This document shows, piece after piece, positions 1 to 64,000 of a DNA stretch of 64,000 bases. Position 1 is the first letter of the stretch, and each line of letters opens with the position of its first letter. The stretch is from Thiomicrospira aerophila AL3. Its GTDB lineage: Bacteria; Pseudomonadota; Gammaproteobacteria; Thiomicrospirales; Thiomicrospiraceae. The translations under genes were made by a program, and so were the position numbers. The notes under the pieces are model-generated. The model saw nothing but the letters and a program-made list of their open reading frames with translations. It was not told the DNA's origin and ran no database searches. The stretch lies in the NCBI RefSeq assembly GCF_000227665.2, contig NZ_CP007030.1, positions 868,001 through 932,000 on the forward strand, read 5' to 3'.

Positions 1-557
1 ACCAGGCCTGGTTGCCGTTAGAGCAAGCGCCGAACCCACAATCGCAACCTTATGTAGTGTGTTTGCACGGCACCACCTGGCAAACTAAATATTGGCCGGA
101 AGATCATTGGCAGGCTCTTATCACCCAACTGAATCAACAAGGTTTAAAGGTGGTTTTACCCTGGGGGAACGCCGAAGAAAAAGCGCGCTCAGAGCGTTTG
201 GCGCAAGGTTTAAACGAACACCAGGCCCAGCGTGCCCTTGAGGTATGGTGTCCGCCAGCACCGTTAAAACTTGATGAAGTCGCGCGTTTGCTTAAACACG
301 CTAAAGCCGTGGTTTCAGTTGATACCGGTTTGTCGCACGTAGCTGCCGCGTTAGACGTACCTTTGGTTGTGCTCTATCGTGTCACTGATCCTAAGCTGGT
401 TGGTGCACAGGGTCAAAAAGTTACGCACCTTTGTTCGCCGTTAGCGCCACACTATATTAAAAAGTTTAAACTCGGCCAAGAACAAGCATCACTTCAAGGG
501 TTGGGTGTGGATGATGTTTTGCAGATGCTAAATAAGCAAGGTGCTTGCCATGGCTAG
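1..557 (+). CDS. LPS heptosyltransferase, C-terminal part (5' cut by window)
   Basis: C-terminal domain of a glycosyltransferase family 9 (ADP-heptose:LPS heptosyltransferase) protein. The reading frame is open from base 3, so the gene begins upstream. Visible family features are the HGTTWQTKYWP segment, where the nucleotide-sugar domain begins, and SVDTGLSHVAAAL, the conserved DTGxxHxAAAL stretch that contacts the donor. The enzyme would add L-glycero-D-manno-heptose to the lipid A-Kdo inner core at the cytoplasmic face of the inner membrane. Its stop overlaps the next start (ATGGCTAG), so it is co-translated with the following glycosyltransferase. The window-edge palindrome encodes QAW here. 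Confidence 0.85.
   Translation, partial: QAWLPLEQAPNPQSQPYVVCLHGTTWQTKYWPEDHWQALITQLNQQGLKVVLPWGNAEEKARSERLAQGLNEHQAQRALEVWCPPAPLKLDEVARLLKHAKAVVSVDTGLSHVAAALDVPLVVLYRVTDPKLVGAQGQKVTHLCSPLAPHYIKKFKLGQEQASLQGLGVDDVLQMLNKQGACHG
2..11. repeat. First of 44 CAGGCCTG palindromes (dispersed, HIP-like)
   Basis: Perfect palindrome CCAGGCCTGG. By eye I located the octamer CAGGCCTG starting at 3, 1069, 3381, 8408, 8857, 13299, 14864, 15568, 16847, 18375, 19160, 20235, 23163, 24291, 24824, 25214, 30048, 30075, 30714, 30969, 31016, 31071, 33625, 34955, 35093, 39400, 42488, 45808, 49602, 51364, 51380, 55778, 56048, 56758, 57273, 57955, 58965, 59383, 59954, 61186, 61865, 61989, 62719 and 62827. At even base composition about one copy is expected in 64 kb. 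In genes it is read in every frame: CAG GCC TGG (QAW), CCA GGC CTG (PGL) and AGG CCT (RP). Degenerate copies (AAGGCCTG, CAGGCCTA) also occur. Its function is unknown; it behaves like HIP1 of cyanobacteria or an uptake-type sequence. Confidence 0.9.
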
Positions 558-1626
558 CGTGCTTTTTCTCCCCTCGACACCACTCAATATTTTGGTGTCG
601 GCTGCACTCGCTTGTCATTTGCGTCAAAGGCAGGGTGTTGATTTTCAAGCTCAAATTTGGCTCATTGATCAAAAGAACTTAGAAAATAACCCCTACTTAA
701 AAGCACTGGAAAATTGGGTGGAGTCGCCTTTTCAATGTATAAAAATTTTACCGGGCATAGCTAAAGGACGCGCTAAACTCGCCGAGCGCAAGCAGAATTT
801 TGCACGTATACAACAAGATCTCGCTGATTTTCAACCCAATATTATCGCCACCGGCAGTGATCGTCGTATTGAATTCCAATATGCCATGCAAAGCATGGAG
901 CGGCAGGGTGCAAAACCCCAAGGATGGTATTTAGATGATGGTCTCTATTCGTATGCCGGTTGGCCAATACAACCGCTTAAAGATACGTTAAACGCACTAT
1001 TAAAAAAACTGACCTATGGCCTCTGGTGGCAAGAACCTAAAACCATTGGCGCATCAAACTGGATTCAGCAGGCCTGGTTGTTTAGGCCAGCGCAGGCACA
1101 TCCGCTTTTAGCCAACAAACAACTTAACATCTTGCCAGCAGAGTGGTTTCAAGCGCCCGAAATCCAATCATTGAGTAAACTGGTCCGAACCGACTTGGCT
1201 AATCAAGATTTACAAGCTATCAGTCTATTATTACTGCTTCCGCACCCGGCAGATCAGGCTAAGATGAAGGATTACGCCTCATCCATCAAAAATTATTTGC
1301 GCCACATCACCGAGCAAGGGGCTAAAGTTGCGGTAAAATACCACCCACGGCAATCACTAGATGATGAATTTCAGTTAGCAAAAATGTCAAATGTTACACT
1401 GATTCCAAAAAGTTTAGCGTTTGAGTATTTACTAGCCGATCTAGCGCCGCAAACTCAGATAGTGGGTGATATTTCAACGGTGCTGCTCACGGCTAAATGG
1501 TTGCGTAATGACTTAAGCGTCACCGGTGTATTTGATCCAAATGATGCCTACGCCCAGCAATTTAGACCTTATTTTGCGCAATTTGATATTAACATAATAG
1601 AAAACCTGACAAGCCTAACACCCTAA
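550..1626 (+). CDS. Sialyltransferase-like glycosyltransferase (DDG/HP/ST motifs), paralogue 1
   Basis: Resembles the bacterial sialyltransferase/polysialyltransferase superfamily (GT52/GT38/GT80 type). Three hallmark motifs are visible in order: a D/E-D/E-G motif (YLDDGLYSY, near residue 125), an HP motif (VKYHPRQ, near 260) and an S/T-S/T motif (VGDISTVLL, near 310). Members use CMP-activated sugars such as sialic acid or Kdo, but no CMP-sugar synthesis genes occur in this window, so donor and acceptor are unknown. The ATG at 550 was chosen because it overlaps the upstream stop; a GTG nine bases earlier is possible. It lies between heptosyltransferase genes, so a role in LPS core synthesis is inferred. 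A GCAGGCCTGG palindrome lies at 1068-1077. Confidence 0.7.
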   Translation: MASVLFLPSTPLNILVSAALACHLRQRQGVDFQAQIWLIDQKNLENNPYLKALENWVESPFQCIKILPGIAKGRAKLAERKQNFARIQQDLADFQPNIIATGSDRRIEFQYAMQSMERQGAKPQGWYLDDGLYSYAGWPIQPLKDTLNALLKKLTYGLWWQEPKTIGASNWIQQAWLFRPAQAHPLLANKQLNILPAEWFQAPEIQSLSKLVRTDLANQDLQAISLLLLLPHPADQAKMKDYASSIKNYLRHITEQGAKVAVKYHPRQSLDDEFQLAKMSNVTLIPKSLAFEYLLADLAPQTQIVGDISTVLLTAKWLRNDLSVTGVFDPNDAYAQQFRPYFAQFDINIIENLTSLTP

Positions 1627-2718
1627 ATGCCTCAACCAACCCGACCAGCCGATTTATACCTCGTATCGTCCAGCCTACATTTTTTTTGGGCTTGGCTGCT
1701 GGCCTCTAAACATCAACCCCAGCGTGATGCCCACCTTTGGTTAATTGATCAATATACTGATCAACCCTTAGCTTTTACCAACTTACTTCACCAAGCGGAT
1801 ACGCCTTTTCGCACAACTAAGCTTTGGGCGGGGCGTGAACTAAAGGGTTGGCAAAAATACCAGCAACGCAAACGGGATTTTAACCAAGCCCAAAACATGT
1901 TAAAAGAACTGCAGTTTGAACAAGTGTTTATTGGCAATGACCGTAGTGTGTTTGGTCAATATGTATTGCGAATGCTCAAACAAGCACAACAACCACAAAA
2001 TTCAAGTAGCGAACAAGCCATTGCACTAGACGATGGTGTATTTAGTTATTTGGGTCGCAGCGCGTCAAAATGCTGGCATGAACGGTTTATTGATCAAGGC
2101 CTTAAAAAACTCAGCTATGGGCTTTGGTATGATAGTCCCAGTACAATTGGCGCGAGCAAGTGGATTAACCAGGCTTGGTTAATGTACCCATCCTATGCGC
2201 ACTCTGAGCTTCAGGCCAAATCACCACAAAACCTCGCCCTGGCGCGTGAAGATTTAAACAGTTTTGCACCCATAGCACAACGACTCATTCATATGCACGC
2301 CAAACTCCTTGTAGAAACAAATGCGCCAGACGTTCTCATTGCCTTGCCCAATCATAACCTGATTAAAACGACACCTGACTATTTAAGCCGCTTAACACAA
2401 TTGATTAAACAGCTGCAACAACAGAACAAGCGCATTGCGGTAAAGTATCATCCCGCCGCACAAGGGAAGGATAAGTTAAATATCGTGGCGCAGTTTGGGG
2501 TGCAGTGCATAAACGACCAACTGAGTTTTGAGGTCTTATTAAGCTTATGGCAAGACCAGGCCGTTGAATTTATTGGCGACCTGTCCACCACGACCTTGCT
2601 TGCGCATTACTTTGGATTTAATAGCCAGTGGTTAGCAGGGGTGCAAACTCAGCACACCCAAGCTATGCAAGGATTTTGTCAGGCCTTAGGCATTAAACAG
2701 GTAGAACTTGATGACTAA
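1627..2718 (+). CDS. Sialyltransferase-like glycosyltransferase, paralogue 2
   Basis: Second member of the DDG/HP/ST family. It carries ALDDGVFSY near residue 138, VKYHPAA near 275 and IGDLSTTTLL near 320. The order and spacing match the preceding gene, and both share the stretch LSYGLWYDSPSTIGASKWINQ (compare LTYGLWWQEPKTIGASNWIQQ), so the two arose by duplication. The ATG follows the previous TAA with no gap, and the end overlaps the next gene by an ATGACTAA arrangement. Probably a cytoplasmic or membrane-associated core glycosyltransferase using a CMP-sugar; specificity cannot be read from the sequence. The HP motif has Ala where the paralogues have Arg. Confidence 0.68.
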   Translation: MPQPTRPADLYLVSSSLHFFWAWLLASKHQPQRDAHLWLIDQYTDQPLAFTNLLHQADTPFRTTKLWAGRELKGWQKYQQRKRDFNQAQNMLKELQFEQVFIGNDRSVFGQYVLRMLKQAQQPQNSSSEQAIALDDGVFSYLGRSASKCWHERFIDQGLKKLSYGLWYDSPSTIGASKWINQAWLMYPSYAHSELQAKSPQNLALAREDLNSFAPIAQRLIHMHAKLLVETNAPDVLIALPNHNLIKTTPDYLSRLTQLIKQLQQQNKRIAVKYHPAAQGKDKLNIVAQFGVQCINDQLSFEVLLSLWQDQAVEFIGDLSTTTLLAHYFGFNSQWLAGVQTQHTQAMQGFCQALGIKQVELDD

Positions 2719-3766
2719 ACGTGTATTGCTGATTAAGATGTCATCGCTTGGCGATATTGTGCATACCTTTCCAGCGCTAACCGATGCCCAAAAAGCCTTG
2801 CCCGGTATTCAATTTGATTGGGTAGTAGAAGCGCCGTTCAAGGATTTACCCAAACTGCACCCGGCGGTTAATCAGGTTATTGTTAATCCGCGGCTAGCGA
2901 TTAATAAAAACCGTTTTTCCCTAACATCATTACAGCTATATCAAGAATTTAAGCAGAAAATTCAAAGCACGCATTATGACGCTGTTATTGAAAACCAATA
3001 CGTCAACAAAGGGGCCAAGGTTGCCAAACTCGCAAAGGGAATAAAGCACGGCTTAACTGCCAATAGCGCTCACGATGCATGTATTGCCAAAGTCTTTGAC
3101 CATGCACATTACGTATCGCGTTCCCTGCATGCTATTGATCGTTCAAGAAAGTTGTTAGCATTGAGTCTAGGATATGACACTGCTTTTAAAGAACACACAA
3201 CCGACTTAGATAACGCGCTAGATTACGGCTTGGACTTATCGCATATTGAACTTGATGAGCATAATCAACGTTGGCAACAGCAAACAGGTGAATACCTCGT
3301 GTTCTGCCAAGCCACTACCTGGGCGACCAAGCACCTGCCCATCAAAATGTGGATTGAACTACTCGAAAAAGCCAAACAAGCAGGCCTGCCAGTATTATTA
3401 CCTTGGGTTGGTGACAAAGAACAAGCACAGGTGAGTGCAATGATTCAGCAGGCCCAGTGGGGCGAGATTTTACCGGCACAATCGCTGGAACAATGGGCTA
3501 AGTTATTGGCGGGCGCGAGGGGTATTATTGGTGTCGATACAGGGTTGACGCATTTAGCGGCCGCATTAAATAAACCGACACTCTGCTTGTTTGGCCCAAC
3601 CAATCCAAACCTCACCGCAGCGAAGGGTCGTCGAGCCAAAACGCTTTGGTTAAATTTAGCCTGTTCACCCTGCATGCAAACTCATTGTCCACGTGAAGGT
3701 GGACAGGTTTGCTTTAGTCAGATGAATGTGGATGAAGTGTGGGGTGAGCTTAATGCACGGCATTGA
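2711..3766 (+). CDS. waaC: LPS heptosyltransferase I-like (GT9)
   Basis: Complete glycosyltransferase family 9 protein of 351 residues, usual for WaaC. The N-terminus KRVLLIKMSSLGDIVHTFPA is the classic heptosyltransferase start, with the conserved Asp of SxxGD. The C-terminal domain has VDTGLTHLAAALNKPTLCLFGPTNP, the ADP-heptose site. It transfers the first heptose to Kdo in the LPS inner core. The ATG at 2711 overlaps the stop of the preceding gene; a TTG one codon earlier is possible. Its end overlaps the next start by 14 bases. Because a second heptosyltransferase lies at the window start, the I/II assignment is tentative. Confidence 0.85.
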   Translation: MTKRVLLIKMSSLGDIVHTFPALTDAQKALPGIQFDWVVEAPFKDLPKLHPAVNQVIVNPRLAINKNRFSLTSLQLYQEFKQKIQSTHYDAVIENQYVNKGAKVAKLAKGIKHGLTANSAHDACIAKVFDHAHYVSRSLHAIDRSRKLLALSLGYDTAFKEHTTDLDNALDYGLDLSHIELDEHNQRWQQQTGEYLVFCQATTWATKHLPIKMWIELLEKAKQAGLPVLLPWVGDKEQAQVSAMIQQAQWGEILPAQSLEQWAKLLAGARGIIGVDTGLTHLAAALNKPTLCLFGPTNPNLTAAKGRRAKTLWLNLACSPCMQTHCPREGGQVCFSQMNVDEVWGELNARH

Positions 3767-4838
3767 CTTATATCTCGCTAAAACGCCGCGACACTGGTGG
3801 TTGGCACATGCCATTGCAGCGGCTGAAGCAAGGCCGGCTGTGCTGATGGTAACGGAAGGATTTCATGGCGCAGAACAACTCATTGAACTAAGTAAAAGTA
3901 TCAAAAACTCCCCGTTTTTGACTGTCGAGTTGATTCCCGGTAAACGCAGTTCCCATCGGTATGGTTTTTTTAAACGTCGGTTTTACAAGCATTTTGAATG
4001 GTCTATTCAAAAACAAGCGATTGATCGAATTCTAGCAAAATATGATGTTAGTCGATTTATAACAGCCAACCTCACTGCGCTACCCACACAATACATATAC
4101 CACAGGTATCAACAGACTGACTGTCAGTTTTGGGTGCTCGACGATGGTCTTGTACAATACCGACCTGAAATTATCCAACAAAAAACACACTTAGATGAAC
4201 AATACCAAAGCCTACTTAAAGGGTTCAAGGTTCGTTTTCCAAAGCAAGATCAGATACTGCCATTTTTTAGCCACGGCTGGTTTTTTGCACCCGCATTACT
4301 TCACCACCGGCTAAAGCACTTACACGCTAACAAAATTGAACTTCATTATTTTGATAAGCCGGTCATGACTGAATTAAGTAACCGTTTATTTAAAACTATG
4401 TCGCTAAACTCTCAAAAATGGCAACAGTCTAAGGTTGTGTTTGTTTTTTCTAATGAAAGCTATCTTCAAACTGATTGTGAAGGATTTACCCGTGCAAAGT
4501 TTGAGCAAGCAATTCAGGATTTTATTAACAAAAATAACCTGCAAGACCACGCAGTATGGGTAAAATACCATCCTAGAGAACACGAAGAGGACGTGTTTGG
4601 GTTAAAAAAACACTACCCAAACTGCGAATTTATACCCTCACAAATTCCTTTTGAAGTTATTGTGACAAGCCTAAAACCCGCTGATTATGTGGTCGGCGAG
4701 CTGTCAACGGTGTTATTTGATGTCGCACTCAACAGACCCGATGTAAGCGTGCATAGTCTGATGTGTGTTACCAAACAAAAACCTGAATACGAACTGTTTA
4801 ATAAAGCCGGCGTATGTTTACACAGAGTAGGGCAATAA
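3753..4838 (+). CDS. Sialyltransferase-like glycosyltransferase, paralogue 3
   Basis: Third and most divergent DDG/HP/ST family member. Motifs are WVLDDGLVQY near residue 130, VKYHPRE near 270 and VGELSTVLFDVAL near 315. I chose ATG 3753 because GGGGTGAG at 3741-3748 is a good ribosome binding site; this overlaps the heptosyltransferase end by 14 bases and implies coupled translation. The role is likely an outer-core or branch glycosyltransferase with a CMP-sugar donor. Alternation of these paralogues with heptosyltransferases suggests that they decorate the same acceptor. Confidence 0.66.
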   Translation: MHGIDLYLAKTPRHWWLAHAIAAAEARPAVLMVTEGFHGAEQLIELSKSIKNSPFLTVELIPGKRSSHRYGFFKRRFYKHFEWSIQKQAIDRILAKYDVSRFITANLTALPTQYIYHRYQQTDCQFWVLDDGLVQYRPEIIQQKTHLDEQYQSLLKGFKVRFPKQDQILPFFSHGWFFAPALLHHRLKHLHANKIELHYFDKPVMTELSNRLFKTMSLNSQKWQQSKVVFVFSNESYLQTDCEGFTRAKFEQAIQDFINKNNLQDHAVWVKYHPREHEEDVFGLKKHYPNCEFIPSQIPFEVIVTSLKPADYVVGELSTVLFDVALNRPDVSVHSLMCVTKQKPEYELFNKAGVCLHRVGQ

Positions 4839-4845
4839 TCCAATC

Positions 4846-5934
4846 ATAAAAAATATCTGTTTAGTCACCAGCTCTCTCGTTGGAGGCGGTGCGGAAAAAA
4901 AAGCTTTAGAAATTCTGCAGTATCTAAATGAACAGGGCTATAACGCGCATTTAATTGTATTGAGTTCAAAGAAAATTCACTTTGATATTTCAAATATTGA
5001 AAACATTTGGTTTGCAGATAAGTATTATAAAAAACCTATATTTGGTTTTATGGAATTGCAACGAAAGGCACAAGCACTTGATTTTCAAATCAAGATTCTA
5101 GAAGAGAAGTTTGGGCGATTTGATTTAATTTTAGCAAGACTATACGGCACTCATAGACTGTTTGCCAAGCTAAACTACGAGCAAGTTTTTTATTCTATTC
5201 ATAGTGATCCTTGGGTAGAAGCAACACATAATAAAAATTTATCAAAAACAATAAAGTCTATTGCTTCATTTAAAAGAGTGTATAAAAATAAAAAAATAGT
5301 TTGTGTTTCAAAAGGTATTAAATATACATTGGTTAATAAGTTTAGTCTGAATGAAAAAGATATAACGATAATCTATAATCCATTTAAATTTGAAGATATA
5401 ATTAAAAAATCAACAGAGTATAAAGTTGAAATAGAAGATGATTATATTGTACATGTAGGGCGGTTTCATCCTCAAAAAAGACATGATATTTTGTTTGAAA
5501 GTTATAAGAAGATGAAAACAGAACATAAATTAGTTTTATAGTGTCACGATTCAGCTGAGCTGAGAAAGCTTATTGCTCAATTTAATTTACAAGAAAAGGT
5601 TTATGTAGCAGGTTTCCAACAAAACCCATATCCTTATATTAAAAAAGCAAAGCTGTTATTGTTAACATCAGATTATGAAGGTCTTCCAACTGTGCTAATT
5701 GAGGCCCTTATATTAAGTACACCTGTAGTATCCACAGACTGTCCAACTGGACCCAATGAAATATTAACTGGTAGTTTGCAAGTGTGTTTAGCCAATTATA
5801 GAGATACGGATGATATCTCAAAAAAAGCTCTAAAAGCACTTGATTATTATCCTGTTATTCAAAAAGAAACGCTTAAGAAATTTAGTTTTGAAGGCTATAT
5901 AGAAAAACTAATATATTTAACAAAGAATGCATAA
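4846..5934 (+). pseudogene. GT4 glycosyltransferase, broken (ATA start, in-frame TAG)
   Basis: One reading frame carries a full GT4 (group 1) glycosyltransferase: KNICLVTSSLVGGGAEKKAL at the N-terminus, HVGRFHPQKRHDILFESYKK in the middle, then TSDYEGLPTVLIEALILSTP with the family ExxxxE-type donor site. Two lesions are visible. Where ATG is expected the sequence is ATA (4846-4848) with no other start nearby, and TAG (5539-5541) interrupts the frame just after KLVL. Either piece alone lacks half of the fold, so it is probably inactive. The DNA is much more AT-rich than the flanking core genes, suggesting recent transfer. The alternative is a fragment started at 4960 that makes no functional enzyme. 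Confidence 0.8.
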
Positions 5935-7252
5935 CATGATTACAAATAAACTAATTAATTTTTTTCCCCGTTTTGAGTTAGAAGCGTCCAGAAATCTTGA
6001 TTTTTATCTTGCTTTAATAACTCCCTTTTTTATCGCAGGTTACTTTATTGCACTGGGTGTTTCGAGTAGCTTGGATAATTTCTTTGGTGTGATGCTGTTA
6101 GTCTTTGGTTTAATTTTGTGGCTCAAATACAGGCGATTCGATGTGCCAGTAGAAATGAAACGTATTTATATTATGGGTTTGTTAGTTTTTTTAATGGTAG
6201 TTCTTCACGCCGTTATAGGGCGCGACATTGAAATGCTGTTTAAGTTTCAGTTTGAGAACTTACGTAACCTGTTGCTATTGCCTTTTTTAGCGCTGCTCTT
6301 GGTTACAGTTAACCTTAATGCACAGGGTGTATGGCGTCTAATTGTTATAACCGGTTTATATACCTTGGTATTTTCGATACTGATTCTTATTGAAGACCCC
6401 GTTAGAGGGGAGGGACTACTAAGGAAGGCTATAGTTATTGGTAATTTGGGAATGTTATTTGCCTTAGCTTCTTTAGTCGCATTTTTTGGTATTAAAGGTA
6501 AATTTTGGAAAGCATTAGCTTTATTGGTTTTCTTTAGTGGTTTTTTGTTGAGCGTTCTTACTCAAACAAGAGCAGGTTGGGTTGCGTTTTTAATTGCAGT
6601 TGTTCTTTTAGCCTGGACGTTCTGGCAGGTCAATAGACGCAATTTTTATATTTTGATGGGTTGTTTTGTGGCGCTGAGTGTTCTTTTAATTATTTTTTGG
6701 AGTCATTTACCTATTGAACAACGTATCCTTCAAGCTGTAAATGATATAAGTTTGTATAACGATGGATTTTCTAACACCTCCGTTGGCCAACGTTTTGATA
6801 TGTGGGTTATTGCATTTCATGCATTTCTGGAGAAACCAATTTTTGGATGGGGAGTGACGCCCTTCAAAGAAACTTTTTTTGTTTTCTTGGAAAGAGACTT
6901 AGTTAATTACCAAATACCTGCTGATGGAGGTGGCTTCGCTCAACCTCATAATGACTATATATTTTTATTGTATCATTTTGGCCTGGTTGGGTTTTTAATG
7001 GCTATGTCTATTGTTATATATCCAGGTTATTTGTTTATTAAGCATATTAATAAATATAAAAAAACAAATCATGAGCAAGCCTATATTGCACTTACAGGCC
7101 TAGTTGTTATTGAGGCATTATTAGACTTTATGTTGTTTAATTTAGCGATGATGAACAAAATTTTCTATGTCGCAGTTATTATAATTTTCATGATCTTATA
7201 TGCTACGTTAAAATATGACAACTTGAATTCAACTAATAATTGCAACACCTGA
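5927..7252 (+). CDS. waaL: O-antigen ligase family protein (WaaL-like)
   Basis: Polytopic inner-membrane protein of about 440 residues with roughly ten to twelve hydrophobic segments. It has a long periplasmic loop between about residues 260 and 345 holding FGWGVTPFKETF and QPHNDYIFLLYHFGLVG, the conserved HNxxL-type region of the Wzy_C/WaaL family. LTQTRAGWVAF near 210 is the usual Arg motif. WaaL joins undecaprenyl-linked O-antigen to the lipid A core, which fits its place at the end of the core block. A Wzy-like function cannot be excluded, although a better Wzy candidate lies at 35174. The last codons (TGC AAC ACC TGA) belong to the terminal GCAACACCTGA of an IS30 remnant, so the native C-terminus was altered. 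ATG 5936 is an alternative start. Confidence 0.75.
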   Translation: MHNMITNKLINFFPRFELEASRNLDFYLALITPFFIAGYFIALGVSSSLDNFFGVMLLVFGLILWLKYRRFDVPVEMKRIYIMGLLVFLMVVLHAVIGRDIEMLFKFQFENLRNLLLLPFLALLLVTVNLNAQGVWRLIVITGLYTLVFSILILIEDPVRGEGLLRKAIVIGNLGMLFALASLVAFFGIKGKFWKALALLVFFSGFLLSVLTQTRAGWVAFLIAVVLLAWTFWQVNRRNFYILMGCFVALSVLLIIFWSHLPIEQRILQAVNDISLYNDGFSNTSVGQRFDMWVIAFHAFLEKPIFGWGVTPFKETFFVFLERDLVNYQIPADGGGFAQPHNDYIFLLYHFGLVGFLMAMSIVIYPGYLFIKHINKYKKTNHEQAYIALTGLVVIEALLDFMLFNLAMMNKIFYVAVIIIFMILYATLKYDNLNSTNNCNT

Positions 7253-7499
7253 CCTTAAATTCCGAACCGTTAAGATTTCATAGGGTGATTAAAACCCTAA
7301 TCGCTTTCTGGGTCGGGTGTTGAGCTTATCTTCAACCCGCTGGATTTCTTCATCCGATACCTTTTCAAAGGCGGTGCCTTTGGGGAAGTCTTGGCGAATC
7401 AGTCCATTGGTATTCTCATTCGTTCCGCGCTCCCGGCTATGGTAGGGTTGCGCGAAGTAAAACTTACAATTCAACGTTTCCTGAATTCAGATAATAAAC
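7242..7499 (-). mobile_element. IS30-family remnant, transposase 3' end
   Basis: Minus-strand fragment encoding the last about 60 residues of an IS30-type transposase (7474 to 7289), including PYHSRERGTNENTNGLIRQ and LNTRPRKRLGF, the invariant IS30 C-terminus. The outer end GCAACACCTGA at 7242-7252 recurs at 7500-7510 in the same orientation, consistent with the terminal repeats of two copies of one element. The 5' part of the transposase is gone, so it is not mobile on its own. Confidence 0.85.
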
Positions 7500-7963
7500 G
7501 CAACACCTGAAATTTGTAGAAGTGGAGGTCAGCTGCCTTAGAATGGTGTGTTACCACACAAAACATTCAGGTGCCAAAGATGACACGGTTCAGACAGCTG
7601 ACCCTAGAAGAAAGATACCAGATTTAGATATACAATACGCTAGGTTTTTCATTGCGTTCAATCGCTATAACGTTAAAGCGAGCAGCCTCAACGATCAGTC
7701 GTGAGATGGCACGCAATGTCGATTCGACATGCTGTCGCTATCGTGCCGAATTGGCACAAGCCAGAACCGATAAGCGACGCAGTACGGCAGATAAGTCTCG
7801 CATAACAGACGAGCAGATTATCCGCTTGATTGAGCAGCGGTTAACGGCGCATCACTGGTCACCGTGGTTGAACGTAAAACAGGTTTAACTCGTATTCGCA
7901 AGGTAGCACGTGCAACAGCAGAGCTAACCGCCAATGCGATGGTTGAAGCGCTATCGTACTTTG
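7500..7963 (+). mobile_element. IS30-family remnant, 5' end with stop codon and internal deletion
   Basis: Begins with the terminal sequence GCAACACCTGA. A reading frame from ATG 7580 gives MTRFRQLTLEERYQI, stop (TAG 7625-7627), then a helix-turn-helix region SLRSIAITLKRAASTISREM, the N-terminus of IS30 transposases. After AHHWSP at about 7860 the frame shifts into [13 protein letters not shown], the middle of the IS30 catalytic domain, so most of the core is deleted at a short TGGTCACCG junction. Inactive remnant of the same element type as the minus-strand fragment beside it. Confidence 0.85.
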
Positions 7964-8286
7964 TAGTGAAAACCAATACTTCAGATAATGGGCCAGAACT
8001 AATCTCGGCCAAGTTAACGAACTGGTGTGAGCAGCATGACGTTAAGTTGGCTTATATCCAACCAGGTAAGCCACAACAAAATGGTTTTGTAGAACGATTT
8101 AATGGCTCGTTCAGACATGAGTTTTTAAATGCGTATCTGTTTGAATCGCTCGATCAAGTTAGGGAGATGGCTTGGTTCTGGCGGTTAGATTATAACGAAG
8201 AACGCACTCATGAAAGTCTGGGTAATCTGCCACCGGCGGCTTATCGAGTAAAACTGGAAAACTCTACTTTACCAGTGTTTCACTAA
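7864..8286 (+). pseudogene. Chimeric transposase fragment: IS30 middle fused to IS3 OrfB end
   Basis: The first about 33 residues ([20 protein letters not shown]) come from the IS30 catalytic core. From about 7964 the frame becomes the C-terminal part of an IS3-family Orf[37 protein letters not shown] and [19 protein letters not shown], with the second Asp and final Glu of the DDE triad. Two unrelated insertion sequences were joined here in frame. IS3-derived sequence appears to end near 8310. No function is expected. Confidence 0.82.
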
Positions 8287-8310
8287 TGGGGATGTGTCCG
8301 AAATTGCTTG

Positions 8311-8529
8311 ACCAGTACACCTATCTTTGTCAGGCGAATAACAAAATATTCGGTTTTGATGTGTCACCGTTCAGAGCTGGGGTGTTTGAGCCCTAATTCC
8401 CTAGTTGCAGGCCTGGTTATAATCGCATTGGTTGGGTTAAATATTCTACGTCATTCTTCTAGAAACCCCCTCATTTCTCGTGTAAAATCTGCGGTTATTC
8501 AATTTTTGAACAATTAAAAGCCAAAGCGA
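8311..8529. other. Intergenic region before the MarR-rfaH pair
   Basis: No convincing gene. It contains a GCAGGCCTGG palindrome at 8407-8416. A promoter for the downstream pair should lie here: TGTAAAAT near 8482 could be a -10 element, but no good -35 sits at the right distance. Confidence 0.4.
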
Positions 8530-8844
8530 ATGGACCCAGAAACCCGCCTACAAACCTTGCGCCACATAAGCACCGAGCCCACGCAGCGAACGCTGGCGGA
8601 CAAGCTCGGTTTTAGCATTGGCAAAACCAATTACGTGCTCAAAGCCCTGATTGACAAAGGTTTAGTCAAGGCGGAACGCTTTGCGCAAAGTTCGAATAAG
8701 CTCGGTTATCGCTATATTCTCACGCCACAAGGCATCCGTGAGCGGATTGAATTGACAGAAAAATTCATCCAACGCAAGCGCGAAGAATATGAACAGCTCA
8801 CCGAAGAGCTGCGCGATATTCAAAAAGCCGATGCGGGCGAATAG
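8530..8844 (+). CDS. EPS-associated MarR-family transcriptional regulator
   Basis: Small winged-helix protein of 104 residues. TLRHISTEPTQRTLADKLG followed by SIGKTNYVLKALIDKGLVKA forms the helix-turn-helix and recognition helix, and YILTPQGIRERIELTEKFI the wing and dimerisation helix. It ends in a charged helix. The layout and wording match the MarR-type regulators found at the head of exopolysaccharide loci in gammaproteobacteria. It is followed 20 bases later by rfaH, so the two probably form a regulatory operon for the polysaccharide genes downstream. The ligand and operator are not visible. Confidence 0.82.
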   Translation: MDPETRLQTLRHISTEPTQRTLADKLGFSIGKTNYVLKALIDKGLVKAERFAQSSNKLGYRYILTPQGIRERIELTEKFIQRKREEYEQLTEELRDIQKADAGE

Positions 8845-8864
8845 GGAATAGGGGAGCAGGCCTG

Positions 8865-9365
8865 ATGCGCCATTGGTATTTGGTCACCACCAAACCCAAA
8901 CAAGACGACATCGCCGAACAGAACCTCGTCGCCCAAGGCTATGAGGTGTATCGACCTTTGTGTCGAGTGGTAAAAAAGTCGCGCGGTAAACCGGTTGAGC
9001 GCACGGAATCCTTGTTTCCACGCTACTTGTTTATCCAGCTAGACCATATTGCACAAGACTGGAGCCCCATCCGCTCCACTAAAGGCGTGATGCAAATGGT
9101 GCGTTTTGGTGCCTATCCGGCAAAAATAACGGATGACTTGATCGACGCGATAAAACAACAAGAGCAGGCCGCCCTCAAAGGCGCTGCGCCCGCCCAATAC
9201 AAAAAGGGCGACAAATTGCGCGTCGAAAGTGGCGCTTTTTATGGCCTAGACGTCATTTTTGAAAACTACGACAGTGATCAACGCATCATCGTCTTGATGA
9301 ACATTCTCGGCCAGCAGCAAAAAGTGGTCATGCAAGCCGAACAACTTGAGAAAGCCAGCGAATAA
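8865..9365 (+). CDS. rfaH: Transcription antitermination protein RfaH
   Basis: NusG-like specialised elongation factor of 166 residues. The N-terminal NGN domain starts RHWYLVTTKPKQDDIAEQNL and includes LFPRYLFIQLD, both typical of RfaH. The C-terminal KOW-type domain reads KKGDKLRVESGAFYGLDVIF. RfaH loads on RNA polymerase paused at an ops element and suppresses termination in long surface-polysaccharide operons. A perfect ops lies 70 bases downstream of this gene. ATG 8865 is preceded by GGGGAG (8851-8856); a CAGGCCTG palindrome (8857-8864) fills the spacer between ribosome binding site and start. Confidence 0.92.
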   Translation: MRHWYLVTTKPKQDDIAEQNLVAQGYEVYRPLCRVVKKSRGKPVERTESLFPRYLFIQLDHIAQDWSPIRSTKGVMQMVRFGAYPAKITDDLIDAIKQQEQAALKGAAPAQYKKGDKLRVESGAFYGLDVIFENYDSDQRIIVLMNILGQQQKVVMQAEQLEKASE

Positions 9366-9434
9366 ACACGCAAGCCTTCTCAAAATAAAAACACAACACG
9401 GCCCAATTTTTCGAAATGCGTAACGACAGCGTAG

Positions 9435-9447
9435 GGCGGTAGCGTGC
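9435..9447 (+). promoter_or_regulatory. ops element (RfaH recruitment site)
   Basis: GGCGGTAGCGTGC matches the enterobacterial ops core GGCGGTAGNNT exactly and extends beyond it. It lies on the + strand just after rfaH and upstream of the polysaccharide genes, where RNA polymerase would pause and recruit RfaH. No other full match was seen; GTCGGTAGCGT near 41314 differs at the second base. Confidence 0.88.
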
Positions 9448-9455
9448 TTAATCGC

Positions 9456-9524
9456 CTCGTTGACGACTCGCACATCAAACTCGACCGCCTCAAGAATCTC
9501 GGCTTTGATACATCGCTATTGTGA
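9456..9524 (+). pseudogene. Fragment of a UDP-glucuronate epimerase-like gene
   Basis: Frame reads LVDDSHIKLDRLKNLGFDTSLL then stop. This matches the stretch QLKLDRLKALGFDSD of the epimerase at 11975, including DNA identity over the CTCGACCGCCTCAA core. It is a short relic, with no start and no Rossmann motif, left between the ops element and the first intact gene. Confidence 0.6.
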
Positions 9525-9666
9525 GCAATCACCCTTTGATTGCGAGTACAACGAAGTCATTGCCTAATTAAGATGGAGTTGAATCTAGAGCCTAGATTTA
9601 AGAAGCAATTTTCTCCTAAGATTTACTGTTAAAATAAAGAAAATAAAAAAACAGGCAATCAAGGCA

Positions 9667-9969
9667 ATGAGACTAAATAAACATCAAGTCGACGCTATTA
9701 CAAGCGTGATTAAAACCGTATTCGGGCAAGATGCACACATCGCACTATTCGGCTCAAGATTGAATGATGATGCCAAAGGTGGAGATATTGATTTGTTGGT
9801 AACCGTTGGTCATCCAGTTGAGCGCCCAGCGTTTGATATTGCACGAGTACAAGCAAAAATGATTATGCTGCTCGGCGATCAAAAAATAGATATATTGCTG
9901 GACGCACCTAACCTAAAGCGCCAAGCCATTCACCAAATAGCACGTCAAGAAGGGTTAGCTTTATGTTGA
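9667..9969 (+). CDS. MNT-type nucleotidyltransferase antitoxin
   Basis: Minimal nucleotidyltransferase of 100 residues. It has the signature GSRLNDDAKGGDIDLLV (about residues 29-45), in which GS and the DxD pair bind nucleotide and metal. In HEPN/MNT systems such proteins neutralise the partner, in characterised pairs by adding AMP to the HEPN toxin. Its last codons overlap the start of the HEPN gene at 9963, the usual coupling of such pairs. The pair sits between ops and the first sugar gene, so it may be co-transcribed with the polysaccharide locus. Confidence 0.86.
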   Translation: MRLNKHQVDAITSVIKTVFGQDAHIALFGSRLNDDAKGGDIDLLVTVGHPVERPAFDIARVQAKMIMLLGDQKIDILLDAPNLKRQAIHQIARQEGLALC

Positions 9970-10445
9970 CAGCAGATGCTGAGAGACTCAGTTTTCTACT
10001 AAGGGTTGTAAAGAAAGAAATCCACCACCTAGATTATGCGCTTAATCAAGCCTTTAAAGGTGGTCTCACCCTAGAGCAGATCGTAGCATTGGATCAAGAA
10101 CCAGATTTGGCCTTAAAATTGGAGGCCTTCACAAGTCGATTTAGTCGTCTTCAGGACACCTTGGGCGACAAATTATTGCCAGCCCTGTTGCAGGCTTTAG
10201 AAGAACCTAAAGCGCCACTTCTTACCAACCTCAATAAGGCTGAGACCTATGGTTGGCTTGAATCTACAGAGGACTGGATCTCTTTAAGGCAGCTTCGCAA
10301 TCAGATGGTGCATGAGTATATTGAAGATGCCCAAACCTTTTTTGATGCAGTCATGACGGCAAAGCAAGAAACAAACACACTTAAACAATTCGCATTAAAT
10401 CTCGAACACCAGACTGAAAAAAGACTCAATCAAAAAACAACATAA
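9963..10445 (+). CDS. HEPN-domain toxin, partner of MNT
   Basis: All-helical protein of 160 residues with the HEPN RNase motif R-x4-6-H in RNQMVHEY (Arg about 111, His about 116). The preceding WLESTEDWISLRQL forms the usual helix. HEPN toxins cleave RNA, and the MNT gene overlapping its start would encode the antidote. The motif residues are intact, so the toxin is probably active if expressed. The exact subfamily is not certain. Confidence 0.84.
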   Translation: MLTADAERLSFLLRVVKKEIHHLDYALNQAFKGGLTLEQIVALDQEPDLALKLEAFTSRFSRLQDTLGDKLLPALLQALEEPKAPLLTNLNKAETYGWLESTEDWISLRQLRNQMVHEYIEDAQTFFDAVMTAKQETNTLKQFALNLEHQTEKRLNQKTT

Positions 10446-10772
10446 GACTGGTCAATTACTGGCTGACTATTTAAAAAATCCTGTTGAGGTGGGCAATGCA
10501 AACATGGCAAATTCTAGAAGCGAGAGCGCATGAAGTTCGCGAGTCTGATGCATGGAGATCGTTCGATCGAGTGACGCGATAGATGCCTTATTTAATGACG
10601 TACAAGGAATGCGTTCTTGAGCAGGAACTCCTCTGAACTAGACCTGGTGGTTTTCAAATCGGTTTATTATTTTTTTGCTTTAAGTTGTTGGAAAAACACG
10701 CCCTCCGCTAACCTCTAGTCAAGTTCGAGAAATTCTTAAATTATTAGCAAATCAGTAACAGTAGAGTAAAAG
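10446..10772. other. Intergenic stretch with possible antitoxin relic
   Basis: No complete gene. A frame near 10497 reads MQTWQILEARAHEVRESDAW before a stop at about 10582. Its opening words resemble Phd/YefM antitoxin N-termini, but the rest does not match, so it is at most a relic. The remainder is featureless. No promoter for ugd is obvious. Confidence 0.35.
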
Positions 10773-11972
10773 ATGAAGATAGCAGTTGCAGGAACCGGAT
10801 ATGTGGGCTTATCGCTAGCCGTATTATTAGCCCAGCACCACGAAGTTGTGGCGGTGGACATTATCAAAGAAAAAGTCGATCTCATAAACAACAAGCAATC
10901 CCCAATTGTGGATGTTGAAATCGAAGACTTCTTAGCGAATAAACCGCTTAACCTAACGGCCACGCTTGATCCGGCTCAAGCCTACAAAGACGCCGAGTTT
11001 GTCGTCATTGCCACGCCAACCGACTACGATACACAAACCAATACCTTCAACACAAAATCCGTAGAAGCGGTCATTGCCGATGTGCTGGCGATAAATCCTA
11101 ACGCCACCATGATTATCAAAAGCACCATCCCGGTAGGTTACACAGAAAGCCTAAAACAAAAATTAAAAACTAAAAATTCAGCATTAAACATTAACCTCAT
11201 CTTCTCCCCAGAATTCCTGCGTGAAGGCAAAGCCCTTTGAGATAACCTTCACCCATCGCGTGTTGTGATAGGGGAGCAATCAGAACGAGCCCAAACCTTT
11301 GCCAATCTTCTGTTAGAAGGCGCGGCCAAACCCAAAGACGAGATTCCGGTACTTTTCACCGACGCCACCGAAGCCGAAGCAATTAAGCTGTTCTCCAATA
11401 CCTATCTAGCCCTGCGTGTTGCCTACTTCAACGAACTCGACACCTATTGCGAAACCCACGGCCTAAGCAGCAAACAAGTAATCCAAGGCGTTGGATTAGA
11501 CCCACGTATCGGCGACCACTACAACAACCCAAGCTTCGGCTATGGCGGCTACTGTCTCCCCAAAGACACCAAACAACTGCTCGCCAACTACAACGACGTC
11601 CCCCAAAACCTAATCAAAGCCATCGTCGACTCCAACACCACGCGTAAAGATTTTATTGCCGACCAAGTCATCAAACGCAATCCCAAAGTCGTCGGCATCC
11701 ACCGCCTCATTATGAAACAAGGCTCTGACAACTTCCGCGCCAGTGCCATTCAAGGTGTGATGAAACGCATCAAAGCCAAAGGCATCGAAGTCGTCATCTA
11801 CGAACCCGTTCTCAGCGAACAAGGTCAAACTGACTTCTTCCACTCAAAAGTCATCACCGACCTAGCCGAATTCAAAGCGCAAAGCGACGTCATCATCGCC
11901 AACCGTTTAGTTGACGAGATACAAGACGTAAAAGATAAAGTCTATACCCGTGACTTATTTGGAAAGGATTAA
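10773..11972 (+). pseudogene. ugd: UDP-glucose 6-dehydrogenase with in-frame TGA
   Basis: One frame encodes a whole Ugd of 399 codons (usual length about 390): NAD site [16 protein letters not shown] at the N-terminus, [11 protein letters not shown] in the middle and catalytic cysteine in [10 protein letters not shown] (about residue 260). The enzyme oxidises UDP-glucose to UDP-glucuronate in the cytoplasm. TGA at 11238-11240 replaces the residue between KAL and DNLHPSR, which is normally an aromatic (Tyr or Trp). No frame change occurs, so one base change explains it. Unless read through, both pieces are inactive. The intact epimerase immediately downstream needs its product, so the loss is either recent, rescued elsewhere, or a sequencing error. 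Confidence 0.82.
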
Positions 11973-11974
11973 TA

Positions 11975-13081
11975 ATGGCTAACATACTCGTAACAGGCGC
12001 CGCCGGTTTTATCGGTTATCACTTAATCCAAGTCTTATTGAAAAAGGGCGATCAAGTTGTCGGCATCGACAACCTAAACGACTACTACGATCCGCAGCTC
12101 AAACTCGACCGCCTCAAAGCCCTTGGTTTTGACAGCGACCAAGTCAAAACACTCGCGGCAGGCCAACATTTAAAATTAACCATTCAAAATTTACAATTCC
12201 AGCGGCTCGACCTAGCCAACCGCTCAGGCATCGAACAGCTATTTGCCGAAAACCAATTCGACATCGTCGTCAACTTGGGTGCCCAAGCGGGTGTGCGATA
12301 CTCCATCGACAACCCACATGCTTATGTCGACTCCAACCTGGTTGGCTTTGTAAACATCCTAGAAGGCTGTCGTCACGCCAAAGTCAAACACCTCGTTTAC
12401 GCCAGCTCCAGCTCGGTTTACGGCATGAACATCAAACAACCCTTTAGCACCGCAGACCGAGTCGATTACCCCATTAGCCTGTATGCCGCCACCAAAAAGT
12501 CCAACGAACTCATGGCACACACCTACAGCCATCTTTACGGTATCCCAACCACCGGATTACGGTTCTTCACAGTCTATGGCCCAATGGGACGTCCCGATAT
12601 GGCTTACTTCTCCTTCACAAAAAAAATCCTCGCTGGTGAAACCATTGATGTATTCAACAACGGCGAAATGCAACGCGACTTCACCTACATAGACGACATA
12701 GTAGAAGGCATCACTCGTGTAATGGAAAAACCACCTCGTCATCCCGAGCAGGCCAACAGTCATTCTGAGCTTTCCCCATGTCATTCTGAGCGAAGCGAAG
12801 AATCTCCTAAACCCCAAAAAATCACCAACGCCCAAGCTCCCTATAAAGTCTACAACATCGGCAATAACCAACCCGTAACGCTGCGCCGCTTTATCACCGC
12901 TATTGAAACTGCCACAGGCAAAAAAGCCAACGAAAACCTCCTGCCCATGCAGGCAGGTGACGTGCCCATAACCTATGCCGATGTAGACGAACTCATTGCC
13001 GATACAGGCTTTAAGCCAGCAACAAGCATCGAAGACGGCATCAGTCAGTTTGTTGACTGGTACAAAGGCTACTACAAATAA
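11975..13081 (+). CDS. UDP-glucuronate 4-epimerase-like SDR
   Basis: Extended short-chain dehydrogenase. NAD site VTGAAGFIGYHL is at residues 5-16, and SSSSVYG and YAATKKSNEL carry the catalytic Ser and Tyr-x3-Lys. NLNDYYDPQLKLDRL is typical of UDP-glucuronate 4-epimerases (LpsL/WbnF group), giving UDP-galacturonate. It follows ugd by two bases, which fits substrate supply. At 368 residues it is about 30 longer than family members; the excess is an in-frame dispersed repeat at 12737-12807 (SHSELSPCHSERSEESP). The insertion lies between the active-site half and the C-terminal substrate region, where a loop may tolerate it. Confidence 0.85.
   Translation: MANILVTGAAGFIGYHLIQVLLKKGDQVVGIDNLNDYYDPQLKLDRLKALGFDSDQVKTLAAGQHLKLTIQNLQFQRLDLANRSGIEQLFAENQFDIVVNLGAQAGVRYSIDNPHAYVDSNLVGFVNILEGCRHAKVKHLVYASSSSVYGMNIKQPFSTADRVDYPISLYAATKKSNELMAHTYSHLYGIPTTGLRFFTVYGPMGRPDMAYFSFTKKILAGETIDVFNNGEMQRDFTYIDDIVEGITRVMEKPPRHPEQANSHSELSPCHSERSEESPKPQKITNAQAPYKVYNIGNNQPVTLRRFITAIETATGKKANENLLPMQAGDVPITYADVDELIADTGFKPATSIEDGISQFVDWYKGYYK
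12737..12807 (+). repeat. Dispersed repeat inserted in frame in the epimerase gene
   Basis: Contains two tandem versions of GTCATTCTGAGC, the second followed by GAAGCGAAGAATCT, a widely dispersed bacterial repeat normally intergenic. Here it is translated as SHSELSP and CHSERSEESP without breaking the frame. A related copy sits in the aminotransferase fragment at 19345-19375. Confidence 0.8.
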
Positions 13082-14470
13082 ATGAACCTTCAAGTCCTCA
13101 TTCAACAAGGCGAAAGCGACACGCTCGAGTTTAAACAATCGTTCGATAAAGAAGCGATTGAAACCGTCTGCGCGTTCGCCAATGCCAAAGGCGGGCAAGT
13201 ACTTATTGGTGTGACCGATGAGGGCGAAATAAAAGGTTTACAAATTTCAGACGAAACCATTCAGCAATATATAAACCAAATCAAAACCCAAACTGAACCA
13301 GGCCTGGTGGTCGACATCGAAGCGCATCAAATAGACAAAAAAACGCTTCTAACGATCAAGGTCGGCGAATTCCCAATCAAACCGGTTAGTTTCAAGGGTC
13401 GATTCTACAAACGCAAAGCCAATAGCAATCACCAGCTCAACCTAACCGAAATCGCCAATATGCACCTGCAATCCCTACAATTGTCATGGGATGCCTACCC
13501 GGCAAATGATGTTAAGCTTCAAGACTTAGGTACACAAAAAATCCAGAAGTTTTTTGAAAGAGTAAACCAAAAAGGGCGCTTCACACTCAACGGCTCGCTC
13601 GAAGAAAATCTTTCTAAGCTTCAGCTTTTAAAAGATCAACAAGTCTCTCAGGCGGCAAAGCTACTCTTTGCTAAAGAGCAAAATACTTACAACATCCATA
13701 TCGGCCGCTTCAAAACGCCAAGCATGATCATCGACGACAAAATGGTGTGCGCCACATTATTTGATGCGGTAGAAGACACCATGCGAATCATTATTTCGCA
13801 CCTAAAAGTCGCTTTTGAAATCACCGGCAAAAAAGTCGAGCGCACCGAAATATTTGAATATCCACTAGATGCGATACGCGAAATCGTTTTGAACTCAATT
13901 ATCCATCGCGACTACACCAGCCCGGTCGATAACCAAATCAAAATTTTTGACCAAAAAATCGTTTTCTTTAACCCCGGAAAGCTCTACAGCGACCTAACCA
14001 TCGAACAGCTAAAAACCGACAGCTACCCATCGCGCACGCGAAACAAACTCATTGCCGAAGCCTTTTACCTAACCGGCGACATCGAAAAATACGGTAGCGG
14101 CTATCAACGCATCCGCAAAGCCATCCAAGACTACCCAACCATGACCTTCGAATACGAAGAAAGTGGCGACGGTTATATGGTTATCATTGGCTACAACCAG
14201 CAAAAACAAACCACAGAAAACAATGGCGGTGTAACTGAGGGTGTAACTGAGGGTGTAACTGAGGGTGTAACTGAGGGTGTAACTGAGGGTGTAAAAACGC
14301 TCTTACAATTTATAAAAGACAATCCCGGTCTAAGAACCACACAAATTGAAGCGCAACTTAATGTGCCGGTAAAAACCCTTGAACGCTGGATAAAACAACT
14401 CAAAGACCAAAACAAAATTGAATTCCGTGGTGCGCCTAAAACTGGCGGTTACTACCCAGCTCAAAATTAA
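13082..14470 (+). CDS. AlbA_2 (Schlafen-like) ATP-binding regulator with GVTE repeats
   Basis: Putative transcriptional regulator of 462 residues. The N-terminal AlbA_2 domain shows ESDTLEFKQSFDKEAIETVCAFANAKGGQVLIGV. A central GHKL-type ATPase region contains IREIVLNSIIHRDYTSP and a glycine motif EKYGSGYQRI. A C-terminal winged helix follows (TTQIEAQLNVPVKTLERWIKQL). Between ATPase and winged helix lie five perfect 12-base units (14228-14287) coding GVTE. The start touches the epimerase stop (TAAATG), so it appears co-transcribed, although it has no evident sugar role. Similar proteins are common in accessory islands. Function unknown. Confidence 0.8.
   Translation: MNLQVLIQQGESDTLEFKQSFDKEAIETVCAFANAKGGQVLIGVTDEGEIKGLQISDETIQQYINQIKTQTEPGLVVDIEAHQIDKKTLLTIKVGEFPIKPVSFKGRFYKRKANSNHQLNLTEIANMHLQSLQLSWDAYPANDVKLQDLGTQKIQKFFERVNQKGRFTLNGSLEENLSKLQLLKDQQVSQAAKLLFAKEQNTYNIHIGRFKTPSMIIDDKMVCATLFDAVEDTMRIIISHLKVAFEITGKKVERTEIFEYPLDAIREIVLNSIIHRDYTSPVDNQIKIFDQKIVFFNPGKLYSDLTIEQLKTDSYPSRTRNKLIAEAFYLTGDIEKYGSGYQRIRKAIQDYPTMTFEYEESGDGYMVIIGYNQQKQTTENNGGVTEGVTEGVTEGVTEGVTEGVKTLLQFIKDNPGLRTTQIEAQLNVPVKTLERWIKQLKDQNKIEFRGAPKTGGYYPAQN
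14228..14293 (+). repeat. 12-bp tandem repeat, five units plus a half
   Basis: GGTGTAACTGAG repeated five times exactly, then GGTGTA. Each unit adds Gly-Val-Thr-Glu, so slippage would lengthen or shorten a linker without changing frame. Confidence 0.97.
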
Positions 14471-14493
14471 GAATTGAACATTAAAGATAAACT

Positions 14494-15633
14494 ATGAACA
14501 GCGATCAAAATACAAAATTGAAAATCCTAGTAACAGGCGGGGCAGGGTTTATCGGCTCCGCTGTCATTCGACACATTATCAACGACACAGATTACTCGGT
14601 GGTCAATGTCGATAAACTCACCTATGCTGGAAACCTCGAATCGTTAGTCAGCGTGAGTGATAACCCGCGTTATGCATTTGAGCAGGTCGATATTTGCGAT
14701 GCAGTAGAACTCAAGCGTGTATTCAATCAACACCAACCAGACCTTGTGATGCATCTTGCCGCCGAATCGCATGTTGATCGCTCCATTGATGGCCCGGGTG
14801 AGTTTATCCAAACCAATATCATCGGCACCTATACCTTGCTCGAACAAGCTAGAGCGTATTGGGCAGGCCTGCAAGGCGGCAAAAAAGCCAACTTCCGTTT
14901 TCACCATATTTCAACCGACGAAGTCTATGGCGATTTGCCACACCCAGATGAGCAGGCTGGCGAGTTACCTTTGTTCACCGAAACCACTGCCTACGCCCCA
15001 AGCTCGCCCTACAGCGCGTCAAAAGCAGGGTCAGATCATCTAGTGCGTGCATGGCAAAGAACCTATGGTTTCCCAACCCTCGTTACCAACTGTTCAAATA
15101 ACTACGGCCCATATCACTTCCCGGAAAAACTGATTCCACTAGTGATCCTTAACGCACTAGAAGGCAAACCGCTCCCCGTATATGGCAAAGGAAATCAAAT
15201 CCGTGACTGGCTTTACGTAGAAGACCACGCCCGCGCACTCGTGCTTGTCGCCACGCATGGCAAAGTCGGTGAAACCTACAACATCGGCGGCCACAACGAA
15301 AAACAAAACATCGAAGTCGTCAAAACCATTTGCTCTATGCTTGAAGAACTCGCACCAAGCGAAAACAATCCAAATATCGATAGCTACTCATGTGAGCCAG
15401 GTAACGCTTCAACTTATGCTGAACTGATTAAATATGTTGCCGATAGACCCGGGCATGACATGCGCTACGCCATCGACGCCAGCAAAATCCAACGCGAACT
15501 CGGCTGGACACCCCAAGAAACCTTCGAATCAGGCATTCGCAAAACCGTACAATGGTATCTAAACAACCAGGCCTGGTGCCAACACGTACAAGACGGCAGT
15601 TACCAAAGAGAGCGTTTAGGAGCTGAAAAATGA
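14494..15633 (+). CDS. rmlB: dTDP-glucose 4,6-dehydratase (copy 1)
   Basis: Extended SDR of 379 residues with NAD site [34 protein letters not shown] (catalytic Thr-Asp-Glu) and [12 protein letters not shown] (Tyr-x3-Lys). It converts dTDP-glucose to dTDP-4-keto-6-deoxyglucose, the branch point for rhamnose, Fuc3N or Qui4N sugars. The neighbours rmlA and a VioA-like aminotransferase suggest dTDP-Qui4N. A CCAGGCCTGG palindrome lies in the last codons (15567-15576, QAW); the paralogue at 44671 carries a palindrome at the same place. The stop overlaps the next gene. Confidence 0.95.
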
Positions 15634-16469
15634 AAAAGGCGACGAGCTTAACAGTTCAAAACACCGCAATCAATTTAAAGCGTATTAACTCATCTGATTT
15701 CTTAAGTCTTACTGATATTGCGCGAGCAAAAAATCCAGATGAGCCAAAAGATGTCGTAAAGAACTGGCTTAGATCAAGACAGACGATTGATTTTCTTGGA
15801 CTGTGGGAGCAAATAAACAATCCAGATTTTAAAGGGGTCGAATTCGACTCCTTTAAAAGCCAAGCCGGTTCTAATAGTTTTACTTTGTCTCCTACTAAAT
15901 GGATAGAAAACACCCATGCCGTTGGCTTGGTAAGCAAAGCCGGACGCTATGGTGGAACCTTTGCACACCCGGATATAGCATTTGAATTTGCCAGTTGGAT
16001 TTCAGCGGAATTCAAGCTCTTCCTAATTAAAGAATTCCAACGGCTAAAACAAGACGAAATCGACAGCAAAAAACTTGAGTGGAACCTCAGTAGAAGCCTG
16101 AGCAAAATCAACTATCGAATTCACACCGATGCCATACAAGCGTACATTGTGCCAAAGCTCAATCCGTCACAAATCAACTTCACCTATGCTGACGAGGCCG
16201 ATTTGTTGAACCTAGCACTCTTTGGTATCACAGCCAAGCAATGGAGAGAGCAAAACCCCGATAAACAAGGCAACTTGAGAGATTACGCCAGTGTCGAAGA
16301 GTTAGTTATCCTATCCAATATGGAAAGCTATAACGCTGAAATGATCAAGCAAACGCTTCCACCACAACAGCGGCTTGTTCAATTAAATGACATGGCGATC
16401 ACTCAAATGAATAGTTTGACAAAGCACGAACCGAAATTGACAAGTTCAACATTAAAAATTAAGAAGTAA
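15630..16469 (+). CDS. KilA-N domain protein
   Basis: 279 residues. The N-terminal two thirds is a KilA-N DNA-binding domain: [22 protein letters not shown], then [46 protein letters not shown]. Such proteins occur in phages and accessory islands, where they may regulate transcription. The C-terminal half ([20 protein letters not shown]) is seen in stand-alone bacterial versions. It overlaps the rmlB stop by four bases and is followed by rmlA after three, so it was inserted cleanly into the dTDP-sugar operon. Its role is unknown. Confidence 0.85.
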
Positions 16470-16472
16470 ACA

Positions 16473-17348
16473 ATGAAAGGCATCATTTTAGCAGGCGGCT
16501 CCGGCACACGGCTTTACCCAATTACGCGCGGTGTATCTAAACAGCTATTACCCGTTTACGACAAACCGATGATTTATTACCCGCTATCGGTACTCATGCT
16601 GGCCGGGATTCAAGACATCTTGATTATCACCACACCCGAAGACCAAGCCGGGTTTATTCGCATGCTGGGTGATGGCTCAGAGTTTGGCATCAACCTAAGC
16701 TACGCCATACAACCCAGCCCCGACGGACTCGCACAAGCTTTTACCATTGGCGAAGACTTTATTGGCAACGACAGCGTGTGCCTCGTGCTTGGCGACAACA
16801 TCTTCTGGGGACAAGGTTTTACTCCGATTCTAAAGCGTGCCGCAAGCAGGCCTGCTGGAGCAACAGTGTTCGGCTATCAAGTTAAAGACCCGGAACGCTT
16901 TGGCGTGGTCGAATTCGACCAAAACAAAAAAGCCATCAGCCTAGAAGAAAAACCAGCCAAACCCAAATCCAACTTTGCGGTCACCGGCTTATACTTCTAC
17001 GACAATGACGTGGTAGAAATCGCCAAGCAAGTTAAACCCAGTCACCGTGGCGAACTCGAAATCACCACCATCAACCAAATGTACATGGAGCGGGGCGACC
17101 TAAACGTCGAACTGCTAGGCCGTGGTTTTGCCTGGTTAGACACCGGCACTCACGAAAGCCTATTAGAAGCCGCCATGTTTGTCGAAACCATCGAAAAACG
17201 CCAAGGCTACAAAATCGCCTGCCTAGAAGAAATCGCCTGGCGCAATGGTTGGCTCAGCAATGACCAAGTCGCCCAGACCGCCCAAGCCCTCAGTAAAAAC
17301 GGCTATGGGCAATATTTAAAAAGCTTAATTGAAGGTGAGTTTAAATGA
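16473..17348 (+). CDS. rmlA: Glucose-1-phosphate thymidylyltransferase
   Basis: 291 residues, standard length. The start [20 protein letters not shown] holds the nucleotide-binding Gly-rich loop and Arg. [17 protein letters not shown] binds sugar phosphate, and [12 protein letters not shown] carries the metal Asp. It makes dTDP-glucose, the RmlB substrate. Its end overlaps the aminotransferase start by four bases. A GCAGGCCTGC palindrome at 16846-16855 reads SRPAG. Confidence 0.96.
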
Positions 17349-18433
17349 CTCCGGTCACCAAAGCCTATTTACCCAATAAAGACAAATACAAAGCCTATGT
17401 TGATCGTATTTATGAAACTGCATGGCTCACGAATAATGGCAGTCTATTGCAAGAGCTTGAGCGCCGCTTAAAAGAACACTTGGGCGTCAAGCATCTGATT
17501 CTAGTCGCTAATGGTTCGCTCGCCTTACAATTGGCATATAAAGCGCTTGATCTAAAAGGCGAAGTGATAACCACGCCCTTTAGCTTTGCTGCCACCACCA
17601 GCACGCTCGCATGGGAAGGCTTAACGCCAGTGTTTGCCGATATTCACCCCACCTGTTTTAACCTAGACCCGAATAATATCGAACCGCTGATAACCGAGCA
17701 CACCAGCGCCATTGTGCCGGTGCATGTGTTTGGCAATCCGTGCCAAGTCGAAGCGATTCAAGCGATTGCCGACAAGCACAACCTAAGAGTCATTTACGAT
17801 GCCGCCCACGCGTTTGGCACAGACTACACCGACCAACACGGCCACACCCAAAGCGTGCTCAACTATGGCAACATCAGTACCATCAGCTTTCACGCCACCA
17901 AACTCTTTCACACCATTGAAGGTGGATCGGTTATTACTAATGATGACGAACTCGCCCGAAAAATTCGCCTGTTGATTAACTTTGGCATCACCGGCCCAAC
18001 CACCATCGAATCGGTTGGCACCAACGCCAAAATGAACGAATTTGAAGCCGCGATGGGCTTATGCGTACTCGATGAAATCGACACCATCAAAACCGAACGC
18101 CAACGCATTTGGCAAAACTACCAAGCAGAATTAGCAGGTCAGGTGCAATTCCAACAATGGAACCCACAAAGCCAAAACAACCACGCCTATGCGCCGGTCT
18201 TATTTAAAAGCGAAGCGCAACTGCTCAAAGTCGAAGCCAAGCTCAAAGAAAACAATGTTCTTGCAAGACGCTACTTCTACCCAAGTTTAGATACACTGGA
18301 TTATTTACAAAACAACCAGTCCTGCTTAATTTCAAGAGACATCGCCAGCCGCATCCTCTGCCTGCCTATCTACCCAGGCCTGGCACAAGCTCAACAAAAC
18401 ACGATTTGTGGCATAATACGCCAACAATCTTAA
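17345..18433 (+). CDS. DegT/DnrJ/EryC1 aminotransferase, VioA-like
   Basis: PLP-dependent sugar aminotransferase of 362 residues. [20 protein letters not shown] and [16 protein letters not shown] resemble VioA (dTDP-4-amino-4,6-dideoxyglucose synthase) more than FdtB. YDAAHAFG carries the cofactor Asp, and [15 protein letters not shown] the Schiff-base Lys (about residue 188). It acts on the RmlB product and would give dTDP-Qui4N; the NeuD-like enzyme at 23275 could acetylate it. The 3' third recurs as two extra fragments at 19160 and 23163. Sugar specificity is inferred from residual similarity and context. Confidence 0.85.
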
Positions 18434-18458
18434 AACGAAAAACCGCAAGGATTGACCC

Positions 18459-18647
18459 ATGGAAAAAGCAAAATTCAGTTTTATAAAAGGCTTCGCCCAC
18501 ATTGAAGTTTGGCCAACGGGAAGCTACCAACAATATTTACCAAAGGGTAGTGTGACGGCACGGTTAAACGGCCATTGGTTGCAAGTCGGCAAGTACCTAA
18601 GCACCTCTGTAGCGCAATACGAGCGACAAAGGGCCAATCAAAAATGA
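18459..18647 (+). CDS. Small hypothetical protein (62 aa)
   Basis: Unrecognised. MEKAKFSFIKGFAHIEVWPTG is amphipathic and no membrane segment is visible. It has an AAGGA ribosome binding site (18446-18450), and its stop overlaps the ATG of the DUF2335 frame (18644), so the two probably form a pair. Coding is plausible from this arrangement only. Confidence 0.5.
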   Translation: MEKAKFSFIKGFAHIEVWPTGSYQQYLPKGSVTARLNGHWLQVGKYLSTSVAQYERQRANQK

Positions 18648-19141
18648 GCGCCAATCACCGGTTAGAAGCGGACAATCCAGCACAGGAAAGTCAATTAGTC
18701 ACTTTAGTGGACGCACTGGAGCAGGGTGGTTTATCACAGCCGCAACAAATATAACTTGCTCAGCTACTCAAAAATGCACCCGCATCCGTTGTGATGACAG
18801 CCACGCATCATCAAAGCTTTTCAGGCCCGATTCCACCGTCGGAGCAGCTTGCTAAATACCCGGAAGATGCACGCAAACTTATATTAGATATGGCGCAAAA
18901 AGAGCAAGACCATGCTCACAACATTAACAAAACAGCACTAACCGGCGCCATTCAAAAAGATCGATTGGGTCAATATATTGGTGGAACGATTGCAATAGTC
19001 GGTTTGGTTGTAGCTGCATGGATTGCGCAATACATTGCTGTGGCCGCTGGCATTATTGCCACACTGGACTTGTTTGGCATGGTGGCGCTGTTTGTCGCCC
19101 CAAGAATATTAGAAAACCGAAACAATAGCGAACAGCACTAA
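18644..19141 (+). pseudogene. DUF2335 membrane protein with in-frame TAA
   Basis: The frame from ATG 18644 opens with MSANHRLEADNPAQESQLVT, meets TAA at 18752-18754, then continues to SFSGPIPPSEQLAKYPEDARKL, a DUF2335 hallmark. Two adjacent hydrophobic segments follow (IGGTIAIVGLVVAAWIAQY and AGIIATLDLFGMVALFV). Translation could restart at GTG 18791, giving a 116-residue protein with the conserved domain intact. DUF2335 proteins are small predicted membrane proteins of unknown function, frequent on mobile DNA. The segment 18911-19167 recurs without gaps at 22914-23170. Confidence 0.72.
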
Positions 19142-19461
19142 TGAACGCAATGCAACAACCAGGCCTGGTGCAATTCCAACAATGGAACCCCCAAAGCCAA
19201 AATAACCACGCCTATGTACCGGTATTATTCAAAAGCGAAGCTCAACTGCTGAAAGTCGAAGCTAAGTTAAAAGAAAACAACATTATTCCAAGACGCTACT
19301 TTTACCCAAGTTTAGATACACTTGAATACTTAAATAAACCAGTCATTCTGAGCGAACGCGAAGAATCTCCAGCCAATCACCAGGTCTGCTCAATTTCAAG
19401 AGACATCGCCAGCCGGATATTATGCTTGCCGATTTATCCAAAGCTTAGAGATGAAGATTAA
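19141..19461 (+). pseudogene. Aminotransferase 3' fragment B, joined at a palindrome
   Basis: After MNAMQQ the frame enters, exactly at CCAGGCCTGG (19159-19168), the last third of the VioA-like aminotransferase: [20 protein letters not shown] to [15 protein letters not shown]. It matches 18144-18370 closely but has its own end (KLRDED) and an inserted dispersed repeat (LSEREESP). It lacks the PLP domain, so it is not an enzyme. Confidence 0.88.
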
Positions 19462-19493
19462 GAAAAAGTTATAAACATCATAAAAGGATTTAA

Positions 19494-20183
19494 ATGAAAA
19501 CTTGTGCAGTGATGCAGCCTTATTTATTTCCATATATCGGCTATTACCAATTGGTTTACGCATCTGATGTATTTGTTATTTACGATGATGTGACTTTTAT
19601 AAAGCAAAGTTATATCAATAGAAACTCTATTTTAGTAAATGAAAAAGCACAACGATTCACGCTTCCTGTTCCTGGCTCTTCATCTAATACAGTTATTCAA
19701 GAATTAAGCTATGTAGGTGATAGAAAAATCTTAAAAACTATTCAACAGGCATATCGTAAAGCGCCTTTTTATAATGATGTTATTGAGTTGATAGTATCTG
19801 TTTTTGAAAGTGAAGAGCGAAATGTTGCAAAGTTAAATGAAAAAAGCTTACAGTTGGTATTTGAGTATTTGGGCTTAGATAAGAAATTTGTCTTTGCCAG
19901 CGAGTTAGATTATGAGCGAGAAGCAGATAGAGCGGATAGGTTGATAAATTTATCAAAGATGTTTAATTGCGATCATTATATAAATAGTCCTGGCGGTAAA
20001 GAGTTGTATGACAAAAAGTATTTTGGAGAACAAGGTGTTCAGTTAAATTTTATTGAGAGCCAAATAACGCCGTATCAACAGTTTTCAAGTGAATTTGTGC
20101 CTTATTTATCTATGATAGATATTTTAATGAATTGCAGTAAAGAGCAGATTATTCGAATGTTTTCTAATTTCAGATTAACTTGA
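19494..20183 (+). CDS. WbqC-family protein
   Basis: 229 residues, starting KTCAVMQPYLFPYIGYYQLVYASDVFVIYDDV, the defining WbqC N-terminus, with FIKQSYINRNSI and the CDHYINSPGGKELYD stretch also conserved. WbqC-like proteins occur in O-antigen clusters that make amino sugars with unusual acyl groups; the biochemical role is not established to my knowledge. The DNA is AT-rich relative to rmlA and the aminotransferase, suggesting a separate origin. RBS AAGGA (19483-19487) precedes ATG 19494. Confidence 0.82.
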   Translation: MKTCAVMQPYLFPYIGYYQLVYASDVFVIYDDVTFIKQSYINRNSILVNEKAQRFTLPVPGSSSNTVIQELSYVGDRKILKTIQQAYRKAPFYNDVIELIVSVFESEERNVAKLNEKSLQLVFEYLGLDKKFVFASELDYEREADRADRLINLSKMFNCDHYINSPGGKELYDKKYFGEQGVQLNFIESQITPYQQFSSEFVPYLSMIDILMNCSKEQIIRMFSNFRLT

Positions 20184-20193
20184 TTCTGTCGAT

Positions 20194-20373
20194 ATGCAAG
20201 TGCTTCAGTATTTAGTTAAACAAACCATCTACACCAGGCCTGGTGATAAAGTGCATAAATTCAATGGCTCAAATCATACGCTTGGCACCATGATAATGAA
20301 GTTTGAAACCCAAGAAGAAATGCTCTACAAAATGGACAATATGGAAGAATTTTTAAAGGTTATTGTGGAATAA
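20194..20373 (+). pseudogene. C-terminal fragment of an unidentified (possibly ATP-grasp) gene
   Basis: A 59-codon frame reads YTRPGDKVHKFNGSNHTLGT and ends EEFLKVIVE. It looks like the natural C-terminus of a larger enzyme, perhaps of ATP-grasp type, but this is not certain. The palindrome CCAGGCCTGG (20234-20243) is read as RPG within it. No ribosome binding site is convincing. Confidence 0.45.
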
Positions 20374-20384
20374 GGATTAATTTG

Positions 20385-21341
20385 ATGAACAAGGTTTTAG
20401 TAATAGGGGCTTCTGGTAGTCTTGGAAAAGGTGTTATCAAAGAAATTAAGGGTCAGTTTGACATTACTGGTACATATACATCTCGATATTTTGAAGTGGA
20501 AGGAGTAAAAACACAGCAGTTGGATATTACTGATGCAAATCAGTTTGATGCTCTTGATAAAGACTTTGACTCAGTTTTTTTGGTTGCCGGCGCAATGCCC
20601 GCAATGATGAAGGGTTATACACCTCAGCACTACATTGATGTCAACACAACCGGTGTACTTAATGTATTAGAATATTGTCGAAAAAATAATATAAAAAAAC
20701 TTGTTTATATTATGACGTTTTCTGATGTTTCGGGTTCATTTTATACGGGTGTCCCAATTCAAGATGATGCACCTAGAACATTAACTTTAACTGGTGATCA
20801 TGCTGTATACTCGATTACTAAGGTAGCTGCTTGTGATTTGATTGAACATTACCATCAAGAATATGGTTTACAAACTATTATTCTTCGGATTCCAACAGTT
20901 TATTGTAATGATGATAATTTTAACTACTATGTTGACGGGGAATTAAAAGTCAAGGCCTATGTGCAAATGATACGCTCTATCGTTAATAATCATTCTATCC
21001 AAGTTTGGGGAGACCCTAGCAACGCTAAAGATATGCCTTATATCAAAGACTTTGCGGCGCTGGTTTCGAAGGCCTTGTTACATCCTACAGCCCAGGGCAT
21101 ATTTAATGCAGGAACAGGCCATCCTGTATCTTTAGAGGAACTTGTTGAAACTATGATTCGAGTTTTTTCACCATCAGAAGCTGTAACAAAAGAGTATCTA
21201 CCGAGTAAACCATCGCAGCCTAATTTTACCTTTGATATGACAAAAACGAACACAATATTTGATTTCGAGCCAAGCTGGACACTAGAAAAATCATTACAAG
21301 ATATTCTTGATACATTAGGAATGGAAACTTTTAAAGGCTAA
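20385..21341 (+). CDS. NAD-dependent epimerase/dehydratase (extended SDR)
   Basis: About 318 residues. NAD site VIGASGSLGKGVIKEI, AGAMPAMMKGYTPQHYIDVN, and YSITKVAACDLI with the Tyr-x3-Lys pair. The C-terminal part (YIKDFAALVSKALLHPTAQG, FNAGTGHPVSLEELVE) is typical of nucleotide-sugar epimerases. The substrate is unknown. RBS AAGGA lies 8 bases before ATG 20385 (a TTG at 20382 is possible). It is AT-rich like wbqC and followed at four bases by a truncated sulfotransferase, so these three probably arrived together. Confidence 0.85.
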   Translation: MNKVLVIGASGSLGKGVIKEIKGQFDITGTYTSRYFEVEGVKTQQLDITDANQFDALDKDFDSVFLVAGAMPAMMKGYTPQHYIDVNTTGVLNVLEYCRKNNIKKLVYIMTFSDVSGSFYTGVPIQDDAPRTLTLTGDHAVYSITKVAACDLIEHYHQEYGLQTIILRIPTVYCNDDNFNYYVDGELKVKAYVQMIRSIVNNHSIQVWGDPSNAKDMPYIKDFAALVSKALLHPTAQGIFNAGTGHPVSLEELVETMIRVFSPSEAVTKEYLPSKPSQPNFTFDMTKTNTIFDFEPSWTLEKSLQDILDTLGMETFKG

Positions 21342-21345
21342 TATA

Positions 21346-21582
21346 ATGATAAAAGTTTTAATTCACTTAGGGTTGCCAAAAACTGCAACAACTAGCTTAC
21401 AGCATAATGTTTTACAGCCCTTGCATGATAAAGGTTATATTAATTTTTTAGGTAAAAATTTAGATTATTGCGATAGAACCTGCAAGGTAGAAATCCATAA
21501 CTACACTGGAAAATTCATTAGAGACGCGGTAGAAGAGAAAATTTCAATTTCTGATGCTCGTCAGATGCCCGCTGTGTCAGGA
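21346..21582 (+). pseudogene. Sulfotransferase, 5' part only (IS-truncated)
   Basis: Encodes KVLIHLGLPKTATTSLQHNV, the PAPS-binding loop of sulfotransferases, then about 45 further residues before IS sequence at about 21570 ends the frame. Less than a third of the domain remains, so it cannot be active. It implies that the ancestral locus made a sulfated glycan or had a sulfotransferase-like decorating enzyme. Confidence 0.78.
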
Positions 21583-21700
21583 TAGTTGTCCGGTATATTT
21601 AAAACTAAATTAGAATTAGACAGCGGGTGGATAAAAGAGTGAAATGGCGATATCCACAGAAAGAAAAGAGGCGATTTTAAAAAAGCTATTACCCCTGTAA
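21570..21700 (+). mobile_element. 5' end of a second insertion sequence
   Basis: Begins with inverted repeat arms CCCGCTGT (about 21570) and ACAGCGGG (about 21619) and carries ATG 21644 encoding MAISTERKEAILKKLLPL, which resembles N-termini of IS3-group transposase OrfA. It is cut at 21695 by the IS3 element; the stop TAA (21698-21700) belongs to the invader. Confidence 0.65.
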
Positions 21701-21822
21701 TCCCCCCATCTAATAAACGGGGTCAAAAGTAGAATTTTCTCGTAAACTAAAGTGCGGGATATCTTGCATGCAACTAAGTAACGCGTAGCGGTCAAACATC
21801 AAAATTTACAGACAGCCAAATC

Positions 21823-22056
21823 ATGGCCATCTTAAAACAAAATGAAGCGGGCATTAAGGTTCCAGACCTGTGCCGCGAACACAGCATTAGCAGCGCTACA
21901 TTTTATAAATGGCGCGCAAAATATGGTGGCATGGACACTGCGATGATCAAGCGCTTAAAAGAGCTTGAAGACGAAAACCGACGGCTGAAAAAGATGTATG
22001 CCGAAGAGTGCCTAAAATCCCAGATTCGTCAGGAAGCACTCGAGGGAAAGTGGTAA
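21823..22056 (+). CDS. IS3 transposase OrfA
   Basis: Helix-turn-helix protein (VPDLCREHSISSATFYKWRAKYGGMD) followed by a leucine-rich coiled coil. The family start KFTDSQI lies in frame upstream of ATG 21823, but the expected ATG is absent (GGT CAA ACA there), so the usual N-terminus is not translated from a normal start. Confidence 0.82.
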   Translation: MAILKQNEAGIKVPDLCREHSISSATFYKWRAKYGGMDTAMIKRLKELEDENRRLKKMYAEECLKSQIRQEALEGKW

Positions 22057-22874
22057 AGCCATCTTTACGCAAAGAGATGGCGCAGAATGTCGTTGCACAG
22101 ATGGGCGTAAGCATACGGTTCGCATGTGAAGTGTTTGGCATTAGCCAATCGTGTTACCGCCATCAAGCCAAGTTAGCCAATGAAAATGCCGTCATTGCTG
22201 ACTGGTTATTGTGCTTGACCACCGCACATAAAGGCTGGGGATTTGGCTTATGCTTTGATCATTTGCGCAATGTGAAAAAGTTTGAGTGGAACCACAAACG
22301 CGTCTATCGGATTTACCGAGAGTTAGAGCTTAACTTGAGGATTAAACCTAAGCGTCGAATTAAACGTGATAAGCCCGATGCACTGAGCGTTCCAACGGCT
22401 ATCAATCAGGTCTGGTCAATGGATTTTATGTCCGACTCATTGCAAGATGGTCGCAGTATCCGAACATTTAACGTTATTGATGACTACAACCGTGAAGCCT
22501 TATGCATTGATGTGGACTTCTCAATGCCAAGCCAACGAGTGATTCGTTCACTCGAGCAGGTGGTTGAATGGCGCGGTAAACCGGCGGCAATACGCTATTA
22601 CGACGGCCCTGTATATGTAAGCCAAGTGTTAATTAACTGGGCGAATAAAAACCAAATTACCCTGATGTATATCCAGCCGGGCAAGCCAACACAAAACGCA
22701 TACGTTGAGCGATTTAACCGAACAGTGCGCCATAAATGGCTAGCGCTACACCTGTTTGAGACGATTGAACAAGCGCAATATCTGGCGACAGATTGGCTTT
22801 GGACATACAATAACGAACGACCAAACTCCGCCATTGGTCGTGTACCGCCAAGGTATTTACTGGACGCGGCTTAA
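22008..22874 (+). CDS. IS3 transposase OrfB, probably defective
   Basis: rve-type integrase core with WSMDFMSDSLQDGRSIRTFN (first Asp) and NAYVERFNRTVR (Glu). The second catalytic motif, normally DNGPE, reads YDGPV (near 22600): the Asp position is Tyr and the Glu is Val. By family knowledge this should abolish strand transfer. It overlaps orfA by 49 bases. Confidence 0.82.
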   Translation: MPKIPDSSGSTRGKVVKPSLRKEMAQNVVAQMGVSIRFACEVFGISQSCYRHQAKLANENAVIADWLLCLTTAHKGWGFGLCFDHLRNVKKFEWNHKRVYRIYRELELNLRIKPKRRIKRDKPDALSVPTAINQVWSMDFMSDSLQDGRSIRTFNVIDDYNREALCIDVDFSMPSQRVIRSLEQVVEWRGKPAAIRYYDGPVYVSQVLINWANKNQITLMYIQPGKPTQNAYVERFNRTVRHKWLALHLFETIEQAQYLATDWLWTYNNERPNSAIGRVPPRYLLDAA

Positions 22875-22913
22875 CCCTCTACTTTTAACTTCGGTTATAA
22901 ATGGGGGATTACA

Positions 22914-23144
22914 CATGCTCACAACAGTAACAAAACAGCACTAACCGGCGCAATTCAAAAAGATCGATTGGGTCAATATATTGGTGGAACGATTGCAATA
23001 GTCGGTTTGGTTGCAGCTGCTTGGATTGCGCAATACAGTGCTGTGGCCGCTGGCATTATTGCCACACTGGATTTGTTTGGCATGGTGGCGCTGTTTGTCG
23101 CACCAAGAATATTAGAAAACCGAAACAATAGCGAACAGCACTAA
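22914..23144 (+). pseudogene. Truncated second copy of DUF2335
   Basis: Starts abruptly at the IS right end and matches 18911-19141 base for base in length, with about eight substitutions. It encodes the two hydrophobic segments and the C-terminus NRNNSEQH but has no start. The copy shows that the DUF2335/aminotransferase-tail segment was duplicated and that the IS removed its left part. Confidence 0.9.
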
Positions 23145-23273
23145 TGACCGCAATGCAACAACCAGGCCTGCTTAATTTCAAGAGACATCGCCAGTCGGAT
23201 TTTATGCTTGCCGATTTATCCAGGGCTTGAAGAGTTCGAGTTGTATCAAATTATTTTTATTTTAAGGAATTAA
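23145..23273 (+). pseudogene. Aminotransferase 3' fragment C, joined at a palindrome
   Basis: After the same ATGACCGCAATGCAACAA leader as fragment B, CCAGGCCTGC (23162-23171) leads straight into [20 protein letters not shown] and a distinct C-terminus ending IIFILRN. The join to the aminotransferase is about 200 bases later than in fragment B, although the upstream DNA is the same. Confidence 0.88.
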
Positions 23274-23274
23274 G

Positions 23275-23904
23275 ATGGTTGTAATTGGAGCAAAGGGTTT
23301 CGCTAAAGAGTTACTCGAAATCTTATATGAGAATGGTGTACATGAAATTTGTTTCTTTGATGATGTAACAAAGGTGGTGCCTAAAACTTTATATGGTAAA
23401 TACCCGGTTATAACCGATATAGAAGAGTTAGCTGAGGTTTTAAAATTATCACCTAATTTCATTATTGGTGTAGGCGGCACAGTAATAAGAGAAAAAGTTG
23501 CACAAAAAATTATCTCAGTCGGTGGTAGATTACAGTCATTGGTTTCAAATAAGGCTTCAGTTGGTCATTTTGGTACAACCTATAGTGATGGTACGGTAAT
23601 TTTAAATGGAGCAATAATCACTAATGACGTGACTATTGGGGAAGGTTGCATAATTAACAAATCAAGTATTTTAAGCCATGATGTAACGATTGGTAATTAT
23701 TGTGAGGTTTCCCCTGGTGCTCGTTTGTTAGGTCGTGTAATTATTGATGATTATACAAGCGTAGGTACAAATGCTGTGATTCTACCTAGTGTAAAGATTG
23801 GAAGAAACTGTGTTATAGGGGCTGGCGCAGTTGTAACCAAAGATGTACCGGATAATCAAGCGGTTGTTGGTATACCAGCTAAAGCGATTAATTCTAAGTG
23901 CTAA
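23275..23904 (+). CDS. NeuD/PglD-like acyltransferase (left-handed beta helix)
   Basis: 209 residues. The N-terminal Rossmann-like part (VVIGAKGFAKELLEIL) is followed by hexapeptide repeats (DGTVILNGAIITNDVTIG, GEGCIINKSSILSHDVTIG, GNYCEVSPGARLLG). His in SHDV fits the catalytic position of PglD. The ending GAGAVVTKDVPDNQAVVGIP is typical. It probably N-acetylates an amino sugar nucleotide; with RmlA, RmlB and the VioA-like enzyme the product would be dTDP-Qui4NAc. RBS AAGGA precedes the ATG. Confidence 0.86.
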   Translation: MVVIGAKGFAKELLEILYENGVHEICFFDDVTKVVPKTLYGKYPVITDIEELAEVLKLSPNFIIGVGGTVIREKVAQKIISVGGRLQSLVSNKASVGHFGTTYSDGTVILNGAIITNDVTIGEGCIINKSSILSHDVTIGNYCEVSPGARLLGRVIIDDYTSVGTNAVILPSVKIGRNCVIGAGAVVTKDVPDNQAVVGIPAKAINSKC

Positions 23905-23931
23905 AGTTATTGAATAATAGAGGTCTAATAA

Positions 23932-24198
23932 ATGACTTTTCAAGAATACTTGAAACAAATAATACCCAATATTGATGATCCAAAAGTCCAAGGTATTGCC
24001 AAATTGGCTGCCGATAAAGGTTTCGATAATTTAACCAGTGCTCAAAAGTACACCTTGGAAACAGGTATCTCTGATTTCATAATGAAAAAATGTCCAAATT
24101 GTGGCGAAGAAATTTCTTATGAAGATATGGCGATAGCGATCGAAAATGGTCACTGCTCTTATTGTGAGCATAAATGGCAGAAGATGCAGGCTGAATAA
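23932..24198 (+). CDS. Small zinc-ribbon protein
   Basis: 88 residues. The C-terminal half has two Cys pairs, CPNCGEE and CSYCEHKW, that could bind one zinc ion; the N-terminal half is helical. RBS GAGG lies upstream. Family not recognised. It follows the acyltransferase by 27 bases and may share its transcript. Confidence 0.6.
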   Translation: MTFQEYLKQIIPNIDDPKVQGIAKLAADKGFDNLTSAQKYTLETGISDFIMKKCPNCGEEISYEDMAIAIENGHCSYCEHKWQKMQAE

Positions 24199-24334
24199 AT
24201 GCCTATACCCAGAATAATCGGGTCAGAGTTAAATTGAATTATCGATATAAAAGCCGTTGCGGTTTAGTTTGTTTAAGACGCGAAAAAAACCAGGCCTGGT
24301 TGATACAAGTTAAAGCCTAAACCATAAAGCGAGT

Positions 24335-25360
24335 ATGACAGCTTTTAAAAACCTGAATGCTTTAAAAACCCATTTGCAAATACCGCCGATTAATACCGGC
24401 GAGCGGTTCAATTATCGCGGTATTGTTTTTGATGATATTGAAGGCTTACACACCATGGGCAGCGCGGACGCTTCGTGTGTGCATCTTCGTGCCGGGGTGG
24501 AGTGGGCTTTGGTGGAGTACCGCGGACAGGTGTGCGATTATGGCGAGTGTTTATCGGGGTTGGATCGTTGTCAAACCGATGCGGATTTGTTTGATGCGTT
24601 ATTGCGCAATGGCGTGTTTGAAGCAGGCTTGCAAACGCATCCGGCATTAGTGCGAATGCGGCGCGTCACGTTTGATGAAAAGCCGTTTTGCATTGATCAA
24701 CAAGGCGTGGCGCAACATTATGGCTTGGCGACCGATTATGTGGACATTACGCCCAATTTTGATGTGGCGAGTTTTTTTGCAACCCAACAGTGGAATGATA
24801 AAACACAGCGTTATGAACCGATGCAGGCCTGCTTGAAAAAAGGGGTAATGTATCGAATAACGCCAGCGATAGCGATTTTGCCGCATGGCGATGAACCACC
24901 GGCTTATACGCCAATAGGTTGGCAACCGTTTGAACGCCCAGAGCAACAACGCGCGAATGGCTATCGGTTGGCCGTGGGTGAGGATTTTTCTAAAGTGCAA
25001 ACGGTCACAAAATTTAGGTTTGACCACAATTGGGAAGTGTCGAAACAGATTTATGATCAATTTGAAGGCGGTGATCTATTATTTCCGCACGACCCTTTGG
25101 CCGAGTTTGCCGACCATGTGAAAGCTTTAACGCATTTCACACAAGCACAAATAAACGAGGCTAGCGAAAAGTTTGCGCGACGCAAAGGACTAACACCGGA
25201 TAACGAAACCCACCAGGCCTGGTTAACGCAAAAGGGATGCTGTTTAGTTGATGAAAACACGCTAACACCCTTCAACTGGCGGTTTGACGAACACGCCTTC
25301 GAGCAAAAGCTAGAAGAAATGAGTAAGCAGATAAGGGTTAGAAGAACCATTTCGGTTTAG
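24335..25360 (+). CDS. FRG-domain protein
   Basis: 341 residues. FRG signature: VEYRGQVCDYG, then GVAQHYGLATDYVDITPNFDVASFFATQQW, equivalent to the usual AQHYGLPTRLLDWT...AxxFA. FRG proteins are frequent in phage-defence and mobile islands, but their activity is unknown to me. It is the first gene of the accessory block, six bases before the cyclase-like frame. It contains two palindromes (24824 and 25214), so it may have resided in this genome for some time. There is no membrane segment. Confidence 0.82.
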   Translation: MTAFKNLNALKTHLQIPPINTGERFNYRGIVFDDIEGLHTMGSADASCVHLRAGVEWALVEYRGQVCDYGECLSGLDRCQTDADLFDALLRNGVFEAGLQTHPALVRMRRVTFDEKPFCIDQQGVAQHYGLATDYVDITPNFDVASFFATQQWNDKTQRYEPMQACLKKGVMYRITPAIAILPHGDEPPAYTPIGWQPFERPEQQRANGYRLAVGEDFSKVQTVTKFRFDHNWEVSKQIYDQFEGGDLLFPHDPLAEFADHVKALTHFTQAQINEASEKFARRKGLTPDNETHQAWLTQKGCCLVDENTLTPFNWRFDEHAFEQKLEEMSKQIRVRRTISV

Positions 25361-25366
25361 TTCGTT

Positions 25367-26224
25367 ATGGTGTGTAAACAAGCACCAGTTCTGGTTCGAA
25401 TGCTATTCAAGAAAATATTAAATTGGCTATTTATGAAAAAAGAAAGTGAAAAAGTTGGCCACTACGTTTGCGCTTTGGTGGATATTCTTGGGCAAAAAGT
25501 TGAACTGAATAAATTAGACGATATTGAAAGTATCAGGAATCAACATGACGAAGTTTTAAAAATATGCCGGAATGCATATGGCAAGGTAAAAATCTTACGA
25601 AAAGCTATTTCAGAATCGGATACTTATTTAAATAGCTTTGCTAAAAGGTGTGAAAAATCACCTAGAATTAAGAATACATTCTTTTCTGATTTAATTGTGA
25701 TGCACCTGTCGCTAAGTAAAGGCGGTGAAGCATTTGATATATGTAGATTGGTAGGTATGCTTTTGTCTTTAGCTGAGGTGTTTTTAGTAATGTTGGCAAA
25801 AGGTATCCCATTACGCGGTGGGGTTGATGTTGGCATTGCAATAGAAAGCCAAGATGGTCAACTTTATGGGCGCGCATTATCAAAAACCTATGAATTGGAG
25901 TCAAATGTTGCGCAGTCAATTCGTATTGTTATCGGGCAAGAGTTGGTGGATTTACTAGATATAGCCGCATGCGATTCACAAAATGAATTTTATGACGATG
26001 CAAAGTTTTGTCGGCTGTTCATTAAAAAAGATACAGATAGTGTTTATATTTTGGACTATTTAGCTAAACCCTTACATCAGCTTACTGATTTTGTCGTTCG
26101 AGCAACTAAAGCAATAGCTTTTCTAGAGGGTGAAAATAATAGGTTCAGAAAATGCGGTGACTACAAAACAGCATCCAAATACGAGAAAGCGCTTAAATAT
26201 TTTGAAAACTCTGGTGTAGCGTAG
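25367..26224 (+). CDS. Class III nucleotidyl cyclase-like protein
   Basis: 285 residues. Segments resemble the class III cyclase fold in order: CALVDILGQKVEL (first metal Asp, as in xxDIxGF), FFSDLIVMHLSLS (second Asp, as in GDxxxxxF) and PLRGGVDVGIAIESQDGQLYGRALSKTYELES followed by IRIVIGQEL (as in GxHxGxxxxGxxxGxxxNxAxrLe...I). The match is by pattern only and some cyclase residues are missing, so activity is uncertain. The gene ends three bases before a membrane-protein gene, a pairing like the Pycsar cyclase and PycTM effector. ATG 25367 has no clear ribosome site; ATG 25401 or 25434 could serve. Confidence 0.58.
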   Translation: MVCKQAPVLVRMLFKKILNWLFMKKESEKVGHYVCALVDILGQKVELNKLDDIESIRNQHDEVLKICRNAYGKVKILRKAISESDTYLNSFAKRCEKSPRIKNTFFSDLIVMHLSLSKGGEAFDICRLVGMLLSLAEVFLVMLAKGIPLRGGVDVGIAIESQDGQLYGRALSKTYELESNVAQSIRIVIGQELVDLLDIAACDSQNEFYDDAKFCRLFIKKDTDSVYILDYLAKPLHQLTDFVVRATKAIAFLEGENNRFRKCGDYKTASKYEKALKYFENSGVA

Positions 26225-26226
26225 TA

Positions 26227-27588
26227 ATGACATTACCCGATATATTGACATTTCTGGGGTTGTTAATTGCTGCATATGGGGCTACGCAAGATTATATTCG
26301 TTTAAAGTTTAGGTTAGCTTCAAAGTTTTTGTTAATTGCTTTGTTAGTGAGTTTTTTGTTGCTTTACGTTTCGACATGGCAAGCATTAGAGGATGTTCTT
26401 AAAGAAACCTGTTCAATTAGTTGCTACATGCACGGATTTTTGTGGGAATCGCGACACTTTATTCTTGTTACATTAAATTTGGTGTTGCTATGGTGGTTAT
26501 ACCGTTCGTTGAAGTTGCGTGGGACCAACGTAAAGCAATTTACAGATTTGGTTAAAGAACTAAAATCAGAAAGTAACCAAGTCATGCTAGCAAAACTCAT
26601 AAACGAGAATGTTCCTACTTTGCTTGATTTATGGTTTGGCGAAACAAAACGTAATCAACTCGATGCTGAGTTTGTTCGTGAATTATTTGATTTGACTGTT
26701 GATGACAAACGCTTTGCCCAGTCGGTACAAAAAAACAATGAACAGCTGGGAATTGAAATATTGAAAATTCTGGCCAAAAAGGATGTTTTCGCTACTGAGT
26801 TTTCAAATGCGTTTTTAATAAGTGCCCTAAAAGACCCTCATTCATATGTTTATTCCAAGCTGGTAGAAGGGCGAACAAGTGAAATTACCGATTTGCTACT
26901 AAAGCATCAGCATTATGAAAAGTTTGATTTAGGATTAAACCTTTGTTGGGCTATATTAGAGTTGGTTGAGGAAAACTCAACATTGATGGCGCAGCGTTTT
27001 TACGAGGGACAAGAGCCTGAAACATTCAAGACAATTAACGGTTTGATTTCCACACTGGCGCGACTCGACCCCATACAAGCGCATTTGAGTAACTTGCCAT
27101 ACTACATTCAAAAAGAATGGCTTAAATTTGTTCGATTGGATTCTGAAGAGGATGAAACGATAGCATTTGAGTTGATGGTGCGTTTTTATGACGCCATAGC
27201 CGATCTACAGGCAAGAGCTAAAGGTGAAGCGCTACGGTTTGATTATTTAAACTATATTTACTCAACACTGCCAAACGATGAAATGATCTCAAGGGCGAAG
27301 GCAATACGCTTAGGTTGCCCGTATATTAATCTTATTTTTAACGAGCGGAACACAGGGTTTATAGAAAATAGCTTTAAACAGTTTAAGGAATTATTTGAAA
27401 GCTATGAATACACACTGGATAGGAATAAAGAAAACCTGAAACAAATGTTTTTGGTTTTGCTTGATAAACAACGCGGTCGGGGTGATTGTGAAGACTGGAT
27501 ACACTTAACAAATTCAGGTAATAAAAAGAAAAATGAAACGTGGGATCAAATGATTGCGTTTTTGAACAATGGTAACAAGCATGGGTGA
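26227..27588 (+). CDS. Membrane protein of unknown function, cyclase partner
   Basis: 453 residues. Three hydrophobic helices at the N-terminus (about 5-20, 33-50, 77-94), then about 350 soluble, mostly helical residues rich in Leu and acidic groups, without a motif I recognise. It starts three bases after the cyclase-like gene and overlaps the DUF4062 gene, so all three are probably one operon. Possible roles are a membrane effector or sensor controlled by the cyclase. No cyclic-nucleotide-binding motif was seen. Confidence 0.6.
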   Translation: MTLPDILTFLGLLIAAYGATQDYIRLKFRLASKFLLIALLVSFLLLYVSTWQALEDVLKETCSISCYMHGFLWESRHFILVTLNLVLLWWLYRSLKLRGTNVKQFTDLVKELKSESNQVMLAKLINENVPTLLDLWFGETKRNQLDAEFVRELFDLTVDDKRFAQSVQKNNEQLGIEILKILAKKDVFATEFSNAFLISALKDPHSYVYSKLVEGRTSEITDLLLKHQHYEKFDLGLNLCWAILELVEENSTLMAQRFYEGQEPETFKTINGLISTLARLDPIQAHLSNLPYYIQKEWLKFVRLDSEEDETIAFELMVRFYDAIADLQARAKGEALRFDYLNYIYSTLPNDEMISRAKAIRLGCPYINLIFNERNTGFIENSFKQFKELFESYEYTLDRNKENLKQMFLVLLDKQRGRGDCEDWIHLTNSGNKKKNETWDQMIAFLNNGNKHG

Positions 27589-28213
27589 TAGAGCGCTGAC
27601 AGTGATGGTTTCTTCAACAGTCTATGGTGTAGAAGAGTTGCTTGACCGTGTTTATACACTACTTACTAGCTTTGGTTATGAGGTGTGGATGTCGCATAAA
27701 GGGACTGTGCCAGTTTCTTCAACGTTGACGGCATTCGACGCGTGCCTTAATGCTGTTGAACGCTGTGATCTTTTTCTCGGCATTATTACAACGGAATACG
27801 GCAGCGGTGTGAGTGCGGGGAATCTGTCTATTACGCACCAAGAAATGAAAAAAGCCATTGAGCTGAACAAGCCGCGTTGGTTTTTGGCGCATGATCATGT
27901 CGTGTTTGCTCGGCGGTTGTTAAAAGATTTGGGTTATCCGGACGCACAAGCGCGTCAGACATTGGCTTTGAAAAAAGGCGCCGCCTCGGTTTCAGACTTA
28001 CGCGTGATTGATCTATATGAAGATGCAACACTAGAGAATTTGCCGCTTAGTGATCGGGCTGGGAATTGGGTGCAAAAGTTTGACCGAGACGATGATGCGA
28101 GTTTATTTGTGCTTTCGCAATTTTCGCGTTATCAGGATGTTGAGCAGCTTTTAGCGCAAAACTTGGCGGAGCCTCTTCTTCTTGCAGAGCGGATTGGATA
28201 TTTGGATGAATAA
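27581..28213 (+). CDS. DUF4062 protein
   Basis: About 210 residues. The N-terminus LTVMVSSTVYGVEELLDRVYTLL, then CDLFLGIITTEYGSG, is the DUF4062 pattern (FISSTxxDL...CDxFVGIxGxRYG), related to nucleoside-deoxyribosyltransferase/TIR-like folds seen in NTPase and defence proteins. ATG 27581 overlaps the upstream stop; ATG 27569 is an alternative. It is followed by an overlapping AlbA_2 gene, a pairing found in accessory DNA. Confidence 0.78.
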   Translation: MGDRALTVMVSSTVYGVEELLDRVYTLLTSFGYEVWMSHKGTVPVSSTLTAFDACLNAVERCDLFLGIITTEYGSGVSAGNLSITHQEMKKAIELNKPRWFLAHDHVVFARRLLKDLGYPDAQARQTLALKKGAASVSDLRVIDLYEDATLENLPLSDRAGNWVQKFDRDDDASLFVLSQFSRYQDVEQLLAQNLAEPLLLAERIGYLDE

Positions 28214-29642
28214 ACATTTTTCGATTATTGCAAAGCAGCTCGCGCTAGGTGAAGCAAACGCGTTTGAGTTTAAAGCCTTGCTAAATGATGAAACGATTGG
28301 TGCTGTCGTATGTGGTCTTTTGAATGGGCAGGGCGGCTTTGTCGTAATTGGTGTGGAAGATGATGGCAGCGTGCGCGGTGTAGAAAATCCACAGATAGCC
28401 GCTTCCAGCTTGGAGAAACATTTAAAACAAAGTATCAAGCCGACGGTGCTATTTTCAGTGGATGTGCAGGCGTTTGATGGAAATTTTTTAATTGTGGTCG
28501 AAGTACCGTCTGGCAAAGATATTCCTTACGCTTATCAAGATACTATTTTTATCCGCAAGGCCGCTACGACGCGTAAAGCGGATGTGGAAACGATACGCGA
28601 TATGATTTTGCGTAAACAAGTTGCCCCTGAGCGCTGGGAGCGTTTGTTTTCCCCTGAGCTTACGCCAAGCGAATTGTCCGTTGCTGCTTGCAGGCGCTTG
28701 CTTAAAGAGTCACCGCGTTTACCCGGTGATGTGAATGAGGAAAGTGATGGGTTAATCCATCAGTTATCATTGCTTTCATTGGCTAAATACGGGCGTTTAA
28801 CCAATGCAGCAGATGTCCTTTTGGCGCAAAACCCACAAAAGCGCCATCCACAAGCCAGGGTGCGTGCGGTGGCTTACCACAGTAAAACCGATCAAAATTA
28901 TCAAGACTTAAAGCATTTTGAAGGCCCTATGCTAGAGGTGATTGAGCAGGTCATCGGTTTTATTTTGCGCAATACGCCGACTAAAGCGCGGTTTTCTAAT
29001 CAAAGTAATCAACGCGACGAAAGGTCACTTTACCCAGAAATGGCGATTCGTGAGGGCGTGGTTAATGCATTTGCACACCGGGACTACGCCAGTGCACTGG
29101 GTGGGATTAAAGTTGAAGTGAGCGCGGATCAGGTACAAATTTGGAATTCAGGCGGTTTTCCAGAGGGCGTTACGGTTAATAAACTTGCTAAGGGGCATAT
29201 TTCGGTGCTACGCAATCCGGATATAGCACACGCGCTTTATTTGCAGGGCTATATGGAGAAACTAGGGCGCGGCAGTGTGTTGATAACCCAAGCTTGCCGC
29301 GAGGCAGGGCTACCCGATCCTGTTTGGCAATCTAAGGCATCCGGGGTGACGCTGACTTTCAAAAACATGGAAGCTACCACGGAAGACGCCATGGAAGCTA
29401 CCGCGGAAGTGACCACCGAAGTCGCAAGGTTGATTGAGGTGATGGATGCCGAGCTTTCGCGCGATGAATTGCAACAAAAATTAGGTCTGCGAAATAATGA
29501 GCATTTTAGAAAGCACTATTTAAAACCGGCGCTCATTGCCGGGGTTGTTGAAATGTTGTATCCGGACAAGCCGAATAGTCCTAAGCAAAAATATCTTTTA
29601 AGCCGGTTGGGTAGAGCGATTAAGTTAAAGAGTCGAAGTTGA
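28206..29642 (+). CDS. AlbA_2 (Schlafen-like) ATP-binding protein, second paralogue
   Basis: About 478 residues, with the same plan as the protein at 13082. AlbA_2 domain: ANAFEFKALLNDETIGAVVCGLLNGQGGFVVIGV. ATPase: IREGVVNAFAHRDYASALGG with MEKLGRGSVLI. A C-terminal winged helix follows (SRDELQQKLGLRNNEHFRKH). Before the winged helix is an imperfect run of EATTED, EATAEV and TTEV, matching the position of the perfect GVTE repeats in the other copy. ATG 28206 overlaps DUF4062. Likely a regulator of the block; function unknown. Confidence 0.78.
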   Translation: MNKHFSIIAKQLALGEANAFEFKALLNDETIGAVVCGLLNGQGGFVVIGVEDDGSVRGVENPQIAASSLEKHLKQSIKPTVLFSVDVQAFDGNFLIVVEVPSGKDIPYAYQDTIFIRKAATTRKADVETIRDMILRKQVAPERWERLFSPELTPSELSVAACRRLLKESPRLPGDVNEESDGLIHQLSLLSLAKYGRLTNAADVLLAQNPQKRHPQARVRAVAYHSKTDQNYQDLKHFEGPMLEVIEQVIGFILRNTPTKARFSNQSNQRDERSLYPEMAIREGVVNAFAHRDYASALGGIKVEVSADQVQIWNSGGFPEGVTVNKLAKGHISVLRNPDIAHALYLQGYMEKLGRGSVLITQACREAGLPDPVWQSKASGVTLTFKNMEATTEDAMEATAEVTTEVARLIEVMDAELSRDELQQKLGLRNNEHFRKHYLKPALIAGVVEMLYPDKPNSPKQKYLLSRLGRAIKLKSRS

Positions 29643-29722
29643 AAGCAAGTAACCTTAAAGAAAAGTATTATCAGATTGAAATAATTCAAAGCGTGTTAAA
29701 ACCTTATGCGAGTTTTTAGTTT

Positions 29723-31165
29723 ATGACCCTCGCTAAAAAAACCACCATTGGCATCGTCTGGAACTTCGTTGAGCAGTTTGCGCGGCGGGGGGTGGGCATT
29801 GGTGTGACCTTACTACTGGCGTATTTTTTAACGCCGGAGGATTTTGGTTTAGTCGCGATGATGGCGGTGTTTTTGGCGTTGGGCGCATCATTGATGGAGT
29901 CGGGTTTTAAGCAGGCTTTGATTCGCTTGAAAGACGCGACTCAAGTTGATTTTAACACCGCCTTTTATGCCAACATCCTATTGGGTGTGGTGGCTTATGC
30001 CATTTTGTTTGGCGCTGCGCCCTGGATTGCTTTGTTCTACGAACAACCAGGCCTGGTGGATTTAATTCGGGTCGCAGGCCTGGCGATTATTTTTAATTCG
30101 TTGCAGGTGGTGCAGGTTTCGATCCTCAGCCGCAACTTGAATTTTAAAACACAACTCAAAGTCAACTTACCTGCGGCGATTTTATCCGGCTTGCTGGCGG
30201 TGGCATTGGCTTATTTGGGGTGGGGCGTGTGGGCGCTGGTTGCGCAAATGCTGGTTTCGGCTATGTTAGTGACGCTGTTATTGTGGGCGCAACGTATTTG
30301 GCGGCCAAATTTGAGCTTTAGTTTTGTCTCGCTTAGTCAGATGTACAACTTTGGGTATAAGTTGTTTTTGTCGGGTGTGCTGGATACGGTGTTTAGAAAT
30401 ATGTACGTGATCGTCATCGCCAAGTTTTTTAGCGCGTCGGTGGCCGGGTTATACTTTTTCGCAGAAAAGATTAAAGAACTGGTTATCAGCCAGCTAGTGA
30501 CATCGATTCAAACGGTCACTTACCCAGCCTTGTCCACCATGCAGGATGACAATGTGCGGTTAAAAGCTGGGTATCGCAAAGTGATTGCAATGACCACGTT
30601 TTTGCTATTTCCAGCGATGCTGTTTTTAGCGGCCTTATCTCAGCCCTTGTTTGCGTTTTTATTGCCCGAAAAATGGTGGCCGGCGGTGGTCTATTTACAG
30701 CTAATGACATTAGCAGGCCTGCTATATCCACTTCACTCGATTAATTTAAACATATTAAAAGTGAAAGGCCGATCAGATTTGTTTCTGTATCTGGAAATAA
30801 TCAAAAAAGCCTTGATCGTGTTGATTTTATGGGTGAGCTTTCAATACGGTGTTGTCGGAATTTTAATCGGGCAGATTATCGGCTCTGTGCTGGCTTATAT
30901 CCCAAATAGCTATTTCAGCTATCGCCTAATCGGCTATAGCGTTAAAGAACAATTAGCGGACTTTATGCCAGGCCTGGTGCTTTCGGCGGCCATTGCGGGG
31001 TTGATATTTGGATTGCAGGCCTGGGCGCAATGGTGGGCGTTCGCCGAGTTAGTCGTGTTTGGCTTATTAGCAGGCCTGCTTTATTTAATCGGCGCACACC
31101 TGCTAAAACTTCACGCCTACGAGCTCACCAAAGAACTCGTGCTGAAAAAGTTTAAGAAAGTTTGA
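29723..31165 (+). CDS. wzx: Polysaccharide flippase, Wzx/WzxC type (PST family)
   Basis: 480 residues, 12 to 14 hydrophobic helices. N-terminus KKTTIGIVWNFVEQFARRG and FLTPEDFGLVAMMAVFLALG are standard for the polysaccharide transporter family. It moves undecaprenyl-linked repeat units across the inner membrane. Six CAGGCCTG palindromes fall inside (30048, 30075, 30714, 30969, 31016, 31071), the densest cluster in the window, encoding PGL, AGL or QAW in membrane segments. First gene after the accessory block. Confidence 0.92.
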   Translation: MTLAKKTTIGIVWNFVEQFARRGVGIGVTLLLAYFLTPEDFGLVAMMAVFLALGASLMESGFKQALIRLKDATQVDFNTAFYANILLGVVAYAILFGAAPWIALFYEQPGLVDLIRVAGLAIIFNSLQVVQVSILSRNLNFKTQLKVNLPAAILSGLLAVALAYLGWGVWALVAQMLVSAMLVTLLLWAQRIWRPNLSFSFVSLSQMYNFGYKLFLSGVLDTVFRNMYVIVIAKFFSASVAGLYFFAEKIKELVISQLVTSIQTVTYPALSTMQDDNVRLKAGYRKVIAMTTFLLFPAMLFLAALSQPLFAFLLPEKWWPAVVYLQLMTLAGLLYPLHSINLNILKVKGRSDLFLYLEIIKKALIVLILWVSFQYGVVGILIGQIIGSVLAYIPNSYFSYRLIGYSVKEQLADFMPGLVLSAAIAGLIFGLQAWAQWWAFAELVVFGLLAGLLYLIGAHLLKLHAYELTKELVLKKFKKV

Positions 31166-31216
31166 CAAAGTTTGACGCAACTAAAATTTAAAGAATAAAA
31201 GGGTACGTAACACCAC

Positions 31217-32158
31217 ATGAGAAACCTTAGAACCGAAGACGAAATCATCGCCAACTGGAAAGGCGATATAGACAAACCCGTTGTGAGCATCTGCTGCATC
31301 ACCTACAACCACGAACCCTATATCGAAGACGCACTCGAAGGCTTTCTTATCCAAGAAACCGATTTCCCATTCGAAATCCTCATCCATGACGATGCATCAA
31401 CTGACCGCACTGCTGACATTATCCGAGAATATGAAGCCAAGTACCCAAGACTCATCAAACCGATTTATCAGACGGAGAATCAGTATTCTAAGGGTTTAAG
31501 AATGAACTCAACCTTTAACTTCCCACGTGCAAAAGGCGAATACATTGCCTTGTGCGAAGGGGATGATTATTGGATTGCGGCGGAGAAATTGCAAACGCAA
31601 GTTGAACTAATGCGTCAACATCCCGAAATCAATATTTCATTTCACCCAGCATACAAAGTTGATGGTTTTGAACTAAAAAAAGAAGAAATCTTCTCAAATT
31701 ACAGTAAAGAAATAAAAATATTCTCCCCTGAAGAAGTGATTTTAGGAGGTGGTGGCTTTATGCCTACGGCTTCGATATTCGTAAAATGTGAATCTATAAA
31801 ATCTGAACGTTTAATTGATTGGTTATCAAAGTCTAGCGTCGGCGATATTGTTATCCAAATGCATGCTTCAATTCATCAAGGCGCACTTTTTATCCCATTG
31901 ATTGCGGCTGCTTATCGTAAAAACCATCAAGGTTCTTGGTCATCTTCGATGGTTTCGTTAAATCGAGTGTATGAACATCGTCTTAAAATGAATGCGTTTT
32001 ATTGTGATTTAGAAGTTGAGGTTCCAGAGTATGAAAAATATTTTAAAAAATTATCAAGACGTGCTAATTTGATTTTTCTTTACCAGTCATTAAAGGCTTT
32101 CAGCATTAAATATACCTTTAATGCCTTAACTTTTATTTTTGCCAATTGTGGTAAATAA
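31217..32158 (+). CDS. GT2-family glycosyltransferase
   Basis: 313 residues, GT-A fold: VSICCITYNHEPYIEDALEG, FEILIHDDASTDRTADII (first Asp pair) and YIALCEGDDYWIAAEKLQTQ (DxD-type metal site). Typical of repeat-unit transferases acting on lipid-linked sugar at the cytoplasmic membrane. Donor unknown. Base composition shifts to AT-rich in its second half, a possible recombination point. Confidence 0.85.
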   Translation: MRNLRTEDEIIANWKGDIDKPVVSICCITYNHEPYIEDALEGFLIQETDFPFEILIHDDASTDRTADIIREYEAKYPRLIKPIYQTENQYSKGLRMNSTFNFPRAKGEYIALCEGDDYWIAAEKLQTQVELMRQHPEINISFHPAYKVDGFELKKEEIFSNYSKEIKIFSPEEVILGGGGFMPTASIFVKCESIKSERLIDWLSKSSVGDIVIQMHASIHQGALFIPLIAAAYRKNHQGSWSSSMVSLNRVYEHRLKMNAFYCDLEVEVPEYEKYFKKLSRRANLIFLYQSLKAFSIKYTFNALTFIFANCGK

Positions 32159-32258
32159 TTCGTTTATTTATTTTTAATGGGAAATATTCTTCCAAACTAG
32201 AATGTTTCACAGCTAGAGTTGCTAACTGTGGCTCTAGAATCCAAGAGCCAACCCAGAA

Positions 32259-33776
32259 ATGATTAACCAATACACCCACAACCAACCAGGCCTTTATGCC
32301 CCTTCGGGTAGGGTGCTTGAATCCGATTTAGCGGGCGAGCTTCCGTTGTATCTTTATTGGCCGCAAGATCAATCGACCTTGTTGTATTCCACCTCGATTA
32401 CCGAGTTATTAAACGATGCGCGGGTGCCTAAGCCGTTAAAGGTCAGCACGGAAGGCTTGTCGTTTTTATTGCAAAGCGGGGTGGTGCCACCGCCGAAAAC
32501 CGCTTATCAGGATATTTACATTCTCGGCATTGGTGATAAGGCCAAGGTGTCCACGCTCAATGGTAAAATCGACATTCAGTTTAGCCACGAATTTCCGTTT
32601 TTAAACGCCAACCGTTTGCAAGCGGATGAAATGCAGCCGGATGAAGACTTGATTTTACAAATGCTCGCGGAAGCGACCATCAGCCGCATTGACGAATCCA
32701 AACCCAGTTTTCTATTCCATAGCGCAGGCAAAGACAGCAACAGCATCGCGCTGGCGTTAGCCGAAGCCGGTTGGCAGGATAAGGTCACCTTGATCACCCA
32801 TAAATCGAAGGGCAAGGCGGATGAAAGTGAAATCAGCGCCAAAATCGCCAAACAACTGGGTTTTAAACATCAGATATTGCACGAAGTCGATCAACTGCAA
32901 GCCGAACACAAACAGGCGATCAACGACTATTTTGTCAATGCGCCTTTCCCTTGCACCGACAATGTCACCTTGGCCTATCCTCTCTATGCCCACCAACTGC
33001 CCGAACTCAAAGGCGCGAATATTATTGATGGCATGGGGAATGATGTATTTATAGGTCACATTCCAAGTCGCACTGAATTTAAGCGACAGCAAATTTCAAA
33101 ATATTTAAAATACAGCCGATTATTATCAAAGCATTTCCCATCAGAAAGTTTGTTTCATGTTGCAGGGCGCACACGCGCAGAATGGACAGGTTTATCTGGG
33201 TTATCTTTTGCCGATGTTAAGAAAATTTTGCCGGATGCTTTTGATGTTTCTGATTTTTGGTTAGAAAAGGACTCCAATCAGGATTATCTGGACTTTAGAC
33301 CCTCTATTCGCGGAACAATTATTGACCAAGAAATTTTTACGCGAAAAGCCCGAAACTTTGCCGACTCAATCAATGCAAACATGGTTTTACCTTTCGCCAA
33401 TCAACAAGTCGCCGAATACTTCGCCAAAATGCCCGAACAACACCTATTCGACCGCAAAGCCCTAAAAAACAAACTCATCCTCCGCAAAATCCTCAAAGAC
33501 CGCATCGGACTTGATTCCGATGCACTGGGTAAGCTGGGCTTTAGCTACGATTCACGTTCAATCGTCCTACAAAACTGGGATTGGATGCACCAAGAAATGC
33601 AACAATGTCCGCTATGGGAGCAAGCAGGCCTGCTTAAAGTGATTACCCGTCTAAAAGGGGTGATGCAAAGCCAGCATAAATATGCGGATTTATCTGGTCG
33701 TTTGATTTACCGAATATATATGTTTTCCGCTTGGCGTAACCAAAGTAGATATCTTAAACAAAATAAACAGGCTTGA
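32259..33776 (+). CDS. Asparagine-synthase-like amidotransferase
   Basis: 505 residues. The PP-loop FLFHSAGKDSNSIALAL (about residue 150) binds ATP as in the AsnB synthetase domain, and the C-terminal region is conserved with AsnB. The N-terminus lacks the Cys2 glutaminase start, so it may use free ammonia or another donor. In O-antigen loci such proteins amidate uronic acids, which fits Ugd and the epimerase. A GCAGGCCTGC palindrome (33624-33633) marks the start of the 3' part that is duplicated at 34954. Confidence 0.82.
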   Translation: MINQYTHNQPGLYAPSGRVLESDLAGELPLYLYWPQDQSTLLYSTSITELLNDARVPKPLKVSTEGLSFLLQSGVVPPPKTAYQDIYILGIGDKAKVSTLNGKIDIQFSHEFPFLNANRLQADEMQPDEDLILQMLAEATISRIDESKPSFLFHSAGKDSNSIALALAEAGWQDKVTLITHKSKGKADESEISAKIAKQLGFKHQILHEVDQLQAEHKQAINDYFVNAPFPCTDNVTLAYPLYAHQLPELKGANIIDGMGNDVFIGHIPSRTEFKRQQISKYLKYSRLLSKHFPSESLFHVAGRTRAEWTGLSGLSFADVKKILPDAFDVSDFWLEKDSNQDYLDFRPSIRGTIIDQEIFTRKARNFADSINANMVLPFANQQVAEYFAKMPEQHLFDRKALKNKLILRKILKDRIGLDSDALGKLGFSYDSRSIVLQNWDWMHQEMQQCPLWEQAGLLKVITRLKGVMQSQHKYADLSGRLIYRIYMFSAWRNQSRYLKQNKQA

Positions 33777-33786
33777 TTGAAACTAA

Positions 33787-34899
33787 ATGAAGACTACAGA
33801 AACTAAAAAAATAACCCTTTTAATCAGTTCACTTGCTGGCGGTGGGGCTGAAGGCGTTTGTGTGAATGTGGCGAATGGCTTGGCTGAACAAGGTTGGCAG
33901 GTTGATTTGGTGGTGTTACATTTAAATAATTCAGCTTATCATGATAGGGTATCTGATAAGGTGAACTTGGTGGTATTGGGCGTGAAGCATGCTCGTTATG
34001 CTGGATTAACCTTGTCAAAATATATCCATCGTCAAAAACCTAAAAGTATTTTGGTATTCAATTATGAATTAGCCGTTATGTTAGTGATATTACGAACCAT
34101 ATTACGTTTTAAAATAAAAATAATTGCACGAAATATTAATACACTTTCTCAAAAGAGAAAGCTGGCTAAAGGTTTATGGCTAAAGTACATAGTCAAAAAT
34201 TTTGTTGACGGATTTTATGGAAAAGTTGACCATGTTATTAATCAATGCAAAGCCATGCAGGACGATTTGCTTACTCTTTACCCTAAATTAAAAGGTAAAA
34301 CATCAGTTATTTATAACCCCGTTGCCAAACACATCGAAGATTATGCCAAGTCGCATGATTTGAGCCAGGTAGAAAAGCGAGATTATTTATTGTGCGTCGG
34401 GCGTTTAGAAAAACAAAAAGCGTTTCATTATGCGATAGAAGGCTTTGCAGGCGTGGCAAATGAGTTTCCTAATCTGCGCCTTAAAATTGTCGGGCAGGGG
34501 AGTGTGGAGGCAACGTTAAAACAATGCGCCATAGATTTTGGTGTCGCAGACCGTGTAGATTTCGAGGGCTTTCAAAAAGACATGATTCCTTACTACCTGC
34601 ACGCAAAAGCGACAGTTTTAACTTCACTTTACGAAGGCTTTCCCAATGTGCTCGTTGAATCCATAACGCTCGGCACACCGGTTGTTGCCTTTGACTGCCC
34701 AAGCGGCCCAAGGGAGATCATTGAAGATAGAGTGAATGGGTATTTGGTGGAGTATCTGAATATTAAGGACTTTAAAGCAAAGTTAGTTCAGCTTCTTTCT
34801 GCAAAATTTAATGCAGAGGCTGCCCAAAATACAGTAAAACAAAATCAAGTTGATGAGGTAGTGAAGCATTATGCTAAGCAAATTGCCTGCTTTGATTAG
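33787..34899 (+). CDS. GT4-family glycosyltransferase
   Basis: 370 residues. The N-terminal acceptor domain starts ITLLISSLAGGGAEGVCVNV. The donor domain has CVGRLEKQKAFHYAIEGF and TSLYEGFPNVLVESITLGTP with the ExxxxxxxE motif. GPREIIEDRVNGYLVE ends the site. It is homologous in layout to the broken gene at 4846. Probably extends the repeat unit; donor unknown. Confidence 0.88.
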   Translation: MKTTETKKITLLISSLAGGGAEGVCVNVANGLAEQGWQVDLVVLHLNNSAYHDRVSDKVNLVVLGVKHARYAGLTLSKYIHRQKPKSILVFNYELAVMLVILRTILRFKIKIIARNINTLSQKRKLAKGLWLKYIVKNFVDGFYGKVDHVINQCKAMQDDLLTLYPKLKGKTSVIYNPVAKHIEDYAKSHDLSQVEKRDYLLCVGRLEKQKAFHYAIEGFAGVANEFPNLRLKIVGQGSVEATLKQCAIDFGVADRVDFEGFQKDMIPYYLHAKATVLTSLYEGFPNVLVESITLGTPVVAFDCPSGPREIIEDRVNGYLVEYLNIKDFKAKLVQLLSAKFNAEAAQNTVKQNQVDEVVKHYAKQIACFD

Positions 34900-35173
34900 C
34901 TTTTTGTTGCCATGCACGTAGAGGTTGGACACCCTCCGCCTCTGACCTTATAACCAGGCCTGGTGAAAGTGATTACACGAATGAAAAACCGAATGAACGG
35001 CACCGGCTGGTGCGCTGGTACGGCAGGACGATTGCTGTATCGCATCTATTTGCTTTCCGCCTGGCATAACAAGAATCAATATTTTTAACCACCAGGCCTG
35101 GTTGATATGATGTATGTTGTTAAGATGAGTTGTGTCCTGGCCTTTAAACTTCTAATTTAATAAATTTCAAAGT
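34900..35173. other. Intergenic region holding a palindrome-flanked gene tail
   Basis: Contains the AsnB-tail fragment 34954-35088, flanked by CCAGGCCTGG at 34954-34963 and 35092-35101. The remaining DNA shows no gene. Confidence 0.8.
34954..35088 (+). pseudogene. 3' tail of an asparagine-synthase-like gene between two palindromes
   Basis: Starts at CCAGGCCTGG and reads VKVITRMKNRMNGTG, then GRLLYRIYLLSAWHNKNQYF and TAA (35086-35088). This matches LKVITRLKGVMQSQH to the C-terminus of the gene at 32259, which has a palindrome at the same codon. A second CCAGGCCTGG begins four bases after the stop. Divergence from the intact copy shows that it came from a different allele. Confidence 0.88.
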
Positions 35174-36481
35174 ATGAATGACAAAAATTTAAAACACTAT
35201 CGAGTATTTTCAGCCTTTTTTTTATTTGCTCTTTTTTTCCCAGTCTTTCATAACTATTTTGGCTCATCAGGTGCGATGCTTGTTAATGGCGGATTGATAT
35301 TAGGTTTGGTTTTTTATTTCCTAGCTTTTAAGAGGCTATATTTTAATTTTTATGACGAAAATCATAAAGAAATATTTATCGCTGTATCGTTGATTTTTAT
35401 ATTTTTTATTCTGCACATAGCTCTCTCTATGTTGGTTGGTGCATCCTTTGGTGGGATAGATATTATTCAACGTGATCTTTATGAGTTTCATCGTCCTATT
35501 CTGTATTTGCTCGTGTTTGCTCTTGCTTACACTGTCTTTTCTCGTCAAGGCCTGATTTTAAAGTTTGAACGACTTTTGTTGTTTGCGTTTTTTGTTTTGG
35601 TTTTAATTGGGTTAAATCAGTACTTTGGTTTTTATGATTATCTAAGTCAGCTATATACTAAAGAGCATAATGTTAACTCCCGCCGGGTTTCTGCGCCTTT
35701 TGTCAACCCTTATGATTATGCGTTCATGATGTCGTTTTTTATTTTATATTTTTTCCTGAAAATGATTTACACATGTCGATTTTTTATTCTACCTTTGGTT
35801 GTTGCGTTAATCATGTTTATTCTTCCGCAATCACGATCAGTTGCCGGAACTTTTTTGGTAGGTTTTTTTATTGTCTTACCAACGGTTTTATTGTTATTAG
35901 AGTTTAATCTTAAGAAGCTAGTTGTATCGAAGAAATTATTTTTATTTTTATTTTTAATGCTTGTCGTGTCCATCATTTTCGTTGCCTCTATTCCGTATTT
36001 ACTGGAAAACTTTCACTATCTGACGGGTCAGTTTGTAAGGTTGCTGGAGGGTGAGGGTATTGGTCGATCTGGTAATATTCGGCTAGGGCAGTTTCTATTT
36101 GCTCTCGATAAAGTATCTAATAATCCGTTAATCATGTTCTTTGGTAATGGCCCTGCAAAATCTGAGCTTGAATACGTTGAGTCGATTTATAATTATCAGT
36201 TTTACCGTTATGGGTTGGTTGGTTTTCTTTTGTATTTTATTGCCTTAATTGGGCTTGGGGTCTATTTTGCATGGCGGATATTAAAGAATATTGGTCGTCA
36301 TCATATTAGTTATCCTTTTTTTCTCGCCCTGCTCGTATGGTTTTTGATTATTCCTTTGATGAGTGTGGGCAATAACTTTACCGAGCAAATTCGGCTTTCT
36401 TTCTTCTTTTATTCTATGTTGGGTCTTTTGGCCGCCAGTTATTCATTGACTGTTTTCCATTCAAAAAGGCCTGCGGAATGA
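35174..36481 (+). CDS. wzy: O-antigen polymerase-like membrane protein
   Basis: 435 residues with about 11 membrane helices and a periplasmic loop around residues 265-330 (NFHYLTGQFVRLLEGEGIGRSGNIRLGQF). FILPQSRSVAGTF is the Wzy/WaaL Arg region. Given the WaaL-like protein in the core block, this is the better Wzy candidate, joining repeat units in the periplasm. Its AT-rich DNA and weak sequence conservation fit Wzy. The stop overlaps the next gene by four bases. Confidence 0.78.
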   Translation: MNDKNLKHYRVFSAFFLFALFFPVFHNYFGSSGAMLVNGGLILGLVFYFLAFKRLYFNFYDENHKEIFIAVSLIFIFFILHIALSMLVGASFGGIDIIQRDLYEFHRPILYLLVFALAYTVFSRQGLILKFERLLLFAFFVLVLIGLNQYFGFYDYLSQLYTKEHNVNSRRVSAPFVNPYDYAFMMSFFILYFFLKMIYTCRFFILPLVVALIMFILPQSRSVAGTFLVGFFIVLPTVLLLLEFNLKKLVVSKKLFLFLFLMLVVSIIFVASIPYLLENFHYLTGQFVRLLEGEGIGRSGNIRLGQFLFALDKVSNNPLIMFFGNGPAKSELEYVESIYNYQFYRYGLVGFLLYFIALIGLGVYFAWRILKNIGRHHISYPFFLALLVWFLIIPLMSVGNNFTEQIRLSFFFYSMLGLLAASYSLTVFHSKRPAE

Positions 36482-37695
36482 AGCTCGCTTATATAACGAT
36501 GCAATTTCCGGTTCCTTCGGAAACGTTTGCTTCATTAGATGTAGAAAGTTTGCGTCAGCAAGGGCAGGATGTTTCTGTGTACGGGATGCGACCAAAGCAT
36601 GTTCAGTTTGAAAAGTTGATGGTTGAACGTGATCATGCTGGATTGTCCGTTACTCATTTTTCTTTTGAATCAATCTTGGTGTTTTTTGCCTTTTTGATTA
36701 GACATCCGTTAATGACCTTTTCTCTTTTGGGTTGGGTTCTTTCTTGTTGCGCTAAAACACCTAAGCATCTATTAAAAAGCTTGGTTTTGTTACCCTCCGC
36801 TATATCTATTTTCAGGTCAGTTTTAAAACGCAAGCCGGATGTTGTTCATCTATTTTGGGGGCATTACCCTTCGATGGAGGGCTATTTGGTAAAAAGGTAT
36901 ATGCCAAACACGGTGGTTTCCATGTTTCTCGGTGCGCATGATTTGGTTTCAGCTTATCCTGGGAGTGTTAAGCTTTCAGAAGAAGCGGATGTGATTTTCA
37001 CGCATTCAAAGTCTAACTTGCCGATGATGAGCGAAATGGGGATTGATAAGGACAAGGTAAATGTTGTGGTGCGGGGAACTAAGTTGGACTTTCCCGTTGA
37101 GGGTGTCGCCAATAAGTTTGAAGAATTAAATGAGCCCATCTTTTTAACCGCCGGGCGGTTAATTGAAGAAAAGGGGGTTGATGATGTATTGCGTATCTTT
37201 CAAGGTGTTTTAAACAATAATCCTCGCGCTGTTTTGTATATTGCAGGTGATGGTTCGTTTAGACCCAGTTTAGAAAAATTGGTTGATAATTTGGGGTTGC
37301 AAAAGTATGTATTCTTTTTGGGGCATGTTGATCAGGTTGAGTTAATCAAGGTTATGTCCAAAACCCACTTTTTTTTATTGATGTCACGTTATCCATCTGA
37401 ACGACTACCCAATGTTGTCAAAGAGGCGATGTACCAAAAGTGTGTTGTTGTTACTACCAATACTCCTGGAATTGATGAATTGATTGAGAATGGCATTGAA
37501 GGATTTGTTGTTGAGAAAGGTGATTGGAAGAGTGGCTTGGCTTTTATTAATACGTGTTTAGAAAAAGATGCAAGAGCTAGTACTATTGCAATGAATGCAA
37601 AGCAGAAAATTATTGAAAAATTTGATGTGGACGTTTCTATGAATACTTACATAAAGCTTTGGCAGGCTGCGAAGGATAGGATGGAACTATTGTGA
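36478..37695 (+). CDS. GT4-family glycosyltransferase
   Basis: 405 residues. LAYITMQFPVPSETFASLDV is the N-terminal domain start seen in WcaL/colanic-type GT4 enzymes. Donor site: LTAGRLIEEKGVDDVLRIF and MSRYPSERLPNVVKEAMYQK. It overlaps wzy (ATGA) and the next GT2 gene, so translation is coupled. Likely a repeat-unit transferase. Confidence 0.87.
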   Translation: MKLAYITMQFPVPSETFASLDVESLRQQGQDVSVYGMRPKHVQFEKLMVERDHAGLSVTHFSFESILVFFAFLIRHPLMTFSLLGWVLSCCAKTPKHLLKSLVLLPSAISIFRSVLKRKPDVVHLFWGHYPSMEGYLVKRYMPNTVVSMFLGAHDLVSAYPGSVKLSEEADVIFTHSKSNLPMMSEMGIDKDKVNVVVRGTKLDFPVEGVANKFEELNEPIFLTAGRLIEEKGVDDVLRIFQGVLNNNPRAVLYIAGDGSFRPSLEKLVDNLGLQKYVFFLGHVDQVELIKVMSKTHFFLLMSRYPSERLPNVVKEAMYQKCVVVTTNTPGIDELIENGIEGFVVEKGDWKSGLAFINTCLEKDARASTIAMNAKQKIIEKFDVDVSMNTYIKLWQAAKDRMELL

Positions 37696-38471
37696 GTATT
37701 GTTTCAATAATTACTCCCTCCCATAATTCCACACAGTTTATTTCAGAAACCATTCAGTCTGTTTTGAGTCAGTCTATTTCAGACTGGGAGATGATTATTG
37801 TTGATGATTGCTCGACGGACAAATCGGTTGAGGTGATTCAGTCTTTTGTTGAGCAAGATTCGCGGATTAAGTTGATTCGGTTGTCGGTAAATTCAGGTGC
37901 AGCAGTAGCTCGTAATACAGCGATTGAAGCCGCACAGGGTCGTTATATTGCGTTTTTGGATAGTGATGATCTTTGGTTGCCGGATAAGTTGGAAAAACAG
38001 TTGGCGTTTATGCAGGTTGATAATTATCCGTTTACCTATGCGGCTTATGACAAGATTGATGAAAATGGGCAGGTGTTTGGGCTTATTGGTGTGCCGGATA
38101 GGGTTTGCTATTCTGATTTGTTAAAGATGTGTTCGATTGGTTGTTTAACCGCAATCTATGACACGGAATATTTTGGCAAGGTTACTATGCCGTTGATTCG
38201 TAAACGTCAGGATTTCGGCTTGTGGTTGAAGTTGTTGAAAAAAACGGAGTATGCCTACGGCTTGAATGAAACACTCGCGCAGTATCGTGTTCGCACCGAT
38301 TCAATTTCCGCCAATAAAGCCAATGCCGCTAAGTTTACTTGGCGTTTGTATCGTGAAGTCGAAGGGATGAATGTGTTTAAAGCCAGTTATTATTTTAGCC
38401 ATTATGCGGTGCGTGGTTTATTGCGCACCAAAGCACCAGGCCTAGCGAGAATGTTAGGGGTGTTGAAATGA
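37692..38471 (+). CDS. GT2-family glycosyltransferase
   Basis: 259 residues, short WcaA/WbbD-type GT-A enzyme: [36 protein letters not shown] and [19 protein letters not shown] (DxD). It starts with GTG overlapping the previous stop, and its end overlaps galE, so it belongs to the wzy-GT4-GT2-galE operon. Confidence 0.87.
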
Positions 38472-39547
38472 TTTTAGTCACAGGCGGAGCTGGTTATATC
38501 GGGTCGCATACATGTGTTGAGTTGTTAGCGGCTGGGTATGATTTGGTGGTGTTGGATAACCTTAGCAACAGTTCTATCGCTTCGCTTGAACGTGTTGCTG
38601 GAATTGTGAATGTTGAATGTTCAATTTTTAATGAAGACTCCCGCCTTCGCGGGAATGACGAACGATTAACTTTTATCCAAGGCGATATACGCGACAGTGA
38701 GTTGTTGCGGTCGGTTTTTGAGCGGTTTGAGATTGAGGCGGTGATTCATTTTGCCGGGTTAAAGGCGGTGGGTGAATCGGTTGCGATGCCATTGCGCTAT
38801 TACAATAACAATGTATCGGGTTCGGTAGCGTTGTTTGGGGTGATGGCGGAGTTTGACTGCAAGCGAGTAGTGTTTAGTTCGTCGGCGACAGTGTATGGCG
38901 ATCCGGCGAGTGTGCCGATTAAAGAGGGTTTTCCGTTATCGACCACCAATCCTTATGGCGCGTCTAAGTTGATGGTAGAGAATATCTTGCGTGATGTGTA
39001 TGCCAGTGACAATACCGCTACGGGTACAAGGGCCTGGTCGATTGGGTTGTTGCGTTATTTTAATCCCGTCGGGGCGCATGAGTCGGGGTTGATTGGTGAA
39101 GATCCGAATGGGATTCCGAATAATCTGATGCCGTTTGTGTCGCAGGTGGCGGTAGGTTTGCGCGAGAAGTTGTCGGTGTTTGGTGGCGATTACGATACCG
39201 TCGATGGCACTGGGGTGCGGGACTATATTCATGTAGTGGATTTGGCGAAAGGGCATGTGGCGGCGTTGCGGAAGTTAATGCAATCATCTGGCCTGCTAAC
39301 GGTGAATTTAGGCACAGGGCGCGGGTATTCGGTTTTGGAGATGGTGTCTGCATTTGAAAGGGTATCGGGCAAAGCTGTGCCTTATGAGATTGTTGCACGC
39401 AGGCCTGGTGATGTGGCGCAGTGTTATGCCGACCCGAGCTATGCGTTTGAAGTGTTAGGCTGGAAAGCGGAGTTTGGTATTGAAAGAATGTGCGAAGACG
39501 CATGGCGCTGGCAGTCGAAGAATCCACGGGGTTATGGTGAGGGGTGA
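38468..39547 (+). CDS. galE: UDP-glucose 4-epimerase
   Basis: 359 residues. [17 protein letters not shown] (NAD), [20 protein letters not shown] (Tyr-x3-Lys) and the GalE region [19 protein letters not shown]. It is about 20 residues longer than usual because a dispersed repeat is inserted in frame near residue 56 ([12 protein letters not shown]), between the first strands. It interconverts UDP-Glc/Gal or their N-acetyl forms. A palindrome at 39400 reads RRPGD. The last 15 codons recur at 40657 and, with more of the gene, at 41384. Confidence 0.92.
38636..38662 (+). repeat. Dispersed repeat inserted in frame in galE
   Basis: GACTCCCGCCTTCGCGGGAA with TGACGAA is a common intergenic inverted repeat (CCCGC-CTTC-GCGGG). 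Here it is translated as DSRLRGNDE and keeps the frame. Confidence 0.82.
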
Positions 39548-39550
39548 GGT

Positions 39551-39630
39551 GTCATTGCGAGGAGCGCAGCGACGTGGCAATCTACAGCCGAGTGTTCCGG
39601 TAAAAGATCGCCGCGCTGCGCTCGCGATGA
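39551..39630. repeat. Dispersed inverted repeat, copy 1
   Basis: GTCATTGCGAGGAGCGCAGC... pairs with GCGCTGCGCTCGCGATGA across 30 bases. The same element lies at 41588-41690, and partial versions occur at 45107-45205 and 45850-45910. Confidence 0.85.
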
Positions 39631-39700
39631 AGGCCGATTGGTGTTAGGGCGTTATTTTCGGTAATATAAGGTTTGGTTTAGTTTTTGAGAGGGTTTGAGT

Positions 39701-39928
39701 ATGTATGCGGTTGAATTTGAAACGGACATTAAAAGTAAATACATTGAAATTAAGGACTATAGCAAGATTCTTAATAAGCATGCCAAGGTTATCGTCTTAG
39801 TTGAGGATTCGGAGATGCATGCTGTTTCGACTAATCAAAATGACTTTATTGCCACTTTATTGAGTCAACCTAGGCATATAACGCAAGGTTCTTCTTTTTT
39901 GAGCCGAGAGCAAGCTAATGCAAGATAG
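39701..39928 (+). CDS. Antitoxin of PIN module 1 (MYAVEFET family)
   Basis: 75 residues starting MYAVEFETDIKSKYIEIKDY, with HAKVIVLVEDSE. Its end overlaps a PIN toxin start by 11 bases, so it is the likely antitoxin. The same leader (TAATATA-GGTTTGG, then TTTGAGT ATG) and N-terminus occur at 40795 and 41762. The C-terminal part, expected to bind the toxin, differs between the three. Confidence 0.75.
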   Translation: MYAVEFETDIKSKYIEIKDYSKILNKHAKVIVLVEDSEMHAVSTNQNDFIATLLSQPRHITQGSSFLSREQANAR

Positions 39929-40331
39929 CGTATTTGTTGATTCGAATATTTTTTTGTATGCGTTTAGTGACTTGGATTTGCATAAACAAAAGATTGCTGG
40001 TGAGATTGTTTCACAAGGTAATTGCGTTATTTCAAGCCAAGTTCTGAATGAGGTAAGCAACAATTTACTCAAAAAGTTGTCCTTTAACAACAGCGAGATT
40101 AGCCGTTTTATTGAGAGCGCATATAGTCGTTATTGGGTGAGCAGTGTCTGTAAAGATGCGTTTTTGAAAGCATGTGAATTGCGAGAAAAATACATGTTTT
40201 CTTATTATGATTCATTAATTGTTGCCTCTGCTAGTCTTGAAGGTTGCCAGCTATTGTATTCTGAGGATATGCAACATGGGCTGGTTTTAAATAATCAGAT
40301 GACGATTGTAAATCCGTTTATAAAAACCTAA
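39918..40331 (+). CDS. PIN-domain (VapC-like) ribonuclease toxin
   Basis: 137 residues, complete PIN domain. Acidic residues for metal are in FVDSNIFLYAF (Asp), QVLNEVSNN (Glu), YYDSLIVASA (Asp) and YSEDM (Asp). It cleaves RNA in characterised relatives. It overlaps antitoxin 1. This is the only intact toxin of the three modules. Confidence 0.85.
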   Translation: MQDSVFVDSNIFLYAFSDLDLHKQKIAGEIVSQGNCVISSQVLNEVSNNLLKKLSFNNSEISRFIESAYSRYWVSSVCKDAFLKACELREKYMFSYYDSLIVASASLEGCQLLYSEDMQHGLVLNNQMTIVNPFIKT

Positions 40332-40371
40332 CCGATTTTATGTATGACTTAATCAACGTAATGGCGGCGGC

Positions 40372-40596
40372 ATGGTTTTGAGCAATATCGATGATGACAT
40401 GAAAGATGAATATGACCCAGCGTTGTTTGATAGTGCGGAGGTTGGCAAGTATGCTGAGCGTTTGCGACAAGCGTCAAATGTGGTGATTGTAGAACCAGAT
40501 CTGGCGGCGGCCTTTCCCAATAATGCGGCGGTTAATAACGCATTGCGAGAGTTGTTGAAGCTTGCGCGGCAGGTTAAAGTTCCAAATCACGCTTGA
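40372..40596 (+). CDS. Small protein, possible antitoxin-like
   Basis: 74 residues: DEYDPALFDSAEVGKYAERL and VVIVEPDLAAAFPNNAAVNN resemble small proteins often encoded with toxin-antitoxin genes, but no toxin partner follows. Start could be 40372 or ATG 40399. A terminator lies at 40623. Confidence 0.5.
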   Translation: MVLSNIDDDMKDEYDPALFDSAEVGKYAERLRQASNVVIVEPDLAAAFPNNAAVNNALRELLKLARQVKVPNHA

Positions 40597-40622
40597 TTTT
40601 TAATAGCTTAATATCGATTTGT

Positions 40623-40645
40623 GCCGGATTGAGTCCGGCGTTTTT
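40623..40645 (+). terminator. Terminator after module 1
   Basis: Stem GCCGGA / TCCGGC with loop TTGAG, followed by GTTTTTG. The same hairpin ends modules 2 and 3 (41352, 42225) and precedes rmlB copy 2 (44622). Confidence 0.85.
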
Positions 40646-40656
40646 GTTTTTGGATT

Positions 40657-40705
40657 TGGCGCTGGCAGTCGAAGAATCCGCGAAGTTATGGTGAGGGGTG
40701 AAGTG
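40657..40705 (+). pseudogene. galE 3' tail, duplicate 1
   Basis: TGGCGCTGGCAGTCGAAGAA continuing to GGTGAGGGGTGA reproduces the last about 15 codons of galE ([14 protein letters not shown]). It directly precedes antitoxin module 2, as the real galE end precedes module 1. Confidence 0.88.
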
Positions 40706-40794
40706 TGAGGTTGCTCACGATGACCTTGTATTGGTGTTAAGCCATCATTTTGGGTAATATAGGGTTTGGTTTAGTTTTTTGCGAGGATTTGAGT

Positions 40795-41034
40795 ATGTAT
40801 GCAGTTGAGTTTGAAACAGATGTGGTGTCTGAGTATGTGCGTATTCCGAATTTTGAGCAGTTTAAAAACCAGCATGTGAAGGTGATTGTGTTGAGTGAAC
40901 AGGCTAATTTGTCTCAAAGTGTAGCTGGAATAGAAGGTGCGGAGGTGATTGATTTTTCAGTTTTTAAGGTGAAGGCTTTTAACCATTGTGATGCAGTGGC
41001 TTATCAACGGGCGATGCGTGATGAGTGGGAATGA
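40795..41034 (+). CDS. Antitoxin of PIN module 2
   Basis: 79 residues starting MYAVEFETDVVSEYVRIPNF, HVKVIVLSEQ. The N-terminal half matches antitoxin 1; the second half (EVIDFSVFKVKAFNHCDAVA) does not. RBS GAGGA sits before ATG. It overlaps the broken toxin at 41021. Confidence 0.75.
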   Translation: MYAVEFETDVVSEYVRIPNFEQFKNQHVKVIVLSEQANLSQSVAGIEGAEVIDFSVFKVKAFNHCDAVAYQRAMRDEWE

Positions 41035-41303
41035 TCGTTATTTGCTTGACACCAATGCGTTAATTTATTTGCTTGAACATGGGCTTGTGTTACCAAAATC
41101 GATGCTTTTTTATTCGAGTATTTCAAAAATTGAGCTGTTGGCGTACCCAAACTTGGATAAGGCTGATGAAGGTAATATTCGTTCGGTTCTTGCTTTAATG
41201 CAGGAAATCAGGCTGAGTGATGATGTTGTTGAGCGATGATAAAAAATTACAAGCGCATAAAAATGTGATTTCTATTGATAGGTTTGTGGGTATTTTTAAA
41301 TAG
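41021..41303 (+). pseudogene. PIN toxin of module 2, internally deleted
   Basis: The N-terminal 73 residues (NDRYLLDTNALIYLLEHG, SSISKIELLAYPN) end at TGA 41237-41239. In another frame LLSDDKKLQAHKNVISIDRF, the usual VapC C-terminus, runs to TAG 41301-41303. About 35 central residues, including the third acidic site, are missing. Inactive. Confidence 0.85.
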
Positions 41304-41351
41304 TATTTTGTGTCGGTAGCGTTTATGGTAGCGTTTAGTTGTGTTTTGAAA

Positions 41352-41380
41352 TGCCGGTTTGAGTCCGGCATTTTTGTTTT
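41352..41380 (+). terminator. Terminator after module 2
   Basis: TGCCGG / CCGGCA stem with loop TTTGAGT, then TTTTTGTTTT. Confidence 0.83.
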
Positions 41381-41383
41381 GGA

Positions 41384-41579
41384 TTTCCGTTATCAACCAC
41401 CAATCCCTATGGTGTGTCTAAGCTGATGGTGGTAAACATTTTGTGCGATGTGTTTGCTAGTGACCCGGCTTGGTCGATTGGCTTGTTGCGCTGGAAAGCG
41501 GAATTGGGCATCGAGCGGATGTGTGAAGATGCTTGGCGCTGGCAATCGAAGAACCCGAATGGGTATGGTGAGGGGTGAG
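41384..41579 (+). pseudogene. galE fragment with internal deletion, duplicate 2
   Basis: Reads [16 protein letters not shown], then jumps at [19 protein letters not shown] to the galE end (NGYGEG, stop). It lost about 125 codons between the active-site region and the C-terminus and differs at many bases from galE, so it is an older or foreign allele. It precedes module 3. Confidence 0.88.
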
Positions 41580-41587
41580 GTGTGCGG

Positions 41588-41690
41588 TGTCATTGCGAGG
41601 AGCGCAGCGACGTGGCAATCTACAGCCGAGTATGCCGGTAAAAGATCGCCACTCTTCGCTCGCGATTACGGGTTCTATGGCTCGCGATGA
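41588..41690. repeat. Dispersed inverted repeat, copy 2
   Basis: GGTGTCATTGCGAGGAGCGC and the following 60 bases nearly repeat 39551-39630, up to AAAAGATCGCC, then diverge. Confidence 0.85.
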
Positions 41691-41761
41691 CCTTGAGTTG
41701 GTGTTAAGTCGTTGTTTTCGGTAATATAGGGTTTGGTGTAGTTTTTTGCGAGGATTTGAGT

Positions 41762-41995
41762 ATGTATGCAGTTGAGTTTGAAACGGTGGCGCGCAATCAC
41801 ATCATTCATTTGCCTGATGAAGTGCCGCAGGATTGTCCGGTAAGGGTGTTGGTGCTTTATCCTGACTTGGCGAGTCGGTCTGGCGCTTCGGGTGTCAAGC
41901 GTAAACCCCATCCTGCTTTGGCGAGTTCAGTAACGATGAGTGCGGATTTACTTAATACGGCTATGCCCTTAGAAGATTGGGATATGCTGAAGTGA
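41762..41995 (+). CDS. Antitoxin of PIN module 3
   Basis: 77 residues: MYAVEFETVARNHIIHLPDE, CPVRVLVLYPD, then a C-terminus (NTAMPLEDWDML) unlike the other two. The same promoter-like leader lies upstream. Confidence 0.72.
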   Translation: MYAVEFETVARNHIIHLPDEVPQDCPVRVLVLYPDLASRSGASGVKRKPHPALASSVTMSADLLNTAMPLEDWDMLK

Positions 41996-42002
41996 TGGTG
42001 TT

Positions 42003-42215
42003 GTGGTCAGTTCGATAAGTTGTTTGGAAATAGCTTGGTTGGTTAAGCAGGGTAAGATTAAGCTGAATATGCCTTTAGAAAACTGGTTTGAGCTGGCTTT
42101 AGAGGCTTCTGGGGTTGAATTGCAAACAGCGAATTGCCAAATCGCCTTGTTGTCTACTCAGTTGGCGGATATTCATAAAGATCCGGCGGATCGCATTATT
42201 TTGTTTTTTAATTAG
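42003..42215 (+). pseudogene. PIN toxin of module 3, N-terminus lost
   Basis: VSSISCLEIAWLVKQGKIKL to HKDPADRIILFFN is the second half of a VapC-type PIN domain (Glu, then Asp of DPADR). The first Asp region is absent and no normal start exists. Inactive. Confidence 0.83.
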
Positions 42216-42224
42216 GTAAACGTC

Positions 42225-42247
42225 GCCGGTTTGAGTCCGGCTTTTTT
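42225..42247 (+). terminator. Terminator after module 3
   Basis: GCCGG / CCGGC stem with loop TTTGAGT and a six-T tail. Confidence 0.85.
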
Positions 42248-42314
42248 GTGCCTGCAAGAAAGTGTGGTCTAGATCACAATTCGTGTGTGTTGTTCTGCGT
42301 GTGTCGGTGTTTCT

Positions 42315-42323
42315 TGGTATAAT
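42315..42323 (+). promoter_or_regulatory. Extended -10 promoter for the WbaP-like gene
   Basis: TGGTATAAT, a consensus extended -10, lies 54 bases before the start codon and just after a terminator, so the WbaP-Wzz genes probably have their own promoter. Confidence 0.6.
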
Positions 42324-42376
42324 ATGCGTTATATTTTTAAGCTGTTTTTTGTATAAAATTTTGACAAGTCGCCTTT

Positions 42377-43699
42377 ATGAAACCCATTCCTAAATACCGT
42401 TCGCGTTTACCGCTGTTTTTGTATGCCTTGATTGATTTAACTTTTCCGTTGTTTTTGTTGTACGGTTTGCATGCCCTGTTGCTAGACCAGGCCTGGTTAG
42501 AGAAGTATACCTGGTTGGGTGGTTTAGCCGGTATTGCGATGGTGATTGGGGTGCGCCTGTTGCGCGGTTATAGTCGCTATAGTGAACGTTCGATTGCACA
42601 AAAGCTGGCGTTGATATTTAAAGTTTGGATGTTGACGGTGCTGCTGCTTATCTTTTTGGCGTTTTTGCATTTGGTGGCGCAGGATTACAGTCGTAAGTTG
42701 GTGATCAGTTGGGCGATTATCACGCCGTTTGTGCTGTTGTTGTTGCGCTTGCTGGTGAATCGGTTTTGTTATGCGGTGGACGCGAATCCGATTCGGGTGG
42801 TGTTGCTTGAGGAGTATGCGTTTACGGATTTTGAAAGGTCGCGTTTGGCGCAGCAGAATGTTGAGTTTGAGGTGTTGGCATTTGATGAGCAGGCGGATTG
42901 GCTGCAAAAGGTACGCGACACGCAACCGGATTATGTATTGCTAAATACGCATCAACAACCGCAGTCTGACTTGATTAAGGATTTGACCCATTTGGAGCTG
43001 GATGGAGTGCGCTTGATTAAGATGGAACAGTTTATGGAAACCTTCTTGCGCAAGTGCTATGTGGATTATCAAACGGTGAACTTGGATTATCTGCAAGAGG
43101 TGACGGCTTACAGCCGATTGAATTATGCGTTGAAGCGCATGGTGGATGTGAGTGCTGCGTTGAGTTTGTTATTGCTGACTTGGCCGGTAATGATTTATGC
43201 CATGATACGGATTCGGCAAGAATCGCCAGGCCCGGTTATCTTTAGTCAAAAACGTGTTGGGTTATTTGGCAAGGAGTTCACGCTCTATAAATTTCGTTCG
43301 ATGCATCTTGATGCTGAAAAAGAGGGCGCTAAGTTTGCCGAAAAAGATGATCCTCGTGCTTATGGGTTCGGGGCGTTTATGCGTAAAACCCGGATTGATG
43401 AGTTGCCACAGCTGTGGAATGTGCTAAAAGGCGATATCCATTTTATTGGACCTCGTCCAGAGCGTAAGGTGTTTACTGATGAGTTGGAAAAAGACATCCC
43501 GTTTTATCATGAACGCCATTTGGTTGCGCCGGGCATTTCCGGTTGGGCGCAAGTGATGTATCCCTATGGCTCCTGTGTGGAAGATGCGCGCCAAAAGCTG
43601 ATGTACGATTTGTATTACATTAAAAACTGGAGCATTTGGCTGGAAATCGAAACCCTAATCCGCACAGTCGGCGTGGTACTTGGGAAAAAGGGGCTGTAA
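42377..43699 (+). CDS. Undecaprenyl-phosphate sugar-1-phosphate transferase (WbaP/WcaJ type)
   Basis: 440 residues. Four N-terminal membrane helices (to about residue 135), a CoA-binding-like middle, then the catalytic domain: KRMVDVSAALSLLLLTWPVM, SPGPVIFSQKRVGLFGKEFT, YKFRSMHLDAE, TRIDELPQLWNVLKGD and FIGPRPER. It starts repeat-unit assembly by moving sugar-1-phosphate to undecaprenyl phosphate at the inner membrane. An own promoter and terminator isolate it from the TA modules. A palindrome at 42487 codes QAW in a helix. Confidence 0.92.
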   Translation: MKPIPKYRSRLPLFLYALIDLTFPLFLLYGLHALLLDQAWLEKYTWLGGLAGIAMVIGVRLLRGYSRYSERSIAQKLALIFKVWMLTVLLLIFLAFLHLVAQDYSRKLVISWAIITPFVLLLLRLLVNRFCYAVDANPIRVVLLEEYAFTDFERSRLAQQNVEFEVLAFDEQADWLQKVRDTQPDYVLLNTHQQPQSDLIKDLTHLELDGVRLIKMEQFMETFLRKCYVDYQTVNLDYLQEVTAYSRLNYALKRMVDVSAALSLLLLTWPVMIYAMIRIRQESPGPVIFSQKRVGLFGKEFTLYKFRSMHLDAEKEGAKFAEKDDPRAYGFGAFMRKTRIDELPQLWNVLKGDIHFIGPRPERKVFTDELEKDIPFYHERHLVAPGISGWAQVMYPYGSCVEDARQKLMYDLYYIKNWSIWLEIETLIRTVGVVLGKKGL

Positions 43700-43774
43700 T
43701 CTAAATTAAACCCCTAGTAGGGAAATCGTATTTTCATACGCTTAATGCATTTAAAAAACTTGTCAGGAGAACTT

Positions 43775-44425
43775 ATGCAACAAAACCACTCTGAATTAGC
43801 TGTTTCGCCACGTCAATATGATGATGAAATTGATTTGTTTGAGTTATTTGAGACGCTTTGGGCGCAAAAATGGCTGATTGCTGCTGTGACGGCTTTAACT
43901 GGTGTATTTGCTTTTCTGTTTGTATTGTTCGCACCTTCAAAAGCGGATTCGTATCAGGGGGAGGTATTGCTTGAAGTGGCTACCGTGCAAATGTTATCCG
44001 GGCAGTCAGCTGAGGTCGTTACAGTTGAAGAACTTGCAGATTTGCATGCCATAATTCCCAAAATTGCAGGTGTGTCATCTTCGGTGAATCGAGGTGATAG
44101 TAAGGTTGTTACATTATCGTTTGGTCATCATTCAAAAGAAAATGTTGAGTCAAGGTTAATCGGCGCGGTCGAAATTATTCAGGCTAGGCATGAGTTGCTT
44201 CTTTCACGGATGCAAAATATTGCACTGATTCAGCCAACGACGCAGGTTGGTGAGATTTCGTTAGCACTGGTTTCGCCCAAACAAAATCGCTTAGATAAGC
44301 TTAATCTCATTCTTGCAGTCGGTTTAGTATTAGGCTTAATGCTAGGCGTGTTTATCGCGCTTATTCGTTCCGCTATTCAAAAGCGTCGAGCTAAACTGAA
44401 TGAGTCAAGCCCGTCCGTAAGTTAA
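43775..44425 (+). CDS. wzz: Chain-length determinant, Wzz family, short
   Basis: 217 residues. DEIDLFELFETLWAQKWLIA is the Wzz N-terminus, followed by a first membrane helix (about 40-58) and a second near the end (LILAVGLVLGLMLGVFIALI). The periplasmic part is only about 110 residues, against over 200 in E. coli WzzB, so it is an unusually short version. ATG 43775 follows AGGAGA at the right spacing; an upstream ATG at 43745 lacks one. Confidence 0.82.
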   Translation: MQQNHSELAVSPRQYDDEIDLFELFETLWAQKWLIAAVTALTGVFAFLFVLFAPSKADSYQGEVLLEVATVQMLSGQSAEVVTVEELADLHAIIPKIAGVSSSVNRGDSKVVTLSFGHHSKENVESRLIGAVEIIQARHELLLSRMQNIALIQPTTQVGEISLALVSPKQNRLDKLNLILAVGLVLGLMLGVFIALIRSAIQKRRAKLNESSPSVS

Positions 44426-44670
44426 TTCGACAAGGTTTATATTATGTTTTAACGGGTGAATCACCCATTGATGAGACTGCGGACGAAGGGCTGGATTCTG
44501 TGGGCATCAAAATGAGCCTAGCGGAATTGTATGCTTTTTTTGTGGAGGCTGTTTCTCAGTATCAGCAGCTTGAGGCGGCAAAGGTTTGATAGTCCGCGTC
44601 CGCCGTGATGTATTTTGAAAAGCCGGATTCAGTCCGGCATTTTTATAGGGTTTGTTAAGGACTGGGTTGT
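44426..44670. other. Remnant region and terminator between wzz and rmlB copy 2
   Basis: A frame around 44480-44589 reads GLDSVGIKMSLAELYAFFVE and ends KV-stop; it looks like the tail of a lost gene that I cannot identify. The hairpin GCCGGATTCAGTCCGGC at 44622-44638 with TTTT follows. Confidence 0.5.
44622..44644 (+). terminator. Terminator upstream of rmlB copy 2
   Basis: GCCGGA / TCCGGC stem, loop TTCAG, then ATTTTTA. Same family as the three terminators in the TA modules. Confidence 0.82.
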
Positions 44671-45831
44671 ATGAATATTTTAGTGACCGGTGGTTCGGGT
44701 TTTATTGGCTCGGCTTTGATTCGTTTTTTGATTGCTCACACCGAGCATCAGGTGATGAATCTGGATAAGCTGACCTATGCCGCGAATCCGGCGGCGTTGG
44801 CTGAGGTTGAATCAGATCCGCGTTATCGTTTCCGACAGTTGGATATTTGTGACGCTGCCGGGGTGGCACAGGTTATGGCGGAGTTTGAGCCGGATTGGGT
44901 GATGCATTTGGCGGCCGAGTCGCATGTTGACCGTTCGATTGCCGGACCGGCTGAGTTTATTCAAACCAATATTGTCGGCACCTATAACTTGCTGGAGCAG
45001 GCACGCGCCTATTGGTCTAAGCTGGCTGCGGATAAAAAAGCCGATTTTCGTTTTCATCATATTTCGACTGATGAGGTCTATGGTGACTTGCCGCACCCGG
45101 ACGAGCTAGATCGCCACGCTGCGCTCTCGATGACTAACCCTGTCATTGCGAAGAGCGAAAGCGAGGTGGCAATCTCCAGCGAAGCAATCTCTAAAGTGCA
45201 ACGGCTACCCTTGTTCACCGAACAAACCGCTTATGCACCGAGTTCGCCTTATAGCGCCAGTAAGGCGGGTTCAGATCATTTGGTGCGTGCTTGGCATCGT
45301 ACTTATGGTTTGCCGGTGGTGGTGTCGAACTGCTCGAACAATTACGGGCCTTATCAGCATCGTGAAAAACTGATTCCGCAGACGATTTGGAATGCGTTGC
45401 AGGGCAAGCCGATTCCGCTGTATGGGCGTGGCCAACAAATTCGTGATTGGTTGTATGTGGACGATCATGTGCGTGGGTTATACCGGGTGGTGTCAAGCGG
45501 TCAGCCGGGGCAAACTTATAATATTGGCGGTCATAATGAAAAGCGCAATCTGGAGGTGGTCAAGGCGATTTGTGCGCTATTAGAAGAGATGGCACCGAGC
45601 GAGCTGAATCCAAATATTGACAGTTATTCCTGTGAGCCTGGCAGTGCCGACAGTTATCACGCATTGATTAAATTTGTCGCTGACCGCCCGGGGCATGATT
45701 TGCGTTACGCCATCGACGCAAGCAAGATTGAGGCGACCTTGGGGTGGCGACCAAGCGAAACCTTTGAATCGGGGCTTCGTAAGACAGTGCGATGGTATCT
45801 TGATAACCAGGCCTGTTGCCATCCTTCGTAA
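44671..45831 (+). CDS. rmlB: dTDP-glucose 4,6-dehydratase (copy 2)
   Basis: 386 residues, highly similar to the copy at 14494 (same NAD, Thr-Asp-Glu and Tyr-x3-Lys motifs). Two differences stand out. About 31 residues from a dispersed repeat are inserted after DLPHPDE (45107-45205), close to the active-site STDEVYG segment. The protein also stops four residues after the palindrome-encoded QAC (45807-45815), where copy 1 continues for 14 residues. The insertion may impair activity. Why the genome keeps two copies is unclear. Confidence 0.9.
45107..45205 (+). repeat. Dispersed repeat inserted in frame in rmlB copy 2
   Basis: GATCGCCACGCTGCGCTCTC plus GTCATTGCGAAGAGCGAAAG and GGCAATCTCCAGC are parts of the same inverted repeat family as 39551. 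Translated as [20 protein letters not shown] and following residues; copy 1 of rmlB lacks it. Confidence 0.88.
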
Positions 45832-45930
45832 TTGAAAGTCAACCTTCGTTATTGCGAACGAAGTGAAGCCTGAATCTCAAGATTACCATGGCTTTCAGCC
45901 TCGCGATGACCGAAAAGGTATGGCTTTGCG

Positions 45931-45959
45931 GTGACACCTGCGCTTTTCTTGCATATAAT
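45931..45959 (+). promoter_or_regulatory. Strong sigma-70 promoter
   Basis: GTGACA (45931-45936), 17-base spacer, TATAAT (45954-45959), one mismatch from consensus in total, 29 bases before the GGDEF-EAL start codon. Confidence 0.82.
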
Positions 45960-45988
45960 AAATTCTCGTCAATAATTAAGACTCATCC

Positions 45989-47731
45989 ATGTCTATTTCA
46001 TCTCAGTTGCAAAGGATTTTTGCAGACCAACCTCAGCTACAGGCTGCGCTTTTATCCAGCTTGGTAGACTATGCTCATGAGGCTGTGGGCCTGGTATCGG
46101 ATACTGGGCGTTTAATTCTGCTAAATCCAGCGTTTGAGGGGTTTTTAAAGTTTCCGGCTCAGGATTTACTTAATCGTCGATTATGGTTTTTACGTTCACT
46201 TAATGGACGGCGTGGAATCAGCTCTCAGGTGCAACAGGCTTTAATAGAACAAGGTGTATGGGCCGGGGAGTATCGGATTCAAACCGGCCTTTATGACTTT
46301 CGCGACATCATGTTAACCCTGGTAGATCTAGCGCAAAATCTTGATGCGCATTCTGGTGATGCAAGCTATACACTGGTTATTTTTCACGATCTGTCTCAGC
46401 AAAAACATCAGGAATTGCAGCTGAAACAACTCGCCAATTTTGACAAGATTACCGGCTTGCCGAGCCGCCAGTTATTTTCAGAAAAAGTGGAATGGCTCAA
46501 GCAAAATCAACAAAACTTTAAGTTTGGCTTGTTGTGTATTGATTTAGATGGCTTTAAGTTGATTAATGATCAATATGGTCATGACATTGGTGATAAGTTG
46601 CTAAAAAAAGTGGCGATGCGCTTAAGCAGCAAAATGCGCTCTGAGGATATTTTGTCGCGTTTTGGCGGTGATGAGTTTTTGGGCTTGGTGCACCATGTGC
46701 CAGATGATCCGCAGTTGCTGGCGATTTTATTGAACCGTTTGTTAGCCGCGGCCTCCGAACCCATGACGATTAATGGCATTAAGCTGCAGGTGTCTTGCAG
46801 TATTGGAGTGACGCTGGCAGATAATCATGCTTTTGAGAGTGTGGATATTTTATTGCGCCAAGCTGACCATGCCATGTATCAAGCCAAAATTGAGGGCAAG
46901 AATCGTTATCATGTATTTGATCCGGCGCAAGAGGCTTGGCAAAAAGAACGTCATAGTCATTTTAAACGTATGCGTGAAGCGATGCATTTGGATGAGTTGC
47001 GGGTGGTCTATTTGCCGATTGTGTCACTAAAAACTGGTGAATTGAAAGGGGCGGAAGCCTTAGTGCGATGGCAACATCCTGAACATGGACTTTTAGATCC
47101 GCGCCATTTTATGCCGATTATTGAAGATCACATGGTCGAGGTTGAGCTGGGTTGGTGGGTGATGGACCGGGTGTTGACCGACATGCAGCAATGGCAAACG
47201 CTAGGTTTTGATTGTCGGGTGAATGTGAATGTGTCGTCACGCCAATTGGAACAGGGCGATTTTAATGAGCGTCTATTTCATAAATTAAGCCACTTTAACG
47301 CCCCACAACCGTTTAAGTTAGAGTTAGAAATACTAGAGTCAGGCGTGTTTGAATCTTTGCCAGACTTATCCGGTAAGCTAAATGAGTTAAAGTCCCATGA
47401 CATTAGATTGGCGGTTGATGATTTTGGAACCGGCTATTCGTCTTTTGATTATTTACGCAAGCTCTCACTTGATTCGTTGAAAGTTGACCGTAGCTTTGTT
47501 GCCAACATGCTAGAAAGTGCTGAAGATCGTGCGATTTTAGCGAGTATGATCGCGTTGGGTCATGCTTTTCACTTAGATGTGGTGGCCGAAGGGGTGGAAA
47601 CCCTTGAACATGCCAAGCAGCTGCAAACCATGGGCTGTGATTATGCCCAGGGTTATGGGATTGCCAAGCCGATGCCTGCGAATGAGTTGATGGCTTGGGC
47701 AAAAACCTGGTCAATAGTCAGTTTTGGCTGA
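45989..47731 (+). CDS. PAS-GGDEF-EAL cyclic-di-GMP protein
   Basis: 580 residues. The N-terminal PAS-like sensor (LVDYAHEAVGLVSDTGRLIL) spans about 20-140. The GGDEF domain has an intact RFGGDEF at about 223-229, so diguanylate cyclase activity is possible. The EAL domain has GAEALVRWQHPE (EAL about 354), NVNVSSRQL and DDFGTGYSSFDYL, the catalytic residues of the phosphodiesterase. No membrane segment or signal peptide is seen, so it is cytoplasmic. It sits next to the polysaccharide locus but has its own promoter; a regulatory link to surface glycans is only a guess. Confidence 0.92.
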   Translation: MSISSQLQRIFADQPQLQAALLSSLVDYAHEAVGLVSDTGRLILLNPAFEGFLKFPAQDLLNRRLWFLRSLNGRRGISSQVQQALIEQGVWAGEYRIQTGLYDFRDIMLTLVDLAQNLDAHSGDASYTLVIFHDLSQQKHQELQLKQLANFDKITGLPSRQLFSEKVEWLKQNQQNFKFGLLCIDLDGFKLINDQYGHDIGDKLLKKVAMRLSSKMRSEDILSRFGGDEFLGLVHHVPDDPQLLAILLNRLLAAASEPMTINGIKLQVSCSIGVTLADNHAFESVDILLRQADHAMYQAKIEGKNRYHVFDPAQEAWQKERHSHFKRMREAMHLDELRVVYLPIVSLKTGELKGAEALVRWQHPEHGLLDPRHFMPIIEDHMVEVELGWWVMDRVLTDMQQWQTLGFDCRVNVNVSSRQLEQGDFNERLFHKLSHFNAPQPFKLELEILESGVFESLPDLSGKLNELKSHDIRLAVDDFGTGYSSFDYLRKLSLDSLKVDRSFVANMLESAEDRAILASMIALGHAFHLDVVAEGVETLEHAKQLQTMGCDYAQGYGIAKPMPANELMAWAKTWSIVSFG

Positions 47732-47749
47732 CCTAGTTTTATCACTGAT

Positions 47750-49336
47750 CTAGGACGCCAAGGGTGACAAAATCGTCGCGTGGCTGTCTGCTAGCATATC
47801 CGGATAGTCGAGGTTGTAATGTAAGCCTCGACTTTCTTGCCGAGCTTGCGCCGAACGTACCATTAATTTGGCCACCAAAGTTAAGTTGCGTAATTCAAGG
47901 GTATCGACATCCAGCAAATGATGACGATAAAACTCTTCGACCTCGGCCTCTAATGTATTAATACGACTTAACGCGCGCGCGAGTCGGCTATTGGTGCGCA
48001 CGATCCCAACATAATCCCACATCACCCGTCTGACCTCATCCCAGTCATGACTCACTAAGATACGCTCTTTGGCACGGCTGACTTTACTGGTATCCCAAGG
48101 CTTAGGGTTTTTGAGCGGTTGGGTGAGGGGTTTACTTAAAATATCTTGACGAGCAGCTTCTGCAAAGACTAATCCTTCTAACAACGAATTGCTGGCTAGG
48201 CGGTTGGCGCCATGCAAACCGGTATAGGCCGTTTCACCTATGGCGTATAACCTGGCTAAGTCTGTTTGACCTTGTAGATTGGTGACAACACCACCGCAAG
48301 TGTAATGGGCAGCCGGCACCACCGGTATCGGTTGTTGGGTCATATCAATGCCTACTTTCAAACAGCGTTGGTAAATGGTTGGGAAGTGGTTTTGCAAAAA
48401 CGCAGCGGGTTTATGACTAATATCTAAATACACACAATCTATGCCACGGGTTTTCATTTCTTGGTCAATAGCGCGGGCCACTACATCACGCGGTGCCAAT
48501 TCACCATCAGGATGGTATTTATGCATAAAGGCTTCGCCATTAGCTAATACCAGCCGACCGCCTTCACCACGCACCGCTTCAGAAATTAAAAACGAGCGGT
48601 CTTGCGGGTGGTATAAACAAGTGGGGTGAAACTGATTAAACTCCATATTGCCCACGCGACAGCCCGCACGCCAAGCCATGGCTATACCATCACCGGTTGA
48701 GGTGTCGGGATTGCTGGTGTAAAGATAGGCTTTGGAGGCGCCACCGGTTGCGAGTACGGTCACAGCTGCTTTGAGCGGAAAAATTTGTCCCGCAGCCTTG
48801 TCTAATACATAGGCGCCAATACATTCTTGGCGTTGGCGATCCAATAATAAATCTACCGTCATATGGTTAGGCAGTAGAGTGATATTGGGCGTGTTGTGAA
48901 CAGTTTGGATGAGGGTGTCGATAACGCTTTGGCCGGTGTGGTCGGCAGCGTGGATAATGCGTCGATAGCTGTGACCGCCTTCTTGGGTGAGGTGAAAAGG
49001 AAAGCTGCTATCCGGTTGCAGTGCCGGACTAAAGGGTACGCCCATTTGAATCAGTTCTTGAATCGCTTGGTGCGCATGTTCGGCGACAAATCGGACGGCG
49101 GGCTCTTCACATAAACCGGCACCGGCAATTAGGGTATCTTGCACATGGGCGTCCACACTATCAAAGGGGTCGAGTACGGCGGCAATACCACCTTGAGCAT
49201 ATTGAGAGCTGCCTTCATTTAGGCTCGATTTAGCGAGGACGGTGACGCGATAATGCTGGGCTAGTTTCAGCGCCAGCGATAACCCGGCAATACCACTGCC
49301 AATAATCAGAATGTCTGTATTCAAAAAATGCCTCAC
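47750..49336 (-). CDS. nadB: L-aspartate oxidase
   Basis: 528 residues. DILIIGSGIAGLSLALKLAQ is the FAD site, followed by NEGSSQYAQGGIAAVLDPFD, EAVRGEGGRLV and HGANRLASNSLLEGLVFAE of the family. It oxidises aspartate to iminoaspartate for NAD synthesis. The start is GTG at 49336. It is convergent with the GGDEF-EAL gene (18-base gap) and divergent from rseC. Confidence 0.95.
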   Translation of the reverse strand: MRHFLNTDILIIGSGIAGLSLALKLAQHYRVTVLAKSSLNEGSSQYAQGGIAAVLDPFDSVDAHVQDTLIAGAGLCEEPAVRFVAEHAHQAIQELIQMGVPFSPALQPDSSFPFHLTQEGGHSYRRIIHAADHTGQSVIDTLIQTVHNTPNITLLPNHMTVDLLLDRQRQECIGAYVLDKAAGQIFPLKAAVTVLATGGASKAYLYTSNPDTSTGDGIAMAWRAGCRVGNMEFNQFHPTCLYHPQDRSFLISEAVRGEGGRLVLANGEAFMHKYHPDGELAPRDVVARAIDQEMKTRGIDCVYLDISHKPAAFLQNHFPTIYQRCLKVGIDMTQQPIPVVPAAHYTCGGVVTNLQGQTDLARLYAIGETAYTGLHGANRLASNSLLEGLVFAEAARQDILSKPLTQPLKNPKPWDTSKVSRAKERILVSHDWDEVRRVMWDYVGIVRTNSRLARALSRINTLEAEVEEFYRHHLLDVDTLELRNLTLVAKLMVRSAQARQESRGLHYNLDYPDMLADSHATILSPLAS

Positions 49337-49420
49337 CGATTTGATTTTGCCAATATGGTAGCATAGAAGCTTGAATTTTGAATTGGATACCCTATTAACA
49401 ACTAATGAAACTAACAGACT

Positions 49421-49891
49421 ATGACTGAAGACTTAACCGCTTACGGCCAAGTTGTGCGAATTGACGGCGATTGGGCATGGGTGCAAACTCGGCGCGAGTC
49501 GGGCTGTCATTCGTGTCAATCGCAAGGCAGTTGTAGCACAGGTACCTTATCGCGTTGGCTTGCCCAATCAACTCAGCAGGATGTGCGGGTCGCGGCCATA
49601 CCAGGCCTGGTGGTTGGACAGCAAGTCGAATTACGCTTAGCGGGTAATCGGCTAGTGTGGCAGGCTTTTTTAGCCTATGGCGCGCCGCTGTTGGCATTTT
49701 TGGCGGCGGGGTTATTAGCCAGTTGGTTGTGGCCGAGTGCGGGGGAGTTTGTGATAATTTTAGGGAGCCTGCTAGGCTTAGGCTTGGCGTGGTGGGGCCT
49801 ATCCAAGTATCATCAACCCACAATGCCGGTAATTCACCGTGTTTTAGAAACCCAAAACGGACCTGAGAGGATGTATGAAACAAGCAATTAA
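49421..49891 (+). CDS. rseC: SoxR-reducing/RseC family protein
   Basis: 156 residues. Cys-rich N-terminus (GCHSCQSQGSCSTG) and two membrane helices (about 85-103 and 108-125), as in RseC. In relatives it modulates sigma-E signalling or SoxR reduction. It overlaps the serine protease gene downstream, the usual rseC-mucD pairing. A palindrome at 49601-49610 reads PGL. Confidence 0.9.
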   Translation: MTEDLTAYGQVVRIDGDWAWVQTRRESGCHSCQSQGSCSTGTLSRWLAQSTQQDVRVAAIPGLVVGQQVELRLAGNRLVWQAFLAYGAPLLAFLAAGLLASWLWPSAGEFVIILGSLLGLGLAWWGLSKYHQPTMPVIHRVLETQNGPERMYETSN

Positions 49892-51302
49892 ACAATTTTT
49901 AGTGTTGGGCTGTGTTGCCTTGCCGTTGTGGTTGCCAGTTAAGACCCTGGCCCAAGCACCGTCGTCCTTTCCAGACTTTACTCAATTAGTCGAGCAGAAT
50001 CATCAAGCGGTGGTCAATATTTCGACCACGCGCACTGAGCGGCGCAATGCTCCGCCGCAAGGACAAATTCCGCCTCAGTTTAGAGGGATGCCTGAGGAGT
50101 TTTTACGCCACTTTTTTGGTTTTGATCCGCGTCAAGAATCGCAACCCCGCCGTGGCCCAGAGCGTCGCGCTCAGTCAGTTGGTTCGGGATTTATTATCAG
50201 TGAAGACGGTTACATCCTTACTAACCATCATGTTATTGATGATGCCGACACGATTATTGTGCGTTTAAGCAACCGTAAAGAGTATCAAGCTGAGTTGATT
50301 GGCAGTGACCCTCGCACCGATGTCGCGTTGTTAAAGGTTGATGCGGAAGCTTTGCCGATCGTCCAAATTGGTAATTCTGACAATTTGCGGGTTGGAGCGT
50401 GGGTATTAGCCATTGGTGCGCCTTTTGGTTTGGATTACACCGTGACTAAGGGGATTGTTAGTGCCAAAGGGCGTAACCTGCCGGATGATAGTTATGTGCC
50501 CTTTATTCAAACGGATGTGGCGATTAACCCTGGTAACTCAGGTGGTCCGCTGATTAACCTGGATGGCGAAGTGGTCGGCATTAACGCTCAAATTTTCACG
50601 CGTAGTGGTGGCTTTATGGGCCTATCATTTGCAATTCCGATTGAAATTGCGATGAATGTGGTTGAACAATTACGTGAAACGGGGCAGGTGGCGCGTGGTT
50701 ATCTCGGGGTGCAGGTGCAGGAGGTGACCAGTGATTTAGCGCGTTCATTTAATATGGATTCGCCACGTGGTGCGTTGGTGGCGCAAGCCTTCCCAGGTTC
50801 GCCTGCCGAGCGTGCGGGGATTCAATCGGGTGATATTATTTTGAAGTTTAATGACAAACTCATTGAAAAATCGACTGATTTACCGCCAGCGGTAGGGATT
50901 ACGCCAATTAACAAAGAGTCAGAAGTATTGATTTTGCGTCAGGGTGAAGAAATCATTATTCGCACTCAGTTAGCGCCATTGGATGAAATGGCAAGTGGTA
51001 GCAGTCGTGCCGCCCCCGCTATGTCTAGTGAAGTGTTGAATGTGATGTTGCGCTTGGTAGATGAAGAACAGCTTAAAACGCTCAATATTCCGTTTGGGGT
51101 CGAGATTGAGCAGGTACGTGAAGGTTTAGCGAGTCGCAGTGGCCTGATCCAAGGCGATATTTTAGTGAGCATTAATTTTCAGCCATTACGCAGCATCGAA
51201 GATGTGGACAAAGCATTAAAAGCCGTTCCTGCTGGTCAATCAGTGCCTTTGCGGGTGATTCGTAATGGTCGCTCTAACTTTATTGCACTCACGCTTGAAT
51301 AG
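49875..51302 (+). CDS. mucD: DegP/MucD periplasmic serine protease
   Basis: 475 residues. Signal peptide to about residue 27 (FLVLGCVALPLWLPVKTLAQ). The trypsin-like domain has NHHVID (His about 118), TDVALLK (Asp about 149) and GNSGGPL (Ser about 222), a complete triad. Two PDZ domains follow (RGYLGVQVQEVTSDLARSF; GVEIEQVREGLASRSGLIQG). It degrades misfolded envelope proteins. RBS GAGAGG precedes the ATG; a start at 49871 is in another frame. Confidence 0.95.
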   Translation: MKQAIKQFLVLGCVALPLWLPVKTLAQAPSSFPDFTQLVEQNHQAVVNISTTRTERRNAPPQGQIPPQFRGMPEEFLRHFFGFDPRQESQPRRGPERRAQSVGSGFIISEDGYILTNHHVIDDADTIIVRLSNRKEYQAELIGSDPRTDVALLKVDAEALPIVQIGNSDNLRVGAWVLAIGAPFGLDYTVTKGIVSAKGRNLPDDSYVPFIQTDVAINPGNSGGPLINLDGEVVGINAQIFTRSGGFMGLSFAIPIEIAMNVVEQLRETGQVARGYLGVQVQEVTSDLARSFNMDSPRGALVAQAFPGSPAERAGIQSGDIILKFNDKLIEKSTDLPPAVGITPINKESEVLILRQGEEIIIRTQLAPLDEMASGSSRAAPAMSSEVLNVMLRLVDEEQLKTLNIPFGVEIEQVREGLASRSGLIQGDILVSINFQPLRSIEDVDKALKAVPAGQSVPLRVIRNGRSNFIALTLE

Positions 51303-51361
51303 TCCGTTGCGCTGGTGCATTAGTTTAAATTAGCGTAAAATAATGCCAATTTTACCGGTTT

Positions 51362-51389
51362 GCCAGGCCTGTTACGTAGCAGGCCTGGT
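51362..51389. repeat. Paired palindromes forming a 26-bp inverted repeat
   Basis: CCAGGCCTG-TTACGTAG-CAGGCCTGG: two copies of the genome-wide palindrome face each other around a TACGTA centre, so the whole unit can fold into a long hairpin. It lies between the mucD stop and a terminator. Confidence 0.95.
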
Positions 51390-51396
51390 CAAGTAA

Positions 51397-51418
51397 GGGT
51401 GCAATCGCACCCTTTTTT
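51397..51418 (+). terminator. Rho-independent terminator after mucD
   Basis: GGGTGC / GCACCC stem with loop AATC and six Ts. It ends the rseC-mucD transcript 25 bases before the lepA start. Confidence 0.92.
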
Positions 51419-51442
51419 ATTGAGTTTTTGCTTGGAGTCCGC

Positions 51443-53257
51443 ATGTCGCAACCCTTATCTCACATTCGTAATTTTTCGATTATTGCCCACATTGACCATG
51501 GCAAATCGACCATTGCCGATCGCTTCATTCAGCATTGCGGTGGTTTAACCGAACGTGAGATGGATCAGCAGGTCTTGGATTCAATGGACATCGAGCGTGA
51601 GCGTGGTATCACGATTAAGGCGCAAAGTGTAACTTTATTGTACAAAGCTAACAATGGCGAAACCTATCAGCTTAATTTTATCGATACCCCCGGCCATGTT
51701 GATTTTTCCTATGAAGTGTCGCGCTCACTGGCGGCCTGTGAAGGCGCTTTGTTGGTGGTGGATGCGTCTCAAGGGGTAGAAGCTCAAACCGTAGCCAATT
51801 GTTATACCGCGATTGAGCAGGGGTTAGAGGTGATTCCGGTTTTAAACAAAATCGATTTGCCCGCGGCTGAACCTGAGCGCGTGAAACTCGAAATTGAAGA
51901 AATTGTCGGTATTGATGCGTCAGAGGCTGTGTCGGCCAGCGCGAAAGCGGGTATTGGTATTGTTGAAACCCTAGAAGAACTGATTAAAAAAGTTCCCGCG
52001 CCGGTGGGCGATTTGGACGCGCCGTTTAAAGCTTTAATTATTGATTCTTGGTTTGATAATTATCTGGGTGTGGTGTCGCTAGTGCGGGTGATTGATGGCA
52101 AAATTGCTAAAAAAACCAAAATGCGTGTCATGTCAACGGGTGAAGATTATGAAGTGACTGACGTGGGTATTTTTACCCCTAAACGCAGTCCGCAAGCCTT
52201 TTTAGGTGCCGGAGAGGTAGGCTATGTAATCGCTGGGATTAAGGATATTGATGGGGCACCTGTGGGTGATACCCTAACCGATGCGAAAAATCCAGTAGCA
52301 CAGCGGTTGCCAGGATTTAAACCGGTACAACCACGCGTTTTTGCCGGTTTATTCCCGATTAGCTCTGAGGATTATGAAGATTTACGTGAAGCCTTGCGCA
52401 AGTTACGCTTAAACGATGCGGCCTTGAATTTTGAACCTGAAACCTCGGAAGCCTTGGGTTTTGGTTTTCGTTGTGGCTTTTTGGGTATGCTGCACATGGA
52501 GATTATCCAAGAGCGTTTAGAGCGTGAATATAATCTCGATTTAATTAGCACCGCTCCAACGGTAGTTTATGAGTTGTTAACTAAAAAGGGCGAGGTTATC
52601 AAAATTGATAACCCGTCTGAACTGCCGGATGTGGGTACTATTGCTGAAATTCGTGAGCCGATTATTCAAGCCAATATTTTGGTGCCACAAGAGTATATTG
52701 GTGCGGTAATGAAGTTGTGTATTGATAAGCGCGGCGTGCAAAAAGCAATGAGTTACGCAGGTAATCAAATTTCGATTAGCTTTGAGTTGCCACTGAACGA
52801 GGTGGTATTAGACTTTTTTGACCGTCTTAAATCGAATACGCGCGGTTATGCGTCGATGGATTATGAATTTAAACGCTTTCAAGCTGATGATTTGGTCAAG
52901 GTCGATTTTTTAATTAATGGTGAGCCGGTAGATGCCTTGGCGGTGATTACGCACCGTTCGATGGCGGTGACGCGCGGTAAAGAAATGATTGAAAAATTGA
53001 AAGATATTATTCCACGCCAAATGTTTGAAGTGGCGATTCAAGCGGCGATTGGTGGCAAGGTGATAGGACGTACCAACGTGAAGGCTATGCGCAAAAACGT
53101 CTTGGCTAAATGTTATGGTGGTGACGTATCGCGGAAAAAGAAATTGCTAGAGAAGCAAAAAGAAGGTAAAAAACGCATGAAGACAATCGGCCGCATTGAG
53201 CTGCCGCAAGAAGCCTTTATGGCCGTGTTAAATACCGGAGGCGGTGATAAACAATGA
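51443..53257 (+). CDS. lepA: Elongation factor 4 (LepA)
   Basis: 604 residues from ATG 51443, chosen because GGAG precedes it at good spacing (TTG 51428 is in frame upstream). G-domain motifs [19 protein letters not shown] and NKIDLP; C-terminal [20 protein letters not shown]. Ribosome-associated GTPase. No CAGGCCTG palindrome occurs in lepA, lepB, rnc or era. Its stop overlaps lepB (ATGA). Confidence 0.98.
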
Positions 53258-54024
53258 ATTTTGAATTAATTTTAGTCCTCGCGACGGTGATTACCGGCGT
53301 ACTGGTGTTGCTTGATCGCATGGTGTGGAAGAAAAAACGCGAGCAGTCGGCTGTCACTCAAAATGTCCCGGTGTTAATTGAATATGCGCGTTCATTATTT
53401 CCGGTATTTTTAATTGTCTTGGTATTGCGCTCGTTTATTATCGAGCCGTTTCGGATTCCATCGGGCTCAATGTATCCTACCCTTGAAATTGGTGACTTTA
53501 TTGTCGTAAACAAATATTCCTATGGCGTGCGTTTACCCGTATTGCAAAGTCGGGTGATTCCATTAGGGAATCCAGAACGTGGCGATGTCGCTGTGTTCCG
53601 TTATCCATTGGATCCAAATGTCGATTACATCAAGCGGATTATTGGCGTGCCGGGCGATCGTATTGCCTATATTGATAAAGTGTTGTATTTAAATGGTGAG
53701 CCGTTACCACAAGAACCCCTTGGCCGTTACATTGGCTTAAACTCTGGTTCAGTGATGACCGGTGCGCGCCATTTACGTGAAACCTTACCGGATGGGCGCA
53801 GCTATGAAATTTTGATTGATCAAGATCGTCGTGGCATGAATATTTATGATGTGGTGGTGCCAGAGGGCTATTATTTTGCTATTGGTGATAACCGTGATCA
53901 TAGTGCCGATAGTCGGAGCTGGGGCTTGGTATCGGAAGAGTTTTTAAAGGGGCGGGCCTTTGCGATTTGGATGAATTGGGATCAAGGCTTGCAATGGAGC
54001 CGAATTGGCCGAGGGATTGAGTAA
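53254..54024 (+). CDS. lepB: Signal peptidase I
   Basis: 256 residues. N-terminal membrane helix, second segment [14 protein letters not shown], catalytic Ser in [13 protein letters not shown], catalytic Lys in [12 protein letters not shown], and [14 protein letters not shown] near the end. Cleaves Sec and Tat signal peptides. Stop and next start overlap (TAATG). Confidence 0.97.
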
Positions 54025-54719
54025 TGGCGGATCAAGCTGAACGCCAATTTAAATTACGCCAATTATCGGCCCGTTTAGGTTACGAGTTTCAAGATGAATC
54101 CTGGTTGGAGCTTGCCTTAACTCACCGCAGCGCTGGCGCTAAAAATAATGAGCGTTTGGAGTTTTTGGGAGATAGTTTGGTCAACTTCATGGTCGCGGAT
54201 TTGCTATTTGAGCAATTTAAGAATTTGCCTGAAGGCGATTTAAGCCGGATTCGTGCCCATTTAGTAAAGGGTGAAACCCTCGCTAAGCTGGCCAAGAAAT
54301 TAGCCTTAAGTGATATGCTGACATTGGGACCGGGAGAGTTAAAAAGCGGCGGCTATCGTCGTGAGTCTATTTTAGCCGATGCACTTGAAGCGATTATTGC
54401 CGCGATTTATCAGGATGGTGGCTTGCAGGCGTGCCGTGGTTTTGTTGAGTCGCTTTATGCTAAAAGCCTGCATGCGCTTGACCCGCAAACCGTGGGCAAG
54501 GATCCTAAAACCCGCTTGCAAGAGTGGTTGCAAGCCCAACAGCAGCCTTTGCCAGAATACAGTATTATTAGTGTCAATGGCGCCGCGCATGCTCAGGTAT
54601 TTACTGTGGCCTGTTATGTTGCGCCCCTTAATACTAAATTTGAAGCGACTGACACCAGTCGACGAAAAGCGGAACAAAAAGCCGCTGAAATTGCGCTTGA
54701 AGCGCTAGGACAAGTATGA
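54024..54719 (+). CDS. rnc: Ribonuclease III
   Basis: 231 residues. RNase III signature NERLEFLGDSLVNFMVAD with the metal-binding Glu and Asp, and a C-terminal double-stranded RNA-binding domain (DPKTRLQEWLQAQQQPLPEY). Processes rRNA and mRNA duplexes. Overlaps era by four bases. Confidence 0.98.
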   Translation: MADQAERQFKLRQLSARLGYEFQDESWLELALTHRSAGAKNNERLEFLGDSLVNFMVADLLFEQFKNLPEGDLSRIRAHLVKGETLAKLAKKLALSDMLTLGPGELKSGGYRRESILADALEAIIAAIYQDGGLQACRGFVESLYAKSLHALDPQTVGKDPKTRLQEWLQAQQQPLPEYSIISVNGAAHAQVFTVACYVAPLNTKFEATDTSRRKAEQKAAEIALEALGQV

Positions 54720-55618
54720 CGACACCCTTTAAAGCCGGCTTTGCTGCCGTGGTTGGACGCCCGAATGTGGGTAAATCCACCCTGATGAATGAATTGTTAG
54801 GCCAAAAGTTGAGTATTACCTCGGCTAAACCGCAAACGACACGTCACCGGATTCACGGTATCTTTACCGCGCCTGATCATCAAATTGTGTATGTTGATAC
54901 GCCAGGGTTGCATTTGGGCGGCGACAAATCCATCAATCGTTATATGAATCGCGCCGCGCGCAGTGCTTTTAGCGGAGTCGATGTAATTTTATTTGTGGTT
55001 GAAGCGCCCAAGTTTACACGTGAAGACCGTGCCGTGGCACAGCAACTAGAACAAGCTGATGTGCCGGTGATTTTATTGGTGAATAAAATCGATAAGATTA
55101 AGCGCAAAGCTGACATGATGCCTTATTTGCAAATGCTTGGGCAGGCCGTAAAGTTTGACACCTTGATTCCAGTATCGGCTTATAGAAAAAGTGGCTTGGA
55201 CCTGATTAGTAAAGAAGTCTTGGCGCGGTTGCCCGAGCAGCCGGCGATTTTTCCAGAGGATTATATTACTGACCGTTCCACTAAGTTTTTGCTGGCGGAA
55301 ATTGTCCGTGAAAAACTGATGCGTTCATTGGGTGAAGAAGTGCCTTATGGAGCCACGGTGGCGATTGAGCAGTTTGAAATGGATCCCGAACAAGACCGCT
55401 GGTTAATTAATGCGTTGATTCTGGTGGAGCGTGAGGGTCAAAAGCGAATTGTTATTGGCGATAAGGGCGAGCGGATTAAAGAAATGGGCCGCCAAGCGCG
55501 GATGGATATGGTTGCGATGCTCGAAAAACGCGTCCATCTGGAACTCTGGGTGAAGGTGAAACAAAACTGGTCTGATGATGACCGGGCATTAGCCAGTTTA
55601 GGTTATACCGATTTGTGA
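54716..55618 (+). CDS. era: GTPase Era
   Basis: 300 residues. GTPase motifs GRPNVGKSTL, DTPGLHLGG and NKIDKI; C-terminal KH domain (VIGDKGERIKEMGRQARMDM). Binds 16S rRNA in small-subunit assembly. In the lepA-acpS operon. Confidence 0.98.
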   Translation: MTTPFKAGFAAVVGRPNVGKSTLMNELLGQKLSITSAKPQTTRHRIHGIFTAPDHQIVYVDTPGLHLGGDKSINRYMNRAARSAFSGVDVILFVVEAPKFTREDRAVAQQLEQADVPVILLVNKIDKIKRKADMMPYLQMLGQAVKFDTLIPVSAYRKSGLDLISKEVLARLPEQPAIFPEDYITDRSTKFLLAEIVREKLMRSLGEEVPYGATVAIEQFEMDPEQDRWLINALILVEREGQKRIVIGDKGERIKEMGRQARMDMVAMLEKRVHLELWVKVKQNWSDDDRALASLGYTDL

Positions 55619-55627
55619 GTATGTGTT

Positions 55628-56410
55628 GTGAGTGTTATTCAGCAGCCTGCTTATGTTCTGCATAGTCGGCCTTACAAGGAGACCAGTGTTCAGGTCACCT
55701 TGTTGATGCCACAGCAGGGCAAGCGATTTGCGACTTTTCGGGGGGTGCGTCAAGCCTCGAAAGTTGCGCGACAAAAGCAGGCCTGGTTACAACCTTTTCA
55801 ACCCTTGCAAGTGGCGTGGCAAGCCAGTCCGGCCAATCAAGACTGGCTGATGCCGAATCATTTAGAGGCCTATGGTCAAACCCATTGGCTAGAAGGTGAG
55901 GCCAATCTCTGTGGTCTGTATTTAAACGAGCTGTTATATCTATGTTTGCCTTTGGCTCAGCCTTGTGAAACGCTGTTTGTGCAGTATATTCAAACGCTGC
56001 AAGTCTTTAGTCAAAAAATGTCCGATGTCAGTGAAAGACGTCAGCAGCAGGCCTGGTTATTACGTCAGTTTGAACTGCATTTACTGCAAGACTTGGGCTA
56101 TCCTTTGCAGGCTTGGCTGGCAGAACAGGCGGCAGGGTTTGTGGCGGCGGAGCCGATTGATCCTGCGCGTCGTTATCGGCTACGACCGCAGTCGCTGCCG
56201 GCTTATGCTGACCATGAACCTGAGGTGTGGGATCTGCCGGGTTATGCCTTGTTAGCGCTCGTGGAGCAGAACTTTGTCACTGAGCGGCGGGCACTTGCGC
56301 CCTTAAAAGTTTTTTTGCGTGCGCATCTCAATTTATTTCTGGCCGGACGACCCTTAGGGACACGGCACTTATTACAAGCTTTATTAACCAACGCAAAGGA
56401 TGCGTCCTGA
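55628..56410 (+). CDS. recO: DNA repair protein RecO
   Basis: 260 residues, GTG start. [20 protein letters not shown] is the N-terminal OB-fold start, followed by [20 protein letters not shown]. Helps RecA loading with RecR. Two palindromes (55778 and 56048) both read QAWL in this weakly conserved gene. Stop overlaps pdxJ. Confidence 0.95.
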
Positions 56411-57159
56411 TGAATCCGATTTCGAATCCAATCTTCCTTGGCTTAAATATTGACCATGTGGCTACGCTTCGTCAGGCCCGCGGCACGCGTTATCCTGACC
56501 CAGTTAAAGCGGCATTAGATGCTGAAATGGCCGGTGCGGATAGCATTACGCTGCATTTGCGCGAAGATCGTCGTCATATCCAGGATGAGGATGTGTATCG
56601 TCTAAAAGCCTGTTTGCAAACGAAGATGAATTTAGAAATGGCGGTCACTGAGGAAATGTTGGCCATTGCCTGTGATGTTCAGCCTGAAGATGTGTGCTTA
56701 GTGCCTGAAAAACGCGAAGAATTGACCACTGAAGGGGGGTTAGATGTGGCGGGTCAGCAGGCCTGGTTAAGCCAAGCCTGTAGTCGTTTGGCGGCAGCGG
56801 GTTGTCGCGTATCGTTATTTATTGATGCCGATGAAACCCAGATCCGTGCGGCGAAAGCGGTCGGTGCGCCGGTAATTGAATTACATACCGGTCGTTATGC
56901 TGATCTACCTACCATTGCCGAGCGCACTCAAGAATTGGCACGGATTCGTGCAGCGGCTGAATTGGCGCATCGTTTGGGTTTGGTGGTTAATGCCGGTCAC
57001 GGTTTGCATTATCACAATGTCGAACCCATTGCACAAATTGCCTGTATTGAAGAGCTGAATATTGGTCATGCAATTGTGGCACAAGCCATTTTTAGTGGTT
57101 TACCTGAAGCGGTGCGTGAAATGAAGCGCTTAATGCGTGAGGCGCGCGCTAGCCTGTGA
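56410..57159 (+). CDS. pdxJ: Pyridoxine 5'-phosphate synthase
   Basis: 249 residues, TIM barrel. [40 protein letters not shown], and ELHTGRYAD with the catalytic His and Glu residues of the family. Last step of the DXP-dependent vitamin B6 pathway. Overlaps acpS (GTGA). Confidence 0.97.
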
Positions 57160-57563
57160 TTATTGGCATAGGCACCGATTTAGTTGAATTGGCGCGTATC
57201 GAGCAGATTTGCGCGCGCCAGGGTGAGGCTTTTGCCAAGCGCCTACTCGCTGAAGCGGAATGGTCAGATTACCAGGCCTGCTTCAGTCATCCTGCGCAGC
57301 AGGTTAAGTTTTTAGCCAAACGTTGGGCGTTTAAAGAGGCCGTGGCAAAAGCCTTGGGCACGGGCATTGCACAGGGGATTAGCTTTAAACAGCTGATGTT
57401 AACGCATGATAGTTTAGGCAAGCCAGGGGTAGCTTTGAGCGGTGAAGCGGCAGTACGCGCTGAAAAGTTAGCGATTGATGATTGGCAGGTATCGATAAGC
57501 GACGAACGCCACTATGCGGTGGCGTTTGTAATTGGGCAGCGTATTATTTACCGCGATAGGTGA
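57156..57563 (+). CDS. acpS: Holo-[acyl-carrier-protein] synthase
   Basis: 135 residues, GTG start overlapping the pdxJ stop. [17 protein letters not shown] (metal Asp) and [20 protein letters not shown] are the family motifs. Adds phosphopantetheine to ACP. Last gene of the operon; its 3' end overlaps the convergent infA by 20 bases. Confidence 0.96.
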
Positions 57564-57762
57564 TACGACCTTTGGTTAGGTCATAAGGTGTGAGTTCTAC
57601 CTTGACTTTATCGCCGGCTAAAATGCGAATATAGTTTTTGCGCATACGCCCAGAAATATGGGCTAAAATTTCGTGGCCGTTTTCCAACTGCACTTTAAAC
57701 ATAGTATTCGGTAGTGTTTCTAACACGGTACCTTCAAATTCAATCACATCTTGCTTTGACAT
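57544..57762 (-). CDS. infA: Translation initiation factor IF-1
   Basis: 72 residues, full length. [20 protein letters not shown] and [20 protein letters not shown] define the OB-fold. On the minus strand with AGGA before the ATG. Converges with acpS. Confidence 0.98.
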
Positions 57763-57798
57763 AAAACCGTTTTCTTATCCTGGCTAAAATTGTCGCGA

Positions 57799-57807
57799 AT
57801 TATAGCA
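57799..57807 (-). promoter_or_regulatory. Extended -10 promoter of infA
   Basis: On the minus strand TGCTATAAT, an extended -10, lies 37 bases upstream of the infA start; no strong -35 is present. Confidence 0.6.
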
Positions 57808-57828
57808 TAGTTAAAATTGCTGCGTACA

Positions 57829-58122
57829 CTATTGTTGTGCAATTAAATCTTGTTGATAACAAAGGCGAATTTGCTTGAGTAAGGCTTGCCATTTTGATGG
57901 GGCAAGAGCAGGGTCGAGTAACCAAATCAGCAGGTCTTGTTCTTCGTTATTAAGCAGGCCTGCTAAGGCTTGGCCATACTGGCTTAATAAGCGGTCGTCT
58001 TGGGCGAGTCGGGCGATAAAGGGGGCGAGCAATTGTTCGGATTCGGCATTGCCACGCCGTGCGGCTATGGCCAGTTGTCGCCACTGGTCGCTGTGATGGG
58101 TGTTTATCAAGATTGAGTCCAT
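57829..58122 (-). CDS. sdhE: Succinate dehydrogenase flavinylation factor-like (SdhE)
   Basis: 97 residues. ARRGNAESEQLLAPFIARLA carries the RGxxE motif used for FAD attachment to SdhA, and LLNNEEQDLLIWLLDPALAP is the second conserved region. It overlaps sdhB by 16 bases, which supports the role. Sequence is divergent from E. coli SdhE. Confidence 0.82.
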   Translation of the reverse strand: MDSILINTHHSDQWRQLAIAARRGNAESEQLLAPFIARLAQDDRLLSQYGQALAGLLNNEEQDLLIWLLDPALAPSKWQALLKQIRLCYQQDLIAQQ

Positions 58123-58829
58123 TGCTGGTGCTTAAGTTGTCGAATCGCTCGACTTGGGTCGAGGCCTTTTGGACAGCTGGCGGTACATTGTTGAATGCCC
58201 CGGCAGCGATGTAATTGATAGGGGTCACTAAGCGCCTCTAAGCGCTGTTTTGGTTGAATGTCACGTGAATCAATCACCACGCGTTCGGCAGCGAGTAGGG
58301 CAGCCGGGCCTAAAAACTGGTCGGGGTGCCACCAGAATGATGGACAACTGGTACTGCAACAGGCGCATAAGATACATTCGTATAAGCCATCCAGTTTGGC
58401 TCGGTCGGCAGGACTTTGCAGATGTTCTTGCTCTGGATTAAATTCGCCGGCATTAAGAGTTGGGTTGGCTTGGGCATAGCGGTCAAAAAACAGTGTCATA
58501 TCGACAATTAAGTCGCGAAGAATCGGTAAGCCAGGTACCGGCATCAGTTCAATAGGCTGGCTGAGTTCGGCTAAAGGCGTGATACAGCTGAGGCGATTGC
58601 GTCCATTGACTTGCATCGCATCTGAACCACAGACGCCTTCTTGACAGGAGCTGCGAAAACTTAACGTGGGGTCTTGTTCGCGTAGTAGTTTTAGTGCATC
58701 CAGTAGCATCATGCCAGGTTTAACTAGCGCGTCATCAAGCGTCATCTCTTGCCAATAGGTTGCGTTCTGCTGTTCAGCGCCTTGGGCTGATGCGACTTCG
58801 GGTTGATAACGTTGAATTTTGAAAAGCAT
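58107..58829 (-). CDS. sdhB: Succinate dehydrogenase iron-sulfur subunit
   Basis: 240 residues. Three Cys clusters: SCQEGVCGSDAMQVNG (2Fe-2S), CILCACCSTSCPSFWW (4Fe-4S) and CRGIQQCTASCPKGLDP (3Fe-4S). Transfers electrons from SdhA FAD to the quinone site in the inner membrane. Follows sdhA by 23 bases. Confidence 0.97.
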   Translation of the reverse strand: MLFKIQRYQPEVASAQGAEQQNATYWQEMTLDDALVKPGMMLLDALKLLREQDPTLSFRSSCQEGVCGSDAMQVNGRNRLSCITPLAELSQPIELMPVPGLPILRDLIVDMTLFFDRYAQANPTLNAGEFNPEQEHLQSPADRAKLDGLYECILCACCSTSCPSFWWHPDQFLGPAALLAAERVVIDSRDIQPKQRLEALSDPYQLHRCRGIQQCTASCPKGLDPSRAIRQLKHQQWTQS

Positions 58830-58852
58830 GCCGTTCTCCTCTTAATCTGACC

Positions 58853-60694
58853 CTAGTAAACCCGTTTAATCGGCGGAAAGGGTGCCACGGTCTGGGGTTG
58901 CATTTGTACCGGTTTTTGCTGGAGGGAAATCTGCGGTTGCATAAAAAACAGCAGATGCACTAACCAGGCCTGGTCGTCGCGCTCGGGATAATCGTCGCGG
59001 GCATGGGCGCCACGGCTTTCAGTGCGAGCGAGTGCACTTTCGAGTGTGGCCCAGGCAACGGCGAGCAGGTTTTCGCATTCAAAGGCCTGAATACGCTCTA
59101 AATTAAACCCTTGTGCCGGATCTTGGACACGCAATGTTGTTAAGCGCTGTGCCAGTTGTTGGAGCTTGGGTTTTGCTGCGGCAAGGGTGGCCTGATCGCG
59201 GAACACACCACAGTGTCGTTGCATAATCTGCTGCAAATCCCGTTTAAAGGTGACGACTGAGTCGGTATTATTGGCGTCGTGGGGAGGGTCATCCTGGCGG
59301 TTCGCTTTAAAAGCCGTCATCCTTTTTAATAGGTCTGGGTTGATCGCCTTAGGCGTTGTGGTTTGTGTAGCGGGTGTTTCAGCAGGCCTGCTCAGAATAT
59401 GATCGGCAGCGGCTTTACCAAACACTACAATATCGAGCAATGAGTTGCCTCCTAAACGATTCGCGCCGTGTACTGATACACAGGCACACTCGCCAATTGC
59501 ATAGAGGCCAGCGACCGGATGAGATTCGCCGTTGGTTTGAGTCATGACCTGACCATGAATATTGGTTGGGATACCGCCCATCATGTAGTGGCAGGAAGGA
59601 TGAATCGGAATCGGCTGCTCGATTGGGTCTATGCCGGTAAAGGTGAGGCTGATATCTCGAATACCGGGGAGTTTCTGTTTAATCAGCTCAGCATCTAGGT
59701 AGGTTAAATCCAGTTCAATGTAGTCTTTGTTGGGGCCACAGCCGCGTCCTTGATGAATTTCAGTTGCAATCGCCCGCGACACCACATCTCGTGAGGCCAG
59801 GTCTTTAACCTTAGGCGCATAGTTGACCATAAAGGCTTCGCCTAGACTATTGCGAAGCAAGCCGCCTTCACCGCGTGCCGCTTCTGAAATGAGCATGCCG
59901 CGTCCAGCCACACCGGTGGGATGAAATTGCCAAAACTCCATGTCCATTAGTGGCAGGCCTGCGCGTAACACCATGGCTAAGCCATCACCGGTGTTAATGC
60001 TGGCATTGGTGTTGGTGCGATAAATTTGGCCCGCACCACCGGTGGCTAACAGCACCGCGCTGGCATGAAACTGGTGCCATTGGCCGGTCGCTATTTCTAG
60101 CGCAACCAAGCCAGTCACTTGCTGGCCTTCGATGAGTAAATCCAGACTAAAAAATTCACTAAATATTTGCGTGCCCGCGGCGAGGTTTTGTTGATAGAGG
60201 GTGTGCAAAATAGCATGGCCAGTGCGATCAGCTACCGCACAAGTTCGGGTTGCTTGGCTTTGACCAAAATGTTGACTTTGCCCGCCAAAGGGGCGTTGGT
60301 AAATCTTGCCATCGTCCAACCGTGAAAAGGGCACACCAAAATGTTCGAGCTCACGTACAATACGCGGCGCTTGCTGGCACATAAACTCAATCGCATCTTG
60401 ATCACCCAGATAATCACTGCCTTTGACGGTGTCAAACATATGCCAATGCCAATTATCCTCACTGATATTACCTAGTGCGGCATTAATGCCGCCTTGTGCT
60501 GCCACCGTGTGAGAGCGGGTCGGATACACTTTGGATACCAGTGCGACCTGTTTGCCGGCGCGTTGCAATTCCAGTGCGGCCCGCAGGCCGGCACCCCCCG
60601 CACCTACAATCAGCACGTCAAACTGGTGAGTGGTAAGCGACGGATTGGTTTGATAGGCCGGAGTATTGTGTCCCGTGTTTGTCTGATCAGTCAT
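58853..60694 (-). CDS. sdhA: Succinate dehydrogenase flavoprotein subunit
   Basis: About 613 residues. FDVLIVGAGGAGLRAALELQ (FAD), PTRSHTVAAQGGINAALGN with the flavin-linked His, HPTGVAGRGMLISEAARGEGG, and HGANRLGGNSLLDIVVFGKA. ATG 60694 preferred; a TTG at 60706 is in frame. Three perfect palindromes (58965, 59383, 59954) sit in the C-terminal half or loops. Confidence 0.97.
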   Translation of the reverse strand: MTDQTNTGHNTPAYQTNPSLTTHQFDVLIVGAGGAGLRAALELQRAGKQVALVSKVYPTRSHTVAAQGGINAALGNISEDNWHWHMFDTVKGSDYLGDQDAIEFMCQQAPRIVRELEHFGVPFSRLDDGKIYQRPFGGQSQHFGQSQATRTCAVADRTGHAILHTLYQQNLAAGTQIFSEFFSLDLLIEGQQVTGLVALEIATGQWHQFHASAVLLATGGAGQIYRTNTNASINTGDGLAMVLRAGLPLMDMEFWQFHPTGVAGRGMLISEAARGEGGLLRNSLGEAFMVNYAPKVKDLASRDVVSRAIATEIHQGRGCGPNKDYIELDLTYLDAELIKQKLPGIRDISLTFTGIDPIEQPIPIHPSCHYMMGGIPTNIHGQVMTQTNGESHPVAGLYAIGECACVSVHGANRLGGNSLLDIVVFGKAAADHILSRPAETPATQTTTPKAINPDLLKRMTAFKANRQDDPPHDANNTDSVVTFKRDLQQIMQRHCGVFRDQATLAAAKPKLQQLAQRLTTLRVQDPAQGFNLERIQAFECENLLAVAWATLESALARTESRGAHARDDYPERDDQAWLVHLLFFMQPQISLQQKPVQMQPQTVAPFPPIKRVY

Positions 60695-60738
60695 CGTGAA
60701 GTCCAAGTTAGGTTCTTGAGTTAGGTTCTAGCCGGGTG

Positions 60739-61080
60739 TTAAAAAAGCAGCCAGCGCGTCAGCAGCAGGGTGATATTTAATATCATCAACATAAATACTA
60801 GGCTAAGGGCTGAGATCGCAATAGGTAAATGGCGAGCAGGACAATAGTCTATTACTACATCACGCAGACCAATCCAGCTGTGAATGAATAGAAAAGCCAG
60901 CGCAATTAAACTGGTCAGCCATAGCAGGCCGGGTTGGGCAGGCTGATAATCCAAGCCCATCAGTGCGGGCCAAATAGTCCAAACAAACCAGGGCAAAAAT
61001 ACCAGTAAATAAACGGCGCTGAGTTGCTGCCAAGCATAACTCCATTTGCCATTCGGCCAAATTTTAGCCATGTTACGCAT
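60739..61080 (-). CDS. sdhD: Succinate dehydrogenase membrane anchor SdhD
   Basis: 113 residues with three hydrophobic helices; LFIHSWIGLRDVVIDYCP has the haem-ligand His and the Asp of the family. Start overlaps the sdhC stop (TAATG). Confidence 0.93.
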   Translation of the reverse strand: MRNMAKIWPNGKWSYAWQQLSAVYLLVFLPWFVWTIWPALMGLDYQPAQPGLLWLTSLIALAFLFIHSWIGLRDVVIDYCPARHLPIAISALSLVFMLMILNITLLLTRWLLF

Positions 61081-61505
61081 TAGCTATGTCCTCCAACAAA
61101 TCCGCCAGTAAACAAGGCCAAAGCCAACAATATTGTGCCGATTGCCCACAAAACAAATACTAAACTGACCGCCCAGCCGCTAAACCAGGCCTGCGGAACC
61201 TGATGATCCTTTGCAGGCCAACATTCAATAATAAGATGGCGCAAGCCACTTAACCAGTGAAAGTAAAGGGATGAAAGAGTTAATAAAATTAATAGTTTAC
61301 CTGGAATACTTTGGGTGATGTCTGAAGTGTTAATCCACCCTAGTGCCACAGCATTTAATACCATTAACCCGATTATCAAGCAGATGGCGAGCAGCGTACC
61401 ACTGATGCGATGACTAATCGATACCAACGCATTGGGATAAAAGCGAATCTTGTGCAAGGCTAGATGCACAGGGCGCGCATGACGGCCACCAATCGAATCA
61501 CGCAT
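61080..61505 (-). CDS. sdhC: Succinate dehydrogenase cytochrome b556 subunit
   Basis: 141 residues. RPVHLALHKIRFYPNALVSI, SHRISGTLLAICL (quinone site Ser and Arg) and HWLSGLRHLIIECWP (haem His). The ATG overlaps the aat stop (TAATG), and the ribosome site GGAGGT lies inside the end of aat (61511-61516), so it is coupled to aat. Confidence 0.95.
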   Translation of the reverse strand: MRDSIGGRHARPVHLALHKIRFYPNALVSISHRISGTLLAICLIIGLMVLNAVALGWINTSDITQSIPGKLLILLTLSSLYFHWLSGLRHLIIECWPAKDHQVPQAWFSGWAVSLVFVLWAIGTILLALALFTGGFVGGHS

Positions 61506-62266
61506 TAAACACCTCCTAAGACCTTGTTTAGTAGAGTGGGATCAATTTGCCAAACGGTGCGCGACCGATCGGGTAGCGCTATTTGTTGCTTCAGTTGCCG
61601 TTCAAAGTCTGTGCGGCTTAGCTCAATCGCGCCCATTGACATTAAATGATCGCTGGCGACCTGACAATCAATCAATGGCCAGCCCCAGTGCTGCAGGTGG
61701 CTAGCCAAAGCGACCAAGGCTAGCTTAGAACTGTTAGGCACGAGGCTAAACATGGATTCGCCAAAAAACATCTGTCCAAAACTGAGTCCGTATAATCCAC
61801 CGACTAATTGCTCGTTTAACCATACCTCAACACTGTGTACGTGGCCTTGTTGGTGAAGTGCGAGCAGGCCTGCTTGCAGGTCTTGACGCAGCCAAGTGCC
61901 ATCTTGTCCTGGTCTTGGACATTTAGCACAGTAATCTAATACAGCAGGTAAAGCTTGGTTAAAGCTGATTTGCCAAGGCTGCTGTCGCCAGGCCTGGCGT
62001 AAGCTACGACGAATTTTAATGTCCGACGTGTAAAGCACAGCACGGGGTTCGGGTGACCACCAGGTTACCGGTTCGTCATCGGCAGACCAGGGAAAAATGC
62101 CACGGGGGTAGGCTTGGCGCAACAAATCAACGGTAATTCTTGAGCTGAGGGCGAGCAGGCCAGGTGGGTCATCAAATGCCAATGAGCTAGGTGGAAACGG
62201 CTGTTGAATGCCGTCTTCAAGCCACGCGGGTAGATGGGTGTCAAGACTGCGCCATGGCTTGCTCAT
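61505..62266 (-). CDS. aat: Leucyl/phenylalanyl-tRNA-protein transferase
   Basis: About 253 residues. FPPSSLAFDDPPGLLALSS, YPRGIFPWSADDEPVTWWSPEPRAVL, GLYGLSFGQMFFGESMFS and DCQVASDHLMSMGAIELSR. It adds Leu or Phe to N-terminal Arg or Lys proteins (N-degron pathway). ATG 62266 has AGGA upstream; 62293 is possible. GLLALSS replaces the usual GLLAxGGDL. Two palindromes lie inside. It is unusual at the head of an sdh operon. Confidence 0.93.
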   Translation of the reverse strand: MSKPWRSLDTHLPAWLEDGIQQPFPPSSLAFDDPPGLLALSSRITVDLLRQAYPRGIFPWSADDEPVTWWSPEPRAVLYTSDIKIRRSLRQAWRQQPWQISFNQALPAVLDYCAKCPRPGQDGTWLRQDLQAGLLALHQQGHVHSVEVWLNEQLVGGLYGLSFGQMFFGESMFSLVPNSSKLALVALASHLQHWGWPLIDCQVASDHLMSMGAIELSRTDFERQLKQQIALPDRSRTVWQIDPTLLNKVLGGV

Positions 62267-62358
62267 AGCGGTCCTGCCGAAATTAGCTGGCACAAAGCCA
62301 TCGAGTTCTTTAGAATAGCGAGTTCCATTTTCAATACTTTTGGCTCACATTGACAGTT

Positions 62359-64000
62359 ATGGCTGATACTCCAGCAACCTTTGTACATTTGCATTTGCAT
62401 TCTGAATTTTCAGTCAGAGATAGTTTACTCCATATTAAACCGCTGATGGCAAAGGTCAAGGAAGAAGGGCAACCTGCGCTGGCTTTGACTGATCAATCCA
62501 ATATGTTTGCGTTATTAAAGTTTTATAGCGCCGCCCGCAGTCAAGGTATTAAGCCTATTTTAGGTGCTGATTTGTGGGTTCACCATGATGGCCAGGTATT
62601 TAGTATTACCTTGCTATGTCAGGATGCCACCGGCTACCTTAATTTATCGAAACTCATCTCGAAAGCCTATTTAACCAATCAGCAAGTCTATCAAGCCAAT
62701 CAATTGCCTCTGGTGGAGCAGGCCTGGTTAAGCGAACATCAAGCAGGCTTAATTGTATTGTTGGGCTTGCACAGTAATATTGGCCAAGCCTTGTCAAAAG
62801 ACAATAAAACCCTCGCTAAAGAGCAGCAGGCCTGGTGGCAGGCGCATTTTGCCAATCGTGTTTACTTGGAGCTCGTGCGTACCCAACGCCCCGGTGAAGA
62901 GGCATTTATTCAACAGGTGTTGCCGCTCGCGCAGACTTGGCAGTGGCCGGTGGTGGCGACCAATGATGTACGGTTTTTAGCCCGTGATGACTTTGATGCC
63001 CATGAGATTCGGTGCTGTATTCATAGTGGTTATGTCATTGAAGACCCGAATCGCCCCCGTACCTATTCCGAAGAGCAGTATTTAAAATCCAGCGCTGAAA
63101 TGGAGGCTTTATTTGCCGATATTCCGCAGGCCATCACCAATACGTTACTGATTGCGCAGCGCTGTAATTTTAGTCTGGCCTTGGGCACCTATTATTTGCC
63201 CGAGTTTCCGATTCCACCTGAGTTGACGCTGGATCAGTTTTTTCGGCAAGAATGCCATCAGGGTTTGGATGCGCGATTAGAGTTTTTGTTTGGTCATTTG
63301 GCCGCGGATGAGTTTAACGCCAAGCAGCAGGAATATCGTGAACGCCTCGATTTTGAGTTAAACACGATTTTGCAGATGGGATTTCCGGGCTACTTCTTAA
63401 TCGTTGCCGACTTCATTCAATGGGCTAAAAACCATCAAATTCCGGTTGGACCGGGGCGGGGTTCGGGTGCCGGTTCGTTGGTGGCCTATTCGCTAAAAAT
63501 TACCGATTTGGATCCGATTCAATATGACCTGCTGTTTGAACGATTTTTGAACCCTGAGCGGGTTTCGATGCCCGACTTTGACGTCGACTTTTGTATGGAG
63601 CGACGCGATGAGGTGATTGATTATGTGTCACGCCATTATGGTCGGGATCACGTGTCGCAAATTATTACCTATGGCACCATGGCCGCTAAAGCGGTGGTGC
63701 GCGATGTAGGGCGTGTGCTCGGGCATCCCTATGGCATGGTCGATGGGGTGGCCAAGCTGATTCCAAACGAGTTAGGCATTAAGCTGAAGGACGCGTTAGA
63801 AAAAGAAGAGGATTTACAACAGCGCTATCGTGACGATGAAGAAGTTAAAACGCTGTTGGATTATGCGCTTAAGTTAGAGGGTACTGTGCGTAATGTGGGT
63901 AAGCACGCCGGTGGGGTGGTCATCGGTCCGCGTCCGTTGGATACCTTTTGCCCGCTCTATTCTGAAGCCGATGGCCGTGGTGTCGTCACCCAATTAGATA
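62359..64000 (+). CDS. dnaE: DNA polymerase III alpha subunit (3' cut by window)
   Basis: First 547 codons. PHP domain start TFVHLHLHSEFSVRDSLLHI; palm region VPGRGSGAGSLVAYSLKITD-like (residues about 367-387) and MPDFDVDFCMERRDEVIDYV with two catalytic Asp residues; GKHAGGVVIG near the window end. Replicative polymerase. Palindromes at 62719 and 62827 both read QAW in the variable region after the PHP start. The frame is open at 64000. Confidence 0.97.
   Translation, partial: MADTPATFVHLHLHSEFSVRDSLLHIKPLMAKVKEEGQPALALTDQSNMFALLKFYSAARSQGIKPILGADLWVHHDGQVFSITLLCQDATGYLNLSKLISKAYLTNQQVYQANQLPLVEQAWLSEHQAGLIVLLGLHSNIGQALSKDNKTLAKEQQAWWQAHFANRVYLELVRTQRPGEEAFIQQVLPLAQTWQWPVVATNDVRFLARDDFDAHEIRCCIHSGYVIEDPNRPRTYSEEQYLKSSAEMEALFADIPQAITNTLLIAQRCNFSLALGTYYLPEFPIPPELTLDQFFRQECHQGLDARLEFLFGHLAADEFNAKQQEYRERLDFELNTILQMGFPGYFLIVADFIQWAKNHQIPVGPGRGSGAGSLVAYSLKITDLDPIQYDLLFERFLNPERVSMPDFDVDFCMERRDEVIDYVSRHYGRDHVSQIITYGTMAAKAVVRDVGRVLGHPYGMVDGVAKLIPNELGIKLKDALEKEEDLQQRYRDDEEVKTLLDYALKLEGTVRNVGKHAGGVVIGPRPLDTFCPLYSEADGRGVVTQLD

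Follow-up and report, generated by a model that had tools for sequence, protein, structure and literature searches.

In Neisseria and the Pasteurellaceae, DNA uptake sequences are words of roughly 10 bp that a genome carries in hundreds of copies. Highly iterated palindromes are an old and mainly cyanobacterial puzzle, and in the cyanobacteria they are tied to methyltransferases. One of them, HIP1 (GCGATCGC), has been tied to recombination and excision as well (Elhai 2015, PMC4390886). Homology-facilitated illegitimate recombination is a one-sided homologous integration which occurs in competent bacteria during natural transformation (PMC3240628). Here, a locus from Thiomicrospira aerophila AL3 is compared with these systems; the window is the whole stretch of 64,000 nucleotides that was analysed (contig NZ_CP007030.1, positions 868,001 to 932,000), and positions below are counted from its first letter.

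The locus lies among polysaccharide genes coding for a flippase, glycosyltransferases, a polymerase-like protein and an epimerase. It contains an intact asnB-like gene and, downstream of a glycosyltransferase gene, the detached 3' tail of a second asnB allele, which is discussed below together with a related gene on another contig (L017). The features are as follows.

32259..33776, + strand: intact asnB-like gene (PF00733); its 5' part is of the L017 type, and its 3' end differs after about 33650
33624..33633, no strand: palindrome GCAGGCCTGC in the intact gene, at codons homologous to those of the tail's CCAGGCCTGG
33634..34953, + strand: putative inserted segment, made up of an alternative asnB 3' end, a glycosyltransferase gene and 54 bp of intergenic DNA
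33787-34899: glycosyltransferase gene inside the putative inserted segment
34954..34963, no strand: palindrome CCAGGCCTGG at the tail junction, an exact match
34954..35088, + strand: asnB-like tail, a pseudogene remnant of 135 bp (44 codons plus the stop TAA at 35086-35088)
35092..35101, no strand: second CCAGGCCTGG, an intergenic repeat copy at which nothing marks a boundary
35174..36481, + strand: gene for a polymerase-like membrane protein downstream of the tail, assigned by eye from the sequence, with no Pfam match

An earlier note on this DNA had described a divergent asnB tail of this length starting at a palindrome, and this is confirmed. It had also placed a second palindrome four bases after the stop of the tail, which is present but separated from it by three bases, and had seen a palindrome at the same codon of the intact gene, which is there as well but in the form GCAGGCCTGC and not CCAGGCCTGG. 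Homology between the tail and asnB ends abruptly two bases to the left of the palindrome, with only 19/60 upstream bases identical against a random mean of 15.1. A tblastn match running through a TAA had raised the possibility of asnB homology in 34900-34953 and was rejected, as 7% of random genome stretches reach an equal score. Further along the window, 40633-40698 and 41381-41575 are tails of the galE-type epimerase gene at 38468-39547, and their edges are without a palindrome.

The palindrome at the tail is one form of a repeat that is found throughout the genome. Its core is CAGGCCTG, of which CCAGGCCTGG and GCAGGCCTGC, the other common 10-bp form, are variants with particular flanks: in 464 kb the core is followed outwards first by G or C and then mainly by A (left side) or T (right side). 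In the same sample CAGGCCTG occurs 245 times, about once per 1.9 kb, while the runner-up among palindromic octamers reaches 54 and the one-base variants of CAGGCCTG are scarce, with 2-16 copies each. The 10-mer CCAGGCCTGG is present 316 times in the T. aerophila AL3 genome and 263-815 times per genome across all nine genomes of the genus, while other genera of the family have hundreds of copies in some cases and almost none in others. The window itself holds 16 palindrome copies where 0.03 are expected. Of the copies in a 500-kb sample, 236 are coding and 31 intergenic, against an intergenic expectation of 32.9, and within genes one reading frame is avoided. A palindromic octamer that is hugely above chance genome-wide, and about as frequent in genic and intergenic DNA as expected, has the properties by which HIP-like repeats are recognised; CAGGCCTG with its 10-bp forms is a highly iterated palindrome that is spread across the genome and lies mostly within genes. 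None of the papers listed in a literature search describes CCAGGCCTGG or CAGGCCTG as a repeat of bacteria.

A meaningful spacing of palindrome pairs was considered and rejected, since the observed spacing is matched by chance: gaps of less than 200 bp between core motifs number 25/224 against about 22 expected from density, and pairs within 138 bp are predicted about 0.5 times per window and about 6.3 times per genome. A link to a Dcm-type methyltransferase (CCAGGCCTGG has two CCWGG sites) was likewise rejected, PF00145 being absent from the genus genomes searched. On the contig L055, near-identical paralogous genes stand in tandem at 16300-19800, with CAGGCCTG just before the start of two of them.

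The origin of the tail is best seen from L017, in which CCAGGCCTGG stands in frame within a contiguous long asnB, where it encodes Pro-Gly-Leu-(Val), and in which the end of asnB resembles the tail. L017 starts inside asnB, so that the comparison covers no 5' half of its gene; within the part covered, the intact asnB of the window matches L017 at 131/150 bases (87%) on the 5' side of the palindrome. On the 3' side it is the detached tail that matches (113/132, 86%), differing in 7 codons non-synonymously and in 9 synonymously; the end that the intact gene now has falls to 79/132 (60%). Because the intact 5' part and the tail both match L017 and the intact 3' end diverges, the tail can be regarded as the lineage's original 3' end; it looks like the displaced native 3' end of an L017-type asnB lineage, severed at the palindrome. 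The earlier note would have given up its reading of a palindrome-bounded cassette if relatives showed the tail contiguous with a full-length gene and lacked the palindromes: the tail is indeed contiguous with a longer asnB in L017, but the palindrome is not absent there. The L017 contig is filed under a Methyloprofundus MAG (G397), in whose 4.8 Mb CCAGGCCTGG occurs 167 times, and it may therefore be mis-binned from a motif-rich organism.

Directly 3' of asnB, a polymerase-like gene (by-eye reading) is found in both L014 and L017, as it is after the tail of the window. In Vibrio injensis (L016) asnB is followed by a glycosyltransferase gene, as in the window, and the two glycosyltransferases are identical at 249/363 amino acids (69%); the intact asnB 3' end and L016 have the motif HKYADxSG in common, although over the alternative asnB 3' end as a whole the match with L016 is modest, at 69/108 bases. 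In Nitrincola tapanii (L013), asnB has mostly 81-97% DNA identity to the window gene over the first 1250 bases and is unrelated beyond, a pattern which likely reflects horizontal exchange with a switch of the 3' end. An N-terminal asnB remnant in another genome (G007, L012 near 1546) has CCAGGCCTGG in place of the window gene's CCAGGCCTTT.

The earlier note had advised looking for other gene tails edged by the motif, and two more in the window start at a palindrome (19159 and 23162). Both derive from an aminotransferase gene, and the layout of the asnB locus is repeated there in the order aminotransferase gene, cargo gene, palindrome and aminotransferase tail.

17345..18433, + strand: intact DegT/DnrJ/EryC1 aminotransferase gene, with near-palindromes at both codons that correspond to the starts of tails 1 and 2
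18791..19158, + strand: DUF2335 gene (18791-19141) and the bases up to tail 1
19159..19461, + strand: aminotransferase tail 1, starting exactly at CCAGGCCTGG; WbqC is next
23162..23245, + strand: aminotransferase tail 2, with CCAGGCCTGC precisely at its start, which lies at a later codon than that of tail 1

Over its first 185 bp, tail 1 is 87% identical to the intact gene. Five other genomes keep WbqC directly after an intact aminotransferase gene; by this synteny, tail 1 is the native end of the gene, displaced but still next to WbqC, its native neighbour. Before tail 2, the 3' part of the DUF2335 gene is duplicated (about 22916-23161; 257 bp, 97% identical), and the similarity stops at the palindrome; in the relative L208, the palindrome of tail 2 sits inside an intact aminotransferase gene. 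Between the DUF2335 copies, at 21740-22874, lies what is left of an insertion sequence, including a transposase of the integrase-core (rve) type.

Junctions of this kind were also sought beyond the window. In a survey of 2.73 Mb from five genus genomes (duplicates of at least 80% identity, expectation taken from the interior density of CAGGCCTG), duplicated segments ended at a CAGGCCTG common to both copies in 6 cases where 1.4 were expected, while the remaining 255 palindromic octamers combined gave 8 such ends where 15 were expected. The six cases represent about four independent junctions, the stretches added last yielded one further case, and the palindrome junctions were spotted before the statistics were drawn up, so that a genome-wide enrichment of junctions at CAGGCCTG is suggestive only. 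In G006, the flank to the left of one palindrome matches a copy at 9181 and the flank to its right matches a copy at 12014, both copies belonging to the same fragment of a HAD-type phosphatase gene (HAD assigned by eye). Scattered copies and fragments of a HAD-type phosphatase gene, alike to one side of a palindrome but different to the other, were also noticed in L057/L058 (G007:C1 98028, 104719 and 107150) and in L108 (G006). Counter-examples are the galE tails of the window and, in G007, the N-terminal asnB remnant, at whose edges there is no palindrome.

Taken together, the asnB locus is probably, although by no means certainly, the product of an entry of foreign DNA in which copies of the palindrome served as short shared homology, a role that HIP1 reportedly has in cyanobacteria, and the old asnB end was pushed aside. 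The incoming DNA would have brought the glycosyltransferase gene and a copy of asnB whose 3' end was not that of the resident gene. Its left join would have formed by ordinary homology somewhere within asnB and its right join at the palindrome in common, where the resident asnB end would have been severed and left behind. What the sequences show is a junction exact to the palindrome, a matching ancestry of the 5' part and the tail, and a recurrence of this layout, with outgroup synteny, at the aminotransferase gene; the entry route, an arrival in one step and the enzymes that made the joins are inferred. Entry would probably have been by transformation, for which the ComEC competence protein, encoded in 9/9 genus genomes, is the one indication.

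The main rival to an insertion starts from two asnB genes that once stood in tandem. An intergenic palindrome downstream of the glycosyltransferase gene would have recombined with the one in the second copy, so that the body of this copy was deleted and its tail remained. Such a deletion predicts an identical junction sequence, and HIP1-linked excision is on record for cyanobacteria (PMC4390886), but an additional duplication step is required, two asnB copies are found in no genus relative, and in the parallel aminotransferase case the outgroups have a single gene beside WbqC; this history is thus considered rather unlikely. It is less likely again that an ordinary deletion eroded the gene and that a common palindrome sat by chance where the tail begins. 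A core present about once per 1.9 kb and window tails that end without any palindrome speak for such a coincidence, but three gene tails in 64 kb start within two bases of a palindrome, for each of which density predicts roughly 1%. The cassette proposed in the earlier note, a mobile unit between two palindromes moved by a dedicated recombinase, has in its favour that the tail has a palindrome on either side. Chance predicts pairs of copies at a distance of 138 bp, so this reading is unsupported. The motif recurs about every 2 kb, hundreds of times in all, mostly in genes and at random spacing, its left copy is part of the asnB coding sequence in L017, and nothing identifies the right copy as a border. 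A cassette should also appear as one unit at several sites with identical borders, but the nine genus genomes contain no second similar copy of the tail, their matches being confined to the palindrome and its immediate flanks, which makes a cassette highly improbable.

A speculative and rather doubtful further reading would be that CAGGCCTG provides genus-wide standard joints, with intragenic sites, short, identical and numbering in the hundreds, for the splicing of imported polysaccharide modules and the swapping of gene ends, independent of a Dcm-type methyltransferase. Junctions at the palindrome offer a simple view of how sugar-coat gene clusters reshuffle. A second palindrome of this kind from bacteria unrelated to the first, with no Dcm-type or D12 enzyme in the genomes that were searched and found again and again at recombination junctions of recognisable parentage, would help to part a role in recombination from a role in methylation.

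Of the known features, the cyanobacterial HIP1 is the closest to the CAGGCCTG repeat. Both are short palindromes that are massively over-represented genome-wide, but they occur in unrelated bacteria and differ in sequence, CAGGCCTG with its G/C and then A/T flanks standing in place of GCGATCGC. A possible further difference from HIP1, which goes with an orphan DNA methyltransferase recognising its inner bases, lies in the three methyltransferase families searched: the genus genomes searched contain neither PF00145 nor the D12 family (PF02086), and the N4/N6 family (PF01555) is only sporadic in them. DNA uptake sequences resemble the repeat in comprising hundreds of copies of a word of about 10 bp, in a genus that is possibly competent; unlike them, the CAGGCCTG-type motif is perfectly palindromic and without a fixed orientation. 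The junction sequences at asnB fit homology-facilitated illegitimate recombination, as they also fit a deletion between palindromes. As in homology-facilitated illegitimate recombination, there would be homology on one side and little or none on the other, and foreign DNA would abut resident sequence; the difference is that a palindrome repeated across the genome lies at the second junction and gives about 13 shared bases.
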